From Halosimplex halophilum (GTDB lineage Archaea; Halobacteriota; Halobacteria; Halobacteriales; Haloarculaceae), in contig NZ_ML214298.1 in NCBI RefSeq assembly GCF_004698125.1, positions 744,001 through 808,000 on the forward strand: 64,000 nt of DNA, in the 5' to 3' direction. The first letter of the stretch is position 1. Every line of letters begins with the position of its first letter. Shown piece after piece: positions 1 to 64,000 of the stretch. The notes below the pieces were generated by a model. That model did not search any database and was not told the origin of the DNA. It worked only from the letters and a program-made list of their open reading frames with translations. Both the position numbers and the translations under genes were made by a program.

Positions 1-975
1 ATGAGCATCGCGGTCGGGCTCGTCGGCGCGGGCGGCGTCGGCGAGACGCACGCCGAGAACCTGGTCGGATCGGAGCGGGCGGCGCTCGAGGCGGTCTGCG
101 ACCTCGACGGCGAGACGGCGCGCGCGGTGGCCGAGGCCGCCGACGCGCGCGCCTACACCGACGCCGCAGAGCTGTTCGCGGACGCGGACCTCGACGCGGT
201 GTATATCGCGACGCCGCCGCGGACCCACGCGGCCCTCGTCCGCGAGGCGACGGCCCGCGGACTCGCGGTCTTCTGCGAGAAACCGCTGGCCGCGTCCGTC
301 GAGGACGGGCGCGAGATCGTCCGCGCCGTCGACGAGGCCGGCGTCCCCTTCATGACGGGCTTTTGCCTCCGGTTCGCGGAGCCGTGCCTGCGGCTGCGCG
401 ACCTCGTCGCCGGCGGGGCCCTGGGGGAGCCGGTGACGCTGTTCAGCGCGCGGAGCGGCAGCGGCGTCCCGTCCGCGGGGAACTGGCGGGTCGACCCCGA
501 GCAGGCCTGCGGCGTCACCGTCGAGTCGGCGTCGCACAACCTCGACCTGCTCCGGTGGCTCGGCGGCGCGGTCGCCGGCGCCGGCGGCGCGACGGCCAAC
601 GTGAGCCACCCCGAGATCGACGGGTTCGACGACAACGTGGTGGCGACCCTCTCCTTCGAGTCCGGCGCCGTCGGTTGCGTCCGCAACAGCTGGACCTCGC
701 CGGTCGAGACCCTCCGCCACGGCGTGATCGGCACCGAGGGCGCCGCCGTCCTCGAGGGCGACGGCTGGTGGCGCCACGACCGGCTCACCTACCGGACGGA
801 CGGCGACCGCCACGCGACGACCGTCGCGTTCGACGACGGGACGGCGACCGACACCGGGTACCGCGGCGAGACGCGGGCCTTCCTCGACGCGGTTGCGGCC
901 GACGCGGACCCGCCCGTCGACGCCCGCGACGGACTGCGCGCGCTCGAACTCTCCCACCAGATCCTGTCGGGGTAG
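1..975 (+). CDS. Gfo/Idh/MocA-family NAD(P)-dependent dehydrogenase
   Basis: Predicted cytoplasmic NAD(P)-dependent oxidoreductase of 324 residues, the usual size for the Gfo/Idh/MocA family, acting on a sugar, inositol or related polyol. An N-terminal Rossmann domain starts at once with GAGGVG (residues 9-14), and the family EKP signature is at residues 93-95 (CEKPLA). A C-terminal alpha/beta substrate domain follows. The ATG is the first base of the window, so the promoter and RBS cannot be seen; because the protein starts right before the dinucleotide fold, this is probably the true start. The substrate cannot be assigned from sequence alone. Confidence 0.85.
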   Translation: MSIAVGLVGAGGVGETHAENLVGSERAALEAVCDLDGETARAVAEAADARAYTDAAELFADADLDAVYIATPPRTHAALVREATARGLAVFCEKPLAASVEDGREIVRAVDEAGVPFMTGFCLRFAEPCLRLRDLVAGGALGEPVTLFSARSGSGVPSAGNWRVDPEQACGVTVESASHNLDLLRWLGGAVAGAGGATANVSHPEIDGFDDNVVATLSFESGAVGCVRNSWTSPVETLRHGVIGTEGAAVLEGDGWWRHDRLTYRTDGDRHATTVAFDDGTATDTGYRGETRAFLDAVAADADPPVDARDGLRALELSHQILSG

Positions 976-1017
976 GAGCGGCCCCGCCCCGAATCGGCAC
1001 AGCCCCGAATCGGCCCG

Positions 1018-1707
1018 TCAGTCCCCGTCGGCGCGTTCGGTCAGGTACGCCGGCGGGACGCGTTCGGTCGTGTACGTCGCGCGGCCCCGACGGGTGATCT
1101 CGTGGCCGTCGTCGATCATCGCGGCCGCGTCGACCGCGAAGACGACCGGGTCCGCGGCGTGGCGGGCGCCGACGCGCCGGGCCTCCTCGACGCCCCCCGA
1201 CAGGTGGACCAGCTGGCGCGACATCGGCCTGAGTCCGTCCGCGCGGATCGCGTCGACGTTGTCGGGCGCGGTGCCGTGGTACAGGGTGTCCGGGACCGGG
1301 CCGTCGCCCGATTCGAGGTCCACGTCGACCGAGTGGCCGTAGGCCGCCCGGACGCGGTCGTCCGACCCGTCCGGGTCGTCCGCCCGTGCGGCGTCGCCCG
1401 CCCGGGAGCCGCCGGTGCGCTCGAAGCGGCCGTTCGGGTCGGTAGCGACGACGGCGGCGACCCGCTCGCGGTCGGCCCACTCGTAGCGCCGTTCGGCTGC
1501 CGCGACCAGCGCCGCGAAGGAAGTCCAGCCCGCGTCTTCCAGCGTCAGGCCGGCGTCGCCGGGGAAGTGCCTGAGCGCCCCCGAGCAGAACTTCGAGAGC
1601 CGGCGCCGGCGCTCGCCGTCGAGGACCGCGCGGCCGGGGTCGTCGCAGACGGGGCAGGTCTCCCCCTCGAAGTAGCCGTGGTCGTCGCAGGCGCGCACGT
1701 CGCTCAT
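1018..1707 (-). CDS. kptA: RNA 2'-phosphotransferase KptA/Tpt1
   Basis: Transfers the 2'-phosphate of spliced RNA to NAD+, giving ADP-ribose 1'',2''-cyclic phosphate. The 229 residues contain the Tpt1 pattern: LSKFCSGALRHFP (about 37-49), AAYGHSV, LYHGT (142-146), and GLRPMSRQLVHLS (158-170), with the Arg/His/Arg residues that handle NAD+ and the phosphate. The N-terminus carries a small extra zinc-knuckle-like segment (C7, H10, C18, C21), common in archaeal members. A glycine/aspartate-rich linker separates the two lobes. The gene runs convergently against the dehydrogenase. In archaea its natural substrate is unclear, although the fold assignment is firm. Confidence 0.9.
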   Translation of the reverse strand: MSDVRACDDHGYFEGETCPVCDDPGRAVLDGERRRRLSKFCSGALRHFPGDAGLTLEDAGWTSFAALVAAAERRYEWADRERVAAVVATDPNGRFERTGGSRAGDAARADDPDGSDDRVRAAYGHSVDVDLESGDGPVPDTLYHGTAPDNVDAIRADGLRPMSRQLVHLSGGVEEARRVGARHAADPVVFAVDAAAMIDDGHEITRRGRATYTTERVPPAYLTERADGD

Positions 1708-1780
1708 CGTCGCCGGATCGGCGCCCGCGGCCGAAAAATCGCACGGGTGTCGCCGCCCCGGCGCGGTCGCGGGACCGCCC

Positions 1781-2209
1781 TCAGCTCGTCTGCTCGCGCT
1801 GGCCGCTCGGGACCGGCGTCCGGACCGAGGCCCAGACGAGATAGGCCAGCGCGACCAGCAACAGGACCTCGACGAACTTGTCGACCGTCCCGAGGTTCAC
1901 CAGCGCGGGCGCGGCCGCCAGCGCCCACCCGCCGTCGGGCATCCCCGCGGCGACCCAGCCCGCGATGTGGACGAGGACGAACGGGATCCCGACCGCGTAG
2001 AGGATCAGTCGACGGACGTTCAACAGCAGGAGCACGACGGCGCCGAGATACCCCAGCCCACCCAGCAGGAAGGGCAGGAACCCCTCGACGGCGTACAGGT
2101 AGAGGTGGATCACGCCAGTCAGCACCGCGAGCCCGACCGCCGCCCAGTGGACGGCCGTCAGCGACTCCGTCTCCAGCCCGATCCCCCGGTCGCGTTCGGT
2201 CGTTACCAT
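1781..2209 (-). CDS. Four-helix integral membrane protein, function unknown
   Basis: Small membrane protein of 142 residues with about four hydrophobic helices (VHWAAVGLAVLTGVIHLYLY, FLLGGLGYLGAVVLLLLNV, ILYAVGIPFVLVHIAGW, and a C-terminal FVEVLLLVALAYLVWA) and a short basic tail. An ATG lies further upstream at 2260, but the ATG at 2209 is preferred because it leaves a short polar N-terminus before helix 1. A His in helix 1 and a conserved-looking NLGTVDK turn before the last helix are visible. It resembles small haloarchaeal DUF membrane proteins. No partner is suggested by the neighbours. Confidence 0.7.
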   Translation of the reverse strand: MVTTERDRGIGLETESLTAVHWAAVGLAVLTGVIHLYLYAVEGFLPFLLGGLGYLGAVVLLLLNVRRLILYAVGIPFVLVHIAGWVAAGMPDGGWALAAAPALVNLGTVDKFVEVLLLVALAYLVWASVRTPVPSGQREQTS

Positions 2210-2404
2210 ACGTCGAGAGTGGGCGCGAGCGCGAAAGTAATAGGGATGGTACCGTATCACACGCCGACCGTACTGCGTGCCCCAGCCCGCGACGCCGCGA
2301 CTGGGCCGGGCCTACCGCCGGTACGGTCGGCCTGTCGACGGGACGGGATCCGCCGGCCCGCGTAGCGACCGCATAGTAACGGGGGACGACTCAGACCGGA
2401 CGGT

Positions 2405-2887
2405 ATGCCGATCCGACGCAGGCGGGCGCTGAAGGCGGTCGGGCTGGCGGCGACCGGCGGGCTCGCCGCGGTCGCGGGCTGTCCCGACGGCGGCGCGGGC
2501 ACGCCGGAGCCGGAGCTGATCGAGACGGAGCCCAACTACCGGGGGTGGTTCGACGGCGTCAGCAACTACCGTGGCACCGTCGACTACCGCGACAGCGAAC
2601 GGGTCCGCGTCCGCGTCGGCGTGTCGGGCGACCTGGGGTTCTACAGGTACGGCCCGCCCGCCGTCGCCGTCTCGCCGGGCACGAGCGTCGTCTGGGAGTG
2701 GACCGGACGGGGCGGCGCCCACGACGTGGTCGCCGAGCGGGGCGGGTTCGACAGCGGCGACCCGGTCCGCTCGGAGACCGAGACGTTCACCTACACCTTC
2801 GAGGCGCCCGCGGTCTACCCCTACTACTGCACCCCCCATCGTGAACAGGGGATGCGCGGCGCGGTCTTCGTCGCGCTGGACTCCTGA
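2405..2887 (+). CDS. Halocyanin-type blue copper protein (lipoprotein)
   Basis: Secreted, membrane-anchored type I copper protein, presumably an electron carrier on the outer face of the membrane. The 160 residues begin with a twin-arginine-like signal (MPIRRRRALK), then a hydrophobic stretch and a lipobox ending VAGC. The cupredoxin fold occupies the second half: VVWEWTGRGGAHDVV supplies the first His ligand, and YPYYCTPHREQGMRG supplies Cys, His and Met in the canonical C-x2-H-x4-M spacing. The ATG at 2405 sits just before the arginines. It stands alone between a convergent-side membrane gene and a tiny acidic gene, so its redox partner is not shown. Confidence 0.9.
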   Translation: MPIRRRRALKAVGLAATGGLAAVAGCPDGGAGTPEPELIETEPNYRGWFDGVSNYRGTVDYRDSERVRVRVGVSGDLGFYRYGPPAVAVSPGTSVVWEWTGRGGAHDVVAERGGFDSGDPVRSETETFTYTFEAPAVYPYYCTPHREQGMRGAVFVALDS

Positions 2888-2986
2888 CACACGGTCACGG
2901 CGGCGTCCCGTGCGGGGCGCTGGCACGCGTCAGAGACGCTCGCGACCGCACGGTTTTTCCCTCCGATCCCGCTAGGTGGCTCCACG

Positions 2987-3157
2987 ATGGGCTTCGGGAG
3001 CTACGACGAATCCGAACAGGAGAACCAGAGCGACGACGCCGACTACGACGAGGAAGACGCCGTCAACGTCCACGAACACGACCACGAGGGCGAGGTCTCC
3101 GTCGAAGGCGCCGACGAGGCCGACGAGCTCGTCGACCGCCTGCAGGACATGAAGTAA
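2987..3157 (+). CDS. Small acidic protein, DUF5786-like
   Basis: A 56-residue, highly acidic cytoplasmic protein beginning MGFGSYDESEQ and ending LVDRLQDMK. It contains a central run of Asp/Glu, a short His-rich patch (NVHEHDHEG) and a predicted C-terminal helix (DEADELVDRLQ). The start pattern and size match a small family widespread in haloarchaea (DUF5786). An AT-rich stretch (ACGGTTTTTCCC) lies about 35 bases upstream. Function is unknown. The assignment rests on the start and end signature plus coding-like composition. Confidence 0.75.
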   Translation: MGFGSYDESEQENQSDDADYDEEDAVNVHEHDHEGEVSVEGADEADELVDRLQDMK

Positions 3158-3182
3158 CGACGGCCCGCCCCGCCGCGCCCGC

Positions 3183-3521
3183 TCAGTGGGCGGGCGCGTA
3201 GGCGTCCGAGAGGGCGTTCAACACGACGACGCCGGCGACGACGAGGGCCATCCCGGCGACCCCGGCCGCGTCGAGATTTTCTTCGAAGGCGACGACGCCG
3301 ACCAGCGCCGTCGCCACGATGCCGACGCCGGCCCACGTCGCGTAGACCAGCCCGACCGGCAGTTCCTCCAGCGTCAGCCCGAGCAGGTAGAACGACCCCG
3401 CGTAGCCGGCGACCACGACGGCGGTCGGCACCAGCTCGGAGAAGCCGCCGCTGGCCTTCAGCGCGGTCGTCCCGGTCACCTCCGCGGCGATGGCGAGCGC
3501 GAGTGTCAGGTAGGGATGCAC
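3183..3521 (-). CDS. Small multidrug resistance (SMR/EmrE-SugE) family transporter
   Basis: Proton-coupled small multidrug exporter of about 112 residues with four transmembrane helices. The essential glutamate of helix 1 is visible (LAIAAEVTGTTALK), as is the conserved helix-3 region (GLVYATWAGVGIVATALVG). A GTG at 3521 is chosen because it starts the protein at HPYLTLAL, as usual for this family; the frame stays open to another GTG at 3572 that would add 17 polar residues. It is divergent from the TrmB regulator at 3623 with about 100 bases between them, so it may be a regulatory target. The substrate (drug, guanidinium or other cation) is not determinable. Confidence 0.85.
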   Translation of the reverse strand: MHPYLTLALAIAAEVTGTTALKASGGFSELVPTAVVVAGYAGSFYLLGLTLEELPVGLVYATWAGVGIVATALVGVVAFEENLDAAGVAGMALVVAGVVVLNALSDAYAPAH

Positions 3522-3622
3522 GGCCGGGCGGTCGCGGCCGGCCGGCAAGTCGCTTGTCGAACCCGTCGCCACTTCCCGTCAGTTCCCGAGCACTTTTGAC
3601 CGGGGCGGGCCCACCGCCGGGC

Positions 3623-4450
3623 ATGTCGGAGCTGGGGGAGCTGGGACTGTCGAGCTACGAGGAGAAGGTCTACCGGTCGCTGCTGTCGCTCGGGTCGGCG
3701 ACGGCCGGGGAGGTCTCCGAGGCCAGCGGCGTCCCGATGGGCCGGATCTACGACGTGCTGAACGGGCTGGACGCCCGCGACATCGTCCGGAGCCAGTCGA
3801 CCGAGCCGACGCGGTACGCGGCGGTCGACCCGGAGACGGCGGTCGACCGGCTGCTGGCCGAGCGCCGGCGGGAACTCGACTCGCGGGCCGAGCGCTACGA
3901 GTCGATCGCCGCGGGGATCGGACCGGAGCTGGCGGCGACGAAGCCGGCCGAGAGCCGCTTCTGGACGGCGCCGCTGGGCAGCGACGCGGCCGTCTCGCTG
4001 GAGCGGGACCTGTTCGCGGCGGCCGGCGACGCCGTCCGCTCGGCGATGAGCGACCCCTACGCCGCGGCGCCGTGGGAGCGCTACGAGCCGGAGGTCGACC
4101 CCTTCTACGAGGCGGTCGACGCAGGGGTCGACGTGCAGATGCTCGTCCACGCGGCGATGCTCGACGCGGCGCCGCCGGAGGCCGTCGAGCGGGCGACTGC
4201 GGCGCCCGCAAACGTCGCCGTGCGCGTGACGACGGACCTGGAGACGACCTTCGACGCGGTCGACGGCAACGAGGTGACCTTCCACGTCCCCCACCCGCTG
4301 GAGCGCGGCGAGCGCCTCGGAGTGATCCACGTCCGCGACGAGTCGATGGCCGGGCGGCTGGTCGAGGTCTTCGACCGCGCGTGGGAGGCGGCGACGCCGC
4401 TGTCCGCCGTCGTCGAGAGCGACGACCGCGCGGCACCGCCGGAGGAGTGA
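3623..4450 (+). CDS. TrmB-family transcriptional regulator
   Basis: DNA-binding regulator of 275 residues. The N-terminal winged helix (about 1-75) matches TrmB: LGLSSYEEKVYRSLLSLG, then SGVPMGRIYDVLNGL as recognition helix region. A coiled linker (AERRRELDSRAERYESI) and an alpha/beta effector domain follow. The ATG at 3623 starts directly at the HTH; an open extension to 3503 is ignored because it overlaps the divergent SMR gene. TrmB proteins usually sense sugars or metabolites and control transport or central metabolism. The divergent SMR gene is the obvious local candidate target, but that is only inference from position. Confidence 0.85.
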   Translation: MSELGELGLSSYEEKVYRSLLSLGSATAGEVSEASGVPMGRIYDVLNGLDARDIVRSQSTEPTRYAAVDPETAVDRLLAERRRELDSRAERYESIAAGIGPELAATKPAESRFWTAPLGSDAAVSLERDLFAAAGDAVRSAMSDPYAAAPWERYEPEVDPFYEAVDAGVDVQMLVHAAMLDAAPPEAVERATAAPANVAVRVTTDLETTFDAVDGNEVTFHVPHPLERGERLGVIHVRDESMAGRLVEVFDRAWEAATPLSAVVESDDRAAPPEE

Positions 4451-4511
4451 TGGCGCCGGCCCGGCGGGGCCGCCCCCACCTACTTGTCGCTGGCTCGGCT
4501 AGGTCGGGGTG

Positions 4512-5252
4512 ATGTCGGTCCCGGACGAGGTCGACCTCTCGGGCGACCGCAAGCGGATCTACCGGTTCGTCGAGCGCCACGGGCCGGTCGAGCCCAGCGC
4601 GGTCGCCGAGCGGGTCGGCGTCGACCCCGAGTCCTTCCAGCACCACCTCTCGATCCTGAAGCGCGACGACCTGCTCGCGGAGGACCCCGACGGCCGCCTG
4701 CGCCCCCGGGTCCAGTCCGGCGAGACCGAGGAGTTCTCCGAGGCGGGCGTCGACTACGCGGTCCGCCCGGCCCGCCCGGCGGACTTCTCGGGCGTCGTCG
4801 GCGCCATCCGCGAGGTCGCGGAGGCGGGGTCGTACATCACCGCCGAGACGGTCGCCGAGCAGCTCGAGTACGAGGAGACCCTGTTTCGGCGCACCCCGAC
4901 GGAGTGTCGCGTCGTCTTCGTCGCCACGGTCGCCGACGAGGTCGTCGGCTGGTGCCACGTCCGCGGGCAGGAACAGGCCAAACTCCGCGGCACCGCCGAG
5001 CTCACCGTCGGCGTCCTGGAGGGGTACCGCCGCCACGGCATCGGCAGTCACCTCCTCCAGCGCGGCGTCGCGTGGGCCGGTTCGCGGGGCTGCCGGAAGG
5101 TGTACAACAGCCTCCCCGCCACGAACGACGCGGCCGTCGACTTCCTCGAACGCAACGGCTGGGGGATCGAGGCGGTCCGCGAGGACCACTACGAGGTCGA
5201 CGGCGAACTCGTCGACGAGGTGATGCTCGCCCGGCGACTCGACGAGGGGTAG
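4512..5252 (+). CDS. Winged-helix / GNAT acetyltransferase fusion
   Basis: Two-domain protein of 246 residues. The first 60 or so form a winged helix (YRFVERHGPVEPSAVAERVG followed by a recognition helix SFQHHLSILKRDDLL). The rest is a GNAT N-acetyltransferase domain, with the acetyl-CoA loop ELTVGVLEGYRRHGIGSHLL (Q/R-x-x-G-x-G/A pattern as RRHGIG) and the C-terminal N-D-A-A-V-x-F-L-x-x-x-G-W motif. A GTG lies immediately before, but ATG 4512 is preferred. It follows the TrmB gene by about 60 bases on the same strand and may be co-transcribed. The acyl acceptor is unknown; it could be a regulator with an effector-type GNAT domain. Confidence 0.8.
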   Translation: MSVPDEVDLSGDRKRIYRFVERHGPVEPSAVAERVGVDPESFQHHLSILKRDDLLAEDPDGRLRPRVQSGETEEFSEAGVDYAVRPARPADFSGVVGAIREVAEAGSYITAETVAEQLEYEETLFRRTPTECRVVFVATVADEVVGWCHVRGQEQAKLRGTAELTVGVLEGYRRHGIGSHLLQRGVAWAGSRGCRKVYNSLPATNDAAVDFLERNGWGIEAVREDHYEVDGELVDEVMLARRLDEG

Positions 5253-5276
5253 GCCGGTCCGCGACCGCCGGCGGGT

Positions 5277-5726
5277 TCACTCGTCCCACTCGTCGCTGGA
5301 CCAGTCGCTCTCGTCGTCCGCGACGGCCTCGCCCGCCCGCGGGAGGACCCGAGAGAGGACCACGTACTCCACGAGCGCCAGCGTCAGCGCGACCGCCACC
5401 GACAGGAGCGCGTCCTCGAAGACGAACAGCAGCGCGAGCGCGACGACGCCGGCCCCCGACAGCGCGTAGCCAGCCGCGCCGGGGTGGAAGCTCCGCGCGA
5501 GGTTCCGGTGGGCGTCGCTCGCGTACTCGGGGTCGCCCCGCCGGATCGTGTAGGGGACCGTGTAGAAGATCCCGACGCCCGAGAGCGCGCCGACGACGAC
5601 CCCGAGCGCGGTCCGGTCGAACAGCAGGACGGTCACGTAGGCGAGCATCCCGAAGGTCACGACCGCGGCGACACCGCCGACCGCGGCGGGACCGACGGGG
5701 CCGTCGTCCGCTGTGGCGTCCGACAT
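5277..5726 (-). CDS. Multi-pass membrane protein, function unknown
   Basis: A 149-residue membrane protein with four hydrophobic segments: AAVVTFGMLAYVTVLLF, LGVVVGALSGVGIFYTV, AAGYALSGAGVVALALLF and ALLSVAVALTLALVEYVV. Its tail is very acidic and tryptophan-containing (ESDWSSDEWDE). The soluble loop between helices 2 and 3 (RRGDPEYASDAHRNLARSF) is the most polar part. The start at 5726 leaves a short Asp-rich N-terminus. It lies convergent with the HTH-GNAT gene and upstream of nadC on the same strand order, but about 60 bases of spacing make it probably separate. No function recognised. Confidence 0.7.
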   Translation of the reverse strand: MSDATADDGPVGPAAVGGVAAVVTFGMLAYVTVLLFDRTALGVVVGALSGVGIFYTVPYTIRRGDPEYASDAHRNLARSFHPGAAGYALSGAGVVALALLFVFEDALLSVAVALTLALVEYVVLSRVLPRAGEAVADDESDWSSDEWDE

Positions 5727-5787
5727 GCGTGGGTCGTCGCGCCGGTTCGGGATAAACGGCGGGGCCGCGAAACCCCGTCCGACGCGG

Positions 5788-6615
5788 TTACCCCGTCCGG
5801 AAGGAGAGATCGAGCGTCGGCGCGGAGTGGGTGAGCGACCCCATCGAGACCACGTCCGCGCCGGTCGCGGCGTAGTCGGGGACGGTCTCGACGGTGATGC
5901 CGCCCGAGGCCTCGGCCAGCACCTCCCGGCCCAGGTCGGCGGCGGTCTCGCGGAGCAGTGCCACCGCCTCCGCGGTCGTCTCGGGGTCCATGTTGTCGAG
6001 CAGGACGATGTCGGCGCCCGCTGCGGCGGCCCGCGGCGCCTCGCCGGGGGCTTCGACCTCGACCTCGACCTTCGTGGCGAACGACGCCCGCTCGCGGAAG
6101 TGCTCGACGGCCGATTCGAGACCCATCTCGGCGACGTGGTTGTCCTTGACCATGACCATGTGCGACAGGTCCAGCCGGTGGGTGTCGCCGCCGCCGGCGA
6201 CCACGGCCCGCTTCTCGACGCCCCGGAGGCCGGGCGTGGTCTTGCGGGTGGCGGCGACCCGCACGTCGTCGCTTTCGGTCCTGGCCGCGTCCACCGCCCG
6301 CCGCGTCTTCGTCGCCACGCCGGACGCGTGGCCGGCGACGTTGACGGCCACGCGCTCGCCGCGCAACACGTCGCGGGCCGCCCCCGCGACTTCGAGGACG
6401 GTCTCGCCGGCGTCGATCCGGTCGCCCGCGTCGGCGCTGTCGGTGACCGCGACGCCGAGGTAGTCGAAGACGGCGCGAGCCGCCTCCAGGCCGGCGACGA
6501 CGCCACGCTCCTTGGCGACCAGCCGGCCGGTCGTCTCGCCGGGCACCTGGTTGGTCACGTCGTGGTGGCCGACGTCCTCGCGGAGCCACCCCTCTATCTT
6601 CGAATCGGGGATCAT
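5788..6615 (-). CDS. nadC: Nicotinate-nucleotide pyrophosphorylase (quinolinate phosphoribosyltransferase)
   Basis: Converts quinolinate and PRPP to nicotinate mononucleotide, the last of the three de novo steps encoded here. The 275 residues show the family features: EDVGHHDVT near the N-terminus, the RKTTPGLR segment and DLSHMVMVKDNH with the PRPP/quinolinate-binding Arg, Lys and His residues, then DIVLLDN and ASGGIT. It is the distal gene of the operon nadA-nadB-nadC, starting 12 bases after the nadB stop, so it is almost certainly co-transcribed from the nadA promoter. Confidence 0.95.
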   Translation of the reverse strand: MIPDSKIEGWLREDVGHHDVTNQVPGETTGRLVAKERGVVAGLEAARAVFDYLGVAVTDSADAGDRIDAGETVLEVAGAARDVLRGERVAVNVAGHASGVATKTRRAVDAARTESDDVRVAATRKTTPGLRGVEKRAVVAGGGDTHRLDLSHMVMVKDNHVAEMGLESAVEHFRERASFATKVEVEVEAPGEAPRAAAAGADIVLLDNMDPETTAEAVALLRETAADLGREVLAEASGGITVETVPDYAATGADVVSMGSLTHSAPTLDLSFRTG

Positions 6616-6627
6616 GGGATCGAGCCC

Positions 6628-8214
6628 TCAGTCGGCCCCCGGTGTCGCGGGCTCCTCGACGAGGTTGTGCGTCCCCACGGACTCCTCGTTCTCGGCGGCG
6701 GCGCGGGTCACGAGCAGCGCCGTCACCGAGGCGTGGCGGAGTTCGTACAGCGACCGCGCCGTGCGCGTGCGGACGTACGCGTCGACCTCGCCCTTGAGCC
6801 GCCGGAGCACCGCCTGGGCGCGGCCGAGTTCGTCGCGGTCCCGCTGCAGGCCGACGTACTCGTCCATCACGCGGCGCAGCCGGTGGAACTTCTCGCGGGC
6901 GAAGTTGTCCGGCAGCGCGGGGTCCCGGTCCAGCAGCTCCGGCGCCTCGACGACCGCCGGCTCGAAGTCGGCGGCGTCCTCGCCCGCACGCAGCCCCCAG
7001 ACGAGCCCCTCCAGCAGGGAGGTCGAGGCCAGGCGGTTCGCGCCGTGGACGCCGGTGCGGGAGCACTCGCCGACGGCGTACAGCCGGTCCAGCGAGGCGC
7101 GCCCGCGCGTGTCCACGTCGACGCCGCCACAGAGGAAGTGCTCGGCGGGGCCGACCGGGATGCCCGCCTCCCAGTCGACGCCCCTGTCCTCGCACTTCTC
7201 GGCGAGATCGGGGAACTCGCCCGCGAAGTCGAGGGGGGACACGTCGAGGCGGACCTCGCCCGTCGCGTCGACCTCTTTCTGGACGGCGCGGGCGACCACG
7301 TCCCGGGGCGCGAGTTCGGCGTCCTCGTGGTAGTCGGGCATGAAGCGTTCGCCCTCGCCGTTCAGGAGGTGGGCGCCCTCGCCGCGGACGGCCTCGCTGA
7401 CGAGGAACGGGCCGTCCTCGGGGTCCTCCCCGCCAGGATACACGGTCGGGTGGAACTGCACGTACTCCATGTCCTCGACATCGGCGCCCGCGAGCGCGGC
7501 CATGGCGATGCCGTCGCCCGTGGAGCCGTCCGGGTTGGTCGACCGGGGGTACAGGTCACCGATGCCGCCGGTCGCCAGCACCGTCGCGCCGGCGAAGGTG
7601 GGCGTCACGTCGCCGTCGTGTTCCAGCAGGGCGCCGTGGACGCGGCCCTCGTGGCTGACGAGTTCGAGCGCCGCGGTGTCGTCCAGGATCGTCACGCCGT
7701 CGCGCTCGTCGAGGAAGTTCAGGAAGGGGACGTGGATCGCCTTGCCCGTCGAGGCGTCGACGTGGAGGATCCGCGGCTCGTCGTGGGCCGCCTCGCGGCC
7801 GAAGTCCCAGTCGTCGCCGTCCGGGGCGCTCGCCTCCGCGCCCACCGTGTCGAACTCGACGCCGAGCGTGTCGACGAGCACGTCCCGGACGGCGTCGTTG
7901 GCCTCTTCGACGAGCACGTCGACGGCCTCGGGGTCCGCGGTGTCGGCGCTGGCGGTCAGGATGTCCGCCTTGAACTGGCCGGGGTCGTCCCGCGAGACGG
8001 CGATGCCGCCCTGGGCCCACCAGGAGGAGGCTCCCTCCGGCCGGGTGGCCTTCGTCGCGACGGTCACGTCGGCGCCCTCGCGGGCCGCACCCAGGGCCGC
8101 CGCGAGCCCCGCGATACCCGAGCCGACCACGAGCACGTCCGTCGTCCGGTAGTCGTCGTAGTCCTCTAGTTCTGTCCCGGTCGCGTCGTCCCCGTCGGTG
8201 TCTGTCCCGTTCAT
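6628..8214 (-). CDS. nadB: L-aspartate oxidase
   Basis: FAD-dependent oxidation of L-aspartate to iminoaspartate, which NadA condenses with dihydroxyacetone phosphate. The 528 residues start with about 25 acidic residues, followed by the FAD dinucleotide motif VVGSGIAGLAAA (residues 30-40). Next come the SSWWAQGG active-site region, the ATGGIG and capping-domain segments, and a C-terminal succinate-dehydrogenase-like helical domain (LRRVMDEYVGLQRD). The ATG at 8214 is two bases after the nadA stop and the gene ends 12 bases before nadC, a tight operon. The frame stays open much further upstream inside nadA, which is a high-GC artefact. Confidence 0.95.
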   Translation of the reverse strand: MNGTDTDGDDATGTELEDYDDYRTTDVLVVGSGIAGLAAALGAAREGADVTVATKATRPEGASSWWAQGGIAVSRDDPGQFKADILTASADTADPEAVDVLVEEANDAVRDVLVDTLGVEFDTVGAEASAPDGDDWDFGREAAHDEPRILHVDASTGKAIHVPFLNFLDERDGVTILDDTAALELVSHEGRVHGALLEHDGDVTPTFAGATVLATGGIGDLYPRSTNPDGSTGDGIAMAALAGADVEDMEYVQFHPTVYPGGEDPEDGPFLVSEAVRGEGAHLLNGEGERFMPDYHEDAELAPRDVVARAVQKEVDATGEVRLDVSPLDFAGEFPDLAEKCEDRGVDWEAGIPVGPAEHFLCGGVDVDTRGRASLDRLYAVGECSRTGVHGANRLASTSLLEGLVWGLRAGEDAADFEPAVVEAPELLDRDPALPDNFAREKFHRLRRVMDEYVGLQRDRDELGRAQAVLRRLKGEVDAYVRTRTARSLYELRHASVTALLVTRAAAENEESVGTHNLVEEPATPGAD

Positions 8215-8216
8215 AG

Positions 8217-9350
8217 TCAGATCTCCAGCATCCGGTCGAGGGCGACCTGCGCGAGTTCCTTCTCCTCGGGCGCGACCTCGATGACGTTGCGCTCGCGGCC
8301 CTCGACGAGTTCTTCGAGCACCCACGTCAGGTAGTTGGGGTCGATCTGGCGCATCGCGTTGCAGTCCATACAGGCGTCGCCACAGAGCGGCAGCACCTCC
8401 ACCTCGGGGTGCCACCGGTCGAGGTGGTTGGCGAGGTGGATCTCCGTGCCGATGGCCCAGGCGTCCCCGGGCTCGGCGTTCTCGACGGTCTCGCAGATGG
8501 TCGACGTGGAGCCGACCACGTCGGCCGCCTCGACGACCTCCCGGCGGCACTCGGGGTGGACGACCACGTTCGCGTCGGGCCGCCGCTCGCGGAGGTCCTC
8601 GATGTGAGACTCGCGGAAGCGCTCGTGGACCTGGCAGTAGCCGTCCCAGAGGACGATGTCGTTCTCGACGACCTCCTCGGCGTCCTTGCCCTCGGGGTCC
8701 CAGGGGTCCCACTCGGCGATCTCGTCTTCCATCCCCAGCCGATAGGCGGTGTTCTCTCCGAGGTGCTTGTCCGGGAGGAACAGGACCTTGTCGCCTTTCT
8801 CGAAGGCGTACTCGAAGGCCCTGTGGGCGTTCGAGGAGGTACAGACCAGCCCGCCCTGCTCGGCGCAGAAGGCCTTCAGGTCGGCGTAGCTGTTCATGTA
8901 GGTGATCGGGATGATCTCCTCGTCGGGCGCCGCACCCGTGATCTCGGCCCACGCGGCGTCGACCTGCAGCGCCTCGGCCATCCCGGCCATCGGACAGGAG
9001 GCCTCCATGCTCGGGAGGATGACGCTCTGGGAGTCGTCGGTGATGATGTCGGCCGACTCGGCCATGAACGTCACGCCGCCAAAGATCACGTACTCGGCGT
9101 CGGCGTTCGCCGCTTCCGTGCTGAGCTGGTAGGAGTCACCGACGAAGTCGGCGTGTTCGACGATCTCCCGGCGCTGGTAGTTGTGGCCGAGGATCACCAC
9201 GTCGTCGCCGAGTTCCGCCAGCGCGGCCTCGATCCGTTCGGTCCGCTCGGCCTCCTCCAGGTCGCGGTAGGCCGGCGGCAACTGTTCCAGGTTGTCGTAC
9301 TTGAAGAGGCTCAGGTCGGTCTCGAACTGAGCAGTTTCCATCTCGGGCAT
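8217..9350 (-). CDS. nadA: Quinolinate synthase A
   Basis: [4Fe-4S]-dependent synthase making quinolinate from iminoaspartate and dihydroxyacetone phosphate. The chosen ATG at 9350 gives 377 residues beginning MPEMETAQFETD; another ATG 33 bases upstream (9383) would overlap the promoter inverted repeat. Key regions: ILGHNYQ, MEASCPMAG (first cluster Cys), NAHRAFEYAF, HPECRREV, TSTICETV and the C-terminal LCGDACMDCNAM with closely spaced cysteines. It is the first gene of nadABC. A perfect 8-bp inverted repeat at 9385-9411 sits directly upstream and is the likely control site. Confidence 0.95.
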   Translation of the reverse strand: MPEMETAQFETDLSLFKYDNLEQLPPAYRDLEEAERTERIEAALAELGDDVVILGHNYQRREIVEHADFVGDSYQLSTEAANADAEYVIFGGVTFMAESADIITDDSQSVILPSMEASCPMAGMAEALQVDAAWAEITGAAPDEEIIPITYMNSYADLKAFCAEQGGLVCTSSNAHRAFEYAFEKGDKVLFLPDKHLGENTAYRLGMEDEIAEWDPWDPEGKDAEEVVENDIVLWDGYCQVHERFRESHIEDLRERRPDANVVVHPECRREVVEAADVVGSTSTICETVENAEPGDAWAIGTEIHLANHLDRWHPEVEVLPLCGDACMDCNAMRQIDPNYLTWVLEELVEGRERNVIEVAPEEKELAQVALDRMLEI

Positions 9351-9384
9351 GGTGGTCAGTGGGTTGCCGATTCTATGGACCACC

Positions 9385-9411
9385 GTATTGAAAAAGTTTT
9401 GTCTTCAATAC
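9385..9411. promoter_or_regulatory. Perfect inverted repeat at the nadABC promoter (candidate operator)
   Basis: Arms GTATTGAA (9385-9392) and TTCAATAC (9404-9411) are exact reverse complements separated by an 11-base AT-rich spacer. The centre lies about 48 bases before the chosen nadA ATG, so the site overlaps or abuts the basal promoter, where a repressor dimer would block transcription. The region is far richer in A+T than its surroundings. That it controls NAD synthesis is inferred from position; the cognate regulator is unknown. Confidence 0.6.
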
Positions 9412-9592
9412 CCTCTACCGGTGGCTCGATCGGTTGAGTCTGGTCGTTAGACGGGCGTATCGGAAACGATTCCCGGGATTGTCGGTTCGTGGCACATGCT
9501 ACCACGAGGCGGTACCAGCCGAGAATACGGGGCGGCGGGCGGCGAATGCGGAGCGTCGGGTGGCGGATACGGAGGACGGGCGGCGGGGCGAG

Positions 9593-9832
9593 TCAGACGA
9601 TCTGCTCGCCGTCTTCGTAGACCTCGATGGCGTCGACGGGGCACGAGCGAGCGGCGAACTTCGCGTCGAGTTCGGCGCCGTCGGGCACCTCGCGGACGAA
9701 GATGTCCTCCTCACGCTCCTCGCCGTCGACGAGGACCGCCTTGCCGGCGTCGCTGTCGCGTTCGAACCCCTCCCACTCGGCGACGCACTGGAACATCCCG
9801 ATACAGGTCTCGCGGTCGTACTCGATGCGCAT
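9593..9832 (-). CDS. Single-cluster ferredoxin with three cysteines
   Basis: A 79-residue acidic ferredoxin. It has C10 and C16 in TCIGMFQC, where the middle Cys of the normal C-x2-C-x2-C motif is replaced by Met, and C64 in ARSCPVDAIEVY with the typical C-P. Three cysteine ligands predict a [3Fe-4S] cluster, or a [4Fe-4S] cluster with a non-Cys ligand. The protein is the usual length for monocluster ferredoxins. It is monocistronic here, next to the NAD operon but divergent from nothing obvious. Its redox partner, possibly a P450 or reductase elsewhere, is not indicated. Confidence 0.85.
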   Translation of the reverse strand: MRIEYDRETCIGMFQCVAEWEGFERDSDAGKAVLVDGEEREEDIFVREVPDGAELDAKFAARSCPVDAIEVYEDGEQIV

Positions 9833-9922
9833 ACCGGCGGTTCGGACCCGGTCGCCAAGAGGGTGGCGTCCGGCGGTGACCGGCCGCGACTCCGCGGGGG
9901 CCGCCGCGGACGCGCCCGGTCT

Positions 9923-11293
9923 TCAGGGGGAGACGGACGCCGTCGACTCGAAGAGGAGCCACTCGCCGGCGTACCAGAGCCCGAGCGCGGGGTCGCCGCC
10001 CTCGGTGTTCGACCCGTCGTCGACGGCGAGTTCCCACCAGTTCGTCCCCGACCGCTCGCTGAGGTCCTCCCCGAGCATCTGGAAGTACGCGCGCCCGGGC
10101 TGGGGGCGCACCTGGCCGTCCTCGCCGAGGAGCAACCGGGTCCCGCCGTCGGTCTCGAAGACGACGCCGGACTCGGAGGGCCGCACGGTGAGCGTCGAAC
10201 CGCTCCCGTACTCCACCAGCCGCAACTCGCCGCCCCGGAGGTCGAGCCCGACCGAACCGTCGGCGTCGGCCGCCGTCGCCGCGTGGTCGGCGGCCAGGTC
10301 CGAGACCACCGTGATCCCAGCGCCCTCGACCGCGCGCTGGGAGCGGGCCGGGTCGGCGTCCCAGATCCGGCCGTACACCGTCAGCGACGGCTGGTCGGTG
10401 GCGTTCCGGACGCCGACGGCCCCCTCGTGCCAGCTCGTCTGGACCGCGCCGTAGAGGTCGCTGAGCAACAGCCCGTCGCCGGTCCCGGCGTGGAGGAAGC
10501 CCACCCTGTTGCCGGTCAACTCCAGGTCGAACCGGACGGAGTTGATCCAGCCGCCGTTCCGGACGTCGGCCCGGACCCCGCGCTCGAAGTGGGCCACCGT
10601 CCCTGCGAACCGACACCCCATCGTGATCCCCGCGTCGGCGACGGACTCGAACGCCGCGCCGTCGGAGACCAGCTCGATCCCGTTGCCCCCGACACTGTCG
10701 ACGTTCCCGAGGACGTGTCCCTCGAAGGTCGCCGAGGTGTCCCGGCCGTCGCCGGCGTTGTACTTGCCGTGGGTCGACCGCGTGGTGTCGAGCACGACCG
10801 CGCTGCTCGAGTACTCCGCCGCGGTCACGTCGATACGGCCGTCGACCACCGCCGATCCGGTGTCCAGGAAGAGCCCCTCGTGGTCGCCCGCCACCTCGAC
10901 GACCGCGCGGTTGCAGTCGAGCGTCACACCCGGTCTGACGTGGACCGGCGTATCCCCGTCGTACGTGCGACCCGCCTGGAGACGGACGACCCCGCCCGCC
11001 CCGTCGGCCGCCTCGTCGACCGTCCGCTGGATCTCTCCCGGCTGGGCGTACAGGACCCCGTCCCCATCCCCGCCGGGGGACCCGTCGTCTGTCAGTCCGG
11101 TGCCGTCCGCGTCCGATTCCGGGGTCGTCGACGGCGTCGCCCCCTCCGTCGACGCCGCGTCGGTCGCCCCCGCCGTCGGTGCCGTGTCGGTCGACGACCG
11201 GTCGCCGCTCAGGTCGTTACATCCCCCGAGCGCCGCGAGTCCGCCCAGGATCCCCGTGACGTACTCCCGGCGCCGCAGTCGCTCGAACACCAT
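9923..11293 (-). CDS. Secreted beta-helix lipoprotein (pectate-lyase-like fold)
   Basis: Exported 456-residue protein. From ATG 11293 it begins MVFERLRRREYVTG, a twin-arginine-type signal, then a hydrophobic stretch and a lipobox ending ALGGC. A Ser/Thr/Asp-rich linker of about 60 residues precedes repeated short beta-strands with IQRTVDEAADGAGGVVRLQ, typical of right-handed parallel beta-helix proteins that bind or cleave polysaccharide. No catalytic residues can be pinned down. The frame is open another 52 codons upstream, but the signal peptide fixes the start. It likely acts on the cell surface; substrate unknown. Confidence 0.75.
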   Translation of the reverse strand: MVFERLRRREYVTGILGGLAALGGCNDLSGDRSSTDTAPTAGATDAASTEGATPSTTPESDADGTGLTDDGSPGGDGDGVLYAQPGEIQRTVDEAADGAGGVVRLQAGRTYDGDTPVHVRPGVTLDCNRAVVEVAGDHEGLFLDTGSAVVDGRIDVTAAEYSSSAVVLDTTRSTHGKYNAGDGRDTSATFEGHVLGNVDSVGGNGIELVSDGAAFESVADAGITMGCRFAGTVAHFERGVRADVRNGGWINSVRFDLELTGNRVGFLHAGTGDGLLLSDLYGAVQTSWHEGAVGVRNATDQPSLTVYGRIWDADPARSQRAVEGAGITVVSDLAADHAATAADADGSVGLDLRGGELRLVEYGSGSTLTVRPSESGVVFETDGGTRLLLGEDGQVRPQPGRAYFQMLGEDLSERSGTNWWELAVDDGSNTEGGDPALGLWYAGEWLLFESTASVSP

Positions 11294-11454
11294 CTCCCGG
11301 CCCCTCGCCCGCCCGAGGTAATAGTTTTTTGACACGGGCGGCGGCTCGTCTCGGTCCGACACCGGTCGGCCGGGTGGTGGGTCGACCCGCGAGTCGAGTG
11401 GGTGATATTGGGTCCGTCCCAGAAGAGACGGCGACGGCAGCGACCGCACTCGAC

Positions 11455-11900
11455 TGCGTGAGACAGCAAGCGCCGGGAGTCCCGGACGCGCTCGCTAGCT
11501 GGAGTCAGTGCGGCAGGGGACAGCGAGCGTTGAAAGCCCTCGGCGCGCTCGCTAGCAGTCGTATCTACCGCACTCGACGGTAAGCGCTGAAAGCCCTCGG
11601 CGCGCTCGCGGTCGCTGAGCGGGATATCCGCGCTCTCCGCAACGCCCGCGCGGATAGGGGCCCGCCCAGGCGACTAAAGTGGACGCGAGCGCGCCTCGCC
11701 CTTTCAGTCCGCCAGGGACCGTACCGCCTGGCACCGCGACCGCAACCGCCCCGCACAGCACCGCAGACAGCCACGGGCCTCCCCAGCCGATTCGCTCGCC
11801 TTCGGCTCTCTCATCCCTCGCGCGGTGTCGTCGCGCGCATGAACGCGCGCTCCAGCACGCGCCGACCGCACCGCAACCGCTCACCGCAACAGCCGCCGCC
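11455..11900 (+). repeat. Dispersed repeat R1 (homologous to R2 at 55535-56010)
   Basis: Non-genic stretch of about 450 bases upstream of hit. Its left part has tandem units with a 57-base period, marked by GAAAGCC followed by CGCGCTCGCTAGC (latter at 11487-11499 and 11544-11556). The right part shares near-identical blocks with R2 in the same order and orientation: 21 identical bases at 11601-11621, 29 of 30 at 11692-11721, and 18 identical at 11745-11762. The rest of the gap between the lipoprotein (ends upstream at 11293) and hit (11990) contains no gene I can support; several short frames are open on both strands because of GC content. Confidence 0.75.
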
Positions 11901-11989
11901 CGTACTGAGCCACGTACGAGCAGACGGGGGTCCACCGGAGGGAACCGAGCGCCTAAACCTTGATTTGGCTCCGCTTCGTCACCTCGCGC

Positions 11990-12418
11990 ATGAGCGACGA
12001 CTGTATCTTCTGTTCGATCGTGGCGGGAGAGATCCCGAGTCGCACCGTCTACGAGACCGACGACGTGCTGGCGTTCCTCGACGCGAACCCGCTCGCGCCG
12101 GGGCACACGCTCGTCATCCCGAAGTCCCACCACGAGCACGTCCAGGACATGCCGAACGACCTGGCGGGGGACGTGTTCGCGGTCATGCAGCGGCTGGTCG
12201 ACCCGATCGAGTCGGCGGTCGACGCCGACGGCTCGACGGTCGCGTTCAACAACGGCGAGGCCGCCGGCCAGGAGGTCCCACACACCCACGGCCACGTCGT
12301 CCCGCGCTTCGAGGAGGACGGCAGCCGCCCGATCCACTCGATCTTCGGCGAGCGGCCCGAGCTGGACGACGACGAACTCGACGACATCGCGGCGAGCATC
12401 GCCGACGGCGCCGAGTGA
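11990..12418 (+). CDS. HIT-family nucleotide hydrolase
   Basis: Histidine-triad protein of 142 residues that hydrolyses or transfers nucleoside monophosphates (Hint/Fhit-like). The catalytic triad motif is HTHGHV (H98, H100, H102). C5 and C8 in CIFC may coordinate zinc with H47 and H98. NNGEAAGQEVPH precedes the triad as in the Hint branch. The ATG at 11990 gives the normal family start (MSDDCIFCSI); an upstream GTG/ATG extension to 11960 is not needed. The gene follows repeat R1 by about 90 bases. A helical acidic C-terminus is typical of haloarchaeal members. Confidence 0.9.
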   Translation: MSDDCIFCSIVAGEIPSRTVYETDDVLAFLDANPLAPGHTLVIPKSHHEHVQDMPNDLAGDVFAVMQRLVDPIESAVDADGSTVAFNNGEAAGQEVPHTHGHVVPRFEEDGSRPIHSIFGERPELDDDELDDIAASIADGAE

Positions 12419-12512
12419 CGGCGGCCCGGAGCGGTCGACCGGCCGCGACGGTCCGCAACTACCCGGCGCCCGACGCGTAGGTTTTTCAACTAGCGGGCGG
12501 CCAAGCGGGGAC

Positions 12513-13265
12513 ATGACCGAAACGCAGGGAAGCGGCGACTGCCACGCGGTGGTCGGCGGCGTCGGCGGCGCGGGCGCGACGCGGCTGTCGGTCGAGTTCG
12601 CGGCGACGCTGGCGCGGGCCGGCCGGGACGCGGCGGTGGTCGACGCGGCGTTCTCGACCCAGGGGCTGTCGGCGTTCGTCCCCGAGCGGATCGACCCGGA
12701 CGTGACGCGCGTACTGACGGACGACCGGCCGCTGGCCGAGGCGGAGACGCCGCTCGCGCTCGACGTTCCGGGGTCGGTGACCGTCGCGCCGGCGCGGGCG
12801 CCGTTCGAGCGGCTGGCCCGCGCGAAGACCAGCGAGTGCGCCCGCCGGCTCGCCGAGCGGCTGTCGACGGCGACCGAGCGCTACGACGCCGTCTTCGTCG
12901 ACGTGCCGCCCGTGGGGGCCAACCAGGCGGTCGCGGCCGTGACCGCCGCCGACGCCGTCGCGCTCGTGGTCCCCGACGCCGAGCGCGGGAGCGACGCCGT
13001 CCCCCGGACCTGTGACCGGCTGGCCGACGTGGACGCCGCGGTCGACACCGTCGTCGCGAACTTCGCCGACGGCGACCGGACCGTCGAGGCGGCCGACGCG
13101 GTCGTCCCGACGAGCGAGGCGACCGCGCTCTCGGCTGCGCCGGCCGCCGCCGAACCGACCGAGTTCGCCGTCGCCGTCGCCGACGCCGTCGAGACGCTCA
13201 CCGGTGCGGACCTGGACCTCCCCGAACCGGAGTCGTCGTCGATGGCGGACTATCTGCCCGGGTAG
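12513..13265 (+). CDS. ParA/MinD-like P-loop protein with degenerate Walker A
   Basis: A 250-residue protein of the ParA/MinD (SIMIBI) fold by overall pattern: an N-terminal GGVGGAGATRLSVEFAATLA in place of the deviant Walker A, a switch-like DAAFSTQGLS, YDAVFVDVPPVG as Walker B, then strands and helices ending with SSSMADYLPG. The lysines of the normal KGGxGKT motif are missing (V and A occupy their places), so ATP hydrolysis is doubtful. It may be a structural or regulatory descendant of a MinD. It lies between hit and nasA on the same strand, but its job is unknown. Confidence 0.75.
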   Translation: MTETQGSGDCHAVVGGVGGAGATRLSVEFAATLARAGRDAAVVDAAFSTQGLSAFVPERIDPDVTRVLTDDRPLAEAETPLALDVPGSVTVAPARAPFERLARAKTSECARRLAERLSTATERYDAVFVDVPPVGANQAVAAVTAADAVALVVPDAERGSDAVPRTCDRLADVDAAVDTVVANFADGDRTVEAADAVVPTSEATALSAAPAAAEPTEFAVAVADAVETLTGADLDLPEPESSSMADYLPG

Positions 13266-13509
13266 GACCCCGAGCCGCACCGTCTCCGGGCCGCACGCGG
13301 ACCGGTCCGGTCCGCGCGCCGGCGGCAACAGTCGCTACCGAACTGACCGTCCGTTTCGATCGTGTCGATATGTGTTTTAATCCTTCAAGGGATAGTGTTT
13401 AGTACAGGACGTATAGATCAGTAGACGACAGAATGGTTTGCGTTCGTCTACATTATTGTGGAAGATCGGGACAGACCGGCAGTCGGTCACGGTCGGCGGT
13501 GATCGCGCC

Positions 13510-15666
13510 ATGAGCGACTGGGTACCGACGACGTGCATGCGCTGTGCGGTCGGGTGCGGGCACCTCCAGCGCGGCGCGGACATCGGGAACGGCGTCGACG
13601 TGGTGCGCGGCGACGCCGCCCACCCGGTCAACCAGGGGCTGGCCTGCCAGCGGGGCGTGCGCGAGACCTCCGACCCCGACGGGGAGTGGCTGACCCGGCC
13701 GCTGGTGCGCCGCGGCGGGGACCTCGTCTCGACGACGTGGGACGTGGCGCTGTCGGAGGCGCTGCAAGCGTTCCAGGGGACCCTCGACGGCGACGGGGAG
13801 GTTGCCGTCATGGGCAGCGGCCAGCAGACCAACGAGGCCGCCTACGCGCTCGGGAAACTGGCCCGCGGCGGCTTCGGGACGCGATACTACGACGCGAACA
13901 CGACGCTGTGCATGGCCAGCGCCGTCACCGCCTACTACCAGGCGTTCGGTAGCGACGCGCCCCCCTGCAGCTACGACGACATCCCGGCGGCCGACGCCCA
14001 CGTCGTCTGGGGCGCGAACCCGGCAGCGGCCCACCCGGTCATGTTCCGGTGGATCCGCCAGGCGGCGAACGAGGACGGCGTCGAGCTGCTCGCCGTCGAC
14101 CCGGTGGAGACGGAGACGGCCGAGGCGGCCGACGCCCACGTCGCGCCCGAGCCCGGGCAAGACCTCGCGCTCGCGCGGGCGGTGCTCGCCCGCGTGGTCG
14201 AGACCGACCGCGTCGACACCGAGTTCGTCGCCGAGGCGACCGAGGGGTTCGACGACCTCCGGGCCGCGCTGCCCGACAGCGGGACCGCCGCCGAGCAGGC
14301 TGGTGTCTCGTCGGCCGACGTGGACCGCCTCGCGGACGCCTTCGCGCGGGACGCGCTGTGCTACTGGGGGATGGGCGTCAACCAGCACGTCCAGGGGACC
14401 GACATCTCGCGGGCGCTGATCGACGTCTGCCTCGCGACGGGCAACCTCCGGCCGGGTAGCGGCCCGTTCTCGCTAACGGGCCAGGCCAACTCGATGGGGA
14501 CCCGCGTCTGCTCGTGCAAGGGGACCTGGCCGGGCCAGCGCCCGTTCCAGGACCCCGACGAGCGGGCGTTCGTCGCTGACGAGTGGGGGATCCCGGTCGA
14601 CCGGCTCCCCGACGACGCCGGCCCCGGCCCCGTGGGAATGTTCGAGGCGTTCGACGACGAGGTCGCGGTCGCCTACACGGTGGCGACCAACCCGGTCGCG
14701 GGGATGCCCGACGCGAGCGCGGCGAAAGCGGCGCTCGAAGACACATTCCTCGTCGCCCAGGACGCCTTCCGGACCGAGACCACCGAACTGGCGGACGTGG
14801 TCCTCCCGGCGGCGACCTGGGGCGAGTCGGAGGGTACCGCGATGAACATGGAACGGACCGTCTCGCGCGTGCGAGCGGCCACCGAAGCGCCGAGCGGCGT
14901 CTGGACGGACCTGCGGATCATCGCCACCATCGGCGCGCGGCTGTTCCCCGAGCTGTTCGACGACCCCGACCCCGACCCCGAGACGCTGTTCGACGAGTTC
15001 GCGGGCATGACGGCGGGCAGTATCGCCGATATGTCCGGGATCACCTACGACCGCCTGGAGGATCTGAAGGCGCTGCGCTGGCCGGCGCCCGACGCCCAGA
15101 CCGACGCCGGCTACCGCTACTACGACGGCGACGACGGCAACCGCGGGTACGTCCCGCGGGACGGCGACAACGGGGTCGCACCGGAGCCGGACACGGGCGA
15201 GGAGTCGTGGTCGTTCCCGACGCCCAGCGGCAGGGCCGGCTTCTCGACGGCCCGCCAGGAGGGGCTGCCCGAGCCGGTGGACGAGGATTACCCGCTGACG
15301 CTGACGACCGCCCGGGAGTCCGAGCAGTACAACACGGGCGTCCGCACCCGGGACGTGGACGACCCCGACCCGGTCGTCGCGCGGATCAACCCCGAGACGG
15401 TCGCCGCCAGCGACGCCGTCTCCGACGGTTCGGTCGTCGTCGAGACGCGCCGCGACGCGGTCCCGGCGACGGTCGACCCCGACCCGGCCGTCCCCGGGGG
15501 ACTGGTCTGGCTCCCCATCCACCACCCGGCGACCAACCGCCTCACCGTCGACGCGCTGGACCCCCAGTCGAAGGAACCGAACTTCAAGCAGTGCGCCGTC
15601 CGGCTCGTCGCGCCCGCCGACCGGGCCGCCGCCGCGGCCACCTCGCCCGCCCGCGCCGACGACTGA
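13510..15666 (+). CDS. nasA: Assimilatory nitrate reductase catalytic subunit
   Basis: Molybdopterin enzyme reducing nitrate to nitrite with electrons from ferredoxin, in the cytoplasm. The ATG at 13510 gives 718 residues beginning MSDWVPTTCMRC. The [4Fe-4S] ligands are C9, C12, C16 and C46 (C-x2-C-x3-C...C). Molybdopterin-binding regions follow, including GSGQQTNEAAYALGK, YDANTTLCMASAVTAYY with a candidate Mo-ligand Cys, VWGANPAAAHPV and a C-terminal molydop-binding domain (LTLTTARESEQYNTGVRT). No signal peptide, consistent with assimilation. It leads the nitrate block nasA-narK-mobA-like-nasD. The AT-rich 70 bases upstream likely hold its promoter. Confidence 0.95.
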   Translation: MSDWVPTTCMRCAVGCGHLQRGADIGNGVDVVRGDAAHPVNQGLACQRGVRETSDPDGEWLTRPLVRRGGDLVSTTWDVALSEALQAFQGTLDGDGEVAVMGSGQQTNEAAYALGKLARGGFGTRYYDANTTLCMASAVTAYYQAFGSDAPPCSYDDIPAADAHVVWGANPAAAHPVMFRWIRQAANEDGVELLAVDPVETETAEAADAHVAPEPGQDLALARAVLARVVETDRVDTEFVAEATEGFDDLRAALPDSGTAAEQAGVSSADVDRLADAFARDALCYWGMGVNQHVQGTDISRALIDVCLATGNLRPGSGPFSLTGQANSMGTRVCSCKGTWPGQRPFQDPDERAFVADEWGIPVDRLPDDAGPGPVGMFEAFDDEVAVAYTVATNPVAGMPDASAAKAALEDTFLVAQDAFRTETTELADVVLPAATWGESEGTAMNMERTVSRVRAATEAPSGVWTDLRIIATIGARLFPELFDDPDPDPETLFDEFAGMTAGSIADMSGITYDRLEDLKALRWPAPDAQTDAGYRYYDGDDGNRGYVPRDGDNGVAPEPDTGEESWSFPTPSGRAGFSTARQEGLPEPVDEDYPLTLTTARESEQYNTGVRTRDVDDPDPVVARINPETVAASDAVSDGSVVVETRRDAVPATVDPDPAVPGGLVWLPIHHPATNRLTVDALDPQSKEPNFKQCAVRLVAPADRAAAAATSPARADD

Positions 15667-15931
15667 CCGGCCGTCGCTCCCGTTTCTGCCGCCCGTTCTC
15701 CGAGCTCGGGACCGCTCAGCCGCTGTGCTACGGCGATCTCCCCCTCGATGCCGCGCGCGCCGGCTCGCGCCGAACCGACACCGCGGCCAGCCGACGCCAC
15801 GTCGGCGGGCGGTCGAAAGTCGACGGTCGTCCGGTTTTCCGTCGCCCGATTCGACGTATTACATCCTAATATCTACAGCATCCGTCCTAATATCTCCCGT
15901 TCGTCCAGCGCCACGAACTCACGATTGATTA

Positions 15932-15953
15932 ATTAAACGACTAGGGTTATATG
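15932..15953 (+). promoter_or_regulatory. Promoter motif of narK shared with nasD
   Basis: A 22-base stretch starting ATTAAACGA and continuing to TTATATG. It matches the region upstream of nasD (18087-18108) at 18 of 22 positions, including the first nine exactly. The TTATA core looks like an archaeal TATA box, with the ATTAAACGA part where BRE or a regulator would bind. It lies 157 bases before narK. Nitrogen or nitrate control is inferred from the shared motif at two genes of the same pathway. Confidence 0.5.
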
Positions 15954-15997
15954 TTACGAGCATCCAACCTATATCCGTACAAAGGTGGACGTTCGAT

Positions 15998-16105
15998 ATG
16001 AAGAACGATAAAATACTGGACGAACAAACGGAAATGATAGTTAATTACGGTTCGGCGGTCGTCGGTGCGGCCGCCGGCGAGGCGGGGGGATCGGCGTGGG
16101 TCTGA
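15998..16105 (+). CDS. Possible 35-residue small protein or leader peptide before narK
   Basis: Short open frame starting ATG AAG AAC GAT in AT-rich DNA, encoding [20 protein letters not shown] and then an alanine/glycine-rich tail ending SAWV. Its TGA stops five bases before the narK ATG, a spacing that would allow translational coupling. The front half has a plausible charged peptide composition; the back half is low complexity. There is no homology I recognise, so it may be non-coding 5' leader sequence. Confidence 0.3.
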
Positions 16106-16110
16106 TCAGG

Positions 16111-17418
16111 ATGACCAAGTGGCGGACGCTGGTGCTCGCCACGGTCGGGTTCAACTTCTCGTTCCTGATCTGGTTCTCTTTCGCCCCGTTCACGGGACCG
16201 ATGGCGGAGGAGTTCGGCCTCTCGCTTGCGGAGATCGGGATCCTCGCGAGCGCGGCCATCTGGCTCGCGCCCTTCGGCCGCATCCTGACGGGCTGGCTCT
16301 CGGACAAGTTCGGCGCGCCGGCGGTGTTCGCCATCGTGCTCACCTACGTCGGCGTGTTCTCGATCGCGAGCGCGTTCGCACAGAGCTACGCCGTGTTCTT
16401 CGTCGAGCGGCTCATCGTGGCGACGGCGGGGATCACGTTCGTCATCGGGATCCAGCACGTCTCCGAGTGGTTCGAGGAGGAGCAGCTCGGGACCGCCGAG
16501 GGCATCTACGCGGGCATCGGCAACGCCGGCGCGGCCGGCGGGGCGCTCGTCCTCCCGCGCGTGTTCGGTTCGAACTGGAGCGGGCCCCTGTTCGAGACCA
16601 ACTGGCGAGCGGCCTTCTTCTACACGGGCTGTGTGTCCATCCTGCTCGCGGTCGTCTACTACGCGCTCGGCGAGGCGGCCAAGAGCGACGAGAAACGGCA
16701 GGCCACCGCCGACAACGCGAGCTTCAAGGGCTGGTTCTACACCGCCACCCGGTACGGGACGGTCGTGCTCGCGCTCGCGTACGTGATGACGTTCGGCCTC
16801 GAACTGTCGATGAACGGCTGGCTCGCGACGTACTACCGCGAGGGGTTCAACACCGACAACCTCGTGCTCGCCTCGACGTTCGCGGCGACGTTCTCCGTCG
16901 CGGCCGGGCTGCTCCGCCCCATCGGCGGCTACGTCAGCGACGTGCTCGCCCGCAGGGAGAAAGACATCATCCCGCTGTTCGAGGGCCGCTACCGCGAGCA
17001 GTGGACGTTCGTGACGCTGTCGTTCGTCGTCGTCTCGATGTTCGGGATGACGCTGGCCGGCCTGTCGGGGCGGGTGCTCGTCGCCGTCGGCGCCGGCTTC
17101 GTGGTCGGGATGGCCTGCGCGTTCGCGGAGGGCTCGATCTTCGCGCAGGTGCCGGCGATGTTCCCCAACAGCTCCGGCGCGGTCGCGGGCGTCGTCGGCG
17201 GCGTCGGCACCGTCGGCGGGATCGTCTACCCGCTGGTCTACTCCGCGCCGTTCCTGGCGAACCTGCACATCGGCTACTCCATCGTCGCCGTCTCGATGGT
17301 CCCGATAGTCCTGCTTGCGGCGTGGGTGTTCCAGCCCCACATCGCCGAGATCGCGACCGAGAGCGGCTTCGTGAGCGCGGGCGGCGCGTCGGAGTCGGCC
17401 GCACCGGGGGACGACTGA
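16111..17418 (+). CDS. narK: Nitrate/nitrite MFS transporter NarK-type
   Basis: Twelve-helix major facilitator that imports nitrate (or exchanges nitrite) across the membrane. The ATG at 16111 gives 435 residues beginning [20 protein letters not shown]; an in-frame GTG lies 15 bases upstream. NNP-family signs include [15 protein letters not shown], the glycine-rich [20 protein letters not shown] in helix 5 and [18 protein letters not shown] near the C-terminus. A cytoplasmic loop [10 protein letters not shown] separates the halves. It overlaps the mobA-like gene closely (ATG follows the stop by one base), so the two are co-translated. Confidence 0.9.
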
Positions 17419-17419
17419 G

Positions 17420-17989
17420 ATGCGCTCGGCGCTCCTGCTGACCGGTGTCGGGAACGCGCTCGGGTCGTCGACCGACGACGCGCCGCTCGGGCGGGTCGCC
17501 GACGCGGTCGCGCCGGCGGTCGACGAGGTCGTGGTGGCCTGTTCGGCCGACGACCGGAGCGCGGCCTCCGAGGCGGTCGGCGACCGTCCCCACCGGCTCG
17601 CGGTCGACCCGATCGCCGACGAGGGGCCGGTCGCGGCCATCCGGACCGGCGTCCGCGTCGCGTCGGGCGACGCCGTCGCCGTCGTCGCCGGCGACGTGCC
17701 CACCGTCGACACGTCGCTCCTCGACGACTGCTTCGAGACCTGCGACGACGCCGCCGCGGTGCCCCGCAGCGACGGCCGGCTCCACCCGCTGCACGCCGTC
17801 TACGACACCGGCGCGGCCCGCGTCGCCTGCGACCACACGCTCGCGGCCGGCTCCGGCCGGCTCTACGACGTGCTCTCGCGGCTCGACCCCGTCGTCGTCG
17901 ACGCCCAGGCGCCCGACGTGGACGCCCACCCGCTGACCGCCGGCTCGCACGCGGACCTCGCGCCGGCCACCGACCGCCTCGGCACCTGA
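17420..17989 (+). CDS. MobA-like molybdopterin nucleotidyltransferase (degenerate N-terminus)
   Basis: A 189-residue NTP-transferase-like protein in the nitrate block. It resembles MobA, which attaches GMP to molybdopterin for nitrate reductase, in overall fold and in VDEVVVAC, DEGPVAAIRTGV and VVAGDVPTVD, the last being the metal/NTP-binding Asp region. However, the N-terminal G-G-x-S-x-R-x-G-x-x-K loop is replaced by LLTGVGNALGSSTDDAPLG, without the Arg and Lys. It starts one base after narK. It may be a specialised cofactor factor for NasA, or may have lost GTP binding. Confidence 0.75.
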   Translation: MRSALLLTGVGNALGSSTDDAPLGRVADAVAPAVDEVVVACSADDRSAASEAVGDRPHRLAVDPIADEGPVAAIRTGVRVASGDAVAVVAGDVPTVDTSLLDDCFETCDDAAAVPRSDGRLHPLHAVYDTGAARVACDHTLAAGSGRLYDVLSRLDPVVVDAQAPDVDAHPLTAGSHADLAPATDRLGT

Positions 17990-18086
17990 CCCCGCGACCG
18001 CGACCGCCGCGCGACCCCCACCCAAATGCGTTTAAGGTCATTGTATTTCGAGCGTTCGTCCGGATATCGATCAGATTGCACAAATT

Positions 18087-18108
18087 ATTAAACGATTATG
18101 CTTATGTG
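18087..18108 (+). promoter_or_regulatory. Promoter motif of nasD shared with narK
   Basis: Starts ATTAAACGA and continues to a CTTATGTG core. It aligns with 15932-15953 upstream of narK at 18 of 22 bases. It lies about 90 bases before the nasD ATG in an AT-rich gap of about 200 bases between the mobA-like gene and nasD, so nasD probably has its own promoter rather than relying on read-through. Confidence 0.5.
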
Positions 18109-18198
18109 CATCGCAGTCAGCTAGCTAAAACGTAAATCAGAAGACGAACGTTTGGGTATTTGCCGAAATTGCGGACAAACCTAAAACGGAGGAAATCA

Positions 18199-19965
18199 AT
18201 GCCACACAAGAAGGAAGCCTGGAAGGACGAGATGTACGGCGACGAAGTGCGCGAGAAAATCGAGGAGTTCGCGGAGAAGGGGTGGGACGCCATCCCGGAG
18301 GAGGAGCGCGACGAGTGGTTCTCCCGGTTCAAGTTCTGGGGGGTGTTCCACCACCGCGGGGGCCAGGAGTCGTACTTCATGATGCGGCTCACCAACTGCG
18401 GCGGCGTCCTCGAGCCCGGCCAGCTGAAGGCCATCGGCGAGGTCGCCCGCGACTACGCGAAAGGTCCCGTCGAGAACCCCGAGTTCGGCAACGGCTGGAT
18501 CGACTTCACGACGCGCCAGTCGATTCAACTGCACTGGCTCAAGCTGGAGGACATCCCCGAGATCTGGGAGAAACTGGAAGCCGTGGGCGTCTCCTCGCGC
18601 TCCGCGGGGGGCGACACGATGCGCAACATCTCCGGCTGTCCCGTGGCGGGGAAGGCCGAGGAGTACGTCGAGTCCCGCGAGCTCCTGGACGAGATCCAGG
18701 CGGAGATCCGCGGCGACGACGACCTGGCCAACATGCCCCGGAAGTTCAACATCTCGGTGACGGGCTGTCGCCAGGGCTGCGCCCAGGACTCGATCAACGA
18801 CATCGGCCTCGAACCCGCCCACAAGTTCATCGACGGCGAGGAGGTCAGGGGGTTCAACGTCCGCGTCGGCGGCGGCCTCGGCGGCCGCGAACCGCGCGAG
18901 GCCCGCCCGCTCGATCTCTTCGTCACCCGCGACCAGGCCAAGGAGACGGTACGGGCGTTCGTCGAGCTCTACCACGAGGAGGGCAACCGCGAGAACCGCT
19001 CGAAGAACCGCGCCCGCTTCTTCGTCGACGAGTGGGGCACCGACGCCATCCGCGAGGAACTCGGCGAGCGGCTGGACTTCGAACTGGAGCGGGCCGGAAC
19101 GGACTTCCGCCGCGAGTACACCTACAACGCCGGCAAGCCGACCGAGCAGGGCGCCCACGACCACGTCGGCGTCTACGACCAGACGGACGGCAAGAACTAC
19201 GTCGGCCTCTCGGTCCCGGTCGGGCGGATGCCCGCCGAGGACGCCATCGAACTCGCCGACCTGGCCTCCGCGTACGGCTCCGGCGAGATCCGGCTGAGCC
19301 GGCGCCAGAACCCCCTCATCATGGACGTGCCGGACGGCCGGCTCGCGCACCTCCTCAACGAGGACCTGCTGGAGACCTACCGGCCCGAGCCCAACCCCTT
19401 CGAGCAGGGCGCGATGGCCTGTACCGGGACGGAGTTCTGCTCGCTCGCGCTGACGGAGACGAAGGCGCGGATGGCCCGGATGCTCCAGTGGCTCGCCGGG
19501 GAGGTCGAGCTGCCCGACGACGTGGACCGCATCAAGATGCACTACTCGGGCTGTACGGCCGACTGCGGCCAGGCGATGACCGCCGACATCGGCCTGCAGG
19601 GGATGCGCGCCCGGAAGGACGGCGAGATGGTCGAGGCGATGGACGTGGGCGTCGGCGGCGGCATCGGCGAGGACCCCACCTTCATCGAGTGGGTGCGCCA
19701 GCGCGTCCCCGCCGACGAGGTGCCGGGGATGATCGCCAACCTCGTCGAGGCCTACGCCGCCCTGCGCGAGGAGGGCCAGACCTTCCGCGAGTGGGTCGAC
19801 GCCACCGGCCACGAGACCATCGTCGAACTCGCCGAGCCGGAGGAGGTCGAGGGGTACACCGACCCGTGTCTCGCCGACGGCAAGCAGTCGTGGTACCCCT
19901 TCGCCGACGGCGAGAGCCCCGCGCCGACCGACGCCGAGGGCCAGCCGCTCTCGGCGGACGACTGA
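18199..19965 (+). CDS. nasD: Ferredoxin-nitrite reductase (assimilatory, siroheme)
   Basis: Six-electron reduction of nitrite to ammonium using ferredoxin. The 588 residues contain two nitrite/sulfite-reductase ferredoxin-like half domains. The siroheme/[4Fe-4S] ligands appear as C-x5-C (ACTGTEFC) and, about 40 residues on, C-x3-C (SGCTADCG). NISGCPVAG and TGCRQGCAQ mark the first half. The ATG at 18199 is preceded by a strong Shine-Dalgarno GGAGG at 18188-18192, unusually good for this window, and beats an in-frame ATG at 18160. It is last but one in the nitrate assimilation block. Gene naming varies (nasD/nirA). Confidence 0.93.
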   Translation: MPHKKEAWKDEMYGDEVREKIEEFAEKGWDAIPEEERDEWFSRFKFWGVFHHRGGQESYFMMRLTNCGGVLEPGQLKAIGEVARDYAKGPVENPEFGNGWIDFTTRQSIQLHWLKLEDIPEIWEKLEAVGVSSRSAGGDTMRNISGCPVAGKAEEYVESRELLDEIQAEIRGDDDLANMPRKFNISVTGCRQGCAQDSINDIGLEPAHKFIDGEEVRGFNVRVGGGLGGREPREARPLDLFVTRDQAKETVRAFVELYHEEGNRENRSKNRARFFVDEWGTDAIREELGERLDFELERAGTDFRREYTYNAGKPTEQGAHDHVGVYDQTDGKNYVGLSVPVGRMPAEDAIELADLASAYGSGEIRLSRRQNPLIMDVPDGRLAHLLNEDLLETYRPEPNPFEQGAMACTGTEFCSLALTETKARMARMLQWLAGEVELPDDVDRIKMHYSGCTADCGQAMTADIGLQGMRARKDGEMVEAMDVGVGGGIGEDPTFIEWVRQRVPADEVPGMIANLVEAYAALREEGQTFREWVDATGHETIVELAEPEEVEGYTDPCLADGKQSWYPFADGESPAPTDAEGQPLSADD

Positions 19966-19967
19966 CC

Positions 19968-20144
19968 ATGGTCGACGACGCCGACCGCGGTCCCGCCGCG
20001 GACCGCCCCGCCGAGGGCGTCGCGGAGCCGGCCGACGCGGCCTTCGACGTGGCGCCGGAACTGTTCGGCGTCGACGACGCCCGCGCGGTCGACCCCACCG
20101 GCGACGCCCGAACGGCCGGCCGCCTCGACGACACAGCCCTGTAA
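19968..20144 (+). CDS. Small acidic protein downstream of nitrite reductase
   Basis: A 58-residue Asp/Ala-rich protein starting MVDDADRGPAAD and ending RTAGRLDDTAL. Its ATG follows the nasD stop by two bases, so it is translationally coupled and probably part of the nitrite reductase unit. A central segment FDVAPELFGVDDARAVDP is the most structured-looking part. I do not recognise a family. Its place suggests an accessory or regulatory role in nitrate assimilation, but this is only positional. Confidence 0.6.
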   Translation: MVDDADRGPAADRPAEGVAEPADAAFDVAPELFGVDDARAVDPTGDARTAGRLDDTAL

Positions 20145-20197
20145 CGCGCCGAATCCGTTCGTTTTCGAACCGCGTTGGGCGACCGTCGGGACGCCGC

Positions 20198-20611
20198 TCA
20201 GGTGACCGCTCGCACGGCGACCGCTTCGAGCAGCAACAGCACGTTGTACGTCACCGTCGCGAGCGCGCCGACGGCGAAGAACGTCGCGAGCGGCCACTCC
20301 TGGGGCGTCGCGTCCAGAAAGAGGTTGACGGCCGCCAGCGCCCCGCCGGTCGAGAGGATGTGGATCGCCGAGACGACCAGCGACGAGGGCGACTCCTCGA
20401 CGCTCAGCTGCGTCGAGAACCCCTCGAACGCGACCGCCGCGAGCAGACCGAACCCGACCAGCGCGCCCGCGACGAACGACAGGATGCGCCAGACGTCCGG
20501 GACGCTGTAGGCGTGGATCAGCAGCGCCCCGCTCCCCCAGATGGTCAGCGTGTAGCCGTAGGCCTCCGACTCCGAGGCGAGGTTCGCGGCCAGCCGCGTC
20601 CGGTACTCCAT
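20198..20611 (-). CDS. Four-helix membrane protein, function unknown
   Basis: A 137-residue integral membrane protein with about four helices: LTIWGSGALLIHAYSV, ILSFVAGALVGFGLLAAVAF, VSAIHILSTGGALAAVNLFL and LATFFAVGALATVTYNVLLLLE. The N-terminus (MEYRTRLAANLASESEAYGY) is amphipathic. Two His residues within helices are notable. It is convergent with the nitrate block. No family recognised; it resembles small haloarchaeal membrane proteins of unknown role. Confidence 0.7.
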   Translation of the reverse strand: MEYRTRLAANLASESEAYGYTLTIWGSGALLIHAYSVPDVWRILSFVAGALVGFGLLAAVAFEGFSTQLSVEESPSSLVVSAIHILSTGGALAAVNLFLDATPQEWPLATFFAVGALATVTYNVLLLLEAVAVRAVT

Positions 20612-20692
20612 CGCCCGGCGGTACGGTCGGCCGACCTATAAGTCTCCGAGCGGCCGTCGCCCAGACGGGCCGCGGCGCCGCCCGCCCGACCG

Positions 20693-21070
20693 CTACGCCG
20701 TCCCCTCTGTGAACGAGATCGACTCGCCGGTGACGTCGATGTAGAGTCCGTGCGAGTCGGTCTCGGTGTCGGACCACTCGTGGGTCTCCTCGGGGCCGCC
20801 CTCGACGGAGACGCGCACCTCGACGGTCTCGTCGCCCACCACCTCCTCGTAGCCGGTGCCACCGCCGGCGTCGAGCGTGACCGTCTCGTCGAGCAGCGGG
20901 TCGCCGCCGTCGGTCGGTGTGACGACCAGCGTCACGGTCTGCTCGCTCTCGGACTCGTTGTCGAGCGTGATGTCGGTCACGCCCGACCCGAGCCCGGCAC
21001 AGCCCGCTCCGGCGGCGCTCCCGGCCACCGCGGCGACGCTCGCGAGGACGCGGCGTCTGCGGAGGGCCAT
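20693..21070 (-). CDS. Small secreted lipoprotein
   Basis: A 125-residue exported protein. From ATG 21070 it starts MALRRRRVLASVAAVAG with an arginine cluster and ends its signal at GAGC (lipobox). The mature part is a single beta-rich domain with ITLDNESESEQTVTLVVTP, YEEVVGDETVEVRVSVEGG and a C-terminal ISFTEGTA, resembling a small immunoglobulin-like fold. The frame is open upstream to 21130, but that would bury the signal. It is divergent from the alpha/beta-fold gene at 21185. Function unknown; probably a cell-envelope lipoprotein. Confidence 0.7.
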   Translation of the reverse strand: MALRRRRVLASVAAVAGSAAGAGCAGLGSGVTDITLDNESESEQTVTLVVTPTDGGDPLLDETVTLDAGGGTGYEEVVGDETVEVRVSVEGGPEETHEWSDTETDSHGLYIDVTGESISFTEGTA

Positions 21071-21184
21071 GGCGGTCGCCGGATCGGTTCGTCGCGGGTA
21101 AGTGTCTTCCCCCGCGTGCGGTGCGGTCACCGCGAGCGCCCGCGAACCGAGTCGCCCTTACGGCGACTGTGCCAACACCGACCC

Positions 21185-21991
21185 ATGACAGTCGTCACGA
21201 ACGGCGGGGTCGACCTCTACTACGAGGCGCGGGGTGACCCGCGGCCGCCCGAAGACGGCGATCGCGCCGCGGATACCGTGGTGTTCGTCGAACCGGCGGG
21301 CTACGGCGCGTGGGTGTGGGGCTGGCAGCACGCCGCCCTCGCGGAGGGCTTCGAGACGGTCACCTGGGACCTGCGCGGGACCGGCCGCTCGGACGCGCCG
21401 GAGGGTCCCTACGCGGTCCGGACGCTGGCGGGCGACCTCGAAGCCGTCCTCGCCGACCACGGTGTCGCCGACGCGCACGTCGTCGGCGCCGGCCTCGGCG
21501 GGATGGTCGCGCTGGAGCACGCGCACCGCTACAGCCGCGCGGCGTCGCTGACGCTCTTTGGTACCACTGCCGACGGCGACCGCGTCGACGCCGACGCGCT
21601 CGACTCGCTGTTCGCGCCCCGGGACGACCCCGAGGCGCTCCGGGCCTCGCTGCGCAACGCGTTCGCGGCCGACCTCGACGCCCACGGCGACGTGGTCGAC
21701 GAGATCGTCGGCTGGCGCCGCGAGGAGGACGCCGACCGCACGGGCTTCGAGGCCCAGGCCGCCGCGATGCGGCGCTTCGACCGCTCGGACTCGCTGTACG
21801 AGGTCACGACGCCCGCCCGGGTGTTCCACGGCGTCGACGACGCGGTCGTCCCGACGGCGGCGGGCCGGGACCTGGCCGAGGGACTCCCCCGCGGGGAGTT
21901 CACCGCCGTCGAGGGCGGGCACCTCTGCTTTATCGAGGAGAGCGCCGCGGTCAACGACGCGCTGCTCGGCGCGTTCGAGGGGAGCGAGTGA
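21185..21991 (+). CDS. Alpha/beta-hydrolase-fold protein lacking the nucleophile Ser
   Basis: A 268-residue alpha/beta-hydrolase-fold protein. The oxyanion-hole region is VEPAGYGAWVWGW, strand 4 is TVTWDLRGTGRSDAPEGP, the late Asp is in GVDDAVVP and the catalytic His is in EGGHLCFIEE. The nucleophile elbow, normally G-x-S-x-G, reads GAGLGG (codons GGC GCC GGC CTC GGC), so the catalytic serine is a glycine. This makes ordinary esterase activity unlikely. It may be a binding or signalling relative, or an enzyme with a different chemistry. ATG 21185 is the only good start after the AT-poor leader. Confidence 0.8.
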   Translation: MTVVTNGGVDLYYEARGDPRPPEDGDRAADTVVFVEPAGYGAWVWGWQHAALAEGFETVTWDLRGTGRSDAPEGPYAVRTLAGDLEAVLADHGVADAHVVGAGLGGMVALEHAHRYSRAASLTLFGTTADGDRVDADALDSLFAPRDDPEALRASLRNAFAADLDAHGDVVDEIVGWRREEDADRTGFEAQAAAMRRFDRSDSLYEVTTPARVFHGVDDAVVPTAAGRDLAEGLPRGEFTAVEGGHLCFIEESAAVNDALLGAFEGSE

Positions 21992-22060
21992 CCCCGGTTC
22001 GTCGGCGGGGACCCGCGGACCGTCGGTAGTTTTACACCGGCGACAGTCGTCGTCGGGGGT

Positions 22061-22633
22061 ATGTCGAACGACGAGCGCGACGACCGGGACGGCGACCCCG
22101 GCGAGACGGAGTCGGGACAGGGCGGCGGACAGCCGCCGGTCGACGGCGACGACGGGAGCGACGACAGCTGGGTGAGCGACAGCGTCGACGAGGGCGAGTC
22201 GACCGCCGAGGGCGAGTCGACCGCCGAGGGCGGCTCGGGCGATGCGGGCACCGTCGACGACGCAGGGGGCCAGTCCACGGGCGCGGGCGGCGGCCAGCCC
22301 GCGGGCTCGGACGGCGGCCGCCAGAAGGGCCCGGACGAGAAGTTCTGTTCCGAGTGCGGCGCGGTCATCAACGAGAAGGCCGAGATCTGCCCGGAGTGTG
22401 GCGTCCGCCAGCCCGGGTCGGGGTCGAACGACGAGCGGATCGTCGCGGCGCTGTTCGCCATCCTGCTCGGGAGTTTCGGCGCGCACAAGTTCTATCTCGG
22501 GAACACGAAGCTCGGGGTCCTCTACCTCTGTTTCTTCTGGTCCGGGATCCCCGGACTCATCGGGATCATCGAGGGCGTCATCTACCTCACCAAGGACGAC
22601 GAGGAGTTTCGCCGCCAGTACATGGAGGACTGA
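22061..22633 (+). CDS. Zinc-ribbon TM2-domain membrane protein
   Basis: A 190-residue protein with three parts. Residues 1-90 are disordered, Asp/Gly-rich, and include a perfect 18-base tandem repeat encoding GESTAE twice. A zinc ribbon follows (FCSECGAVINEKAEICPECG, two C-x2-C knuckles). The C-terminus is a TM2 domain: VAALFAILLGSFGAHKFYLG, then GVLYLCFFWSGIPGLIGIIEG. TM2 proteins are two-helix membrane proteins of unknown biochemical role. It is followed two bases later by the open frame of the DUF2085-like gene, so both may share a transcript. Confidence 0.85.
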   Translation: MSNDERDDRDGDPGETESGQGGGQPPVDGDDGSDDSWVSDSVDEGESTAEGESTAEGGSGDAGTVDDAGGQSTGAGGGQPAGSDGGRQKGPDEKFCSECGAVINEKAEICPECGVRQPGSGSNDERIVAALFAILLGSFGAHKFYLGNTKLGVLYLCFFWSGIPGLIGIIEGVIYLTKDDEEFRRQYMED

Positions 22634-22634
22634 G

Positions 22635-23237
22635 CCGGCAGCAGCCGGGCGCCCGGGCGGCTCGCCCGTCGGCCGTCCCGGTCGCTCTCGGGCCGCCCGC
22701 GCCCATCGAGCGGCCGGCGAACTCCACACCGGCCTCGCACGCACCGGTCGGTACCTCCTCAGCCACCACGAGCCCGACGAGTACTACCGCTGTCACCGGC
22801 TCGCCCTCGGCGGCCGGACGGTCCGCCTCTGCGCCCGTTGCAGCGGCGTCTACCCCGGTATCTTGACGGGCGTCGCGCTCGTCCTGACCGACACCGGGCC
22901 GGCGGCATGGCCGTGGCTGGTCGCCTGCGGGCCGGCGCCGGCGCTGGTCGACTGGGCGGTCACGACGTTCACGCGGCGGCGCGGGGTCAACGCCGTTCGG
23001 ACCGCCTCGGGCGCGCTCCTGGGACTGGGGTACGGGGTCGCAGTCCCGTGGTTCCTGACGGACCAGCCGCTCTGGCTGCTGGCGGTCGCGGCGGGCTACG
23101 GCGGCGTCGCCGCGGCGCTGCTCGCCCGGTCGCGGGCCGGCGGCGGTGGCGACGGTGGCGAGAACGAGCACGCCGGGGCGGACGGAACCGACGACCCCGG
23201 CGGGAACGCGGACGAGAATCGATCGCACGGGGCGTAG
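22635..23237 (+). CDS. DUF2085-like membrane protein, start codon unresolved
   Basis: Frame encoding a DUF2085-type protein: YLLSHHEPDEYYRCH, then LGGRTVRLCARCSGVYPGI with paired cysteines, followed by three or four helices (ILTGVALVLTDT, WPWLVACGPAPALVDWAV, GVAVPWFLT, LLAVAAGYGGVAAALLA) and a Gly/Asp-rich tail. There is no ATG, GTG or TTG in frame between the end of the TM2 gene and the conserved domain; the nearest in-frame GTG lies deep inside the TM2 gene. The listed start is simply the first codon after the TM2 stop. A non-canonical start, translational coupling or a lost 5' end are all possible. Confidence 0.6.
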   Translation, partial: PAAAGRPGGSPVGRPGRSRAARAHRAAGELHTGLARTGRYLLSHHEPDEYYRCHRLALGGRTVRLCARCSGVYPGILTGVALVLTDTGPAAWPWLVACGPAPALVDWAVTTFTRRRGVNAVRTASGALLGLGYGVAVPWFLTDQPLWLLAVAAGYGGVAAALLARSRAGGGGDGGENEHAGADGTDDPGGNADENRSHGA

Positions 23238-23287
23238 TGCTGCCAGTGTGGACAGGCTTTTGGTCGCCGAGCCGCTGGCATAGGACG

Positions 23288-24022
23288 ATGACACGGCCGC
23301 GCATCGCCCTGTTGAACGCAGCCCACGAGGCCGAGGGCAACCGCCGGAACTTCCGCCGGGAACTCGACGCCGACCTGACGGAGTTTCACCTCCCGTCGGG
23401 ACAGTTCCCGGAGACCTTCGAGTTCGACGGGTGCGTCGTCACCGGCTCCCGCGCCTCGGTCTACTGGGACGAGGAGTGGATCCCGCCGGCCAAGGAGTGG
23501 GTCGGCGAGGCGATCGACCGCGGACTGCCGCTCCTGGGCGTGTGTTACGGCCACCAGCTACTCGCGGACGTGCTCGGCGGGACCGTCGAGGACATGGGCG
23601 AGTACGAGATCGGCTACCGCACCGTCGAGCACTCGGGCGACTCCGTGCTGTTCGACGGCATCGACACGGAGTTCACCGTCTTCACGACCCACTCCGACAG
23701 CGTGGTCGAACTGCCGCCCGGCGCCGAGCGGCTGGCCGCCAACGACTACGGCGTCCACGGCTTCCGCAAGGGCCCGGTGTTCGGCGTCCAGTTCCACCCC
23801 GAGTACGACATGGACGCCGCCGCCGAGGTGACGAAGGGCAAGGACGGGCAGCTCCCCGAGTCGCGCATCCAGTCGGTGCTCGACGGGATCACCCCCGAGA
23901 ACTACGACGCCGCCTGCGAGGCCAAGCAGGTCTTCGACAACTTCCTCGCGTTCGTCGCCGAGCACGACGCGGGCGGCGCAACCGGGGCGGCGGCCGACGA
24001 CACCGTCGCCGCCGACGACTGA
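23288..24022 (+). CDS. Class I glutamine amidotransferase-like protein
   Basis: A 244-residue cytoplasmic GATase1 protein. The nucleophile elbow is GVCYGHQ with C86, and the His/Glu dyad is FHPEY (H170, E172), so the full Cys-His-Glu triad is present. It looks like the stand-alone GMP-synthase-amidotransferase-like group rather than GuaA itself, because there is no synthetase domain and an extra 70-residue C-terminal part (VTKGKDGQLPESRIQSVLDG) is present. ATG 23288 lies right after an AT-poor leader. The ammonia-accepting reaction is unknown. Confidence 0.85.
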   Translation: MTRPRIALLNAAHEAEGNRRNFRRELDADLTEFHLPSGQFPETFEFDGCVVTGSRASVYWDEEWIPPAKEWVGEAIDRGLPLLGVCYGHQLLADVLGGTVEDMGEYEIGYRTVEHSGDSVLFDGIDTEFTVFTTHSDSVVELPPGAERLAANDYGVHGFRKGPVFGVQFHPEYDMDAAAEVTKGKDGQLPESRIQSVLDGITPENYDAACEAKQVFDNFLAFVAEHDAGGATGAAADDTVAADD

Positions 24023-24134
24023 CCCGTTCGCGGGCGGGAGTCCCCGCCGCGGAGGACCGTTTTCCTCACGCCGACACCGCACCCACCGGAGTCGACGGCA
24101 GGTTCAACCGGTTCGCGGCCCAACCGGTGACCCC

Positions 24135-24398
24135 ATGCAAGTGTACTGCACCGACGGGACCGTCGTCGACTGCGCCAGGTACGAGGTCAACGAATACGGG
24201 CTCGTCCTCTACGGGACCGAGGACCAGCAGGACCGCGAACGCTACGACACGAGCGACCCACAGCAGGTGGGGTTCGTGCCCCACGAACGGCTGTGGTACG
24301 TCCTCCCGGAGGGCGTGACGCCCCAGGCGGGACTGTCCGCGCCGGGACAGGGCCAGCCCGGGGCGGGGACGCGACCCCAGCCCCAGCCGCGGCAGTGA
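24135..24398 (+). CDS. Small conserved-looking protein, function unknown
   Basis: An 87-residue protein. The first 60 residues look folded (MQVYCTDGTVVDCARYEVNE, then YGLVLYGTEDQQDRERYDTS and VGFVPHERLWYVLP), probably a small beta-barrel. The last 25 are a Pro/Gln/Gly-rich tail (QGQPGAGTRPQPQPRQ). Two Cys in the first strand might pair. It follows the GATase by about 110 bases. Not recognised; small haloarchaeal proteins of this kind are common. Confidence 0.65.
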   Translation: MQVYCTDGTVVDCARYEVNEYGLVLYGTEDQQDRERYDTSDPQQVGFVPHERLWYVLPEGVTPQAGLSAPGQGQPGAGTRPQPQPRQ

Positions 24399-24467
24399 CA
24401 GCGGCGGCACCGGCCGGCGACCGGTCGCTCCGCCGGGGCGACAGAACCGTCGTCGCGCCGCGGGGGC

Positions 24468-25739
24468 CTACGGCTGGAAGCCCTGGCGTTCGATCTCGGC
24501 GGCGAGCGGGACGGGGAGGTACTCGTCCTCGCCGGGGGTGATCTGCGGGGTCAGCCAGCCGCCCTCGCAGTAGTGGTGGGGGTCGCGGTCGCAGGCGCCC
24601 GGCGCCTCGATGCGGCCGACGACGTTGTGGAGCAGTTCGTGGACGACGACGTGGCGCTGGGTCCGGTCGGCCGCGCCGGCGTCGACGAGCGCGAACTGGC
24701 CGCCGACCGAGCCGTAGCCGACCTCGTCGGAGACGAAGCGGGTCACGACGACGTGGTGGTAGACGCCGGCCCGCGGGCCGAGCCGGTCGCGGTAGAGATC
24801 GTTGCGGAGCGCGTCGAAGTTCCCGCCGGTGAAGACGGCGGTCTCGTTGACGTATCCGCCCCTGCGGACGTGGACGTCGATGCCCGACCCGTTGGCCCGA
24901 CGGACGGGCATCTCCGCGAACTCGGCCTCGACGCGGTCGTAGAAGGCGGCCGAGTCGGGCTCGACGCCGCGGGCGTAGTCGACCTGGACGTACAGGTCCA
25001 TCGCCAGCGGGTCGCTGCCGGGGAGCCGGGCGCCCGTCGGCGTCTCGCCGCGGACCTCCCACCCGTCGAGCAGTCTGTCGCCGTCGGTGTCGGGGTCGGT
25101 CGGGTCGGTGCCCACTTCGACCTCGCGCCAGTCGCTCAGCCCGTCGTCGTCGGTGTCCGGGTCGAAGGGATCGGTGCCGAGTTCGAGTTCGCGCTGGTCG
25201 GTGAGGCCGTCCGCGTCGGCGTCGACCGAGCGCGGGCTGGTCCCCCGCTCGACCTCCCGTCCGTCCGAGACGCCGTCGCCGTCCGTGTCGGGGTTCAGCG
25301 GGTCCGTGTTGAGTTCGATCTCCCGCCCGTCGGAGAGGCCGTCGCCGTCCGTGTCCGGGTCGAACACCTCGGTCCCGAGCTCCCGTTCGCGCGCGTCCGA
25401 GAGGCCGTCGCCGTCCGAATCCAGCGCGTTCCCGGTGTCGTTGCCCCTGGCGAACGGGGCGGTCGCGGGGTCGGTGTCGCCGCTGTCCGTCGACGACCCG
25501 TTCGCGGTCGCGGTTCCGTTCGCGGCGTCGGCGGCCGACCGGTGACCGGCCAGCAGCTGGTCGAGCTTTTCGAGAACCGCGTCGCTCGCGCCCCCGTTCC
25601 CCAGCGGGGGCGACTCGCTCGCCTCGCCTGTCGGCGTCGCCGCGGGCTCGTCGCGGGCGTCGGCCGTCTTCGCACCGAGCGCCCCGACGCCCGCGACGAG
25701 GACGATGCCCAGCAACGCCAGCGCCAGGACCCGTCGCAC
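24468..25739 (-). CDS. Secreted TSP3-repeat protein with HExxH metalloprotease-like domain
   Basis: A 423-residue exported protein. It has an N-terminal hydrophobic segment ([18 protein letters not shown], residues 5-22), a Ser/Thr/Asn-rich linker and then about six thrombospondin-type-3 Ca2+-binding repeats of the DxDxDG(L/V)SD type (residues 107-225). The C-terminal domain contains [11 protein letters not shown] (HExxH at 367-371), the classic zinc-protease motif, with cysteines and another His cluster (DPHHYC) after it. It is likely an extracellular calcium-stabilised metalloprotease. An AT-rich promoter (TAAAAATAG in coding sense reverse) lies right before the start. Confidence 0.8.
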
Positions 25740-25834
25740 ACGCCCCCTGTGAACCCCCTCCGTAAAAATAGTTGTTCATGCGAGATGAACGCGTCGGCGA
25801 CACGTTCGCCTGTCCTGACCGTCCGATGCACCTC

Positions 25835-26449
25835 CTAACAGACGGGCTTCGGGTTGACGCCCAGGGACTCCAGCGTCTCGAAGTAGTCCTCGTAGTCGGC
25901 CTCGATGGCGGCGGTGGCCGCGGCGACCGCCTCGTCGGGGTCGTCGGCCTCGTCGGCGAGCAGGTCGCTCGCCCGCTCGACGTACTCGTCGTAGTCGTCG
26001 CCGAACGAGCGGAACGTGCTCGCCGTCCGCGGGCTGGCCTGGCCGACGAAGTAGCCGACGATCTGGTCGGCGTTGTTGCCCGCCGCGAGCGCCCAGCCGA
26101 CGAACGCGGCCAGCCGCTCGGCGGTCCCGGTGACGGTCCCGAGGTGGGCGACGACCGCCGGAGACTCGCCGGGTTCGTACTCGCCGCGCTCGCCGGCCGC
26201 GGCCTCGGCGTGGTCGCGTTCGGTCGCCGCGGCGTCGGCGAACAGCTCGCTCACGTCGCCCGATTCCTCGTCGGCCCAGGCGTCGAAGCGCTCCGCCGCG
26301 AAGTGCGCGCGGTCGGCCGCGGCCCCCAGCACCGCGTCGTCGTCCATCTCGCCCTCGGTGTCCGCGTACAGCGCCTTCGACGACCCGAGCCGCGACAGCG
26401 GCGTCGCCGCCTCCTCGCGGACCGTCTCGACGAACTCCTGTGGATCCAT
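25835..26449 (-). CDS. Helical protein of rubrerythrin/ferritin-like type (tentative)
   Basis: A 204-residue, almost entirely helical acidic protein. It starts MDPQEFVETVREEAATPLSR and contains LGSSKALYADTEGEMDDDAVL and two further helices with Glu/His-rich faces (AAATERDHAEAA, ADRAHFAAERFDAW). E-R-D-H and similar motifs recall diiron four-helix proteins, and related haloarchaeal genes are often labelled rubrerythrin-family, but the full E-x2-H pairs are not clear. Divergent from a lipoprotein gene. Treat the assignment as provisional. Confidence 0.55.
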   Translation of the reverse strand: MDPQEFVETVREEAATPLSRLGSSKALYADTEGEMDDDAVLGAAADRAHFAAERFDAWADEESGDVSELFADAAATERDHAEAAAGERGEYEPGESPAVVAHLGTVTGTAERLAAFVGWALAAGNNADQIVGYFVGQASPRTASTFRSFGDDYDEYVERASDLLADEADDPDEAVAAATAAIEADYEDYFETLESLGVNPKPVC

Positions 26450-26561
26450 GTCTCAAGGCTGTGCGGGCGGCGGCTTGTAACCATCGTCTCCCGCCGCGAG
26501 TGGACGGATCCGCTCCGGTCGGACCCGAAAGCACTTGTCCCGGACTCGCCGATCACGACCG

Positions 26562-27524
26562 ATGCCCTCCCCGTCCCGTCGCGAGCTCCTCGCGGCCGCC
26601 GGCGTCGCCGCCGGGACCGCCCTCGCCGGCTGTACCGCCGTCGAGGGGCTGTCCGGCGAGCAGCAGCCGACCTACACGCTCGACGCCGACCGGATCGGCA
26701 CGTCGCTGGCGCCGCTGGCGCTGTGGGAACCGCCCGCGGAGCCTCGCCCCTGGACCGCAGACTACGCGGCGAACGTCGACGCCGCCGTCGCCGCCGAGCG
26801 CCCGACCACCTACGGCTACCCCCCGATTCCCGGCGGCGAGTACGTCGAGCGCGACGGGACGTACTACCGGCTGTCCGTCGTGACGACCGGGCTCGAACGG
26901 ATCGAGCGGCCGGTCCTCCGGCTGGAGTGGGTCGGACGCCTGGACGAACTGGACGACCCGCCCGGTCGGGTCCGGTATCCGGCACTGACCCGGCTGGACC
27001 AGCGCGCGGTCAAGATCGCCTACGTGGCCGCCCGCCACCGGCAGATGGGCGGGACCGCCCCCGGGAACGTCGTCGAGGCCGGTGGGTACGTCTACCGGCG
27101 GGGCTACGAGGGACCGACGAGCGGGCTGGCGCCCGACCCGCTGCACGACTACGTCGAGTACAACGGCACCGTCCTCGGCGTCTCCGTCGAGCGCCGGGAG
27201 TTCGCCGAGCCGGCCAGGACCGGTGTCGCCGTCCCCGTCGCGGACTCCGAGGCCGGGTTCGAGCGCGCGCTCGACGGCGACATGGTCGACGCCCGTCTCG
27301 ACCCCGACTCCCTCTCGGAGGACCAGCGGCTGATGCTGTACCGCGACGGCTACGAGGAGACGACGCCGCTCTCGGCGGGATACCGGGAGTTACTCGCCGA
27401 CCTGGGGCTGGCCGATGCCCTCGACGCCGCGGGGGAGGAGCCCCCCAGCGCCGAGAACGGGCTGTTCCTGGCGCTGGGCGAGGAGTACTACCGCTACGGG
27501 CTGTACGTGAATCCCGCCGACTGA
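26562..27524 (+). CDS. Secreted lipoprotein, function unknown
   Basis: A 320-residue exported protein. The start at ATG 26562 reads MPSPSRRELLAAAGVAAG, a twin-arginine-type signal, ending at the lipobox ALAGC. The mature part has Tyr- and Pro-rich beta segments (YGYPPIPGGEYVERDGTYY, YVYRRGYEGPTSG, YVEYNGTVLGVSVERREF) and a helical acidic end (LMLYRDGYEETTPLSAGYRE). It is not recognised as an enzyme. It shares the signal type with the halocyanin and beta-helix genes, so it is likely a cell-surface lipoprotein. Confidence 0.75.
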   Translation: MPSPSRRELLAAAGVAAGTALAGCTAVEGLSGEQQPTYTLDADRIGTSLAPLALWEPPAEPRPWTADYAANVDAAVAAERPTTYGYPPIPGGEYVERDGTYYRLSVVTTGLERIERPVLRLEWVGRLDELDDPPGRVRYPALTRLDQRAVKIAYVAARHRQMGGTAPGNVVEAGGYVYRRGYEGPTSGLAPDPLHDYVEYNGTVLGVSVERREFAEPARTGVAVPVADSEAGFERALDGDMVDARLDPDSLSEDQRLMLYRDGYEETTPLSAGYRELLADLGLADALDAAGEEPPSAENGLFLALGEEYYRYGLYVNPAD

Positions 27525-27598
27525 CGGCGACGGCTACCGCGACGGGAGGCGGTGCGCCGGCCGCTGTCGCGAGCCGAGACGGTGCCGCCCTCCCGCGG

Positions 27599-28240
27599 TC
27601 AGTTCGCGTCGGCCCACTCGACGGCGTTGCGCAGCAGGGCGACGAACGAGTCGTTCGCGAGCGCCTCGTCGGTGTGGCCCAGCGAGACGTAGGCGACCCG
27701 TCCGGCCGACTCGTTGGTCCAGACGACCGGGTAGTCCTCGAGGTCGGGGTGGTCCATCGTCGCGAGCACCTGCAGGTCGTCGTCTACCTCGACCTGGTAG
27801 GGCTCGTCGTAGACGGTGAAGTCGTCGACGCCCTCGGTGATGGCGTGGGGCTCGACGACGTCGACGCCGAACTCGGACTGCTCGGGGTGGGTGAGGAAGT
27901 GGCCGCCGATCAGCTCGCGCAGCTCCGGGAACGGCTCCTCGTTGTGGTCGAGCACCTCGTCGGGGTCGTCGGCCGCGACGGAGGTCAGGTCCGAGGCGCA
28001 GTGGACGCCGACGTAGCCGCCGCCCGACTCGACGTGGCCCAGCAGCGCGTCGAGCTGCTCGTCGGACAGCGACGAGTCGGTGAGATAGTCGACGAGCACG
28101 TCGTACTCGCCGGTCAGGGCGTCGCGGTCGGTCGTGATCGTCACGTCGTATCCCTCCAGCGCGGCCGCGAAGGCGTCGCGCTTCTCGTCGATGGCGTGGA
28201 ACGGGAAGGTGTTCTCCCCGAGCACGAGCACGCGTGTCAT
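27599..28240 (-). CDS. ThuA-domain protein
   Basis: A 213-residue protein of the ThuA family (class I glutamine-amidotransferase-like fold named after trehalose utilisation). It has the N-terminal VLVLGENTFPFHAIDEKRD, YDVLVDYLTD, the GGGYVGVHCASD nucleophile-loop segment, EFGVDVVEPHAITEGVDDF and the C-terminal VVWTNESAGRVAYVSLGHTDE. Members are linked to sugar metabolism, usually beside Gfo/Idh dehydrogenases, but none is adjacent here (the window's only one is 26 kb away). Reaction not established. Confidence 0.85.
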   Translation of the reverse strand: MTRVLVLGENTFPFHAIDEKRDAFAAALEGYDVTITTDRDALTGEYDVLVDYLTDSSLSDEQLDALLGHVESGGGYVGVHCASDLTSVAADDPDEVLDHNEEPFPELRELIGGHFLTHPEQSEFGVDVVEPHAITEGVDDFTVYDEPYQVEVDDDLQVLATMDHPDLEDYPVVWTNESAGRVAYVSLGHTDEALANDSFVALLRNAVEWADAN

Positions 28241-28434
28241 GTCCGGGTCGTCGGCCCTCCCCCGGTTAGCTCCACCGGTCCCGGAAGCCGCGTGGGGAAC
28301 CCGCCGCCGGGCCGCCGACCGGCCGCTCGGGCGCCGGCAGCCCCGCGTCGTCTGGGACTCGTTCGCACTGATCGCATGTCACGTCAACACGTATCGGATA
28401 AACAATTATTAACGTCGGGGTCGAACGGAGAGAC

Positions 28435-28563
28435 ATGGCGACACGCCAGTCCACGTCGGACCCGACTCCGACATATCACACGTGCAGCTGTGGGAAACAG
28501 TTCGAGACCACAGAGGAACTGCTCGAGCACGCACGGGAGTCGCACGGGCTGAGCGTATTCTGA
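28435..28563 (+). CDS. 42-residue C2H2-type zinc-finger protein
   Basis: Very small protein starting MATRQSTSDPTPTYHTC and containing a compact zinc finger: C-S-C-G-K-Q-F, then ETTEELLEHARESH, giving Cys-x-Cys...His-x4-His. Such tiny zinc fingers are frequent in haloarchaea. A purine-rich GGAGAGAC stretch directly before the ATG is a plausible Shine-Dalgarno, and AATTATTAACG at about -25 is a good promoter. The tail LSVF is short. DNA, RNA or protein binding cannot be told apart. Confidence 0.75.
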   Translation: MATRQSTSDPTPTYHTCSCGKQFETTEELLEHARESHGLSVF

Positions 28564-28599
28564 CGAGCGCGCGCCGGTCTCGGGCTGGCCCGGCCTCGC

Positions 28600-28866
28600 T
28601 CAGTACACTCGCACCTGGAACCGCTCGTAGCCGCCGTGAGAGAGTTCCAGCGAACCGATCCACCAGTTCCACCGCTCGACCAGCGAGTGGTCCGCCGGCG
28701 CGTCGGCGAGTTCGTCCACCACCGCGTCGGCGGTGAGTTCGTACCCCAGGTCCTCGGCGACCCGCCCCGAGTCCGCCAGGTCCCGCGCCTGTCGGGCGAC
28801 CACCCGCCGCGCGTCCGCGTCGCCCTCGAACCGTTCGAGTTCCGACTCCAGTCGCTCCCGGTTCAC
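28600..28866 (-). CDS. Small acidic helical protein, function unknown
   Basis: An 88-residue protein started from GTG 28866 (V-N-R-E-R-L). It is helical at first (LESELERFEGDADARRVVAR, LADSGRVAEDLG), then VVDELADAPADHSLVERWNW, and ends in a beta strand (GGYERFQVRVY). The frame is open well upstream into the duplicated dph6 fragment, but that part has no coding character. No family recognised. It directly faces the zinc-finger gene convergently, and its leader overlaps the region just past the duplicated dph6 end. Confidence 0.65.
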   Translation of the reverse strand: MNRERLESELERFEGDADARRVVARQARDLADSGRVAEDLGYELTADAVVDELADAPADHSLVERWNWWIGSLELSHGGYERFQVRVY

Positions 28867-28936
28867 GACGCCACGGTTGTACCCCGACGCTCTTGAAGCA
28901 CCTCCATCGCGGAAGATCCTACCCCGCGCCAGCCAC

Positions 28937-28999
28937 TCACGCCAGCCAGGCGTCCGCGATCGTGAGCGTCCCGCGCGTCCCGTCCCACTCCGTCTCAGA
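28937..28999 (-). pseudogene. Second copy of the dph6 3' end (20 codons plus stop)
   Basis: This fragment matches 29145-29207, the last codons of dph6, with 7 differences over the 60 coding bases checked. Read in the dph6 frame it gives ETEWDGTRGTL, then TIADAWLA and a stop, against LRIEDAWLA in the real gene. Four of the six changed codons are synonymous and there is no frameshift, so it looks like an allele rather than random decay. Its left edge in gene orientation abuts the GGTGG end of the palindromic element. It has no start codon and should not make protein on its own. Confidence 0.85.
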
Positions 29000-29000
29000 A

Positions 29001-29072
29001 CCACCTTTTCCCACCCGGGTTTCCTCGCGCGCCGCCGGCGCGCTGCGGGGAACCCGGGCGGCAAAAACGTGG
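29001..29072 (-). mobile_element. 72-bp palindromic element body downstream of dph6
   Basis: An almost perfect 72-base palindrome. Outer ends are CCACCTTTTC (29001-29010) and AAAAACGTGG (29063-29072). Inside are CCCGGGTTTCC (29014-29024) against GGGAACCCGGG (29048-29058), and a core stem GCGCGCC / GGCGCGC (29027-29033 and 29037-29043). It would form a long hairpin or cruciform. It is flanked on one side by the terminator of dph6 and on the other, without a gap, by the duplicated dph6 end. No protein is encoded. Element type is my inference; see 40914-41042 for the counterpart. Confidence 0.6.
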
Positions 29073-29075
29073 GCG

Positions 29076-29140
29076 AAAAAGCCGGACGCCTCGCTCACTC
29101 CGTTCGCTCGCGTCCGGTGAATCGGCGCCTGTGGCGCCGA
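29076..29140 (-). terminator. Double-hairpin transcription terminator of dph6
   Basis: In the direction of dph6, the stop is followed after four bases by hairpin TCGGCGCC / GGCGCCGA (29122-29140, three-base loop). Then comes the TTCACCGG box and an eight-base stem CCGGACGC / GCGTCCGG (29110-29117 with 29082-29089) running into a five-T stretch (29076-29080). Hairpin plus T-run is a typical strong terminator. The same order appears after the thiolase gene at 40856-40910. Confidence 0.65.
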
Positions 29141-29144
29141 ACGG

Positions 29145-29876
29145 TCACGCCAGCCACGCGTCCTCGATCCGCAGCGTCCCGCGCGTCCCGTCCCACTCGG
29201 TTTCGGACTCCAGTTCGATCGCCCGCTCCATGTGCGGCCCGTCGGTGACTACTGTCTCGAACTCGCCGCCCTCGCCGAGGATGTGGACGCCGTAGCGCTC
29301 GTTGAGAGTTTCCAGTTCGTCGAGCGCGTCGGCGTCGAGCGTCCGGCCGAGCCAGGACTCGTCGAGGCCGCCGGCGGCGACGCGGATGATACGGATCTCG
29401 AAGCCGGCGTCGAGCATCGCGTCGGCGAGTTCCCGCGGGTCCCGCTGCCACAGCGGCGCGAACACCTCGGCGTCGAGGCGCTCGGCCATCGCCTCGATGC
29501 GGGAGGTCTGGTACTCGCTCTCGACCGCGCCGGCGGTGACGCCCGCGAGGCCGCCGGGGAGGTCCGGATCGAGCTCCCGCAGGGCCGCCTCCAGCGGTTC
29601 GAGTTCGGCGTCGCCCTGCGCGCCGGAGTCGGTCGTCTCCCCGGCCCCGAAGTCGTCGGGTTCGACCTCGACCAGCGGGATCCCGACGCTCTCGGCGGCC
29701 AGGCCGGCCAGTCGCGTCGCCGGGACGTGGTACATGTAGGAGTCGCCCTCCGGGTGGACGGTCACCAGTCGCTCGACGGGCAGGCCGCGTTCGAGCGCCC
29801 GGTACAGCGCCCACGAGGAGTCCTTCCCGCCGGAGAACAGCGAGACCCAGCTCCCCCCGTCCGCGTCGTCTGTCAT
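29145..29876 (-). CDS. dph6: Diphthine--ammonia ligase (Dph6-type ATP pyrophosphatase)
   Basis: Final step of diphthamide synthesis on elongation factor 2: ATP-dependent amidation of diphthine. The 243 residues have the PP-loop SGGKDS at 15-20, EPDDFGAG and GGLAGVTAGAVESEYQTSR, then LGEGGEFETVVTDGPHM, all typical of the MJ0570/Dph6 group. ATG 29876 is preferred over 29909 because the PP-loop follows directly. The last 20 codons exist a second time downstream (28937-28999), beyond a palindromic element; the real gene is intact. An AT-rich ATATAAACC promoter precedes it. Confidence 0.9.
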   Translation of the reverse strand: MTDDADGGSWVSLFSGGKDSSWALYRALERGLPVERLVTVHPEGDSYMYHVPATRLAGLAAESVGIPLVEVEPDDFGAGETTDSGAQGDAELEPLEAALRELDPDLPGGLAGVTAGAVESEYQTSRIEAMAERLDAEVFAPLWQRDPRELADAMLDAGFEIRIIRVAAGGLDESWLGRTLDADALDELETLNERYGVHILGEGGEFETVVTDGPHMERAIELESETEWDGTRGTLRIEDAWLA

Positions 29877-30074
29877 ACCGATCGGTACGCCGTGGCGCAT
29901 ATAAACCATCTTTTTCGACGGTGGACCGCGCTGAACCGTCGGCGGCTGCTCGGTCCAGGACGTAGACGTACCGCCTCGTGTCGGGCTGTACTCCTCGCAG
30001 TCCCCCGCTCGACCGGTTTGACGGATCCGCCGGTCCCCGGACGGCAGGACGGTCGCTGCAGGGGCATCGCTGCG

Positions 30075-30410
30075 TCAGTTCAGCCGCTCGACCCGGATGC
30101 CTCCACAGGATCGACAGGTGTCAATGTCGCTGTCGGGGGCGTAATACTTCTCGCCGCACGACTGGCACCGGTGGCTGATTTTCCCCGTACCTCGGTCGGG
30201 AACGGACCGTGTTCGATCCTCCCCGGTTCCGCCGTCCCGTCCGAGAAGCACGTAGAGGAGAATCCCGAGAAAGCCACCGAAGAAAGCGACGAGACCCCAG
30301 AGAACCGCGCTTTGCGAGCTGTTCTCGGCCGCGTCGACGAAGACCCAGACGGTTCCGACGAGTCCGACGACGAGCGTCAGGAACGCTAGAAAAACGAGCC
30401 CGTTAGCCAT
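30075..30410 (-). CDS. Two-helix membrane protein with C-terminal zinc ribbon
   Basis: A 111-residue protein: two transmembrane helices (LVFLAFLTLVVGLVGTVWVFV and LWGLVAFFGGFLGILLYVLL) joined by DAAENSSQSAV, resembling the PLD-nuclease N-terminal two-helix domain. A basic linker leads to a zinc ribbon (C-Q-S-C-G...C-R-S-C-G). ATG 30410 is chosen because upstream extension enters the promoter of mutB. The zinc ribbon faces the cytoplasm if the usual topology holds. Its codon use is a little less GC-extreme than its neighbours. Function unknown. Confidence 0.75.
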   Translation of the reverse strand: MANGLVFLAFLTLVVGLVGTVWVFVDAAENSSQSAVLWGLVAFFGGFLGILLYVLLGRDGGTGEDRTRSVPDRGTGKISHRCQSCGEKYYAPDSDIDTCRSCGGIRVERLN

Positions 30411-30538
30411 GGTGCGAGATGTGTACGCGAATGTAAATGTCTTCTCGTAAGCTAGCAGGTCCGATCGGGGCCACACGAACTGGACACGAAACCCGGTTCC
30501 AGCCAACGGCTAAGGGGCCGCCGTGCGAACACGGGGGT

Positions 30539-32224
30539 ATGTTCGACTCCGACGACCTCGCGGCCATCCGCGAGGGCAAGGAGGAGTGGGAGGCCGAGAC
30601 CCGGGGGCCGACCGTCGACCGCTTCGGCGAGCGCAAGGACACCTTCGAGACCGACACCGGCGGCCAGGAGGTCGACCCCCTCTACACCCCCGCGGACGTG
30701 GCCGACCTGGACTACGGGGAAGACCTGGGCTTCCCCGGCGAGGAGCCGTACACTCGCGGGGTCTACTCGACGATGTACCGCGGCCGGCTGTGGACGATGC
30801 GCCAGTACGCCGGCATGGGCACCGCCAGCGAGACCAACGAGCGCTTTCAGTATCTCATGGACGAGGGCCAGACCGGCCTCTCGATGGCGTTCGACCTGCC
30901 CACCCAGATGGGCTACGACTCCGACGCCGGCATGGCCGCCGGCGAAGTCGGCAAGGCGGGCGTCGCCATCGACTCGCTGCGGGACATGGAGACGGTCTTC
31001 GACGGCATCCCCCTGGACGAGGTGTCCACCTCGATGACGATCAACGCCCCCGCGAGCGTCCTGCTGGCCATGTACATCGCCATCGGCGACCAGCAGGGCG
31101 TCGACCGGGAGGAACTGCGCGGGACCATCCAGAACGACGTGCTCAAGGAGTACATCGCCCGCAACACCTACATCTTCCCGCCCGAGCCGTCGATGCGTAT
31201 CATCACGGACATCTTCGAGTACTGCGCCGAGGAGGTCCCCAACTTCAACACCATCTCCATCTCGGGGTATCACATCCGCGAGGCCGGCTCGACCGCCGCC
31301 CAGGAGATCGCCTTCACCCTCGCCGACGGCATCGAGTACGTCGAGGCCGCCCAGGACGCCGGCCTGGCGGTCGACGAGTTCGCCCCTCAGCTGTCCTTCT
31401 TCTTCGCCTCCTACAACAACATCCTCGAGGAGGTCGCGAAGTTCCGGGCGGCCCGGCGGATGTGGAAGCGGATTATGGAGGAGCGGTTCGACGCGGAGAA
31501 CCCCGAGTCCAAGCAGCTGAAGTTCCACACCCAGACCGCGGGGTCGACGCTGACCGCCCAGCAGATCGAGAACAACGTCGTCCGGGTGGCCTACCAGGCG
31601 CTGGCGGCGGTGCTGGGCGGGACCCAGAGCCTCCACACCAACGGCAAGGACGAGGCGCTGTCGCTCCCGACGGAACAGTCCGTCCGGACCGCGCTGCGGA
31701 CCCAGCAGATCCTCGCCCACGAGTCCGGCGTCGCCGACACCATCGACCCGCTGGGCGGCAGTTACTACGTCGAGTCGCTGACCGACGAGGTCGAGGCCGA
31801 GGCCCGGGCGATCATCGAGGAGGTCGACTCGCGCGGCGGGATGCGCAAGTCAATCGAGGACGGCTGGGTCCAGCGCCAGATCCAGGACGTGGCCTACGAG
31901 CGCCAGGAGGAGATCGAGAACGGGGAGCGGGTCATCGTCGGCGTCAACGAGTACACCGTCGAGGAGGACGCCCAGGACCCCGACATCGAGGAGGTCTCCG
32001 AACAGCAGGAACGGGCCCAGATCGAGCGGCTCGAATCGGTGCGCGAGGAGCGCGACGACGAGGCCGTCGACGCGGCGCTGGCGGCGCTCGCCGACGCCGC
32101 CGCGGGGGAGGAGAACCTCATGCCGTACATCGTCGACGCCGTGAAGGCCTACGCGACGACCGGCGAGATCTGCGACACGCTGCGCGACGAGTTCGGCGAG
32201 TACCAGCCCGGCGCCGCGATGTAG
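30539..32224 (+). CDS. mcmA: Methylmalonyl-CoA mutase large (catalytic) subunit
   Basis: Interconverts (R)-methylmalonyl-CoA and succinyl-CoA in propionate and fatty-acid use and in haloarchaeal carbon metabolism. The 561 residues cover only the substrate-binding TIM barrel: [62 protein letters not shown] and [14 protein letters not shown]. There is no B12-binding domain, so a separate small subunit must exist elsewhere, as is usual in archaea. The ATG at 30539 is followed at once by a family-typical acidic helix. Well expressed codon pattern. Confidence 0.95.
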
Positions 32225-32372
32225 CCGGGCGGGACCGGCTTTCGTCCCGGGACTGGCTCCCGCCGCTGGTTCTCGGGTCGCTCGATACGGGGACGCGTCG
32301 CTGTGGTGCGGTCGGCGCGCGCTGGAGCCCGCCGGAACGCTCAAAGCCCGTCGACGCCAAGACGCTCCCGGT

Positions 32373-32603
32373 ATGGACCCGGCAGTTCGTTTCTGGCTGT
32401 TGATCCTCGCGCTGGCGGGGACGGTCTCGGCGACGGTCCTGCTGGTCGTCTCGGCGTTCCTGCCGGGGGCGGTCCTCGGGACCGCCGACTCGGTCGGCTA
32501 CGTCGTCTCCGTGCTCGTCGCGCTGGTCTCGCTGGGGCTGCTCGTCTGGTCGCTGACGGCCGCCAGCGGGAGTCAGGGCGGCGGGTCGCCGGGGGCGCGG
32601 TGA
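32373..32603 (+). CDS. Two-helix small membrane protein
   Basis: A 76-residue protein with two transmembrane helices (FWLLILALAGTVSATVLLVV and VVSVLVALVSLGLLVWSL) and a Gly/Ser-rich tail. Size and layout suggest a small haloarchaeal membrane protein. The next gene starts three bases after its stop, so they are probably co-transcribed and may form a complex. Function unknown. Confidence 0.7.
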   Translation: MDPAVRFWLLILALAGTVSATVLLVVSAFLPGAVLGTADSVGYVVSVLVALVSLGLLVWSLTAASGSQGGGSPGAR

Positions 32604-32605
32604 GG

Positions 32606-33064
32606 ATGGCCGACGGGTCGTCGCTCCGGTGGACGGCGCTCGCCGGCCTGTCGTTCGGCGCCGTCGGCGCCGGGCTGGTGGCGGCGTTCTCGGTCGCACC
32701 CTGGAGCGGTGCGGCCTGGGAGAGCCGCGCGCTCGCGCTCGTCGCGCTCGGCGTCGGGGCGGTCGGCGCGTGCTGCTGGCTCGCGGTGGTCGAACGGGTG
32801 GGGCGCTGGCGACTTCGACGCCGCGGCGCGCTCGCCGGCGCGCTCGCCGGCGTCTTCGGTCCCGCGGGGTTCGTTCTCGCGGCGAGCCTGTTCGGCGAGG
32901 CGCTCGGCGGGACCGCCGGTCCGGTCGAGCGCGTCGGCGCCGCGCTGTTCGTCGGGCTCGTCAACCTCCTCTACGTCGGCTGGCTCGCCCTCCCGCTGGG
33001 GACCGCGACCGGGTACCTGCTCGGCCGGCGGCGCGAGACCGCCCCGGAGCGGCGCCCGCTCTAG
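32606..33064 (+). CDS. Four-helix membrane protein, function unknown
   Basis: A 152-residue protein with four helices: ALAGLSFGAVGAGLVAAF, ALALVALGVGAVGACCWLAV, ALAGVFGPAGFVLAASLF and ALFVGLVNLLYVGWLALPLG. Arg-rich loops (RVGRWRLRRRG and LLGRRRETAPERRP) indicate cytoplasmic sides. It starts three bases after the preceding small membrane gene. Its TAG stop and the stop of the opposite-strand SDR gene share the palindrome CTAG at 33061-33064, so the two reading frames overlap tail to tail by four bases. Confidence 0.7.
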   Translation: MADGSSLRWTALAGLSFGAVGAGLVAAFSVAPWSGAAWESRALALVALGVGAVGACCWLAVVERVGRWRLRRRGALAGALAGVFGPAGFVLAASLFGEALGGTAGPVERVGAALFVGLVNLLYVGWLALPLGTATGYLLGRRRETAPERRPL

Positions 33065-33846
33065 CTCCGCATCGCGCCGCCGTCGATGGGCAGCGCCGTC
33101 CCGGTGACGAAACTCGCCCGCGGGCTGGCGAGGAACGCCACCACGTCGCCGAGCTCCTGGGGGTCGCCGATCCGCCCGAGGGGGACCGACGAGCCCTTGT
33201 CTTCCAGCCCCTCCTCGTAGCTGTCGTACTCGCCGCGCTCGACGCCGTCCTCGATGAGCTCCTCGATACGGGCGGTCTCGTGGGCACCGGGCAGGACGGC
33301 GTTCACGCGAACGTCGGGCGCGAACTCCCGCGCCTGGGTCTTGACCATGCCGATGACCGCCCGGCGGACCGCGTTCGACAGGACCAGGTCGTCGATGACC
33401 TCACGGACCGACCGCGAGGTGATCGCCGTGATCGACCCCTGGTCGGACTCGGCGAGGTGGGGGTGGGCGAAGCGGGTCGTCCAGACCGCCGACATGACGA
33501 GCGTGTCGTAGGCGCCGTACCAGTCCTCGTCGTCCATCTCCAGGAACGCGCCGCTGGGCGGCCCGCCCGCGCTCATGACGACCTGGTCGATCCCGCCGAA
33601 CTCCTCGGCCACCTGATCGACGTAGGCCTCGACCTCCGCCCGGTCCGTCAGGTCGACTTCCACGGCGAGCACGTCGCCGTCGCCCAGCGATTCGAGGTCC
33701 GCTTCGGCCGATTCGAGGTGCGATTCGGTGCGGCCGCAGACCGCCACGTCCGCGCCCTCGCGGGCGAGCGCCTTCGCGCTCGCGAGGCCGAGACCGCTGG
33801 AGCTGGCCGTCGTCAGTGCCGCGCTGCCGTCGAGTTGCAAATCCAT
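33061..33846 (-). CDS. SDR-family oxidoreductase with altered catalytic motif
   Basis: Rossmann-fold short-chain dehydrogenase of 261 residues. The cofactor loop reads TTASSSGLGLASAKALAREG and the N-N-A-G position is VVMSAGG. The catalytic Ser lies in ITSRSVREV. The usual Y-x3-K is replaced by S-N-A-V-R within LSNAVRRAVIGMVKT, so Tyr becomes Ser and Lys becomes Arg. NAVLPGAHETARIEELI and the C-terminal FVTGTALPIDGGAMRS are normal. A known SDR subgroup has this change; activity and substrate are uncertain. Confidence 0.85.
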   Translation of the reverse strand: MDLQLDGSAALTTASSSGLGLASAKALAREGADVAVCGRTESHLESAEADLESLGDGDVLAVEVDLTDRAEVEAYVDQVAEEFGGIDQVVMSAGGPPSGAFLEMDDEDWYGAYDTLVMSAVWTTRFAHPHLAESDQGSITAITSRSVREVIDDLVLSNAVRRAVIGMVKTQAREFAPDVRVNAVLPGAHETARIEELIEDGVERGEYDSYEEGLEDKGSSVPLGRIGDPQELGDVVAFLASPRASFVTGTALPIDGGAMRS

Positions 33847-33931
33847 ACGCGTGTGGTCGGGCCGGCGCCTCAAAGAACCGGGAGATTCCGGATCGCTCTC
33901 TCCGTCGCCGACGCGCTCCTCGCGGTCCTGC

Positions 33932-35602
33932 TCACTCCCGCGCTCGCGCGGCGCGGTACCGGTCGCGGAGGGTGCCGGCCAGCCGCCGTTCCGTCGGCGT
34001 GAACCCGAGGAACCGGAGCGTCGCCGCGTACGCCGCGAGCCCCCCGAGGACGCCGACGACCGGTGCCGCCGGGCCGGCGACGGCGGCCTTGGCGCTCCAG
34101 GCGACGACCCCAAGCGGGACCGCGGCGACCAGCGGCTTCCCGTGCAGCGGCGTGAACGGCTGGAGCCGCTCGAAGTGGTAGAGGACGGCGACCTCCAGCC
34201 CGTTGTTCAGCGTCAGCATGAGCACGTAGCTCGCCACGAGGCCGGCGAGGCCGTACCGGACCGTCAGCGGGACGGCGACGGCGGCCAGCAGGAGGGTGAT
34301 ACAGACGTTGACCGCGAGGTAGGGCCGCTGGTTGTCGGTCATCATCAGGAGGATGCCGACGCTGCCGGCGGCGCAGGCGCCGAACTGCGCGAGGACGAAC
34401 CCGACCAGAAGCGGCGCGTAGGGGACGAACGCCGGTCCGAACAGCGCCATCACGGTCTCGCGGTAGACGACCACGGGGACCGAGAGGCCGACCACGCCGA
34501 CGAGGACGAGCCGGCTGGTGACGTGGTAGAACCGGGAGAGTGCCGCACGGTGGTCGTCCTCGTGGAGCGCGGCGGCGACCGGCGGGACGAACTGGTTGAG
34601 CCCGATCAGCGGCAGCCTGACGAGCGACCCGACGACCATCCCGACCGCGAAGACGCCGCCCGCCACGTCCGTCAGGTAGACGGCGATCAGCGGGTAGAAC
34701 CCGAGTCGCTGGATCGTCGTCGCCACCCCGCCGACGAACAGCGGAGCCGTGTAGCGGACGTAGCGGCGCCCCACCGAGCGGAGGTCGGGAGCGCTCGCGC
34801 CCTCCTCTCGTTCGGTGTCGTCGCTCCTCTCGGCTCGCCGGAACCGGAGCCCGATCCCGCGCTCGCGGACGAGCCACGCGGTCGCGGCGAGGCCGGTCAA
34901 CCCCGAGACGGCGACGACGCCGACTGCGACGGCGACCAGATCCCCGAAGACGACCGCGCCGACGACGCCGACGAGCAGCTGGGCCGCCGGGAAGCCGACC
35001 CGCAGCGCGAGGTTCAGCGCCGCGACCTCCTCCAGCCCGCGGAGCACCTCCGTCGCGGTGAACAGCCACACCGTCGCCGGCAGGCCGACGGCGAACACGC
35101 GGAGCGTCGTCTCGAACAGCGGCCGCTGGTCGGTGAGCGAGGTCACCAGCGGCGCGGCCAGGTACAGCCCGGCGCCGAAGGCGGTCGCGACGGCCCCCAG
35201 CAGCAGCCCGGCGACCGTCACCAGGGCGTCGCGTTCGGCCGGCGAGTCGGCGTTCGGCAGAAAGCGGCTCAGCCCGCTCCGGAAACCCAGCGCGACGTGC
35301 AACAGGAACTGCTGGAGGCGCCGCGCGACGGCGAAGACGCCGTAGGAGCTCGCCGCGAACCCGTTGGTCAGGACCGCGGTAAAGGCGACGGTCAGCCCGC
35401 GCTGGACGAGGATGCTCGGCACCGAGACGGTCGCGCCGTGGGCGACCCGCTCCAGGGCGTCGTCCAGGCGCGCCTCGACCGGGTCGGCGGCGTCCGGATC
35501 GTCGGACCGTTCGTCGGCCGCCGTCGCCGCGCCGGCGCCGTCGCTGGTCGCCGTCGTGTCGCCGTCGTCGGACGCGTCGGGGACCGCCGGGTCGGGGACC
35601 AC
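33932..35602 (-). CDS. Polysaccharide/lipid-linked oligosaccharide flippase (Wzx/PST type)
   Basis: A 556-residue MOP-superfamily flippase with 12 to 14 helices. It starts from GTG 35602 with an acidic 55-residue N-terminus, then VPSILVQRGLTVAFTAVLT, ARRLQQFLLHVALGFRSGLS and repeated helix pairs; Pro- and Gly-rich kinks and the LIGLNQFVPPVAAALH region are typical of PST proteins. In haloarchaea such proteins flip dolichol-linked glycans used for S-layer or archaellin glycosylation. No glycosyltransferases lie nearby, so its cargo is open. The cytoplasmic C-terminus is Arg-rich. Confidence 0.85.
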   Translation of the reverse strand: MVPDPAVPDASDDGDTTATSDGAGAATAADERSDDPDAADPVEARLDDALERVAHGATVSVPSILVQRGLTVAFTAVLTNGFAASSYGVFAVARRLQQFLLHVALGFRSGLSRFLPNADSPAERDALVTVAGLLLGAVATAFGAGLYLAAPLVTSLTDQRPLFETTLRVFAVGLPATVWLFTATEVLRGLEEVAALNLALRVGFPAAQLLVGVVGAVVFGDLVAVAVGVVAVSGLTGLAATAWLVRERGIGLRFRRAERSDDTEREEGASAPDLRSVGRRYVRYTAPLFVGGVATTIQRLGFYPLIAVYLTDVAGGVFAVGMVVGSLVRLPLIGLNQFVPPVAAALHEDDHRAALSRFYHVTSRLVLVGVVGLSVPVVVYRETVMALFGPAFVPYAPLLVGFVLAQFGACAAGSVGILLMMTDNQRPYLAVNVCITLLLAAVAVPLTVRYGLAGLVASYVLMLTLNNGLEVAVLYHFERLQPFTPLHGKPLVAAVPLGVVAWSAKAAVAGPAAPVVGVLGGLAAYAATLRFLGFTPTERRLAGTLRDRYRAARARE

Positions 35603-35739
35603 GGCGCTACGTTGGCGGATCGGGCGACAAAAAACCGCTGGAACGGCCGGGCACAGCTGTCAGAACAGGGGGAATACGAGCGCGCGGTGAAGCGGCGGTG
35701 TCACGACTGTCCAGTCGGGAGCGCCGGCCGCGAGGGCCG

Positions 35740-36195
35740 TTACGAGCCCCAGAAGTTGTCGCGGCTGCCGAGGCGCTCGCGGTCGTCCTCCTCCTCGTCG
35801 GCCTCGTCGTCCGCCTCGTCGGCGTCCGATTCGGCGTCAGTTTCGTCCGCGTCGTCGGGCTCGTCGGGGAGGCGTTCGAGCTCCTCGGCGCGGGCGTGGT
35901 TCGAGCGGACCTTGGTGATCTTCACCTTCGCGCGGGCCGGCGGCAGGACGCCGTCGACCATGATGATGAAGCCGTCCTCGGTGCGGCCGACGCCGGCGCC
36001 GCTCTCGTGGATGTCCTCCACGGTCACCTCGACCTCCTGGCCGGGCTGGACGGGTTGACTCTTCAGGTCCTCGATCGGCTGGTTGTAGTGATTGCACCAC
36101 TCGGCGCCCCCGCGGTCGCCGTAGTGCGTACAGCCCATCCCCTCGATGCGCTCCTGAAAACTGGGGCACTCGTCCGCGAGTGGACAGTCGGGCAT
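35740..36195 (-). CDS. TRAM-domain protein with N-terminal cysteine cluster
   Basis: A 151-residue protein in three parts. The N-terminus holds a zinc or iron-sulfur-like cluster (MPDCPLADECPSFQERI, GMGCTHYGD, EWCNHY). A TRAM RNA-binding beta-barrel follows (VQPGQEVEVTVEDIHESGAG, IIMVDGVLPPARAKVKITKV). The C-terminus is an Asp/Glu-rich run of about 45 residues ending RDNFWGS. TRAM proteins bind structured RNA and are often cold-shock or tRNA-linked. The cysteine cluster plus acid tail layout is usual in haloarchaea. Divergence from a neighbour is not seen. Confidence 0.85.
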   Translation of the reverse strand: MPDCPLADECPSFQERIEGMGCTHYGDRGGAEWCNHYNQPIEDLKSQPVQPGQEVEVTVEDIHESGAGVGRTEDGFIIMVDGVLPPARAKVKITKVRSNHARAEELERLPDEPDDADETDAESDADEADDEADEEEDDRERLGSRDNFWGS

Positions 36196-36316
36196 GACGG
36201 CGAGTAGCGCTGGGGCGAAGTAAACGCTTGCGCTCTCGCCGTCAGCGGCCGCGTTCGGCGTTTCGACCCGCCGAGCGCTCGCTCGCGGCCCCTCCCGCCG
36301 GTCCGCGGGCCGGCCC

Positions 36317-36673
36317 TCACCGCTCGGGCGGCACGTCCGCGTCCGGGTCGTTCGGAGGTCCGTCCCCGCTCGCGCCGTCGGGCCGCACGTCCTCGCCCGC
36401 GCCCTCTGCCCCGTCGGGGTCGATCCCCAGCGTGTTCCCCGTCTCGACGTGGTCGATCCCGTCGACCTCGCAGACCGCGCCGACCCGCTCGTGTGCGACG
36501 GACGCCTTCAGCGTCCGGAACTCCAGCCGTTCCTCGACCGTCGCGCCGGCGTCCTCGACGGCCGCCGCCACGCCGTCGAGGGTCGCCCCGTCGGCGACTT
36601 CCAGCAGGAGCTCGACCGACTCCCCCTCGACGGGGTCGTCGCGGATGGTGCGGACCGCTGGCGAGACGTACAT
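36317..36673 (-). CDS. Propeptide-inhibitor-like (I9-type) small protein, tentative
   Basis: A 118-residue cytoplasmic protein. Residues 18-80 have a beta-alpha-beta pattern (VELLLEVADGATLDGVAAAV, AGATVEERLEFRTLKASV, VGAVCEVDGIDHVE) like the small domain of subtilisin propeptides and related inhibitors. The rest is an Asp/Pro/Gly-rich tail (GASGDGPPNDPDADVPPER). No protease gene is adjacent. The fold guess rests only on pattern and length. Confidence 0.55.
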   Translation of the reverse strand: MYVSPAVRTIRDDPVEGESVELLLEVADGATLDGVAAAVEDAGATVEERLEFRTLKASVAHERVGAVCEVDGIDHVETGNTLGIDPDGAEGAGEDVRPDGASGDGPPNDPDADVPPER

Positions 36674-36804
36674 GCTCGCCCGTTGGCCCGTCGCCCCCGA
36701 AACGCTGGCGGTCGACCGCCTGGCGCGGGCCGGCCCGTCCCCGCCGCCCGCGACGGATCGCCGGTGTCCCCGGACTCTTCGGGGTGGCGTCCCTACCGTC
36801 GGCC

Positions 36805-37824
36805 ATGCGAGCGAGCAACCGGCAGTTCCGACTGGCCGAGCGCCCCGAGGGGCGGCCCGACCGCGACACCTTCGAACTGGTCGAGACCGACGTACCGGAC
36901 CCCGGTCCGGGCGAGGCGCTCGTCCGCACGCGCTACCTCTCGGTCGACCCGTACATGCGCGGCCGGATGAGCGCCGGCGAGTCCTACGCCGAGCCCTGGG
37001 ACGTGGGCGAGCCGCTCCAGGCGGGCGTCGTGGGCGAGGTCGTCGAGTCTGCGGGCGCCGAGTTCGAACCGGGCGACGTGGTCGTCGGCAACCTCGAGTG
37101 GGCCGACTACGCGACCGCGCCGGGGACCGCCCTCACCGCGGTCGACCCCGACCTGGCGCCCGTCTCGACGGCGCTGGGCGTTCTCGGGATGCCCGGTCGG
37201 ACCGCCTACTTCGGGACCACGGAGGTCGCGGACCCCGAGCCCGGCGACACGTTCGTCGTCACGGGCGCGGCCGGCGCCGTCGGCTCCGTGGCCGGCCAGA
37301 TCGCCGGGCTCGCCGGCGCCCGCGTCGTCGGCTTCGCCGGGTCCGACGAGAAGGTCGCGTTCGTCGAGGACGAACTCGGGTTCGACGCCTGCATCAACTA
37401 CGAGACAACCGACGACTACCGCGCGGCGCTGGACGAGGCGGCGCCCGACGGCGTCGACTGCTACTTCGACAACGTCGGCGGGCCGATCACCGACGCCGTG
37501 TTCGACCGGCTGAACGTCGACGCCCGCGTCGCCGTCTGCGGCCAGATCGCCCACTACAACGCCACCGAGCGGCCGACCGGGCCGCGAAAGCTCGGGACCC
37601 TCGTCGAGACCCGCGCCCGCGTCGAGGGCTTTCTCGTCGGCGACTTCGAACCGCGCTACGAGCAGGCCACCGAACGGCTGGCCCGCTGGGTCCGGAACGG
37701 CGACATCGAGTACCGCGAGACCGTGACCGAGGGGCTGGAGAACGCTCCCGAGGCCTTCCTCGGGCTGTTCGAGGGCGAGAACATCGGGAAACAGCTAGTG
37801 CGGGTGAGCGAGCCCGACGAGTAG
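36805..37824 (+). CDS. Zinc-independent MDR-family NADP-dependent oxidoreductase
   Basis: A 339-residue medium-chain reductase of the prostaglandin/leukotriene reductase branch. It has the N-terminal substrate domain (YLSVDPYMRGRMS, PLQAGVVGEVVESAGAEFEPGDVV) and a Rossmann domain with VTGAAGAVGSVAGQIAGLAG and VVGFAGSDEKVAFV. No zinc-binding cysteines. VDCYFDNVGG and VAVCGQIAHYN are typical. Such enzymes reduce the double bond of enones or 15-oxo lipids with NADPH. ATG 36805 is the natural start (MRASNRQFRLAER). It runs convergently against the AAA ATPase. Confidence 0.9.
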   Translation: MRASNRQFRLAERPEGRPDRDTFELVETDVPDPGPGEALVRTRYLSVDPYMRGRMSAGESYAEPWDVGEPLQAGVVGEVVESAGAEFEPGDVVVGNLEWADYATAPGTALTAVDPDLAPVSTALGVLGMPGRTAYFGTTEVADPEPGDTFVVTGAAGAVGSVAGQIAGLAGARVVGFAGSDEKVAFVEDELGFDACINYETTDDYRAALDEAAPDGVDCYFDNVGGPITDAVFDRLNVDARVAVCGQIAHYNATERPTGPRKLGTLVETRARVEGFLVGDFEPRYEQATERLARWVRNGDIEYRETVTEGLENAPEAFLGLFEGENIGKQLVRVSEPDE

Positions 37825-37845
37825 GACGGGTCGGCGAGTCCGGCG

Positions 37846-39219
37846 TCAGTGGTCGTGGCCGTGGTCGTGCGAGTGGCCGCCGTCCGACGCCGCCTCCGAG
37901 CCGTCGCTCGTCCCGGAGATGTCGCCGCCGGCGACCAGGGCGTCGTGGTCGCCCTCGATCATGTCCATGTTCTTGAGGTTGTCCCGCTCCTCGAAGTCCT
38001 CGACGGCGTCCAGCAGGTCCTGCTGGGTGAGCGTGGTGCGCTCCTCGGTCAGCGCGTCGAGCACCGCCTCCCGGAGGACGAGCCGGAGGTCGCTGCCGGT
38101 CAGCCCCTCGGTCTCGCGGGCGATCGCCAGCGGGTCGAAGTCGTCGATCTCCATGTCGCGGGTCACGACTTCGAGGATGTCCGCCCGCATCTGGTCGTCG
38201 GGCTTGGGGAAGTTGACGATCTCGTCGAAGCGCCGCCAGGCCGCGGCGTCGAGCTGGTCGGGGTGGTTGGTCGCGCCGATGAGCAGCACCTCGTGTTCGA
38301 TGAGGCTCACCTCGTCGATGCTCTTGAGGAGGGTGTTGACCGCCCGCTTGATGGCGGCGTGCTCGTCGCTGGCGCGGGTCTTGGCGACGAAGTCGAACTC
38401 GTCCATGAAGAGGATACACGGCGAGAGGCGGGTGGCGACCTCGAACACCTTCTCGACGTTCTTGGCCGTCTCGCCGAGGTACTGGGAGGTGATCATCGAG
38501 AGTTTCACCTCGACGAACGGCAGGTCGAGTTCGCTGGCCAGCGCCCGGGCGACGGAGGTCTTCCCGGTGCCCGGCGGGCCGACGAAGAGGAGCTTGCCGA
38601 TCTCCCGGAGGCCGATCTGGGCGAGGTAGTCGCGGTGTTCGATGGCCTTGACGATCTTGTGGATCTCGCCCTCCTGGTCGGGGGTCAGGACGAGGTCGTC
38701 CATGGTCATCTCGACCTCCTCGGGGGCGCGGATGTCGACGAGGTCGAGCATCTCCTGTTCGTCCTCGTCGTCCTCGTCGAAGTACTCCTCGAGCAGCTGG
38801 TCGATCCAGACGCGGTCGGCTCGAACGGGACGGTTCTCCTCCCGGGCGTGCTCGTAGTCGGCGCCGTCGACCCGGTCCTCGTAGACGGCGGCGAGCGTGG
38901 GGTTGTCGTTGATGCGGTCGGCGTCCGCTCTATCGAGGTACCACTCCTCGGCCATGTCCTCGTCGGTGAAGGTGAGGGTCCCCGAGAAGTCGTCGCGGTC
39001 GGTGAACATCAGCCCCGAGATCGCCTCCCAGGGCCGGTCCACGTCGGTCGCTTCCCGGGCCGTGGTCGTGGTGGCCGAGAGCGGGCGCTCGATCTCCCCG
39101 TCGCTCCAGAAGACCGCCCGGTAGGCGGGCGGCAGGTCGTCGGCGTCTAGGTCGCGGTTGTCGCTGTAGGCCTGCGCCGTCAGCACGAACTCCACGACCG
39201 CAAGCTCCGGATCGCTCAT
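37846..39219 (-). CDS. AAA-type ATPase with histidine-rich C-terminus
   Basis: A 457-residue ATPase. The N-terminal 180 residues are a private domain (EFVLTAQAYSDNRDLDADDL and a very acidic helix EEYFDEDDEDEQE). The AAA module has Walker A GPPGTGKT (214-221), Walker B CILFMDEFDF, sensor ATNHPDQ and Arg-finger WRRFDE. The C-terminal lid is EGLTGSDLRLVLREAVL. The last residues are GGHSHDHGHDH, a metal-binding-like tail. ATG 39219 is favoured; the open frame upstream to 39303 lies in leader DNA. It looks like a CDC48/proteasome-type AAA relative with a haloarchaea-specific N-domain; substrate unknown. Confidence 0.85.
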   Translation of the reverse strand: MSDPELAVVEFVLTAQAYSDNRDLDADDLPPAYRAVFWSDGEIERPLSATTTTAREATDVDRPWEAISGLMFTDRDDFSGTLTFTDEDMAEEWYLDRADADRINDNPTLAAVYEDRVDGADYEHAREENRPVRADRVWIDQLLEEYFDEDDEDEQEMLDLVDIRAPEEVEMTMDDLVLTPDQEGEIHKIVKAIEHRDYLAQIGLREIGKLLFVGPPGTGKTSVARALASELDLPFVEVKLSMITSQYLGETAKNVEKVFEVATRLSPCILFMDEFDFVAKTRASDEHAAIKRAVNTLLKSIDEVSLIEHEVLLIGATNHPDQLDAAAWRRFDEIVNFPKPDDQMRADILEVVTRDMEIDDFDPLAIARETEGLTGSDLRLVLREAVLDALTEERTTLTQQDLLDAVEDFEERDNLKNMDMIEGDHDALVAGGDISGTSDGSEAASDGGHSHDHGHDH

Positions 39220-39357
39220 TCCCACCGAGATTCGTCCCCCGACCGGATAAGTCTCGCGAAGCGTCCGCGCCGCCCGAATATTGCCGGCGATCAGATACCT
39301 CATGTGACACGTCTCGACACGTTTATGTCGCCGGCGAAACGACAGCCCGGACGAACC

Positions 39358-39582
39358 ATGGACGAAGTCCTCGAAGTCGCGGAAGTCGCGGCCGATTTCG
39401 GACTAGAGGGCGTGTTCCGACTGATACTGGGACTCGTCGGGTTCCTGCTACTGGTGGGCGGCCTGGGGCTGTGGCTGCTCACCGACATGGGGCTGCTCGT
39501 GCTCCCGGCGGTCCTGATGGTCGTCGGCGTCCTGCTGATGGTCGCCCCGGTCGTCCTGTTTGTCATCGGGGACCTGCTGTAG
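39358..39582 (+). CDS. Small membrane protein, two helices
   Basis: A 74-residue protein from ATG 39358: an acidic amphipathic start (MDEVLEVAEVAADFGLEG), then two hydrophobic helices (LILGLVGFLLLVGGLGLWLL and LLVLPAVLMVVGVLLMVAPV). The frame is open to 39304, but the later ATG fits small-protein style. It is divergent from the AAA ATPase with about 140 bases between and lies before the thiolase. Function unknown. Confidence 0.65.
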   Translation: MDEVLEVAEVAADFGLEGVFRLILGLVGFLLLVGGLGLWLLTDMGLLVLPAVLMVVGVLLMVAPVVLFVIGDLL

Positions 39583-39711
39583 GCGTCGGCGCCCGAACCG
39601 CCGCCGCGGCTCGGCGCCCGGGCCGCAGCGACGACCCGGCGTCCGAGAAACTCCGCGCGACGCGTCCGTCGTTTGTGAGGACTTAACACGTCGCGGCCCC
39701 TCCACGGATCC

Positions 39712-40851
39712 ATGAGCGACGCGACACCGGTCATCGTGCAGGCCCGGCGGACGCCCCAGGGCAAGGAGGACGGCGCCTTCGCGGACGTGCGAAGCGAGGA
39801 CCTGTCGGTTCCGCTGGTGAACGAGATGCTCGCCGACACGGGGCTGGCCGGCGAGCAGGTCGACGACCTGCTGTGGGGCTGCGCCCAGCAGCGCGACGAG
39901 CAGGGCAACAACATGGCCCGCGTGGTCGCCCTCCTCTCGGACCTGGGCGAGGCGGTGCCCGCGGCGACCATCAACCGCTGGTGTGCCTCCTCGGCGGAGG
40001 CGATCATGCGCGGCGCCGACGCCATCGCCGCCGGGCAGCGCGACTGCGTCATCGCCGGCGGCGTCGAGTCGATGAGCCGCGTCGAGCTCGGCCAGAACAC
40101 CCACAACGTCCACCCGCGGCTCGCCGAGCTGTACAACATCGGCGAGCTCCAGATGGGGATGACCGCCGAGAAGGTCGCCGAGGAGTACGGCGTGAGCCGC
40201 GAGGAACAGGACGAGTACGCGCTCCGCAGCCACCGGCGGGCGGCCGATGCCACCGACTCCGGCCGGTTCGACGACGAGATCGTCCCCGTCGAGACCGAGG
40301 AGGGGACGGTCGACGAAGACGAGGGTATCCGCCGGGACACCTCTCTGGAGAAGCTGGCCGGCCTGCCGACCGTCTTCAAGAGCGAGGGGACGGTCACGCC
40401 GGGCAACGCCTCCCAGATATCCGACGGCGCCGCGGGGACGATGGTCACCTCCCGCGCGTTCGCCGACGACCACGGGCTGGACGTGCTCGCGGAAGTGGGC
40501 GACCACATGGTCGCCGGCGTCGACCCGACGATCATGGGCGTCGGCCCGGTCCCGGCAGTCCGCAAGCTCTGCGAGCGCACCGGCCGGGACACCGGCGACT
40601 ACGACCTCGTCGAGCTCAACGAGGCGTTCGCCAGCCAGGCGCTGTACTGCCAGCGCGAGCTCGGCTTCGACGACGAGCTCTACAACGTCAACGGCGGCGC
40701 CATCGCCATCGGACACCCGCTGGGGGCCTCCGGCGCGCGCCTGCCCGTCACGCTGATCCACGAGATGAACCGCCGCGACGCGGACCTGGGGCTGGCGACG
40801 GAGTGCGTCGGCTTCGGCCAGGGCGCGGCGATCGAGTTCTCGCTGCCGTAA
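39712..40851 (+). CDS. Thiolase-family acetyl-CoA acyltransferase
   Basis: A 379-residue thiolase for acyl-CoA breakdown or acetoacetyl-CoA formation. The nucleophile Cys is in [13 protein letters not shown], the His region is [14 protein letters not shown], and a second Cys lies in [10 protein letters not shown] near the end. N-terminal [17 protein letters not shown] is typical. Its final 11 codons and stop occur again at 41047-41081 downstream of a palindromic element. Gene itself is complete. It may serve fatty-acid oxidation or PHA precursor supply, alongside the window's hydratase and mutase genes. Confidence 0.9.
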
Positions 40852-40855
40852 CCGT

Positions 40856-40910
40856 CCGCGCGCCCTCGGCGCGCGGTTCACCGGGCCGAGCGTCGCGAGG
40901 CTCGCTTTTT
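40856..40910 (+). terminator. Double-hairpin terminator downstream of thiolase
   Basis: After the stop comes a GC stem CCGCGCG / CGCGCGG (40856-40862 with 40870-40876), then TTCACCGG (40877-40884), a second stem CGAGC / GCTCG (40887-40891 and 40900-40904) and a CTTTTT run (40905-40910). It matches the order after dph6 at 29076-29140. A terminator role is expected from hairpin plus T-run. Confidence 0.6.
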
Positions 40911-40913
40911 GCC

Positions 40914-41042
40914 CCATCTTTTTCGAGGAGTGGTATCCGCAGCGAGCGGGGCGAGGCCGACCGGAGGGAGGCCTCGATGCGGACGGGGAGCGTCGCGACC
41001 CGTGAGCGCAGCGAGTGAGGACACCCGACGAGAAAAAGGTGG
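40914..41042 (+). mobile_element. 129-bp element body downstream of thiolase with inverted ends
   Basis: The ends are CCATCTTTTTC (40914-40924) and GAAAAAGGTGG (41032-41042), reverse complements at 10 of 11 positions. Nested stems lie inside, for example TCCGCA with TGCGGA and CGAGGCC with GGCCTCG. There is no coding capacity. On the left it adjoins the thiolase terminator, on the right the duplicated thiolase end follows within four bases. It parallels the dph6 element (29001-29072) in order and in its GGTGG-type junction, although the central sequence is different and longer. The element nature is inferred. Confidence 0.6.
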
Positions 41043-41046
41043 TCGC

Positions 41047-41081
41047 GCCAGGGCGCGGCGATCGAGTTCTCGCTGCCGTAG
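41047..41081 (+). pseudogene. Second copy of the thiolase 3' end
   Basis: Identical to 40817-40850 over 34 bases and continuing to a stop in the same frame (TAG instead of TAA), so it spells [10 protein letters not shown] and stop. A following GC hairpin (GCGTCGG with CCGACGC, about 41080-41110) and GCGCGGTTC imitate the region after the real gene, but have diverged. There is no start codon or upstream domain. The copy lies immediately past the GAAAAAGGTGG end of the element, as at dph6. Confidence 0.85.
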
Positions 41082-41293
41082 GCGTCGGTCGCGCTCTGTG
41101 GCGCGCCGACGCGCGGTTCTCCCACCTGCAGTTACCCGGCCGTCGCCCCCGGTCCGCCGGGACCGCGTTTCTCGACCTGCCCGGACCGCGTCTCCGTGGA
41201 CGGGCCGTCGCTCGACCCGGGCAGGAACGGGCGTACGGCGGACGGAAACGAGCGTGTGGCCGACGGGAACGGTCGTAATTCAGTTTCGAAAAA

Positions 41294-41301
41294 ATATTTA
41301 T
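41294..41301 (+). promoter_or_regulatory. TATA box of the histidine kinase gene
   Basis: TATTTATA in an AT-rich island (GAAAAAATATTTATACTG), centred about 28 bases before the chosen GTG at 41326. In archaea transcription starts about 25 bases after the TATA box, so the transcript would begin at or within a few bases of the GTG, that is, leaderless. Confidence 0.6.
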
Positions 41302-41325
41302 ACTGTCAGTGTGGGAGGTGCTGGT

Positions 41326-42957
41326 GTGCTTTCGGCGCCGCTGGTGGGTGGGCCGATACTGGGCGCCGTGGCCGCCGCGTTCGGGTGGTACGCGTGGCGG
41401 CTGCGGGGGGCGCGCGACCGGCCGGGGGGGACCGGGCTGGTGGCGATAGCGGCGTTGCTGGCGGTCGTGACGCTGGCCGAGGCGCTGGTCGTCGGGCTGG
41501 GGCTGCCCGCGGCGGCGCTCGCCCCGTTGACGCAGATCGTCGTCTTCGGCGGAGCGGTCTGCTGGGCGAAGTTCGTCATCGCGTACACCGGCCGGGACCC
41601 GGGCGGGCCGGGCGTGCTGGCGCTGGTCGTGTTGCTCCCGGCGCTCGGGATCGTCAGCGCGCTGTTGCGGTTCACGCCCCTCCTCCCGATGACCGAGCCG
41701 GTGAGTTCGGCCGGGCCGGTGAACGTCCTCGCCAGCAGCGTCGCCAGCGCGGCGTCGTGGGGGATCCTGATCGGGCTCTCCCTGCTTCTGATCTGGGACG
41801 CGACGCGGTACGCGTCGTTCGAGCGCCCGCGCGGCGTCGCGCTCTCGCTCGTCGGCTTCGCGCTCGCGGGGATGCCGCTGGTCACCTCGGCGCTGGAACT
41901 GGCGGACACCATCACCATCGGGACGGGTGCGGTCGTCGCCCAGGCGGGCGTCCTCGCGGCGCTGACCGTCGGTATCGCCGTCGGCCGCCCCTACCGCTCG
42001 CTGCCGATCGCGGAGGCGATCGGCCGCGACGCGGTCGTCTCGAACCTCAACGACGCCGTCGTGGTGGTCGACGGCGACGCCCGGATCGTCGACATGAACG
42101 AGGCCGCCGAGGCGCTGTTCGACCGGTCGCTCGACGCGGTCGTCCGCGAGCCGCTGTCGGCGCTGGTCGACGCGGACCTGCTGGGGCCGGACGGTCTGCC
42201 CGGCGAGTCGACGGTCCAGATCGGGGACGCGGTCGGCAAGCGCTACTTCGACGTGTCGGTGTCGCGGGTGCGCGGCGACGGCGCCGTCGAGGCGGGGTAC
42301 GCGGTGGCGCTGCGCGACGTGACCGACGAGCGGATCCGCGGCCAGCGCCTGGAGGTGCTCGGGCGGGTGCTCCGGCACAACGTCCGCAACGACATGACGG
42401 CGGTGTACGCGATGGCCGACGCGGTCGCGGAGAACGGCGACGAGGCGGTCGCCGAGCGGCTCCGCGAGACGGCCGACTCGCTGGTCGACGTGAGCGAGCG
42501 GGCCCGGGCCGTCGAGGAGAGCATGTGCCTCGACCCGGCGACCGACGAGACGGCGGACGTGGGCGCGCTCGCGACGGAGGTGGCGGCCGTCCTCCGGGAG
42601 CAGGGCCACGACGTGTCGGTGCGGACCGACGACGACGCCGAGGTCCGCCGGTCGCCGAAGCTGGTCGCGTCGGTCTGCGAACACCTGCTGTCGTACGCGG
42701 CCGGCAACGCGTCGGGGCCGGTGGCGGTGACCGTCGACGACCGCGGGAGCCACGTCGACGTGACCGCCGAGAGCGACGGGCGACTGCTCGACGAGCAGGA
42801 CGCGGCGGCGGTCACGAACGGCAGCGAGACCCAGCTGGAACACGCCGAGGACCTGGACATCTGGGCGGTCTCGTGGGGCGCCGAGCGGCTCGGCGGCGAG
42901 TTGCTCCCCGACTGCGAACGCGGCCGCAGCGTCGGCGTCCGGATCCCGGTGGAGTGA
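41326..42957 (+). CDS. Membrane-bound PAS histidine kinase
   Basis: A 543-residue sensor kinase. It has seven or so transmembrane helices in the first 220 residues (LVGGPILGAVAAAFGWYAW, LVAIAALLAVVTLAEALVVG, IVVFGGAVCWAKFVIAYT and others), then a PAS domain (SNLNDAVVVVDGDARIVDMN). The phosphoacceptor box is RVLRHNVRNDMTAVYAM. The ATPase domain is weak: CEHLLSYAAGNA replaces the usual N-box and no clear D-x-G-x-G is seen. GTG 41326 is chosen because the TATA box places the transcript start there. No response regulator is adjacent. Confidence 0.8.
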   Translation: MLSAPLVGGPILGAVAAAFGWYAWRLRGARDRPGGTGLVAIAALLAVVTLAEALVVGLGLPAAALAPLTQIVVFGGAVCWAKFVIAYTGRDPGGPGVLALVVLLPALGIVSALLRFTPLLPMTEPVSSAGPVNVLASSVASAASWGILIGLSLLLIWDATRYASFERPRGVALSLVGFALAGMPLVTSALELADTITIGTGAVVAQAGVLAALTVGIAVGRPYRSLPIAEAIGRDAVVSNLNDAVVVVDGDARIVDMNEAAEALFDRSLDAVVREPLSALVDADLLGPDGLPGESTVQIGDAVGKRYFDVSVSRVRGDGAVEAGYAVALRDVTDERIRGQRLEVLGRVLRHNVRNDMTAVYAMADAVAENGDEAVAERLRETADSLVDVSERARAVEESMCLDPATDETADVGALATEVAAVLREQGHDVSVRTDDDAEVRRSPKLVASVCEHLLSYAAGNASGPVAVTVDDRGSHVDVTAESDGRLLDEQDAAAVTNGSETQLEHAEDLDIWAVSWGAERLGGELLPDCERGRSVGVRIPVE

Positions 42958-43053
42958 GCGGGCGCCGCGGAAAACGAGGACACGGGAAACGGAGCCTGTG
43001 GAGACGCACGCTGCAGGAAACGGGGCCGGGGGAAAGAGGAGTGACGGGACCGC

Positions 43054-44913
43054 TCAGTCGGGGTCGACGAGTTTCATCCCCTCGCGGACCGCCTCGCGCT
43101 GGCCGAGCAGCGTGACGTGGTCGCCGAGTTCGATGACGTAGTCCGGCCCGGGGACCTCCGCGGTGGTGTAGTCGCCCTTGCCGACAAGCGCGATGAGACA
43201 GGCGTCGGGGAGCATCGGCCCGACCTCCCGGACGGCCTTGCCCGCGATCTCCTCGCTGGTGACCTCGACCTCCTGTACGTCGCCCGTGCGGCCCACGTCG
43301 GTCATCCAGTGGGCGATGGCGGGGCGTTCGATCTGGTTGTCGATGGCCCAGGCGGTCGCCATCGACGAGGAGATGGTGCGGACGCCCAGGTCCTCGAAGG
43401 CGTCGACGTTGTCGGGGTTGTTCGCCCGCGCGATGACGTTCTCGACGTCGAACTTCGAGCTCGACAGCTGCGCGACGAGCAGGTTCGCGTCGTCGTCGCC
43501 GGTCGCGGCGACGACCGTCTTGGCGTTGTCCGCGCCGGCCTCCCGGAGGAGCTCGGTGTCGGTCCCGTCGCCGATGATGGCGGTGTACCCGGCGTTGCGG
43601 ACCGACTGTGCCACCGACTCGTCCTCCTCGACGATGACGACGTTCTCGCCCCGGTTCTCCAGCCGTTCGGCGAGCGACCGGCCGACCCGGCCGCCGCCGA
43701 CGATGATGACTCTCATGGGTATGACGTTCAGGTATCGTGCGATGTGGCGCGCGAGGCCGCCCTCGAAGACGGCGGTCAGCAGGATCGCGAGGAAGACCGT
43801 CCCCAGCAGGATGTTGGCCTCCTGGACGAGCCCGGCGTTCTGGAGCTGGACGGCGAACAGGGTGGCGACCGACGCCGGGATGATCCCCCGCGGGCCGACC
43901 AGGCTCATGAACGTCCGCTCCCCGCGGGTGAACCGGTCGCCGGCGGTCGACAGGAACACGAGCGCCGGCCGGATCACCAGCGCGATCGCGGCCACGACGA
44001 CCAGCCCGCCGACGCCGACCTCGACGAGCGCCGCCGGTTCGAGCAGTGCCGCGAGCCCGATGAACACGAACGCCAGCACCAGCAGCGTCAGGTCGCCCTT
44101 GAACGCCTCGATCTCCGCCTCGTAGGGCACGTCGGCGTTGCCCAGCAGGAAGCCGGCGGTCGCGGCCGCGGCGACGCCGGCCTCGGTCGCCTCGAAGTTC
44201 GCGGCGGCGAACGCGACCAGCGCGCCCGCCAGCACCAGCAGGCGGGCGTTGCGCGGCGCGTCCCCCGGCGAGAGGTCGACGTACCGCAGCAGGTAGTAGA
44301 CGACGCCCGCGACGACGACGCCGAACAGCAGGCCGACCCCCAGCCGGACGACGAACCCGCGGACGATGTCGTTGCCGGCCGTCTCCGGCAGGACGGTCTG
44401 GAAGAAGACGACCGCGAGGATCGCCGCGGTCACGTCGTTGACGATGCCCTCGAACTCCAGGGCGGTCGCCACCCGGTCGCGCACCGGGACGATGCTGAGG
44501 ATCGGCGTGACGACCGTCGGGCCGGTCGCGACCAGCAGCGAGCCGATCACCAGCGAGAGGTTCCAGGGGACGCCGAAGACCAGCCGCACCGCCAGGGCCG
44601 TCCCGGCCAGCGCGATGACCGCGCCGACGGTGACCAGCCGCAGGGCGGCCTGGGGCGCCGCCTTGATGCGTTCGACCTTCAGGTGGAAGGCGCCCTCGAA
44701 GACGATGATCGCGACGGCGAACCCGACGACCGTCGAGAGGGCGCCGCCGAACGTGTCCTCGGTGACGATGTCCAGCCCCGGCTGGCCCAGCACCAGCCCG
44801 GCGACGATGTAGAAGACGATGGCCGGCACCTGGAGGCGGTCGGCCAGGATCTGGGCGAGCACCCCGACGGCGATGATACCGGCGACCAGCAGGAGCAACG
44901 TACTCTCGGCCAT
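43054..44913 (-). CDS. Cation/proton antiporter (CPA1/NhaP-like) with C-terminal RCK domains
   Basis: A 619-residue protein. About twelve helices form the exchanger: LQVPAIVFYIVAGLVLGQPG, ATGPTVVTPIL with the transport-site region, EGIVNDVTAAILAV and FMSLVGPRGIIPASVATLF. The C-terminal part is a TrkA/RCK regulatory module: MRVIIVGGGRVGRSLAERL (NAD-binding), then an RCK-C domain (GDYTTAEVPGPDYVIELGDH). NAD(H)- or nucleotide-gated Na+ or K+/H+ exchange is expected. ATG 44913 is the family-like start. It is divergent from the FNT-Usp gene with about 135 bases between. Confidence 0.9.
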   Translation of the reverse strand: MAESTLLLLVAGIIAVGVLAQILADRLQVPAIVFYIVAGLVLGQPGLDIVTEDTFGGALSTVVGFAVAIIVFEGAFHLKVERIKAAPQAALRLVTVGAVIALAGTALAVRLVFGVPWNLSLVIGSLLVATGPTVVTPILSIVPVRDRVATALEFEGIVNDVTAAILAVVFFQTVLPETAGNDIVRGFVVRLGVGLLFGVVVAGVVYYLLRYVDLSPGDAPRNARLLVLAGALVAFAAANFEATEAGVAAAATAGFLLGNADVPYEAEIEAFKGDLTLLVLAFVFIGLAALLEPAALVEVGVGGLVVVAAIALVIRPALVFLSTAGDRFTRGERTFMSLVGPRGIIPASVATLFAVQLQNAGLVQEANILLGTVFLAILLTAVFEGGLARHIARYLNVIPMRVIIVGGGRVGRSLAERLENRGENVVIVEEDESVAQSVRNAGYTAIIGDGTDTELLREAGADNAKTVVAATGDDDANLLVAQLSSSKFDVENVIARANNPDNVDAFEDLGVRTISSSMATAWAIDNQIERPAIAHWMTDVGRTGDVQEVEVTSEEIAGKAVREVGPMLPDACLIALVGKGDYTTAEVPGPDYVIELGDHVTLLGQREAVREGMKLVDPD

Positions 44914-45049
44914 TCGTCTCCGCTGTGGACTGGCGCACGTAAAAGCGCACTCACTGACATCCAGTGGCGCCGTGCCGACCGCTCGGCAGCCGGCCTGAGC
45001 GCCCGGGAGAGACAAACCTCTTTGGGCCTCCGTACTGGCGATGTGAGTA

Positions 45050-46867
45050 ATGGCCGACACCGACCACGAGTCGCGGGCACACGGGGGGGACGCAGACGAC
45101 GTCCCCGAGACCGGGGAGGTCGTCCCCGGCCGGTTCTCCTCCGACGAGGTGTTCCAGCGGATCGTCGCCGACGCCGACCACGAGATCACGTCCGGCTTCC
45201 GCGAGCTGTTCTTCAGCGGCGTCGCCGGCGGCTTCGCCATCACGATCACCTTCCTGCTGTACGCCTCGCTGTCGGCGTCGACCGACTCGACGGTCCTGGC
45301 GGTGATGCTCTACCCGCTCGGGTTCCTCTACATCATCATCGGGGGCTACCAGCTCTACACCGAGAACACGCTCCCGCCGGTCGCGCTCACGCTGGAGCGG
45401 CTGGCCAGCCTCCCGGCGCTGGTGCGCCACTGGCTGATCGTCCTCGCGGGGAACTTCGCCGGCGGCGCCGTCGGCGCGGTCGTGCTCGCCTACGGCGGCG
45501 TCTTCGAGCCCGCCGCCGCGGAGTACGCCCTCGGGCTGGCACGGAACGGCATCGAGACGCCCGTCACGGCGCTGTTTTTCAAGGCCGCGTTCGCCGGGCT
45601 GATCGTCGCCGGCGTCGTCTGGATGGACTTCGCCGCCCGCGACACCATCTCCCGGATCGCCATCGTCTACCTCGCCTTCCTGGCGATCCCGCTCGGCAAC
45701 CTCTTCCACGTCGTCGTCTCCTTTACCGAGGTGGTCTACACGATGCTGGCCGGCGACCTCGCGCTGGTCCCCGGGCTCACCCAGTTCGTGATCCCGGTCC
45801 TGCTGGGCAACACGCTCGGGGGCATCCTGCTCGTGACGGTCGTCAACTACTACCAGACCAGCGAGCGCCGCCTGGAGATCGAGCAGTTCGAGAACGTCCG
45901 CCGGCTCTCGCTGCGGGAGATGCTGCTGGGCAACCTCGCCGGGCGGTCGTACGTCCCGCTGGTCGACACCCTGGAGGAGTTCGTCCGCGACCCCGACTCC
46001 TACCGGATCCTGGTTCCGATCGCGAACCCGCGGACGGAGGCGCCGCTGGTCGAGTTCGCCTGCGCGCTGGCCAGCACGCGCGAGAAGGGGACCGTCCACG
46101 CCCTCCACATCGTCCAGGCGCCGTCGAACCGCCCGCTCGACGACGGCGACCGGGCCCGGATCACCAGCGAGTCCGAGCGGCTCATGGCCGACCTCGAACA
46201 GCAGGTCGGCCGCGAGGACGTGACCGTCGAGACCTCGACCATCGTCTCCTCGCGCTCGTTCGAGGAGGTGTTCGACCGGGCGCGGCGCACCCGCCCGGAC
46301 CTGGCGCTGCTGGGCTGGGGGCAGGGCCGGCTCTGGAACGCCGCCCGCGCCGAGCGGCCGCTGGACGAGCTGACCAACCGTCTGCCCTGCGACTTTCTCG
46401 TCGTCAAGGACCGCGGGCTCGACTGTTCGCGGGTCCTGCTGCCCACGGCGGGCGGCCCGGACTCCGACCTCAGCGCCGAGGTGGCGCGCGCGCTCCAGAC
46501 GACCGCCGGCGCCGAGGTGTCGCTGCTGCACGTCGTCGACGGCCCCGACCGGCGCGAGGCGGGCCAGCGGTTCCTCGACGAGTGGGGCGAGGCGCACGAC
46601 CTGGGCGGGGCGGCCACGATCGTCGACGACTCCGGCGACGTGGAAGCGGCCATCGAGTCGGCGGCGGCCGACCACACGCTGGTACTGCTCGGCGCGACCG
46701 AGCGGGGGATGATCTCGCGGCTGGTCACCGACTCGCTGCACCTCGACGTGGTCAACGACGTCGACGCCTCGGTGCTGTTCGCCGAGCGACCGACCGACCG
46801 GCCGCTGGTCGAGCGGCTGTTCGGGAGCGGGCGACGGGAGCAGAGCGGCGCGGGCTCGGACAGGTAA
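45050..46867 (+). CDS. Formate/nitrite-transporter (FNT) domain fused to two UspA domains
   Basis: A 605-residue fusion. Residues 30-290 are FNT: ITSGFRELFFSGVAGGFAIT, LGFLYIIIGGYQLYTENTLP, LIVLAGNFAGGAVGAVVLAYG and HVVVSFTEVVYTMLAGDLAL, with six helices. After a linker, two universal-stress-like domains follow (ILVPIANPRTEAPLVEFA to CDFLVVKDRG, then VLLPTAGGPDSDLSAEV to DASVLFAERP). FNT pentamers move small anions such as formate, nitrite or hydrosulfide. The Usp modules may gate transport by ATP or another nucleotide. No nitrite genes are adjacent. Confidence 0.85.
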   Translation: MADTDHESRAHGGDADDVPETGEVVPGRFSSDEVFQRIVADADHEITSGFRELFFSGVAGGFAITITFLLYASLSASTDSTVLAVMLYPLGFLYIIIGGYQLYTENTLPPVALTLERLASLPALVRHWLIVLAGNFAGGAVGAVVLAYGGVFEPAAAEYALGLARNGIETPVTALFFKAAFAGLIVAGVVWMDFAARDTISRIAIVYLAFLAIPLGNLFHVVVSFTEVVYTMLAGDLALVPGLTQFVIPVLLGNTLGGILLVTVVNYYQTSERRLEIEQFENVRRLSLREMLLGNLAGRSYVPLVDTLEEFVRDPDSYRILVPIANPRTEAPLVEFACALASTREKGTVHALHIVQAPSNRPLDDGDRARITSESERLMADLEQQVGREDVTVETSTIVSSRSFEEVFDRARRTRPDLALLGWGQGRLWNAARAERPLDELTNRLPCDFLVVKDRGLDCSRVLLPTAGGPDSDLSAEVARALQTTAGAEVSLLHVVDGPDRREAGQRFLDEWGEAHDLGGAATIVDDSGDVEAAIESAAADHTLVLLGATERGMISRLVTDSLHLDVVNDVDASVLFAERPTDRPLVERLFGSGRREQSGAGSDR

Positions 46868-46900
46868 CGCGACGGCCGGGGACGGGGCGCCGCCGCCCCG

Positions 46901-49075
46901 TCAGAAGATGACGCGTTCGAGCAACCGGCGGACGAGGCCGGGCTGTGACGACTCGTGGGGGTACACCGTTATCTCCGTGCAGGTCGGCGGCCGGCTCGAC
47001 TCGCGGTCGAACAGCGCGCCCCGGAGCCGGTGGTCGGCGCCCCGCCGGATCCGCAGATCGGGCGCCGACGACCCGTCGGCCGCCCCCTCGGCGGGCGACC
47101 AGCTGACGGGGACCGACAGCAGGTCGGCGAAGCGGTCCCGGAACTCCCCGAGCGTCCGCTCGCGCTGGTCCGGCCCGTCGCCGGCCCCCGCGTCCCGGAG
47201 CAGGACCTCGCTGCCGTTCTGGCTGGCGATGGCCTCCGTGACGGCGACCTGGTCGGGGTTGAACGGGCCGCCGTCGCTCGCGAGCTCGACGGTCCGGGGG
47301 CGGTCGTAGCCCCTGTTGTCGACGAGCAACACGTCGGTCGGGGCGTGGCGGACCACCCAGTCGATGGGGTCGCCGACGAGCCGCGAGCGGAGCCGCAGGC
47401 GCTCGTGCTCGGCGAGGATCATGTCGACCCGGCGGTGCTCGGCGAAGTTGACGATCGCGTGTTTGGTGTCGTGGCTGACGATCTCGCCCACGTCGACGTC
47501 GACGTCGAGGTCGACCGCGAGGTCGTCGGTCCGGTCCTCGAAGCGGACCTCCGCGGGCGACTGGGTCTCGACGGCGGTCTCCAGGGGCGCCTGGTCGGGC
47601 ACCTCCTCGAACCAGACGACGACCACCCGGCCGTCGTGGGGCCGGACGATGTCGGCGGCCATCCGCAGCAGCGCCGCCTCGCGCTCGCGGCTCACCTCGC
47701 TGGTGAGCGCGACCAGCACCTCGTAGGTCTCGCCGGTGATGGCGTCCTCGGTCTCGGCGAGGAGGTCCTCGCCGACCCGGCGCCGGACCACGTCCGTCGC
47801 CGCGCCCTCGCGCTGGATGCGCGGGCGGGCGTAGGCGACGTACCACGCGACGCTGCCCACCGTGATGACGACCGCCCCCAGGATCGCCGTCCCGCCCATC
47901 TGCGTGATGAGGACGACCCCGCCGAGGACGCCGAACGCCTGCGTCCAGGGGTACAGCGGCGACTCGAAGCTGGGGTCGTACTCCATCTCGCCCTTCCGGA
48001 AGGCGACGATAGTGAGGTTGATCAGGATGAACACGAGGATCTGGAAGGCGCTGGCGAGCTTGGCGATCTCGCGGATCGGGACGAAGGCGATGAGCGCGAG
48101 CAGGACCCCGCCGGTCAGCGTGATCGAGGTCGCCGGGGTCCCGAAGCGCTCGCTGACGGCGGCCAGCGACTCGGGGACGAGCCCGTCGCGAGCCATCGCG
48201 AAGGGGTACCGCGACGACGAGAGGATGCCGGCGTTGGCCGTCGAGACCAGGGCGAGGACGGCCGCGAGGACGACCGCGCCGACGCCGAGCGTCCCGACGG
48301 TCGCCCGGGCGGCGTCGGCGACGGGGACCGCCGAGTCGGCGACGACGCCGGCGTCGGTCACGCCGACCATGATCGCGACGATCAGCACGTACAGCAGCGT
48401 CGTGAACCCGAGCGACCCCAGGATCCCCAGCGGGATGTTCCGGTCGGGGTCCTCGACCTCCTCGGCGATGCTGGCGACCTTCGTCACGCCGGCGTAGGAG
48501 ACGAACACGAGCCCGGTCGCGGCCAGCAGCCCGCCCGCCCCGCCCGTGAAGAACGGCTCGAAGTTCGTCTGCTGGACGCTGGCGGCGCTCCCGACGACGA
48601 ACCACGACAGCGCCGCGAGCATGGCGACGACGATGACCACCTGCAGGCGGCCGGTCTGTTTCGCCCCGAGGAGGTTGACGAGGATGAGCACGGCCGCGAG
48701 CGCCAGCGCGACCGGCTTGACCGGCAGGTCGAAGGCGATCAGCAGGTAGGGGACGCCGCCGACCAGCGCCAGCCCGCCCTTGAACGCCAGGGAGAACCAC
48801 GTCCCGACGCCGGCGACCGTCCCGAGCAGCGGCCCCATCCCGCGCTCGATGTAGATGTACGTGCCGCCGGCCTCGGGCATGGCGGTCGCCATCTCCGACT
48901 TCGAGAGGGCGGCCGGCAACACGAGCACGCCCGCCAGCAGGTACGCCAGCACGACCGACGGTCCCGCGGTCTCCAGCGCCAGCGCCGGGAGGATGAAGAT
49001 GCCGCTTCCGATCATCGCGCCGATGCTGATCGCGAGGACCGTCGGGAGGCCCAGGTCCCGTTCCAGCGACTTCAT
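46901..49075 (-). CDS. Amino-acid/cationic APC permease with C-terminal UspA domains
   Basis: A 724-residue protein. From ATG 49075 the first 450 residues are a twelve-helix APC transporter (LGLPTVLAISIGAMIGSGIF, LPAALSKSEMATAMPEAGG, GLVFVSYAGVTKVASIAEEV, LVSTANAGILSSSRYPFAMA). The remaining 250 are two Usp-like domains (YEVLVALTSEVSREREAALL, VDMILAEHERLRLRSRL, and a less regular last part). The predicted substrate is an amino acid or amine. It is convergent with the FNT-Usp gene and repeats the transporter-plus-Usp theme. The frame extends to 49171, but ATG 49075 begins the family-typical MKSLERDLGLP. Confidence 0.88.
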   Translation of the reverse strand: MKSLERDLGLPTVLAISIGAMIGSGIFILPALALETAGPSVVLAYLLAGVLVLPAALSKSEMATAMPEAGGTYIYIERGMGPLLGTVAGVGTWFSLAFKGGLALVGGVPYLLIAFDLPVKPVALALAAVLILVNLLGAKQTGRLQVVIVVAMLAALSWFVVGSAASVQQTNFEPFFTGGAGGLLAATGLVFVSYAGVTKVASIAEEVEDPDRNIPLGILGSLGFTTLLYVLIVAIMVGVTDAGVVADSAVPVADAARATVGTLGVGAVVLAAVLALVSTANAGILSSSRYPFAMARDGLVPESLAAVSERFGTPATSITLTGGVLLALIAFVPIREIAKLASAFQILVFILINLTIVAFRKGEMEYDPSFESPLYPWTQAFGVLGGVVLITQMGGTAILGAVVITVGSVAWYVAYARPRIQREGAATDVVRRRVGEDLLAETEDAITGETYEVLVALTSEVSREREAALLRMAADIVRPHDGRVVVVWFEEVPDQAPLETAVETQSPAEVRFEDRTDDLAVDLDVDVDVGEIVSHDTKHAIVNFAEHRRVDMILAEHERLRLRSRLVGDPIDWVVRHAPTDVLLVDNRGYDRPRTVELASDGGPFNPDQVAVTEAIASQNGSEVLLRDAGAGDGPDQRERTLGEFRDRFADLLSVPVSWSPAEGAADGSSAPDLRIRRGADHRLRGALFDRESSRPPTCTEITVYPHESSQPGLVRRLLERVIF

Positions 49076-49291
49076 CTGGCCGAGATCCCGCCCGAGGAAA
49101 CCCCTCGTCGCAGTTCGCCCGCGACCGACGGACCGAGCGGTCCGCCGGATCCGAACGCGGGGCGCCGACACCGGTGGCCGAACGCGCCTGAGTCGTGACT
49201 GGTGACGACGGTCACTGTGTTCTCGGCTAGCCGCAGCGGGCCTATCACGATAAACGTACGGATCGACGCCAGCGCGACTTTTCTCGCTCGT

Positions 49292-49371
49292 CCTGCGCCC
49301 GGCCGACCGGTCGCGGTCCTGTAGCTCGACCGACCGGTCGCGGTCCTACAGCCCGACCGACCAGTCGTGGT
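49292..49371 (-). repeat. Three tandem 27-bp copies covering the zinc-ribbon gene 3' end
   Basis: Units at 49345-49371, 49318-49344 and 49292-49317 (26 bases). The first is the real end of the small zinc-ribbon gene and encodes DHDWSVGL and stop. The next two copies keep the frame but have CAG or a basic codon in place of the stop (DRDRSVELQ, then DRDRSAGRR). Period 27 equals nine codons. They lie past the stop, so are not translated unless it is read through. Confidence 0.75.
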
Positions 49372-49477
49372 CGCACTCGGGGCAAGTGAACGAGACCTCG
49401 ATCCCCGAGCCGCGGTCGTGGCTCCTGCCGGTGCGCTCGCCCTCGCTCTCCCCGCAGTTCGGACAGAGCGCGTTCAT
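49346..49477 (-). CDS. 43-residue zinc-ribbon protein
   Basis: Tiny protein starting MNALCPNCGESEGERTG and ending with CPECDHDWSVGL. Two C-x2-C knuckles (CPNC and CPEC) make a zinc ribbon of the type used by small haloarchaeal zinc proteins. The stop TAG lies within the first of three 27-base tandem repeats. The gene is too short for ordinary gene finders. It lies downstream of the winged-helix gene on the same strand with about 140 bases between. Role unknown, possibly nucleic-acid binding. Confidence 0.75.
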   Translation of the reverse strand: MNALCPNCGESEGERTGRSHDRGSGIEVSFTCPECDHDWSVGL

Positions 49478-49619
49478 CAGTTCGGGGCGTTCGCGGGGGG
49501 CTCGTCCCGTCCGCTCCGCGCGGGCGCGGACGGCGCGCGGTCGGGTCGGTCGCCGGGGGACCGGTCGCGGCCACCGTTCGCAGCCGCGTCGCGGCGCGTC
49601 CGAACCGCGGGTTCGACCG

Positions 49620-49931
49620 TCACTCGGACACGGCCCGGACGGCCTCGACGCGGTTAGTCGCCGGGTTGTAGTCGACCACGTCGAGGTCGTCCATCCGCGG
49701 CAGGTGGACGTGGTGCAGCGAGACCGCGAACCGGTCGGTCGCCGCGTGCGGGTCCCCGCCTTCGCGTGCCGCCACCGCCGCCGCGAGGTCGTCGAGCGCG
49801 ATTGGCGCGCCCCGTTCGGTGAGAACGGCGAGCACCGTCCGCCGCCGCTCGGCGGCCAGGAGGTCGTAGCGCTCGTCCGCGCTGAGGTCGATGACGGTCC
49901 GGCCGTCGTCGTGCGATGTTGTCTGAGACAT
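49620..49931 (-). CDS. Winged-helix regulator (DUF7344-like)
   Basis: A 103-residue one-domain regulator: acidic start, then LSADERYDLLAAERRRTVLAV, LDDLAAAVAAREGG, FAVSLHHVHLPRMDDLDVVD and YNPATNRVEAV. The pattern of helix, recognition helix and wing is that of small haloarchaeal wHTH proteins. A perfect palindrome (49963-49980) sits 32 bases before its ATG and may be its own operator. It is divergent from the large PAS/GAF regulator at 50159 and could control it. Confidence 0.8.
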   Translation of the reverse strand: MSQTTSHDDGRTVIDLSADERYDLLAAERRRTVLAVLTERGAPIALDDLAAAVAAREGGDPHAATDRFAVSLHHVHLPRMDDLDVVDYNPATNRVEAVRAVSE

Positions 49932-49962
49932 TGGTTGGATCCGTCGGACGTACTTCTACCGA

Positions 49963-49980
49963 TTACCCCTGCCGGGGTAA
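49963..49980. promoter_or_regulatory. Perfect palindrome upstream of the winged-helix gene
   Basis: TTACCCC (49963-49969) and GGGGTAA (49974-49980) are exact inverse complements around a four-base spacer. It lies in the divergent gap between the winged-helix gene and the PAS/GAF regulator, 32 bases from the former's start. Autoregulation by the adjacent wHTH protein is inferred. Confidence 0.5.
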
Positions 49981-50062
49981 GGGATCGCTAGAAGTGATTA
50001 GGTCCTCCGCCGCGACGAAACTGTGAGTCGACGAGGACGATCTGCGACCGGTTGGGATCGTT

Positions 50063-50082
50063 CGGTGACGCGTTGGTCACCG
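50063..50082. promoter_or_regulatory. Inverted repeat upstream of the PAS/GAF regulator
   Basis: CGGTGAC (50063-50069) with GTCACCG (50076-50082), six-base spacer, about 77 bases before ATG 50159. ATACTGA also occurs twice shortly downstream (near 50085 and 50106). These may be binding sites for a regulator. GC-rich inverted repeats arise by chance in this genome, so weight is modest. Confidence 0.35.
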
Positions 50083-50158
50083 GATACTGATCGGTCGGGA
50101 TCGAATACTGACTCCGCCGGCGGAAGGTTGTAGTGGGAAACGACCCTGGGTAGGGGTG

Positions 50159-53100
50159 ATGGAATCGCACGGGCTGACAGAGGGCCTGCGGGAGACGCTC
50201 GCGGCGTTCGACGGGGGCGGGGAGCCGCGGACGACCAGCGAGGTGGCCGACAGCCTCGGCCTCGGCCGCCGGAGCACGTACGACCGGCTGGACCGGCTGG
50301 TTGAGCGCGGCTACCTCCGGACGAAGAAGGTGGGGGCGAGCGCCCGCGTGTGGTGGCGTCCCGCGGACCCGGACCCGGACGGCGCCGGCAGGGGGGGGCC
50401 GGACGGCGCCGACACGGCGGACCCGGACTGGCCGGCGGCGGCGGAGTCGCTCGTCGCGGACGTGCTGGGGACGGTCGACGTGGGCGTGTTCGTCCTCGAC
50501 GCCGACTACGAGGTGCGGTGGGTCAACGACGCGGTCGAACGCTACTTCGGCGTCGACCGCGCGGACCTGCTGGGCCGGGACAAGGGCGCCCTCCTCGACG
50601 AACGGATCGCGCCGGCGGTCGCGGACTCGGCGGCGTTCGCCGACCGGGTCCGCGCGACCTACGACGAGGGGGTCGGCGAGCAGCGCTTCGAGTGTCGCGT
50701 CACGGCCGGGGACGGCCGCGAGGAGCGGTGGCTCGAACACCGGAGTCAGCCGATCGAGTCGGGCGCCTACGCGGGCGGCCGGGTGGAGCTGTACGTGGAC
50801 GTGACCGAGCGCAAGCGCGCCGAGCTGTCGCTTCGCGACCAGCGCGACCAGTTCGAGTCGCTCGTCGACGCCGTCGAGGAGTACGCGATCTTCCGGCTCG
50901 ACACCGACGGTCACGTCGAGACGTGGAACCCCGGCGTCGAGCGCCTGAAGGGGTACGAGGCCGAGGAGATCGTCGGCGAGCACCTCTCGACGTTCTACAC
51001 GGAGGCCGACCGGGAGGCGGGCGTCCCCGAGCGGAACCTCGCGACGGCGGCCGAGCGGGGCTGGATCGAGGACGAGGGCTGGCGCGTCCGGGCCGACGGG
51101 ACGCGCTTCTGGGCGAACGTGACGATCACGGCGATCTACGACGACGGCGACCTCGACGGGTTCGCGAAGATCACCCGCGACATGACCGAGCGCCGCGAGT
51201 TCGAGCGGGAGCTCCGGCGCGAGCGGGACCTGCTCGAACGCGTCTTCGACGCCATCCCGGTCGGGGTGGCGGTCCTCGACGAGGCGGGCGAACCCGTCAG
51301 GATGAACGACCGCACCAGGCGGTACCTCGGGATCGGCGGGTCGGCCGACGCTGAGTCGGCCGGTGGCGAGGAGTCGACGAAGCTCCCTCCCGGAACCGTC
51401 CACGATGCGGACGGCGAGCCGGTCCCGCCGGGCGAACGCCCCTACGAGCGGCCGCTCCGGACGGGCGAGCCGGTGAGGGACTGGGTCGGTCGGTTCGACC
51501 TCCCCGACCTCGGCGAACGGTGGCTCTCGATCGACGCCGTGCCGCTGACCGACGACGGCGCCGTCGAGCGCGTCGTCGTCTCCGCCGAGGACGTGACCCA
51601 GCTCAAAGAGCAGGCCGAGCGGCTCGAACGCCGCCGGGCGGACCTGGAACACGAGCTCGACGAGGTGCTCGAACGGATCGACGACGGCTTCTTCGCGCTC
51701 GACGAGGACTGGCGGTTCAGCTACGTCAACGACCGGGCGGCGGCCCTGCTCGACCGCGACCGCCACGAGCTCGTCGGCCGGAACGTCTGGGACGCGTTCC
51801 CCGAGGCCGTGGGCACGACGTTCCAGGAGCACTACGAGCGCGCCCGCGAGACCGGCGAGTCGGTCTCCTTCGAGGCCTATTTCCCGCCGCTCGCGACCTG
51901 GTTCGAGGTGTCGGCCCACCCCTCCGAGAGCGGCCTCTCGGTGTACTTCCGGGACGTGAGCGAGCGCAAGGCCCGCGAGCGGGAGCTGGAGCGCTACGAG
52001 CGGATCGTCGAGACCGTCGAGGACGGCATCTACGTCGTCGACGAGGACGGCTACTTCACGCAGGTCAACGAGACCTACGCGGCGATGGTCGGCCGCGACC
52101 CCGAGGAGCTCGTGGGGAGCCACGTCTCGACGGTCGTCGACGGGGAGGTCGCCGCGGCGGCCCGGCGGCTCGAAGACGCCCTCGCGGTCGACGACCGGGC
52201 GACGGCGACGCTGGAGGCGACGCTCTCGGGCCCGGACGGCGAGGAGTGGGTCGGCGAGGCGACCTTCTCGCTGATGGACGCCGACGCCCCGGCGGACGCC
52301 GAGGACGGCGGCCACGAGCGCATCGCCGTCGTCCGCGACATCACCGAGCGCAAGGAACGCGAGCGCGAGCTCGAACAGTACGAGCGGATCGTCGAGACGG
52401 TCGACGACGGCATCTACGCGCTGGACGACGACGGCCGGTTCGTCCTCGTCAACGACGCGTTCTGCGAGATGCTCGGCTACGAGCGCGACGAGTTACTGGG
52501 GATGGAACCCACCGCCATCTACGACGAGGAGTACGCGCCGGTCGTCGAGGAGCGGGCCGAGGCGGTCGCGGCCGGCGAGCGCGAGGCGGCGACCATCGAG
52601 TTCGAACTCCACCGGAAGGACGGCACCGCCGTCCCGGTCGAGACGCGCTACGAGCCGTTCCCCTACGGCGACGGCCTCGGGCGCTGCGGCGTCGTCCGGG
52701 ACATCTCCGAACGGCTCGACCGCCAGCGGGAGCTCCAGCGGCGGGTCCGCCAGCAGGCGGTCGTCACCGAACTCGGCCGGCGCGCCCTCGAGGAACGGGA
52801 CCTCGACGCCCTGATGGCCGAGGCGGCCGAGGAGGTGGCGACGACGCTCGGCAACGACTACTGCAAGGTACTCGAACTGGACGACGACGGCGCGGAGCTG
52901 CTGCTCCGACAGGGGGTCGGGTGGGACGAGGGGCTCGTCGGCGAGGCGACCGTCTCGGCCGTCGAGGACGACTCCCAGGCGTCCTACACCCTCCAGTCGG
53001 GCGACCCGGTCGTCGTCGAGGACCTGCGGTCCGAGAACCGGTTCGGCGGTCCGGACCTGCTGCGCGACCACGGCGTGCGCTCGGGGATCAGCGTGGTCAT

Positions 53101-54472
53101 CGGGTCGCCGGAGGAGCCGTGGGGGATCCTCGGCACCCACGACACCGAGCCGGCGAGCGTCTCACGGCAGGACGTGAACTTCGTCCAGTCGGTGGCGACG
53201 GTGCTGGCGACGGCGATCAACCGCCGCCGCTACGAGGAGCGGCTGGTCAGCCAGCGCGAGCAGCTGGCGGCGCTCAACAGCCTCAACGAGGTCGTCAACG
53301 GGATCACCGACGCCGTCGTCGACCAGTCGACCCGCGAGGAGATCGAGCGGACGGTCTGCGAACATCTCGCCGCGGCCGACTCCTACCGCTTCGCCTGGAT
53401 CGGCGAGGTCGACACCGCCAGCCAGACCGTCGATCCGCGGGCGAAGGCCGGCACGGACGGGTACCTGGAGGGGATGACGATCACCGTCGACCCGGACGAC
53501 GAGCGCAGCGGCGGTCCGACCGGGCGGGCGTTCCGGACCGGGGAGATGCAGGTCACCCGGGACATCCAGGCCAGCGACGCCCACGACCCCTGGCGCGAGC
53601 GCGTCGACAGCTACGGCGTCCGGTCGTCGGCGGCGATCCCGATCGTCCACGAGGGGACGACCTACGGCGTCCTGAACGTCTACGCCGGCCGTCCCGACGC
53701 CTTCGAGGGCCAGGAGCGGACGGTCCTCGCCCAGCTCGGCGAGGTCGTCGGCCACGCCATCGCCGCCGCCGAGCGCAAGCAGGCGCTGCTGTCCGACGAG
53801 GTGGTCGAGCTGGACTTCCAGATCACCGACCTCTTCGAGGCGCTGGACCTCGACGAGCAACCCGGGGGGCGGTTCTCGTTCGACCACGTCGTCTCCGTCG
53901 GCGACGACGAGTTCCTCGTCTACGGGACGGTCTCGCCCGAGGCGGTCGACACCATCGAGGAACTGGTCGAGCAGCTCCCCCACTGGGCCGACGTGTCCTT
54001 CGACGAGGCGGAGACCGACGGCGAGGACGCGCGCGACCGCGGGTTCGAACTCCGGGTGGTCGAGCCGCCCGTGCTGTCGACGCTCGCGTCGCTCGGCGGG
54101 TCGGTCGAGGAGGCCGTCTTCGAGGACGGCGACTACCGGATGACGCTGCACGTCTCGCCGAGTACGGACGTGCGACAGGTCATCGAGGCCGTGACCGAGG
54201 CCTACCCCCAGGCGACGATGCTGCGCCGCCAGCAGGTGGCCACGGAGGACGCCCAGGCCCGCCCGACGCGGTCGCTGTTAGAGGGGCTGACCGACCGCCA
54301 GCGCACCACGCTGGAGGCCGCCTACCACGCCGGCTTCTTCGAGTGGCCCCGCGACGCCTCCGGCGAGGACGTGGCCGAGTCGCTGCAGGTCTCCCCGCCC
54401 ACCTTCCACCAGCACCTCCGCAAGGCCGAGGGCAAGGTGTTCGGCGGCCTCTTCGAGGGAGACGCGGACTGA
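50159..54472 (+). CDS. Multi-PAS/GAF sensor regulator with Bat-type HTH
   Basis: A 1437-residue soluble sensory regulator. It begins with a winged helix (TSEVADSLGLGRRSTYDRLD, about 27-60), followed by six PAS domains (starting about 95, 230, 360, 500, 620 and 745). The fifth and sixth are clearly related to each other (YERIVETV-E/D-DGIY). Two GAF domains follow (GRRALEERDLDALMAEAAEE and STREEIERTVCEHLAAADSY). The end is the bacterio-opsin-activator N-domain and HTH_10 (LTDRQRTTLEAAYHAGFFEW, VSPPTFHQHLRKAEGK). It has no kinase domain, so it is probably a direct redox, light or ligand-sensing transcription factor. ATG 50159 follows a GTG by three bases. Confidence 0.9.
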   Translation: MESHGLTEGLRETLAAFDGGGEPRTTSEVADSLGLGRRSTYDRLDRLVERGYLRTKKVGASARVWWRPADPDPDGAGRGGPDGADTADPDWPAAAESLVADVLGTVDVGVFVLDADYEVRWVNDAVERYFGVDRADLLGRDKGALLDERIAPAVADSAAFADRVRATYDEGVGEQRFECRVTAGDGREERWLEHRSQPIESGAYAGGRVELYVDVTERKRAELSLRDQRDQFESLVDAVEEYAIFRLDTDGHVETWNPGVERLKGYEAEEIVGEHLSTFYTEADREAGVPERNLATAAERGWIEDEGWRVRADGTRFWANVTITAIYDDGDLDGFAKITRDMTERREFERELRRERDLLERVFDAIPVGVAVLDEAGEPVRMNDRTRRYLGIGGSADAESAGGEESTKLPPGTVHDADGEPVPPGERPYERPLRTGEPVRDWVGRFDLPDLGERWLSIDAVPLTDDGAVERVVVSAEDVTQLKEQAERLERRRADLEHELDEVLERIDDGFFALDEDWRFSYVNDRAAALLDRDRHELVGRNVWDAFPEAVGTTFQEHYERARETGESVSFEAYFPPLATWFEVSAHPSESGLSVYFRDVSERKARERELERYERIVETVEDGIYVVDEDGYFTQVNETYAAMVGRDPEELVGSHVSTVVDGEVAAAARRLEDALAVDDRATATLEATLSGPDGEEWVGEATFSLMDADAPADAEDGGHERIAVVRDITERKERERELEQYERIVETVDDGIYALDDDGRFVLVNDAFCEMLGYERDELLGMEPTAIYDEEYAPVVEERAEAVAAGEREAATIEFELHRKDGTAVPVETRYEPFPYGDGLGRCGVVRDISERLDRQRELQRRVRQQAVVTELGRRALEERDLDALMAEAAEEVATTLGNDYCKVLELDDDGAELLLRQGVGWDEGLVGEATVSAVEDDSQASYTLQSGDPVVVEDLRSENRFGGPDLLRDHGVRSGISVVIGSPEEPWGILGTHDTEPASVSRQDVNFVQSVATVLATAINRRRYEERLVSQREQLAALNSLNEVVNGITDAVVDQSTREEIERTVCEHLAAADSYRFAWIGEVDTASQTVDPRAKAGTDGYLEGMTITVDPDDERSGGPTGRAFRTGEMQVTRDIQASDAHDPWRERVDSYGVRSSAAIPIVHEGTTYGVLNVYAGRPDAFEGQERTVLAQLGEVVGHAIAAAERKQALLSDEVVELDFQITDLFEALDLDEQPGGRFSFDHVVSVGDDEFLVYGTVSPEAVDTIEELVEQLPHWADVSFDEAETDGEDARDRGFELRVVEPPVLSTLASLGGSVEEAVFEDGDYRMTLHVSPSTDVRQVIEAVTEAYPQATMLRRQQVATEDAQARPTRSLLEGLTDRQRTTLEAAYHAGFFEWPRDASGEDVAESLQVSPPTFHQHLRKAEGKVFGGLFEGDAD

Positions 54473-54493
54473 ATCCGCCGGACCGCGGCGGGG

Positions 54494-55408
54494 TCACTCC
54501 TCGTCCCGGTCGAGCGCCCCCAGCACGCCCCGGACGTTCATCGCCACCTCGGCGTCGGCCTTCTCGCGGCCCCACACCGCCCGCTCGGCGTCGGCCTCCG
54601 CGACGAAGTGGTCGACCACCGCCGCGTCGTCGCCCAGTTCGGCCCGTTTCGCCGCGACCGCCTCGACCCACGAGTCCAGCACGTCGGCGTAGCGGTCGAG
54701 CTTGTCGCCAGTTTCGGCCGGACCGAAGTGGGCGTAGCAGAGGACCTCGGGGTCGATCGCGCGGAGCGCGTCGACGTCGGCCTGACAGCCCTCGGGGTCG
54801 AAGTTCGGCGGCGGGCTCGTCGGGAAGATCTCGCCGGGCCCGGGCGCGTAGATGCCCGCCGCGTCGGCGGTGAAGACGGCGTCGTTCGCGGGGTCGTGGA
54901 AGACGACCTGGTGGGGGGCGTGGCCCGGCGCGTGGTACACGTCCAGCGCGTGGTCGCCCAGGTCGATCGCGTCCCCGTCCTCGATCTCGGTGACTCGCTC
55001 CTCGGGGACGGGCTCGGGTTCGGTGTAGAACTCGATCTGGTCGCCGACCGCCGACTTCGTGCCCGCCCAGAGCCGCTCGGGGTCGACCACGTGGGGCGCG
55101 CCGACCGGGTGGACGTACACCTCGGCGTTCGGGCACTCCTCGACGAGAAAGCCCGCCCCGCCGGCGTGGTCGAGGTGGACGTGTGTCAGCGCGATCACCT
55201 CGATGTCTCCGGGTTCGAGGCCGACCTCGCGGACCGCGTCGAGGACGCGCTCGTAGTTGGTCCCGATGCCGCTGTCGACCAGGGCGGGCCGGTCGTCGTC
55301 GATCAGGTAGACCGCGCCGTACGCCTCGGTGTCGTACATCCCCGTGTCGACGTAGGAGAGATCCGTACAGTCGCCGACCGTCACCGCCGATACGTCGCCG
55401 ATGGCCAT
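54494..55408 (-). CDS. MBL-fold metallohydrolase
   Basis: A 304-residue metallo-beta-lactamase-fold protein. The zinc motif is HVHLDHAG (T-H-x-H-x-D-H type), then VYHAPGHAPHQVVFHD, AVFTADAAGIYAPG and a late CYAHFGPAETG His. The N-terminus VYLIDDDRPALVDSGIGTNYE is standard. Glyoxalase-II-like or related thioester/lactone hydrolase activity is likely. It is convergent with the Bat-type regulator (22 bases between stops). The last 60 residues are helical and acidic. Confidence 0.9.
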   Translation of the reverse strand: MAIGDVSAVTVGDCTDLSYVDTGMYDTEAYGAVYLIDDDRPALVDSGIGTNYERVLDAVREVGLEPGDIEVIALTHVHLDHAGGAGFLVEECPNAEVYVHPVGAPHVVDPERLWAGTKSAVGDQIEFYTEPEPVPEERVTEIEDGDAIDLGDHALDVYHAPGHAPHQVVFHDPANDAVFTADAAGIYAPGPGEIFPTSPPPNFDPEGCQADVDALRAIDPEVLCYAHFGPAETGDKLDRYADVLDSWVEAVAAKRAELGDDAAVVDHFVAEADAERAVWGREKADAEVAMNVRGVLGALDRDEE

Positions 55409-55534
55409 ACCCGATCCCCGGGCGGCGCGGACTAAACGGTTGGCGTCCCCTCCGACGCGGTGTCCGATCGTGTTGTGGGTGTCTCGGTTGCTTCCGGTCG
55501 GGTTGGTGTGGCCGGAAATCGAATGATCGCGACC

Positions 55535-56010
55535 GCGCGAGATAGCGAGCGGTGAATGCCTTCGGCGCGCTCGCTAGCAGTATTGGTGACCGCAGGGGAC
55601 AGCAGGCGCTGAAAGCCCTCGGCACGCTCGCTCTGAGTCAGAGTCACCGCAGACAGCAGACGATGAAAGCCTCGCCGCGCTCGCGGTCGCTGAGCGACAT
55701 ACCCTCGCGGCCGGAGGCCGCTTCGGGTAGGGGTCACTCAGGCGACTATCGGCGCGAGCCCGCCTCGCCCGTTCAGTCCGCCAGGGACCGCAACCGCACA
55801 GCGACCGCACCGCCCCGCACAGCACCACAACGGGCCACGAGCCTTCCCAGCCGATTGCGCTTCTCGGCCTGCGGCCTGCGATGGCTCATCCCTCGCGCGG
55901 CTACGGTCGCGCGCACGAGAGCGCGCCAACGGCAGAGCAAGCGCTGACGGCCCATCTGAATCGCAAGCGATTCCGAGACGACAGCGCGCGCCGACTGCAC
56001 CGCAACGGTT
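55535..56010 (+). repeat. Dispersed repeat R2 (homologous to R1 at 11455-11900)
   Basis: About 480 bases in the gap before hel308. It starts with three tandem units whose GAAAGCC/GAATGCC marks lie at 55554, 55611 and 55665 (57 and 54 bases apart). Blocks shared with R1 follow in the same order: 55676-55696 (21 identical), 55761-55790 (29 of 30) and 55809-55826 (18 identical), then the CCCAGCCGATT and CATCCCTCGCGCGG regions. The remaining gap from 55409 contains no gene I can support. A minus-strand frame resembling one in R1 exists but may not be coding. Confidence 0.75.
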
Positions 56011-56105
56011 CTCACCCCATCCGCGCCCTCGGTGCGCGAGGAGATCCCCGGTCGGAAAAGACGGTCCCGACAGTTTAAATCACGGAGCGCGCTACACCGG
56101 ACACA

Positions 56106-58550
56106 ATGGACGTCGCGGACATCCCGGGCGTGCCCGAGTGGTTGCCCGAGCACCTGCGCGGGGACGGCATCGAGTCGCTGTACCCCCCGCAGGCCGAGGC
56201 CGTCGACGCCGGCGTCACCGAGGGCGAGAACCTCGTCGCCAGCGTCCCGACGGCCAGCGGGAAGACGCTCGTCGCCACGCTCGCCATGCTCGCCTCCGTC
56301 GAGCGCGGGGGGAAGGCGCTGTACATCGTCCCCCTGCGCGCGCTGGCGAGCGAGAAGCGCGAGGAGTTCGAACAGTTCGAGCAGTACGGCCTCGACGTGG
56401 GCGTCTCGACCGGCAACTACGAGTCCGAGGGCGGCTGGCTCGCGACGAAGGACATCGTGGTCGCCACCAGCGAGAAGGTCGACTCCCTCGTCAGGAACGA
56501 CGCGCCGTGGCTCGACGAGTTGACCTGCGTGGTCTCCGACGAGGTCCACCTCGTCGACGACGGCGAGCGCGGCCCCACGCTGGAGGTGACGCTGGCGAAG
56601 CTGCGCCAGCTCAATCCCGACCTGCAGACGGTGGCGCTGTCGGCGACGATCGGCAACGCCGAGGCGCTCGCCGAGTGGCTCGACGCCGCGCTCGTGGACT
56701 CGGAGTGGCGCCCCATCGAGCTGAAGAAGGGGGTCCACTACGGCCAGGCGCTGCACCTGGAGGACGGGAGCCAGAGCGAACTCCCGGTCCGCAACTCCGA
56801 GAAACCGACCGCGGCGATCGTCCGCGACACGCTGGAGGACGAGGGGTCGACGCTGGTGTTCGTCAACTCCCGGCGCAACGCCGAGGCCGCGGCCGGGCGG
56901 CTCGCCTCGACGGTCGAACCGCACCTCACGGCCGACGAGCGCGACCGGCTCGCCGACATCGCGGCGGAGATCCGGGAGGTGAGCGACACGGAGACGAGCG
57001 ACGACCTCGCCGATGCCGTCGAGCAGGGCGCGGCGTTCCACCACGCCGGCCTCGCCAGCGGCCACCGCTCGCTCGTCGAGGACGCCTTCCGCGACCGGCT
57101 CGTCAAGGTCGTCTCGGCGACGCCGACGCTCGCGGCGGGTGTCAACACCCCCTCGCGGCGCGTCGTGGTCCGCGACTGGCGCCGCTACGACGGCACCGCC
57201 GGCGGGATGCAGCCGCTGTCGGTGCTGGAGGTCCACCAGATGATGGGGCGGGCGGGCCGTCCCGGGCTGGACCCCTACGGCGAGGCGCTGCTGATCGCCA
57301 ACAGCCACGACGAGCTCGACGAGCTGTTCGAGCGCTACGTCTGGGCCGACCCCGAGCCCGTCGAGTCGAAACTCGCCGCCGAGCCCGCGCTGCGGACCCA
57401 CATCCTCGCCACCGTCGCCTCCGGGTTCGCCAACTCCCGCGAGGGGCTGCTGGAGTTCCTCGAGGGGACGCTGTACGCCTCCCAGACGACCGAGCGCGGC
57501 CGGCTCGAGCGCGTGATGGACGACATGATCGAGTACCTCGAACGGAACGAGTTCATGGAGCGCGACGGCGACGACCTGACCGCGACATCGCTGGGCCACA
57601 CCGTCTCGCGGCTCTACCTCGACCCGATGAGCGCCGCGGAGATCATCGACGGCCTGCGCGCCTGGAAGCGCGGCGACGGACGGGCGCGGTCGGACGACGG
57701 ACCGAACGCGGCCGAGCGCCCGGTCGGCGACGACGCCGAGGGCGAGGCCGACGCGCCCGCCGACGGCGAGGAGCCGCCGGGCTTTACGACCGCGAGCGAC
57801 CTCGCCGAGGAGGACAGCGACGAGGGGGAGACCGAGCGGCCGGACCCGACCGCGATGGGGCTGTACCACCTCGTGGCGCGCACGCCGGACATGTACGAGC
57901 TGTACCTGCGCTCGGGGGACGAGGAGGAGTACCAGATGCTGGCCTTCGAGCGCGAGGAGGAGTTCCTGGGGTCGATGCCCAGCGAGTTCGACCCGGCCTT
58001 CGAGGACTGGCTGTCGGCGCTGAAGACCGCGCGGATGCTCGAAGACTGGGCCAGCGAGGTCGACGAGGAGGCGATCACCGACCGCTACGACGTCGGTCCC
58101 GGCGACGTGCGCGGCAAGGTCGAGACCGCCCAGTGGCTGCTCGGCGCCGCGGAGTCGCTCGCGGGGGAACTCGGCCTCGGGCTCGCGCCGGCGATCCGCG
58201 AGGCGCGCGTCCGGGCCGAACACGGCGTCCGCGAGGAGCTGACCGACCTCGCCGGCGTCCGCGGCGTCGGCCGCAAGCGCGCCCGCCGGCTCTACGACGC
58301 GGGCATCGAGGACCGCGCCGCCCTCCGGGAGGCCGACAAGTCGGTCGTGCTGGGCGCCCTGCGCGGCCGCGAGCGGACGGCCGAGACGGTCCTGGAGAAC
58401 GCCGGCCACTGCGACCCCTCGATGGACGGCGTCGAGCCCGACGCGAGCGCCCGCCCGGACGGCGACGGCGCGGGCGGCGATAGCGGGGCGGTCGACGCGG
58501 GCGGCGAACCGGGCGACGAGGAGGACCAGTCGAGCCTGGGTGACTTCTGA
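56106..58550 (+). CDS. hel308: ATP-dependent DNA helicase Hel308
   Basis: Superfamily 2 3'-5' helicase that processes stalled forks. The 814 residues contain Walker A PTASGKT (48-54), DEVH at 145-148, [53 protein letters not shown] and the [10 protein letters not shown] motif. The late helix-hairpin-helix ([19 protein letters not shown]) is normal. Distinctive features are an acidic insertion (about 520-580) and an acidic tail ending QSSLGDF, which resembles a PCNA-interacting Q-x-x-L-x-x-F peptide. The ATG at 56106 sits right after TTTAAATCA, a good promoter. The next gene, cgi121, begins about 45 bases later. Confidence 0.95.
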
Positions 58551-58596
58551 TGGGCGGAGAGCGTGCCGCGGGCGCTTCCCTGCGGGGTGAGACTCG

Positions 58597-59124
58597 GTGG
58601 AACTGATCGAGGGGGTCGCGATCGTCGACGACCTCGACGCGTTCGTCGCGCGCCTGGGCGAGGTCGGTGACGAGCACGGCGCGACGGTCCAGGCGTTCGA
58701 CGCGCGCTCCGTCGTCGACCGCGCGCACCTCGAACGGGCGGTCGAACTCGCCGACCGGGCGCTGGCCCGCGGCGAGAACGTCGCCCGCGACCGCGGGATG
58801 GAGATCCTGCTGTACGCCGCCGGCACCCGCCAGATCGACCGCGCGCTCGAACTCGGCGTGGGCGAGGGCGAGTGCCCGGCGGTCGTCCTCGTCGACGCCC
58901 GCGAGGGGTCCGAAGCCACCCCGGAGGACGAACGACGGGCGGCCGCGGCCGTCCGAGACCTCGACGGCCCGGGTCGGATCGAGCCGGCGGAGACGCTCGG
59001 CGCGTACGACGCCGCGCGGGTCCGCGAGTACTTCGAGGTGAGCGACGCGGAACTCGACGCGGTCGAGGGGACGCTGGCCGACGTCGTCCGCGAGCGGGTC
59101 GCGCTGCTGGACGTGGAGAAGTGA
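58597..59124 (+). CDS. cgi121: KEOPS complex subunit Cgi121
   Basis: Subunit of KEOPS, the complex that makes N6-threonylcarbamoyladenosine in tRNA; Cgi121 binds the tRNA 3' end. The 175 residues start from GTG 58597 (V-E-L-I-E-G) and include VQAFDARSVVDRAHLERAVE, NVARDRGMEILLYAAGTRQI, RALELGVGEGECPAVVLVD and the C-terminal VSDAELDAVEGTLADVVRERV. The I-L-L-Y-x-A-x-x-R-Q-I core is family-typical. It follows hel308 by about 45 bases and is probably co-transcribed, an association of replication repair and tRNA modification genes. Confidence 0.9.
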   Translation: MELIEGVAIVDDLDAFVARLGEVGDEHGATVQAFDARSVVDRAHLERAVELADRALARGENVARDRGMEILLYAAGTRQIDRALELGVGEGECPAVVLVDAREGSEATPEDERRAAAAVRDLDGPGRIEPAETLGAYDAARVREYFEVSDAELDAVEGTLADVVRERVALLDVEK

Positions 59125-59182
59125 GTACCGGGGAGCGGGAACGGCCGCCACCCGTTTATATCCGGGCGGCGAACCCCCGTGT

Positions 59183-59629
59183 ATGTACGAGGACATCCTC
59201 GTTCCGACGGACGGGAGCGCGGGCGCCAGCGCGGCGCTCGACGAGGCGATCGACCTGGCCGGGCAGTTCGGCGCGACGGTCCACTCGCTGTACGTCGTCG
59301 ACGTGGCGTCGCTGGGCACCGAAGCCGGCGCCGTCGACGTGGTCGAGTCGTTCGAGCAGATGGGCGAGAACGCGACGGAGGCCGCGGCGACGCGGGCGCG
59401 CGACGCCGGCGTCGAGGCGACGGGCTCGGTCGCGACCGGCACCCCTCACCGGGCGATCCTCGACTACGTCGACGACAACGGGATCGACCTGGTCGTCATG
59501 GGCACCCACGGGCGTACCGGCCTCGAACGGTACCTCCTCGGTAGCGTCACCGAGAAGGTCGTCCGCACCGCCGAGGTGCCGGTGCTGACCGTCCGGGCGG
59601 ATGAGGACGAGCCGGAAGACGACGAGTAG
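59183..59629 (+). CDS. Universal stress protein UspA-type
   Basis: A 148-residue UspA protein: N-terminal ILVPTDGSAGASAALDEAID, and the ATP-binding GTHGRTGLERYLLGSVTEKV (G-x2-G-x9-G-S/T) near the end, which predicts nucleotide binding. A short acidic tail follows. It starts 58 bases after cgi121, with the AT-rich TTTATATCC just before the ATG as promoter. The second UspA gene lies 64 bases downstream, so a tandem pair. Confidence 0.9.
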   Translation: MYEDILVPTDGSAGASAALDEAIDLAGQFGATVHSLYVVDVASLGTEAGAVDVVESFEQMGENATEAAATRARDAGVEATGSVATGTPHRAILDYVDDNGIDLVVMGTHGRTGLERYLLGSVTEKVVRTAEVPVLTVRADEDEPEDDE

Positions 59630-59693
59630 CGACCCCGGTCCCAGACGACCTGCCGGAGAAAGGCTCAGGGCCGTCGGCAGCGTAGGTCCGGGT

Positions 59694-60143
59694 ATGCGCT
59701 TCGCAGTCGCGATAGACGGCTCAGCGGAGAGTGACCGGGCGCTCGACCACGCCGTCGAGATGGCGACCGCCGCCGGGGCCGAGCTGACGGCCGTCCACTC
59801 GGTCGACCCCGACGTGTACGACACCGGCGGGGCCGAGCCGCCGGCCTCGGCCAGCGAGTACGACGACCGGCTGATCGTCGAGAGCGTCGACGACGCCGAG
59901 CGGCGCGGCGAGCGCCTGCTGGACGACGCGGTCGAGCGCGCGGCCGATTCGGGACTCGACGTCGACGCCGAGTTGCTGTACGGCGACCCGGTGCGGACGA
60001 TCCCGGACTTCGCGACCGCCGAGGGCTACGACGGCGTCTTCGTCGGCCACCGCGGCCTCTCGGAGGCCCAGGAGCGCGTCCTCGGCAGCGTCGCGAAGGG
60101 GATCGTCGAGCGGTCGTCGCTGCCGGTGACCGTCGTCCGCTGA
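59694..60143 (+). CDS. Universal stress protein UspA-type
   Basis: A 149-residue UspA: VAIDGSAESDRALDHAVEMA at the start and VGHRGLSEAQERVLGSVAKGI near the end, where the ATP loop G-x2-G reads GHRGLSE, slightly altered. In between lies the insertion YDTGGAEPPASASEYDDRL. ATG 59694 starts at the first strand; an upstream ATG at 59601 overlaps the previous gene. It ends one base before the stop of the opposite-strand coaD gene, so the two are tail to tail. Confidence 0.88.
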   Translation: MRFAVAIDGSAESDRALDHAVEMATAAGAELTAVHSVDPDVYDTGGAEPPASASEYDDRLIVESVDDAERRGERLLDDAVERAADSGLDVDAELLYGDPVRTIPDFATAEGYDGVFVGHRGLSEAQERVLGSVAKGIVERSSLPVTVVR

Positions 60144-60144
60144 C

Positions 60145-60690
60145 TCACTCGGTCGCCGACCGTTCGGACGCGGCGTCGTCGCTCGACCCCGACGCCGTCC
60201 CGTCCGACCCCTCGGAAGCCGAACCCTCGGAGCCGGGGAGGTCCCCGTGCTCGTCGATCTCGCCGGCGACGAGGCGGGTCGAGGAGATACGTTCGCCGTC
60301 GGCCGCGCGGACGAACGGGACGACGAACCCCTCGATCGGGTCGAGGTCCCGACGAGCGCGCTCGGCGTTGATGTCGGCGATCTCGTGGGCGGTCTCGGGC
60401 GAGACGACCAGCGCGTCGAGCGTCGAGTCCGTCGACGCGATGCCGTGCTCGTCGTGTAACTCCCGGATCTCCACGTCCCGGCCCCACTCGTCGAGCGCTT
60501 CGAGCTCCTGCCGGACCCGCTCGCGGCGCTCCGCGAAGTCGGGCACCGGTCGCTCGCGCTTGCCGCGGGCGAACGCGTCGCTCGTCAGTGCGACGAGGAC
60601 GCCCTCGTCGCCGCGTTCGAGCGCCGTGCGGAACAGCGCGCGGTGTCCGTCGTGGATCGGTCCGAACGTGCCGGCGACTGCGACGCGCAT
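60145..60690 (-). CDS. coaD: Archaeal phosphopantetheine adenylyltransferase
   Basis: Forms dephospho-CoA from 4'-phosphopantetheine and ATP. The 181 residues begin VAVAGTFGPIHDGHRALFR (T-F-x-x-x-H-x-G-H nucleotidyltransferase motif at 8-16). DEGVLVALTSDAF, LDALVVSPETAHE and the ISSTR signature near 135 follow. The last 35 residues are a Ser/Asp-rich haloarchaeal tail (GSEGSASEGSDG). ATG 60690 is natural. It is surrounded by UspA genes on both sides. Confidence 0.93.
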   Translation of the reverse strand: MRVAVAGTFGPIHDGHRALFRTALERGDEGVLVALTSDAFARGKRERPVPDFAERRERVRQELEALDEWGRDVEIRELHDEHGIASTDSTLDALVVSPETAHEIADINAERARRDLDPIEGFVVPFVRAADGERISSTRLVAGEIDEHGDLPGSEGSASEGSDGTASGSSDDAASERSATE

Positions 60691-60774
60691 ACCCGTCTCT
60701 CGGGCGCGGGCGAGAAGTGTCTCACGGGTGGATACGCAACGCGGTTCGCGCGCGGGACGAACGGGGAGCCGCGA

Positions 60775-61233
60775 CTATCGCCCGACGACGGCACCGGGCG
60801 CGACCACGGTGTCGGCGACCCGTTCGAGTTCACGCCGGACGCGGCCCGGGGGGCGCCGGCCGGCGATGACCACCGCGTCGGCGTCGATCTCGGCCGCGTA
60901 GGCGGGCAGTTCCTCGCTGGGTCGCCCGTGACAGCGCCGCGTGCGGACCGCGACGCCGCGCTCGCGGCCGCGGCGGTCGACGACCGCCAGCAGGTCGTGG
61001 CCCGCGTCCTCAACGCCGTCGACGACCAGCTCCGCGCTCGACAGCGCCGGCTCGCCGTAGCGGCCCGTGTCGACGACGTACAGCGCGTGGACCGTCCCGC
61101 CGGTCCGGGCCGCCAGGTCGAGCGCGTGGTCTATCGCCCGGTCGACTTTCCCCGTTCGGTCCCCCTCGGTCTCTCCGCCCCTCCCGTCCGCGGTCGCGCT
61201 CCCGTCAAGCGAGAGCAGGATGCGCTCGGTCAT
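60775..61233 (-). CDS. Universal stress protein UspA-like
   Basis: A 152-residue UspA-like protein: ILLSLDGSATADGRGGETEG with an inserted Gly/Glu-rich loop, HALDLAARTGGTVHALYVVD, then DADAVVIAGRRPPGRVRREL where the normal G-x2-G nucleotide loop is degenerate (GRRPPGR). This suggests loss of ATP binding. It is upstream of coaD on the same strand, with about 85 bases between. Third UspA gene within 2 kb. Confidence 0.8.
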   Translation of the reverse strand: MTERILLSLDGSATADGRGGETEGDRTGKVDRAIDHALDLAARTGGTVHALYVVDTGRYGEPALSSAELVVDGVEDAGHDLLAVVDRRGRERGVAVRTRRCHGRPSEELPAYAAEIDADAVVIAGRRPPGRVRRELERVADTVVAPGAVVGR

Positions 61234-61353
61234 CGTCCGGAGGGAGTCGGACGGGCGACAAATAGGTGCGAGACGGTTCGCGCGGCCGGGCGAACGGTAG
61301 CCACTGCCACACGCCGGGGGTAGGCTTTACTTGTCCGCTCGGCTAGCCGCGGT

Positions 61354-62739
61354 ATGCCGACGCTCGACGACCCCGTCACGGTCGGCGGGGTCTCGGTTCC
61401 GAACCGGCTCTACCGCGCGCCGCTGCTGGAGTGCGCCGGCAACGGCCCCGACGCCGTCGACACCCTCCTCGACGAACTCGAACCCACGGCCGCGTCGGGC
61501 GTGGGGCTGATCTTCCAGGGGGCCAGTATCGTCACCGCCGAGAGCGGCTGCGCCGCGCCGAACATGACCCGCTTCCACGACCCCGCGTTCGTCGAGCGCT
61601 GCTCGCGACTCACCGACGCCGTCCACGACCGCGGCGGCCGCATCTTCGTCCAGCTCGGCCACGGCGGCCTGCGGAGCCTCGCCGTCTGGCACGCCGACCA
61701 CCGCGCCCGGAACCCCGACCACGAGGAGCTTGCCGTCTCGCGGCCGCCCGCACAGCTGCGCGCGCTCGACGCGCTCGGGCTCGTCGACTTCCAGCCCCGG
61801 GTTATGACGACCGCCGAGGTCTACGAACTGGCCGAGCAGTTCGGGCGGGCAGCGGGCTACGCGGCCGACGCGGGCTACGACGGGATCCACCTCTCCGGGG
61901 CGAACATGGGGATCGTTCAGCAATTCCTCTCGCCGTTCTACAACCGCCGAGATGACGAGTTCGGGACGGGCGCGGACGAACCGCCGGGCAGCGGCGGCGT
62001 ACGCTTCCTCGAAGCGGTCCGCGACGCCGTCCGCGAGCGCGCGGGCGACCTGCCGCTGGTGACGAAGGTGCCAGCCGAGACCGCCGCGCCGCGGTTCGTC
62101 CGCCGCCGTCTCTCCCGCGAGGACGCGATCGATCTCTGCGAGCGCGTCGTCGATATCGGGTACGACGCCGTGGTCCCGGTGGAGGTCTCGACGTTCTGGG
62201 ACATGAGCGTCGTGCGGGGCGCCTATCCCGACCGAGCGTGGGAGCACGCGGACCTGCAGTCGGGCTACGCAGCCGCTTTCGGGAGCCCGCTGAAGGCGAA
62301 GGCCGTAGCCGCGCTGAACCGGCTACAGAGCCGCCGGTTCCCCGAGGAGCCGGGCTGGAACGCCGACCTCTGCCGGCGGGTACGCCGCCGGGTCGACGTG
62401 CCGGTGCTGTGCGAGGGCGGGATCCGCGAGCGGGAGACCTGCGAGGCGCTACTCGGCGGCGGTCCGGACGGGGAACCGGCCTGCGACCTGGTGGGGATGG
62501 GGCGGCCGTTCTACGCCGAGCCGCGGCTGGGAGCGCGGCTGTTGAGGAGCGGGACGGACCGCGACGGCGGGGCCGCCCCCCGGGCGCTCTGCGAGAGCTG
62601 CAACAACTGCACCGTCCCGCAGGTGACGGGCGCGCCCGGGTTCTGTCGGACGCCCTCGGTGGTCCGGGAGCGCGCTCGACTCGAAGGGGAGGGCGTCTAC
62701 GAGCGACAGGAGAACGGCGCTCACGAGGGCGGAGAGTGA
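61354..62739 (+). CDS. Old-Yellow-Enzyme-type FMN/Fe-S NADH:flavin oxidoreductase
   Basis: A 461-residue TIM-barrel flavoenzyme. N-terminal VSVPNRLYRAPLLECAGNGP, GRIFVQLGHGGLRS, the loop YAADAGYDGIHLSGANMG and VLCEGGIRERETCEALL bind FMN. A C-x2-C-x2-C-x11-C cluster motif near the end (starting CESC, about residue 412) predicts [4Fe-4S], as in 2,4-dienoyl-CoA reductase and trimethylamine dehydrogenase. The second FAD/NADH half of those enzymes is absent here, so it may need a partner. A TTTACTTGTCC promoter lies upstream. Confidence 0.85.
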   Translation: MPTLDDPVTVGGVSVPNRLYRAPLLECAGNGPDAVDTLLDELEPTAASGVGLIFQGASIVTAESGCAAPNMTRFHDPAFVERCSRLTDAVHDRGGRIFVQLGHGGLRSLAVWHADHRARNPDHEELAVSRPPAQLRALDALGLVDFQPRVMTTAEVYELAEQFGRAAGYAADAGYDGIHLSGANMGIVQQFLSPFYNRRDDEFGTGADEPPGSGGVRFLEAVRDAVRERAGDLPLVTKVPAETAAPRFVRRRLSREDAIDLCERVVDIGYDAVVPVEVSTFWDMSVVRGAYPDRAWEHADLQSGYAAAFGSPLKAKAVAALNRLQSRRFPEEPGWNADLCRRVRRRVDVPVLCEGGIRERETCEALLGGGPDGEPACDLVGMGRPFYAEPRLGARLLRSGTDRDGGAAPRALCESCNNCTVPQVTGAPGFCRTPSVVRERARLEGEGVYERQENGAHEGGE

Positions 62740-62784
62740 GCGGCGAGTCGCGTTCGGCGCGGGAGACGGAGACGAAGCGGCTGC

Positions 62785-63399
62785 TTACTCGTCGTCGGGC
62801 AGTTCATCGACGAGGACGACGGCCTCGCCGTCGATGATGGTCTCGCCGTCGTCGACGACGCGGGTGGTCAGGCGGTACTGGTCGTCGCCGAGGTCCTCGA
62901 CGATCTCGCAGACCGCGGTCAGGCGGTCGCCCAGGCGGACGGGGTTGTGGAACTCGAGATCCTGGGAGAGGTAGATGGTGAGCCCGGGCAGGCGCGCGAG
63001 CGCGGCGGAGATGAGGCCGCCGACGAGCGTCCCGTGGGCGATGCGGCCCCGGAAGCGCGTCTTGCTCGCGAACTCGTCGTCGAGGTGCAGCGGGTTGGTG
63101 TCGCCGCTGGCGGCGGCGAACGACTGCACGTCCCGGTCGGAGATGGTCTTGGTGAACTCGACGCGGTCGCCGACGCCCAGCCGGCCGCGGTCGTGTTCCG
63201 TCAGCTCGACGTGCCACTCGGGCAGGTCCTCGTCGGCCTCGATGCGGTCGACGGCCTCGACGCCCTCCTCGTCGTCCGACGGCGTGACGCCGAAGGCCGC
63301 GAACGCCGCCCGATTGGCCGCAACGACGCTGTTGAACATGTGCGAGGAGGTCTCCGCCCACGTGTCAAGCAGCGCGTTCCGGTGCGGTTGGGAACTCAT
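62785..63399 (-). CDS. MaoC-family (R)-specific enoyl-CoA hydratase
   Basis: A 204-residue hot-dog hydratase. The motif FAAASGDTNPLHLDDEFASK holds the catalytic Asp/His, followed by GRIAHGTLVGGLISAALARL. A 75-residue N-terminal extension (SSHMFNSVVAANRAAFAAFG) is seen in haloarchaeal PHA-linked members. It would supply (R)-3-hydroxyacyl-CoA for polyhydroxyalkanoate. It is divergent from the partial gene at 63846, which fits a PHA locus, although no synthase is visible yet. Confidence 0.85.
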   Translation of the reverse strand: MSSQPHRNALLDTWAETSSHMFNSVVAANRAAFAAFGVTPSDDEEGVEAVDRIEADEDLPEWHVELTEHDRGRLGVGDRVEFTKTISDRDVQSFAAASGDTNPLHLDDEFASKTRFRGRIAHGTLVGGLISAALARLPGLTIYLSQDLEFHNPVRLGDRLTAVCEIVEDLGDDQYRLTTRVVDDGETIIDGEAVVLVDELPDDE

Positions 63400-63845
63400 C
63401 GATACCCGCGTTTAGGTTTGATGCTATTAAAACGTAGTGGTACGAGAACGTCGAAACCCGCACATACGCGCCCTCTCGGCCCGCTACGCGGGATACGCGC
63501 CGCTTACTCTCGGCAGTTTTCACGGGGAGGGAAACCGCCGACCCCCCGAACCGGACTGTCCCTGTCCCGACGGTAGCACCGGGTTACCGCCACCGCGGGT
63601 CGTCCGCGCCGACTCCTCGTCGCCGACGCACCGTCGTCCGAACGCCGCCGTCGACGCCCGGTAGATCGGTCCCGAACCGCTCCGGACGGTCCTGGGTGGC
63701 CTCGACTACCCGGGACCGTCCCGGCCGATCCCACACCGCCCCGGACCGTATCGGAGCATGCCGATCCGTTCTGTGGTTTCGAATGGTATCAGATGGTATT
63801 GAGCGCAACCCTTATGTAATTGAGGGGTGTAGATGTACTCGACCG
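63400..63845. other. Divergent intergenic region before the partial gene at 63846
   Basis: About 445 bases. Near the hydratase side is an AT-rich promoter (GATGCTATTAAAACG). The middle is GC-rich with repeated CGGTCC/CCGGACC-type stretches; a 74-codon open frame there has no coding look. Toward the right end, ATGGTAT occurs twice (63783 and 63794) just before CTTATGTAATT, a likely promoter for the next gene, so the doublet could be an operator. Confidence 0.45.
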
Positions 63846-64000
63846 ATGACCGAGGAGAACGACGGGCCGACGTGGCCGCCGATGTTCAGCGGGATGCAGG
63901 AGATGAGCGAGCAGGCGATCGAGAGCCAGCAGGAGTTCATGGAGCAGATGCTGCAGGCCGGTGCGGGCGGGCTGGACATGAACCAGCTCGGTGCGATGAG
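63846..64000 (+). CDS. Possible PHA-granule-associated gene, 3' end outside the window
   Basis: The first 51 codons of a gene cut by the window end: MTEENDGPTWPPMFSGMQEM, SEQAIESQQEFMEQMLQAG, then AGGLDMNQLGAM. Met/Gln-rich amphipathic helices of this kind occur in phasin-like and PhaE-like proteins. It is divergent from the MaoC hydratase, an arrangement known from haloarchaeal PHA clusters. The promoter CTTATGTAATT lies about 25 bases upstream. Assignment is by context only. Confidence 0.5.
   Translation, partial: MTEENDGPTWPPMFSGMQEMSEQAIESQQEFMEQMLQAGAGGLDMNQLGAM

Follow-up and report, generated by a model that had tools for sequence, protein, structure and literature searches.

A second, non-coding end of dph6 behind a terminator-like hairpin in Halosimplex halophilum, one case of a widespread haloarchaeal pattern

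Within a 64-kb stretch of the Halosimplex halophilum genome (hereafter the window; genome G000, 4.47 Mb), the 3′ end of the dph6 gene is found twice, the second time downstream of a hairpin element that resembles a transcription terminator. The locus thus raises the question of whether the second gene end is a coding sequence acquired from another lineage, as a preliminary description of this DNA had proposed, or a relic that has no coding role, and of how a gene end could have come to lie behind such an element. Here, the functional gene end is termed A and the second gene end, downstream of the element, is termed B. Comparisons included the nearly complete genome of H. aquaticum (G005) and two sister Halosimplex species (G003 and G006). 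Elements were located by sequence pattern in sampled stretches of the genomes and degenerate copies were missed, so the counts given are lower bounds; gene names at further loci were taken from sequence motifs.

Architecture of the dph6 and thiolase loci

The dph6 gene is an ORF for a diphthine-ammonia ligase-like protein (positions 29145–29909, minus strand) with homologues in 40 of 40 genomes searched; it probably encodes Dph6, a name that fits its SGGKDS motif. Reading along the minus strand, the last 63 nucleotides of the gene (A, 29145–29207) are followed by a first hairpin (TCGGCGCC...GGCGCCGA, 29122–29140), which is joined through the link TTCACCGG (29114–29121), a sequence found again in other copies of the element, to a second hairpin (29082–29117), both hairpins being assigned by folding. 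Beyond these lies a T5C tract (29075–29080) that, by analogy with the T5C terminators of Haloferax (PMC7237163), is the probable stop for dph6 transcription. A 72-nt hairpin body comes next (29001–29072), with a CCAC/GGTGG foot, inner T5 and A4 tracts and the terminal sequences CCACGTTTTT and AAAAGGTGG. This body folds far better than shuffled sequences (z = −4.6) and was identified by BLAST and folding as a member of a repeat family. The junction TTCT (28997–29000) connects it to B (28937–28996), which comparison of the sequences and a codon-position test, described below, characterize as a non-coding relic.

The recurrence of the gene end at 28937–28999, on which the preliminary description was built, is borne out by alignment: A and B are identical at 55 of 63 positions, and the Smith-Waterman score of 86 lies far above the best scores obtained with shuffled sequences (22–29). 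Two details required correction. Differences between the copies had been counted as six codons, four of them synonymous; the copies do differ, but at seven codons, five synonymous and two not (R to T and E to A), and the first of these (TCC/TCT) is partly junction sequence. In addition, B had been said to start directly at GGTGG. True homology begins at GAGAC (28996), and the junction that precedes it, reading GGTGG-TTCT-GAGAC, consists of three nucleotides of the gene (TTC) and one extra (T). An identical junction is present in H. aquaticum and G006, where B is longer, and the copy in the window would correspond to that longer version after loss of ∼50 bp between two GAGAC repeats. The carriers of this junction (G000, G005 and G006) are not mutual closest relatives in the tree; given that such species have the junction in common, the dph6 duplication is old, and its loss has occurred on more than one occasion. 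In G003, the sister of G006, dph6 is followed by the element but not by copy B.

An equivalent arrangement is present on the plus strand behind the thiolase gene, where A (40817–40851) is followed by hairpins, a T5 tract and a hairpin body (40852–41042), the junction TCGC (41043–41046) and B (41047–41081). The TCGC junction is the same in three other Halosimplex species, and the order of parts across 40817–41081 is identical to that at dph6, in agreement with the layout originally reported for the two loci. That this layout exceeds chance was also upheld: AAAAGGTGG occurs twice in the window against an expectation of 0.03 per 64 kb, at least 10 H. halophilum genes have the layout and ∼25 junctions were collected. 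Separately, a minus strand ORF elsewhere in the window (24987–25426) contains five 66-nt tandem units encoding DxDGDG-type, calcium-binding-like repeats.

A family of terminator-like elements

The dph6 duplicate is one case of a widespread pattern. A direct-repeat test of 40 loci in the H. halophilum genome revealed the order A, stop codon, one or more hairpins, T5 tract, CCAC/GGTGG-footed body, ∼4 nt and B at at least 10 of them. The dph6 element (29001–29144) belongs to a Haloarculaceae repeat family that has ∼40 members in the same genome. In each, a T5 tract separates the small hairpin, or pair of small hairpins, from a large one that bears T tracts on both strands; the whole dph6 element gave 48 BLAST matches, some of which are reverse matches of the same palindrome. 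Halosimplex genomes contain 23–45 occurrences each of the exact core CTTTTTNNCCCANSTTTTT. Certain other Haloarculaceae have a handful, and the sampled genomes of other families have none; the reversed control pattern gave 0 hits. A known RNA family was also considered for the element, and none matched in Rfam at E ≤ 1 across window positions 28401–41400.

Among 111 elements surveyed in four genomes, B is present at 28, and all 28 sit behind a forward gene; many of the elements that lack B are only 0–3 nt away from a convergent gene's stop codon. The duplicates are concentrated in the subfamily that ends in GGTGG (21/28 with B versus 14/83 without, p = 4e-8). Nearly all of the ∼25 independent A/B junctions come from Halosimplex. 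The dph6 layout also occurs in four other genera, namely in Haloarcula pellucida (as a tandem array), Haloarcula rara, Halorientalis salina, Haloarchaeobius and Halorussus aquaticus, and the start of B is nearly constant in most of these cases (∼118–129 nt before the stop codon), which may reflect either a hot spot or old inheritance. In a further genus of Haloarculaceae (locus L106, genome G013), the same layout stands behind another gene. Tandem A-element-B-element-B arrays exist. The region ∼250–480 nt past dph6 in Haloarcula pellucida (L113) comprises at least three tandem copies of gene end and hairpin, with an N in the assembled sequence.

Other features of the family were observed in passing. 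The elements at four H. halophilum loci (L032, L037, L038 and L039) differ very little from one another, and each has CCTGTACTGAGC, or a slightly different version of it, behind it; the same sequence stands before the first hairpin in other copies, which suggests larger composite units. At L020, L030, L183, L202 and L214, the right end of the element adjoins putative 3′ ends of convergent tRNA genes.

The T tracts on both strands, together with the position between convergent genes, make two-way termination likely, and the element is most likely a two-way transcription terminator. In a Haloferax reporter, a T5C sequence terminated 95% of transcripts (PMC7237163). Like those haloarchaeal terminators, the present elements have T5C right behind a hairpin, no more than ∼70 nt from the stop codon; they differ in that the whole composite recurs as a repeat, has T tracts on either strand and is followed by a second copy of the gene end.

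Coding status of the second gene end

To assign changes to one copy or the other, A/B differences for 34 B copies were polarized against other Halosimplex species. Changes private to B were distributed over the three codon positions as 8/8/12, and those private to A as 0/1/14. A further 28 differences, of which 23 are at third positions, could not be assigned because both bases are seen in other species. The even spread in B implies that this copy is free of coding constraint, and it is mainly changes in the functional copy that give the A/B differences their apparent codon bias. Thus, the proposal that the copy in the window was selected as coding sequence in another background is not supported.

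The preliminary description had suggested that B might cluster with a different clade from the functional gene. Among 32 comparisons, B was closest to the A of its own genome in 24, with three ties and five nearest to others. The window copy follows this tendency, although by a single base over 60 nt: it matches the local dph6 at 53/60 positions and those of two other Halosimplex species at 52/60. Given that junctions are common to several species while B is nearest to local A, A and B appear to exchange sequence within lineages, that is, to undergo concerted evolution. For example, no difference separates the final ∼90 nt of the two dph6 ends of G006, although its A is 13–18% different from the A of other species. 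Gene conversion, which is documented between chromosome copies of haloarchaea (PMC8223754) and is efficient in polyploid haloarchaea, may be the cause of this similarity by analogy: in both settings homologous stretches would be homogenized within the cell, but the documented conversion acts between chromosome copies, whereas here the partners would be the end of a gene and the duplicate downstream of it.

A foreign origin was rejected as the default for the window copy in view of its shared junction and of the codon-position test. In Halorussus aquaticus, the idea is partly supported, and there the upstream A would be the import.

Junctions and the origin of the second gene end

The junctions themselves have a constant form. 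In 17 of 25 independent junctions, the three nucleotides past GGTGG are the gene's own; one or two additional nucleotides, in most cases C, come next, before the gene sequence resumes; when partners were permuted, the mean was 1.9 and the maximum 8. Some junctions are shared: a methyltransferase-like gene has ATGCA in G000, G002, G004 and G006, again species that are not mutual closest relatives, and three species have CTGCC at their ornithine carbamoyltransferase gene. By contrast, the thiolase, SufS-like and glyoxalase-like genes have two different junctions each, and independent events therefore seem to have struck the same gene. At pta, H. halophilum has both an element and a 93-bp duplicate, and four relatives have neither. 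In H. aquaticum, the foot at a radical-SAM gene (L182 / L241) is joined via TCGC into the interior of the downstream gene, the start of which has been removed. Two peculiarities of the ornithine carbamoyltransferase locus are recorded here. In G006 (L262), the hairpin interior is inverted between the T and A tracts when compared with other copies, as expected of a cruciform flip, and in G004 (L261), the hairpin region ∼150–260 nt past the gene contains long runs of G and of C that look like an assembly artefact.

On balance, B is best explained as an old, non-coding copy beside a terminator-like hairpin, and we judge it somewhat probable that it was formed by joining at the hairpin foot and later maintained or erased by conversion and deletion. 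In this scheme, the downstream foot of the hairpin (GTGG) would be a recurrent point of joining to nearby sequence. Joining of the foot to the end of the preceding gene, in another chromosome copy or in DNA of another strain, would generate the order A, stop codon, element, B, probably by way of a 3-nt match and the addition of one or two nucleotides. A would remain the functional end and B would be without coding role, so that B could decay, be shortened (as in the window) or lost, or be rewritten through gene conversion with A. Four observations sit less comfortably with this explanation. Extra nucleotides placed exactly 3 nt past the foot are unlike simple microhomology joining; the bias of duplicates towards the GGTGG subfamily hints at specific machinery rather than a passive effect of the hairpin; the co-occurrence of element and duplicate at pta fits an insertion with a long target duplication equally well; and the A/B differences in H. 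aquaticum, Halorientalis and Halorussus look allelic.

The last of these observations bears on import by recombination, a reading that we regard as possible but unlikely. Here, DNA of a related lineage that ends at the foot would recombine within the gene while its other end is joined to the recipient, so that A and the element would be imported and B would be native, which is the original proposal with A and B exchanged. One such case is Halorussus aquaticus, in which A and B are identical for 41 nt and differ at about one-quarter of the remaining sites with both frames intact. In this species, B is nearer to the relative H. ruber (0.83) than is A (0.73), and H. ruber is also the best match for the body of the gene (0.90), so that an imported end would be the functional upstream A. 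The pattern in Halorientalis salina is similar, and the A/B differences in H. aquaticum are nearly all synonymous. A comparison of G003 with G006 points in the same direction: synonymous identity in the last 40 codons minus that in the gene body averaged −0.083 for six B-bearing genes and +0.014 for 52 element-less genes (p = 0.025). The largest departure, −0.293, was that of dph6. However, just six B-bearing genes entered this comparison, and the same result could arise if a decaying B had converted A. Moreover, most B copies are closest to local A. A general breakpoint pattern, with the 5′ part identical and the 3′ part different, was sought and rejected, since it is seen at three loci only and is absent overall among 101 A/B mismatches (KS p = 0.68).

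In a further reading, the foot would serve as the active end of a recombination system so far unrecognised, which would swap or duplicate gene 3′ ends together with the terminator. We consider this reading rather unlikely.

Another reading, improbable in our view, has the hairpin element transposing into the terminator and creating a target-site duplication so long (∼35–225 nt) that it takes in the gene end. It would account for the joint presence of element and 93-bp duplication at pta in H. halophilum and their joint absence from relatives, and for the likeness of element copies in unrelated genes. Against it, the length of the duplication is highly variable and its downstream edge shifts, lying at the stop codon, past the first hairpin or at the T tract, and neither a transposase nor a larger element with such ends was found, the tnpB genes of H. 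halophilum being without them. A remnant of a TnpB/IS605 transposon was likewise set aside, since the sequence around the four tnpB genes of H. halophilum shows no similarity to the element. The inverted ends of a MITE derived from a DNA transposon are present, but the duplicates are long and variable rather than a short target duplication of fixed length. PATEs and the IS605-type elements of Haloquadratum (PMC3119063) are also haloarchaeal repeats that contain palindromes and no transposase; PATEs have near-terminal palindromes around a core and no target duplication, whereas the present elements have a single central hairpin, T tracts and, in 28 of the 111 surveyed, a gene-end duplicate, which need not be a target duplication.

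Least probable is single-strand transfer at the foot by an HUH enzyme of Y1 type, as in REP and IS200/IS605 systems, with a cut ∼4 nt past the foot, the cut end then being joined to a site of similar sequence within the gene: the foot-to-joint distance is fixed at ∼4 nt with a 3-nt target match, TnpA-REP cleaves near a hairpin foot and joins strands (PMC8266576), and Y1 transposase genes are present in six of eight Halosimplex genomes, but the nearly complete H. aquaticum genome has at least five B loci and no Y1 transposase match, only one of nine Y1 loci (3-kb pieces) has an element of the family, and the added nucleotide is missing from the target. For the same two reasons, the absence of a Y1 match in H. 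aquaticum and the single nearby element among nine Y1 loci, the link to REP and RAYT was judged weak. Bacterial REP and REPIN sequences with TnpA-REP (RAYT) do resemble the present family: both consist of extragenic hairpins in many copies, which often lie behind genes or where two convergent genes meet, with suspected roles in termination and a possible joining activity near the foot. They differ in that the hairpin here is much longer, has no GTAG at the 5′ foot and has no linked transposase that could be found; the REP tag of GTAG/CGTC type on a short hairpin is absent, the foot here being CCAC/GTGG. As far as the literature searched shows, duplication of gene ends has not been described as a feature of REP sequences.

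In the open-access literature searched, nothing relevant was found on haloarchaeal hairpin repeats with gene-end duplication, and the arrangement is undescribed in those papers. A gene-end duplicate behind a terminator-like hairpin is a recurrent arrangement in at least five named genera. In practical terms, annotation may take the surplus gene ends for frameshifts or fragments of genes, and assembly may be misled, as the N in the Haloarcula pellucida array illustrates. Because one copy of each A/B pair is constrained and the other is not, the pairs offer a naturally occurring test of gene conversion, and the junctions, with their constant signature, record how DNA has been joined in nature at a single fixed point. 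Were the foot indeed the active end of a recombination system, gene ends would be exchanged as cassettes and would evolve faster than the bodies of the genes to which they belong.
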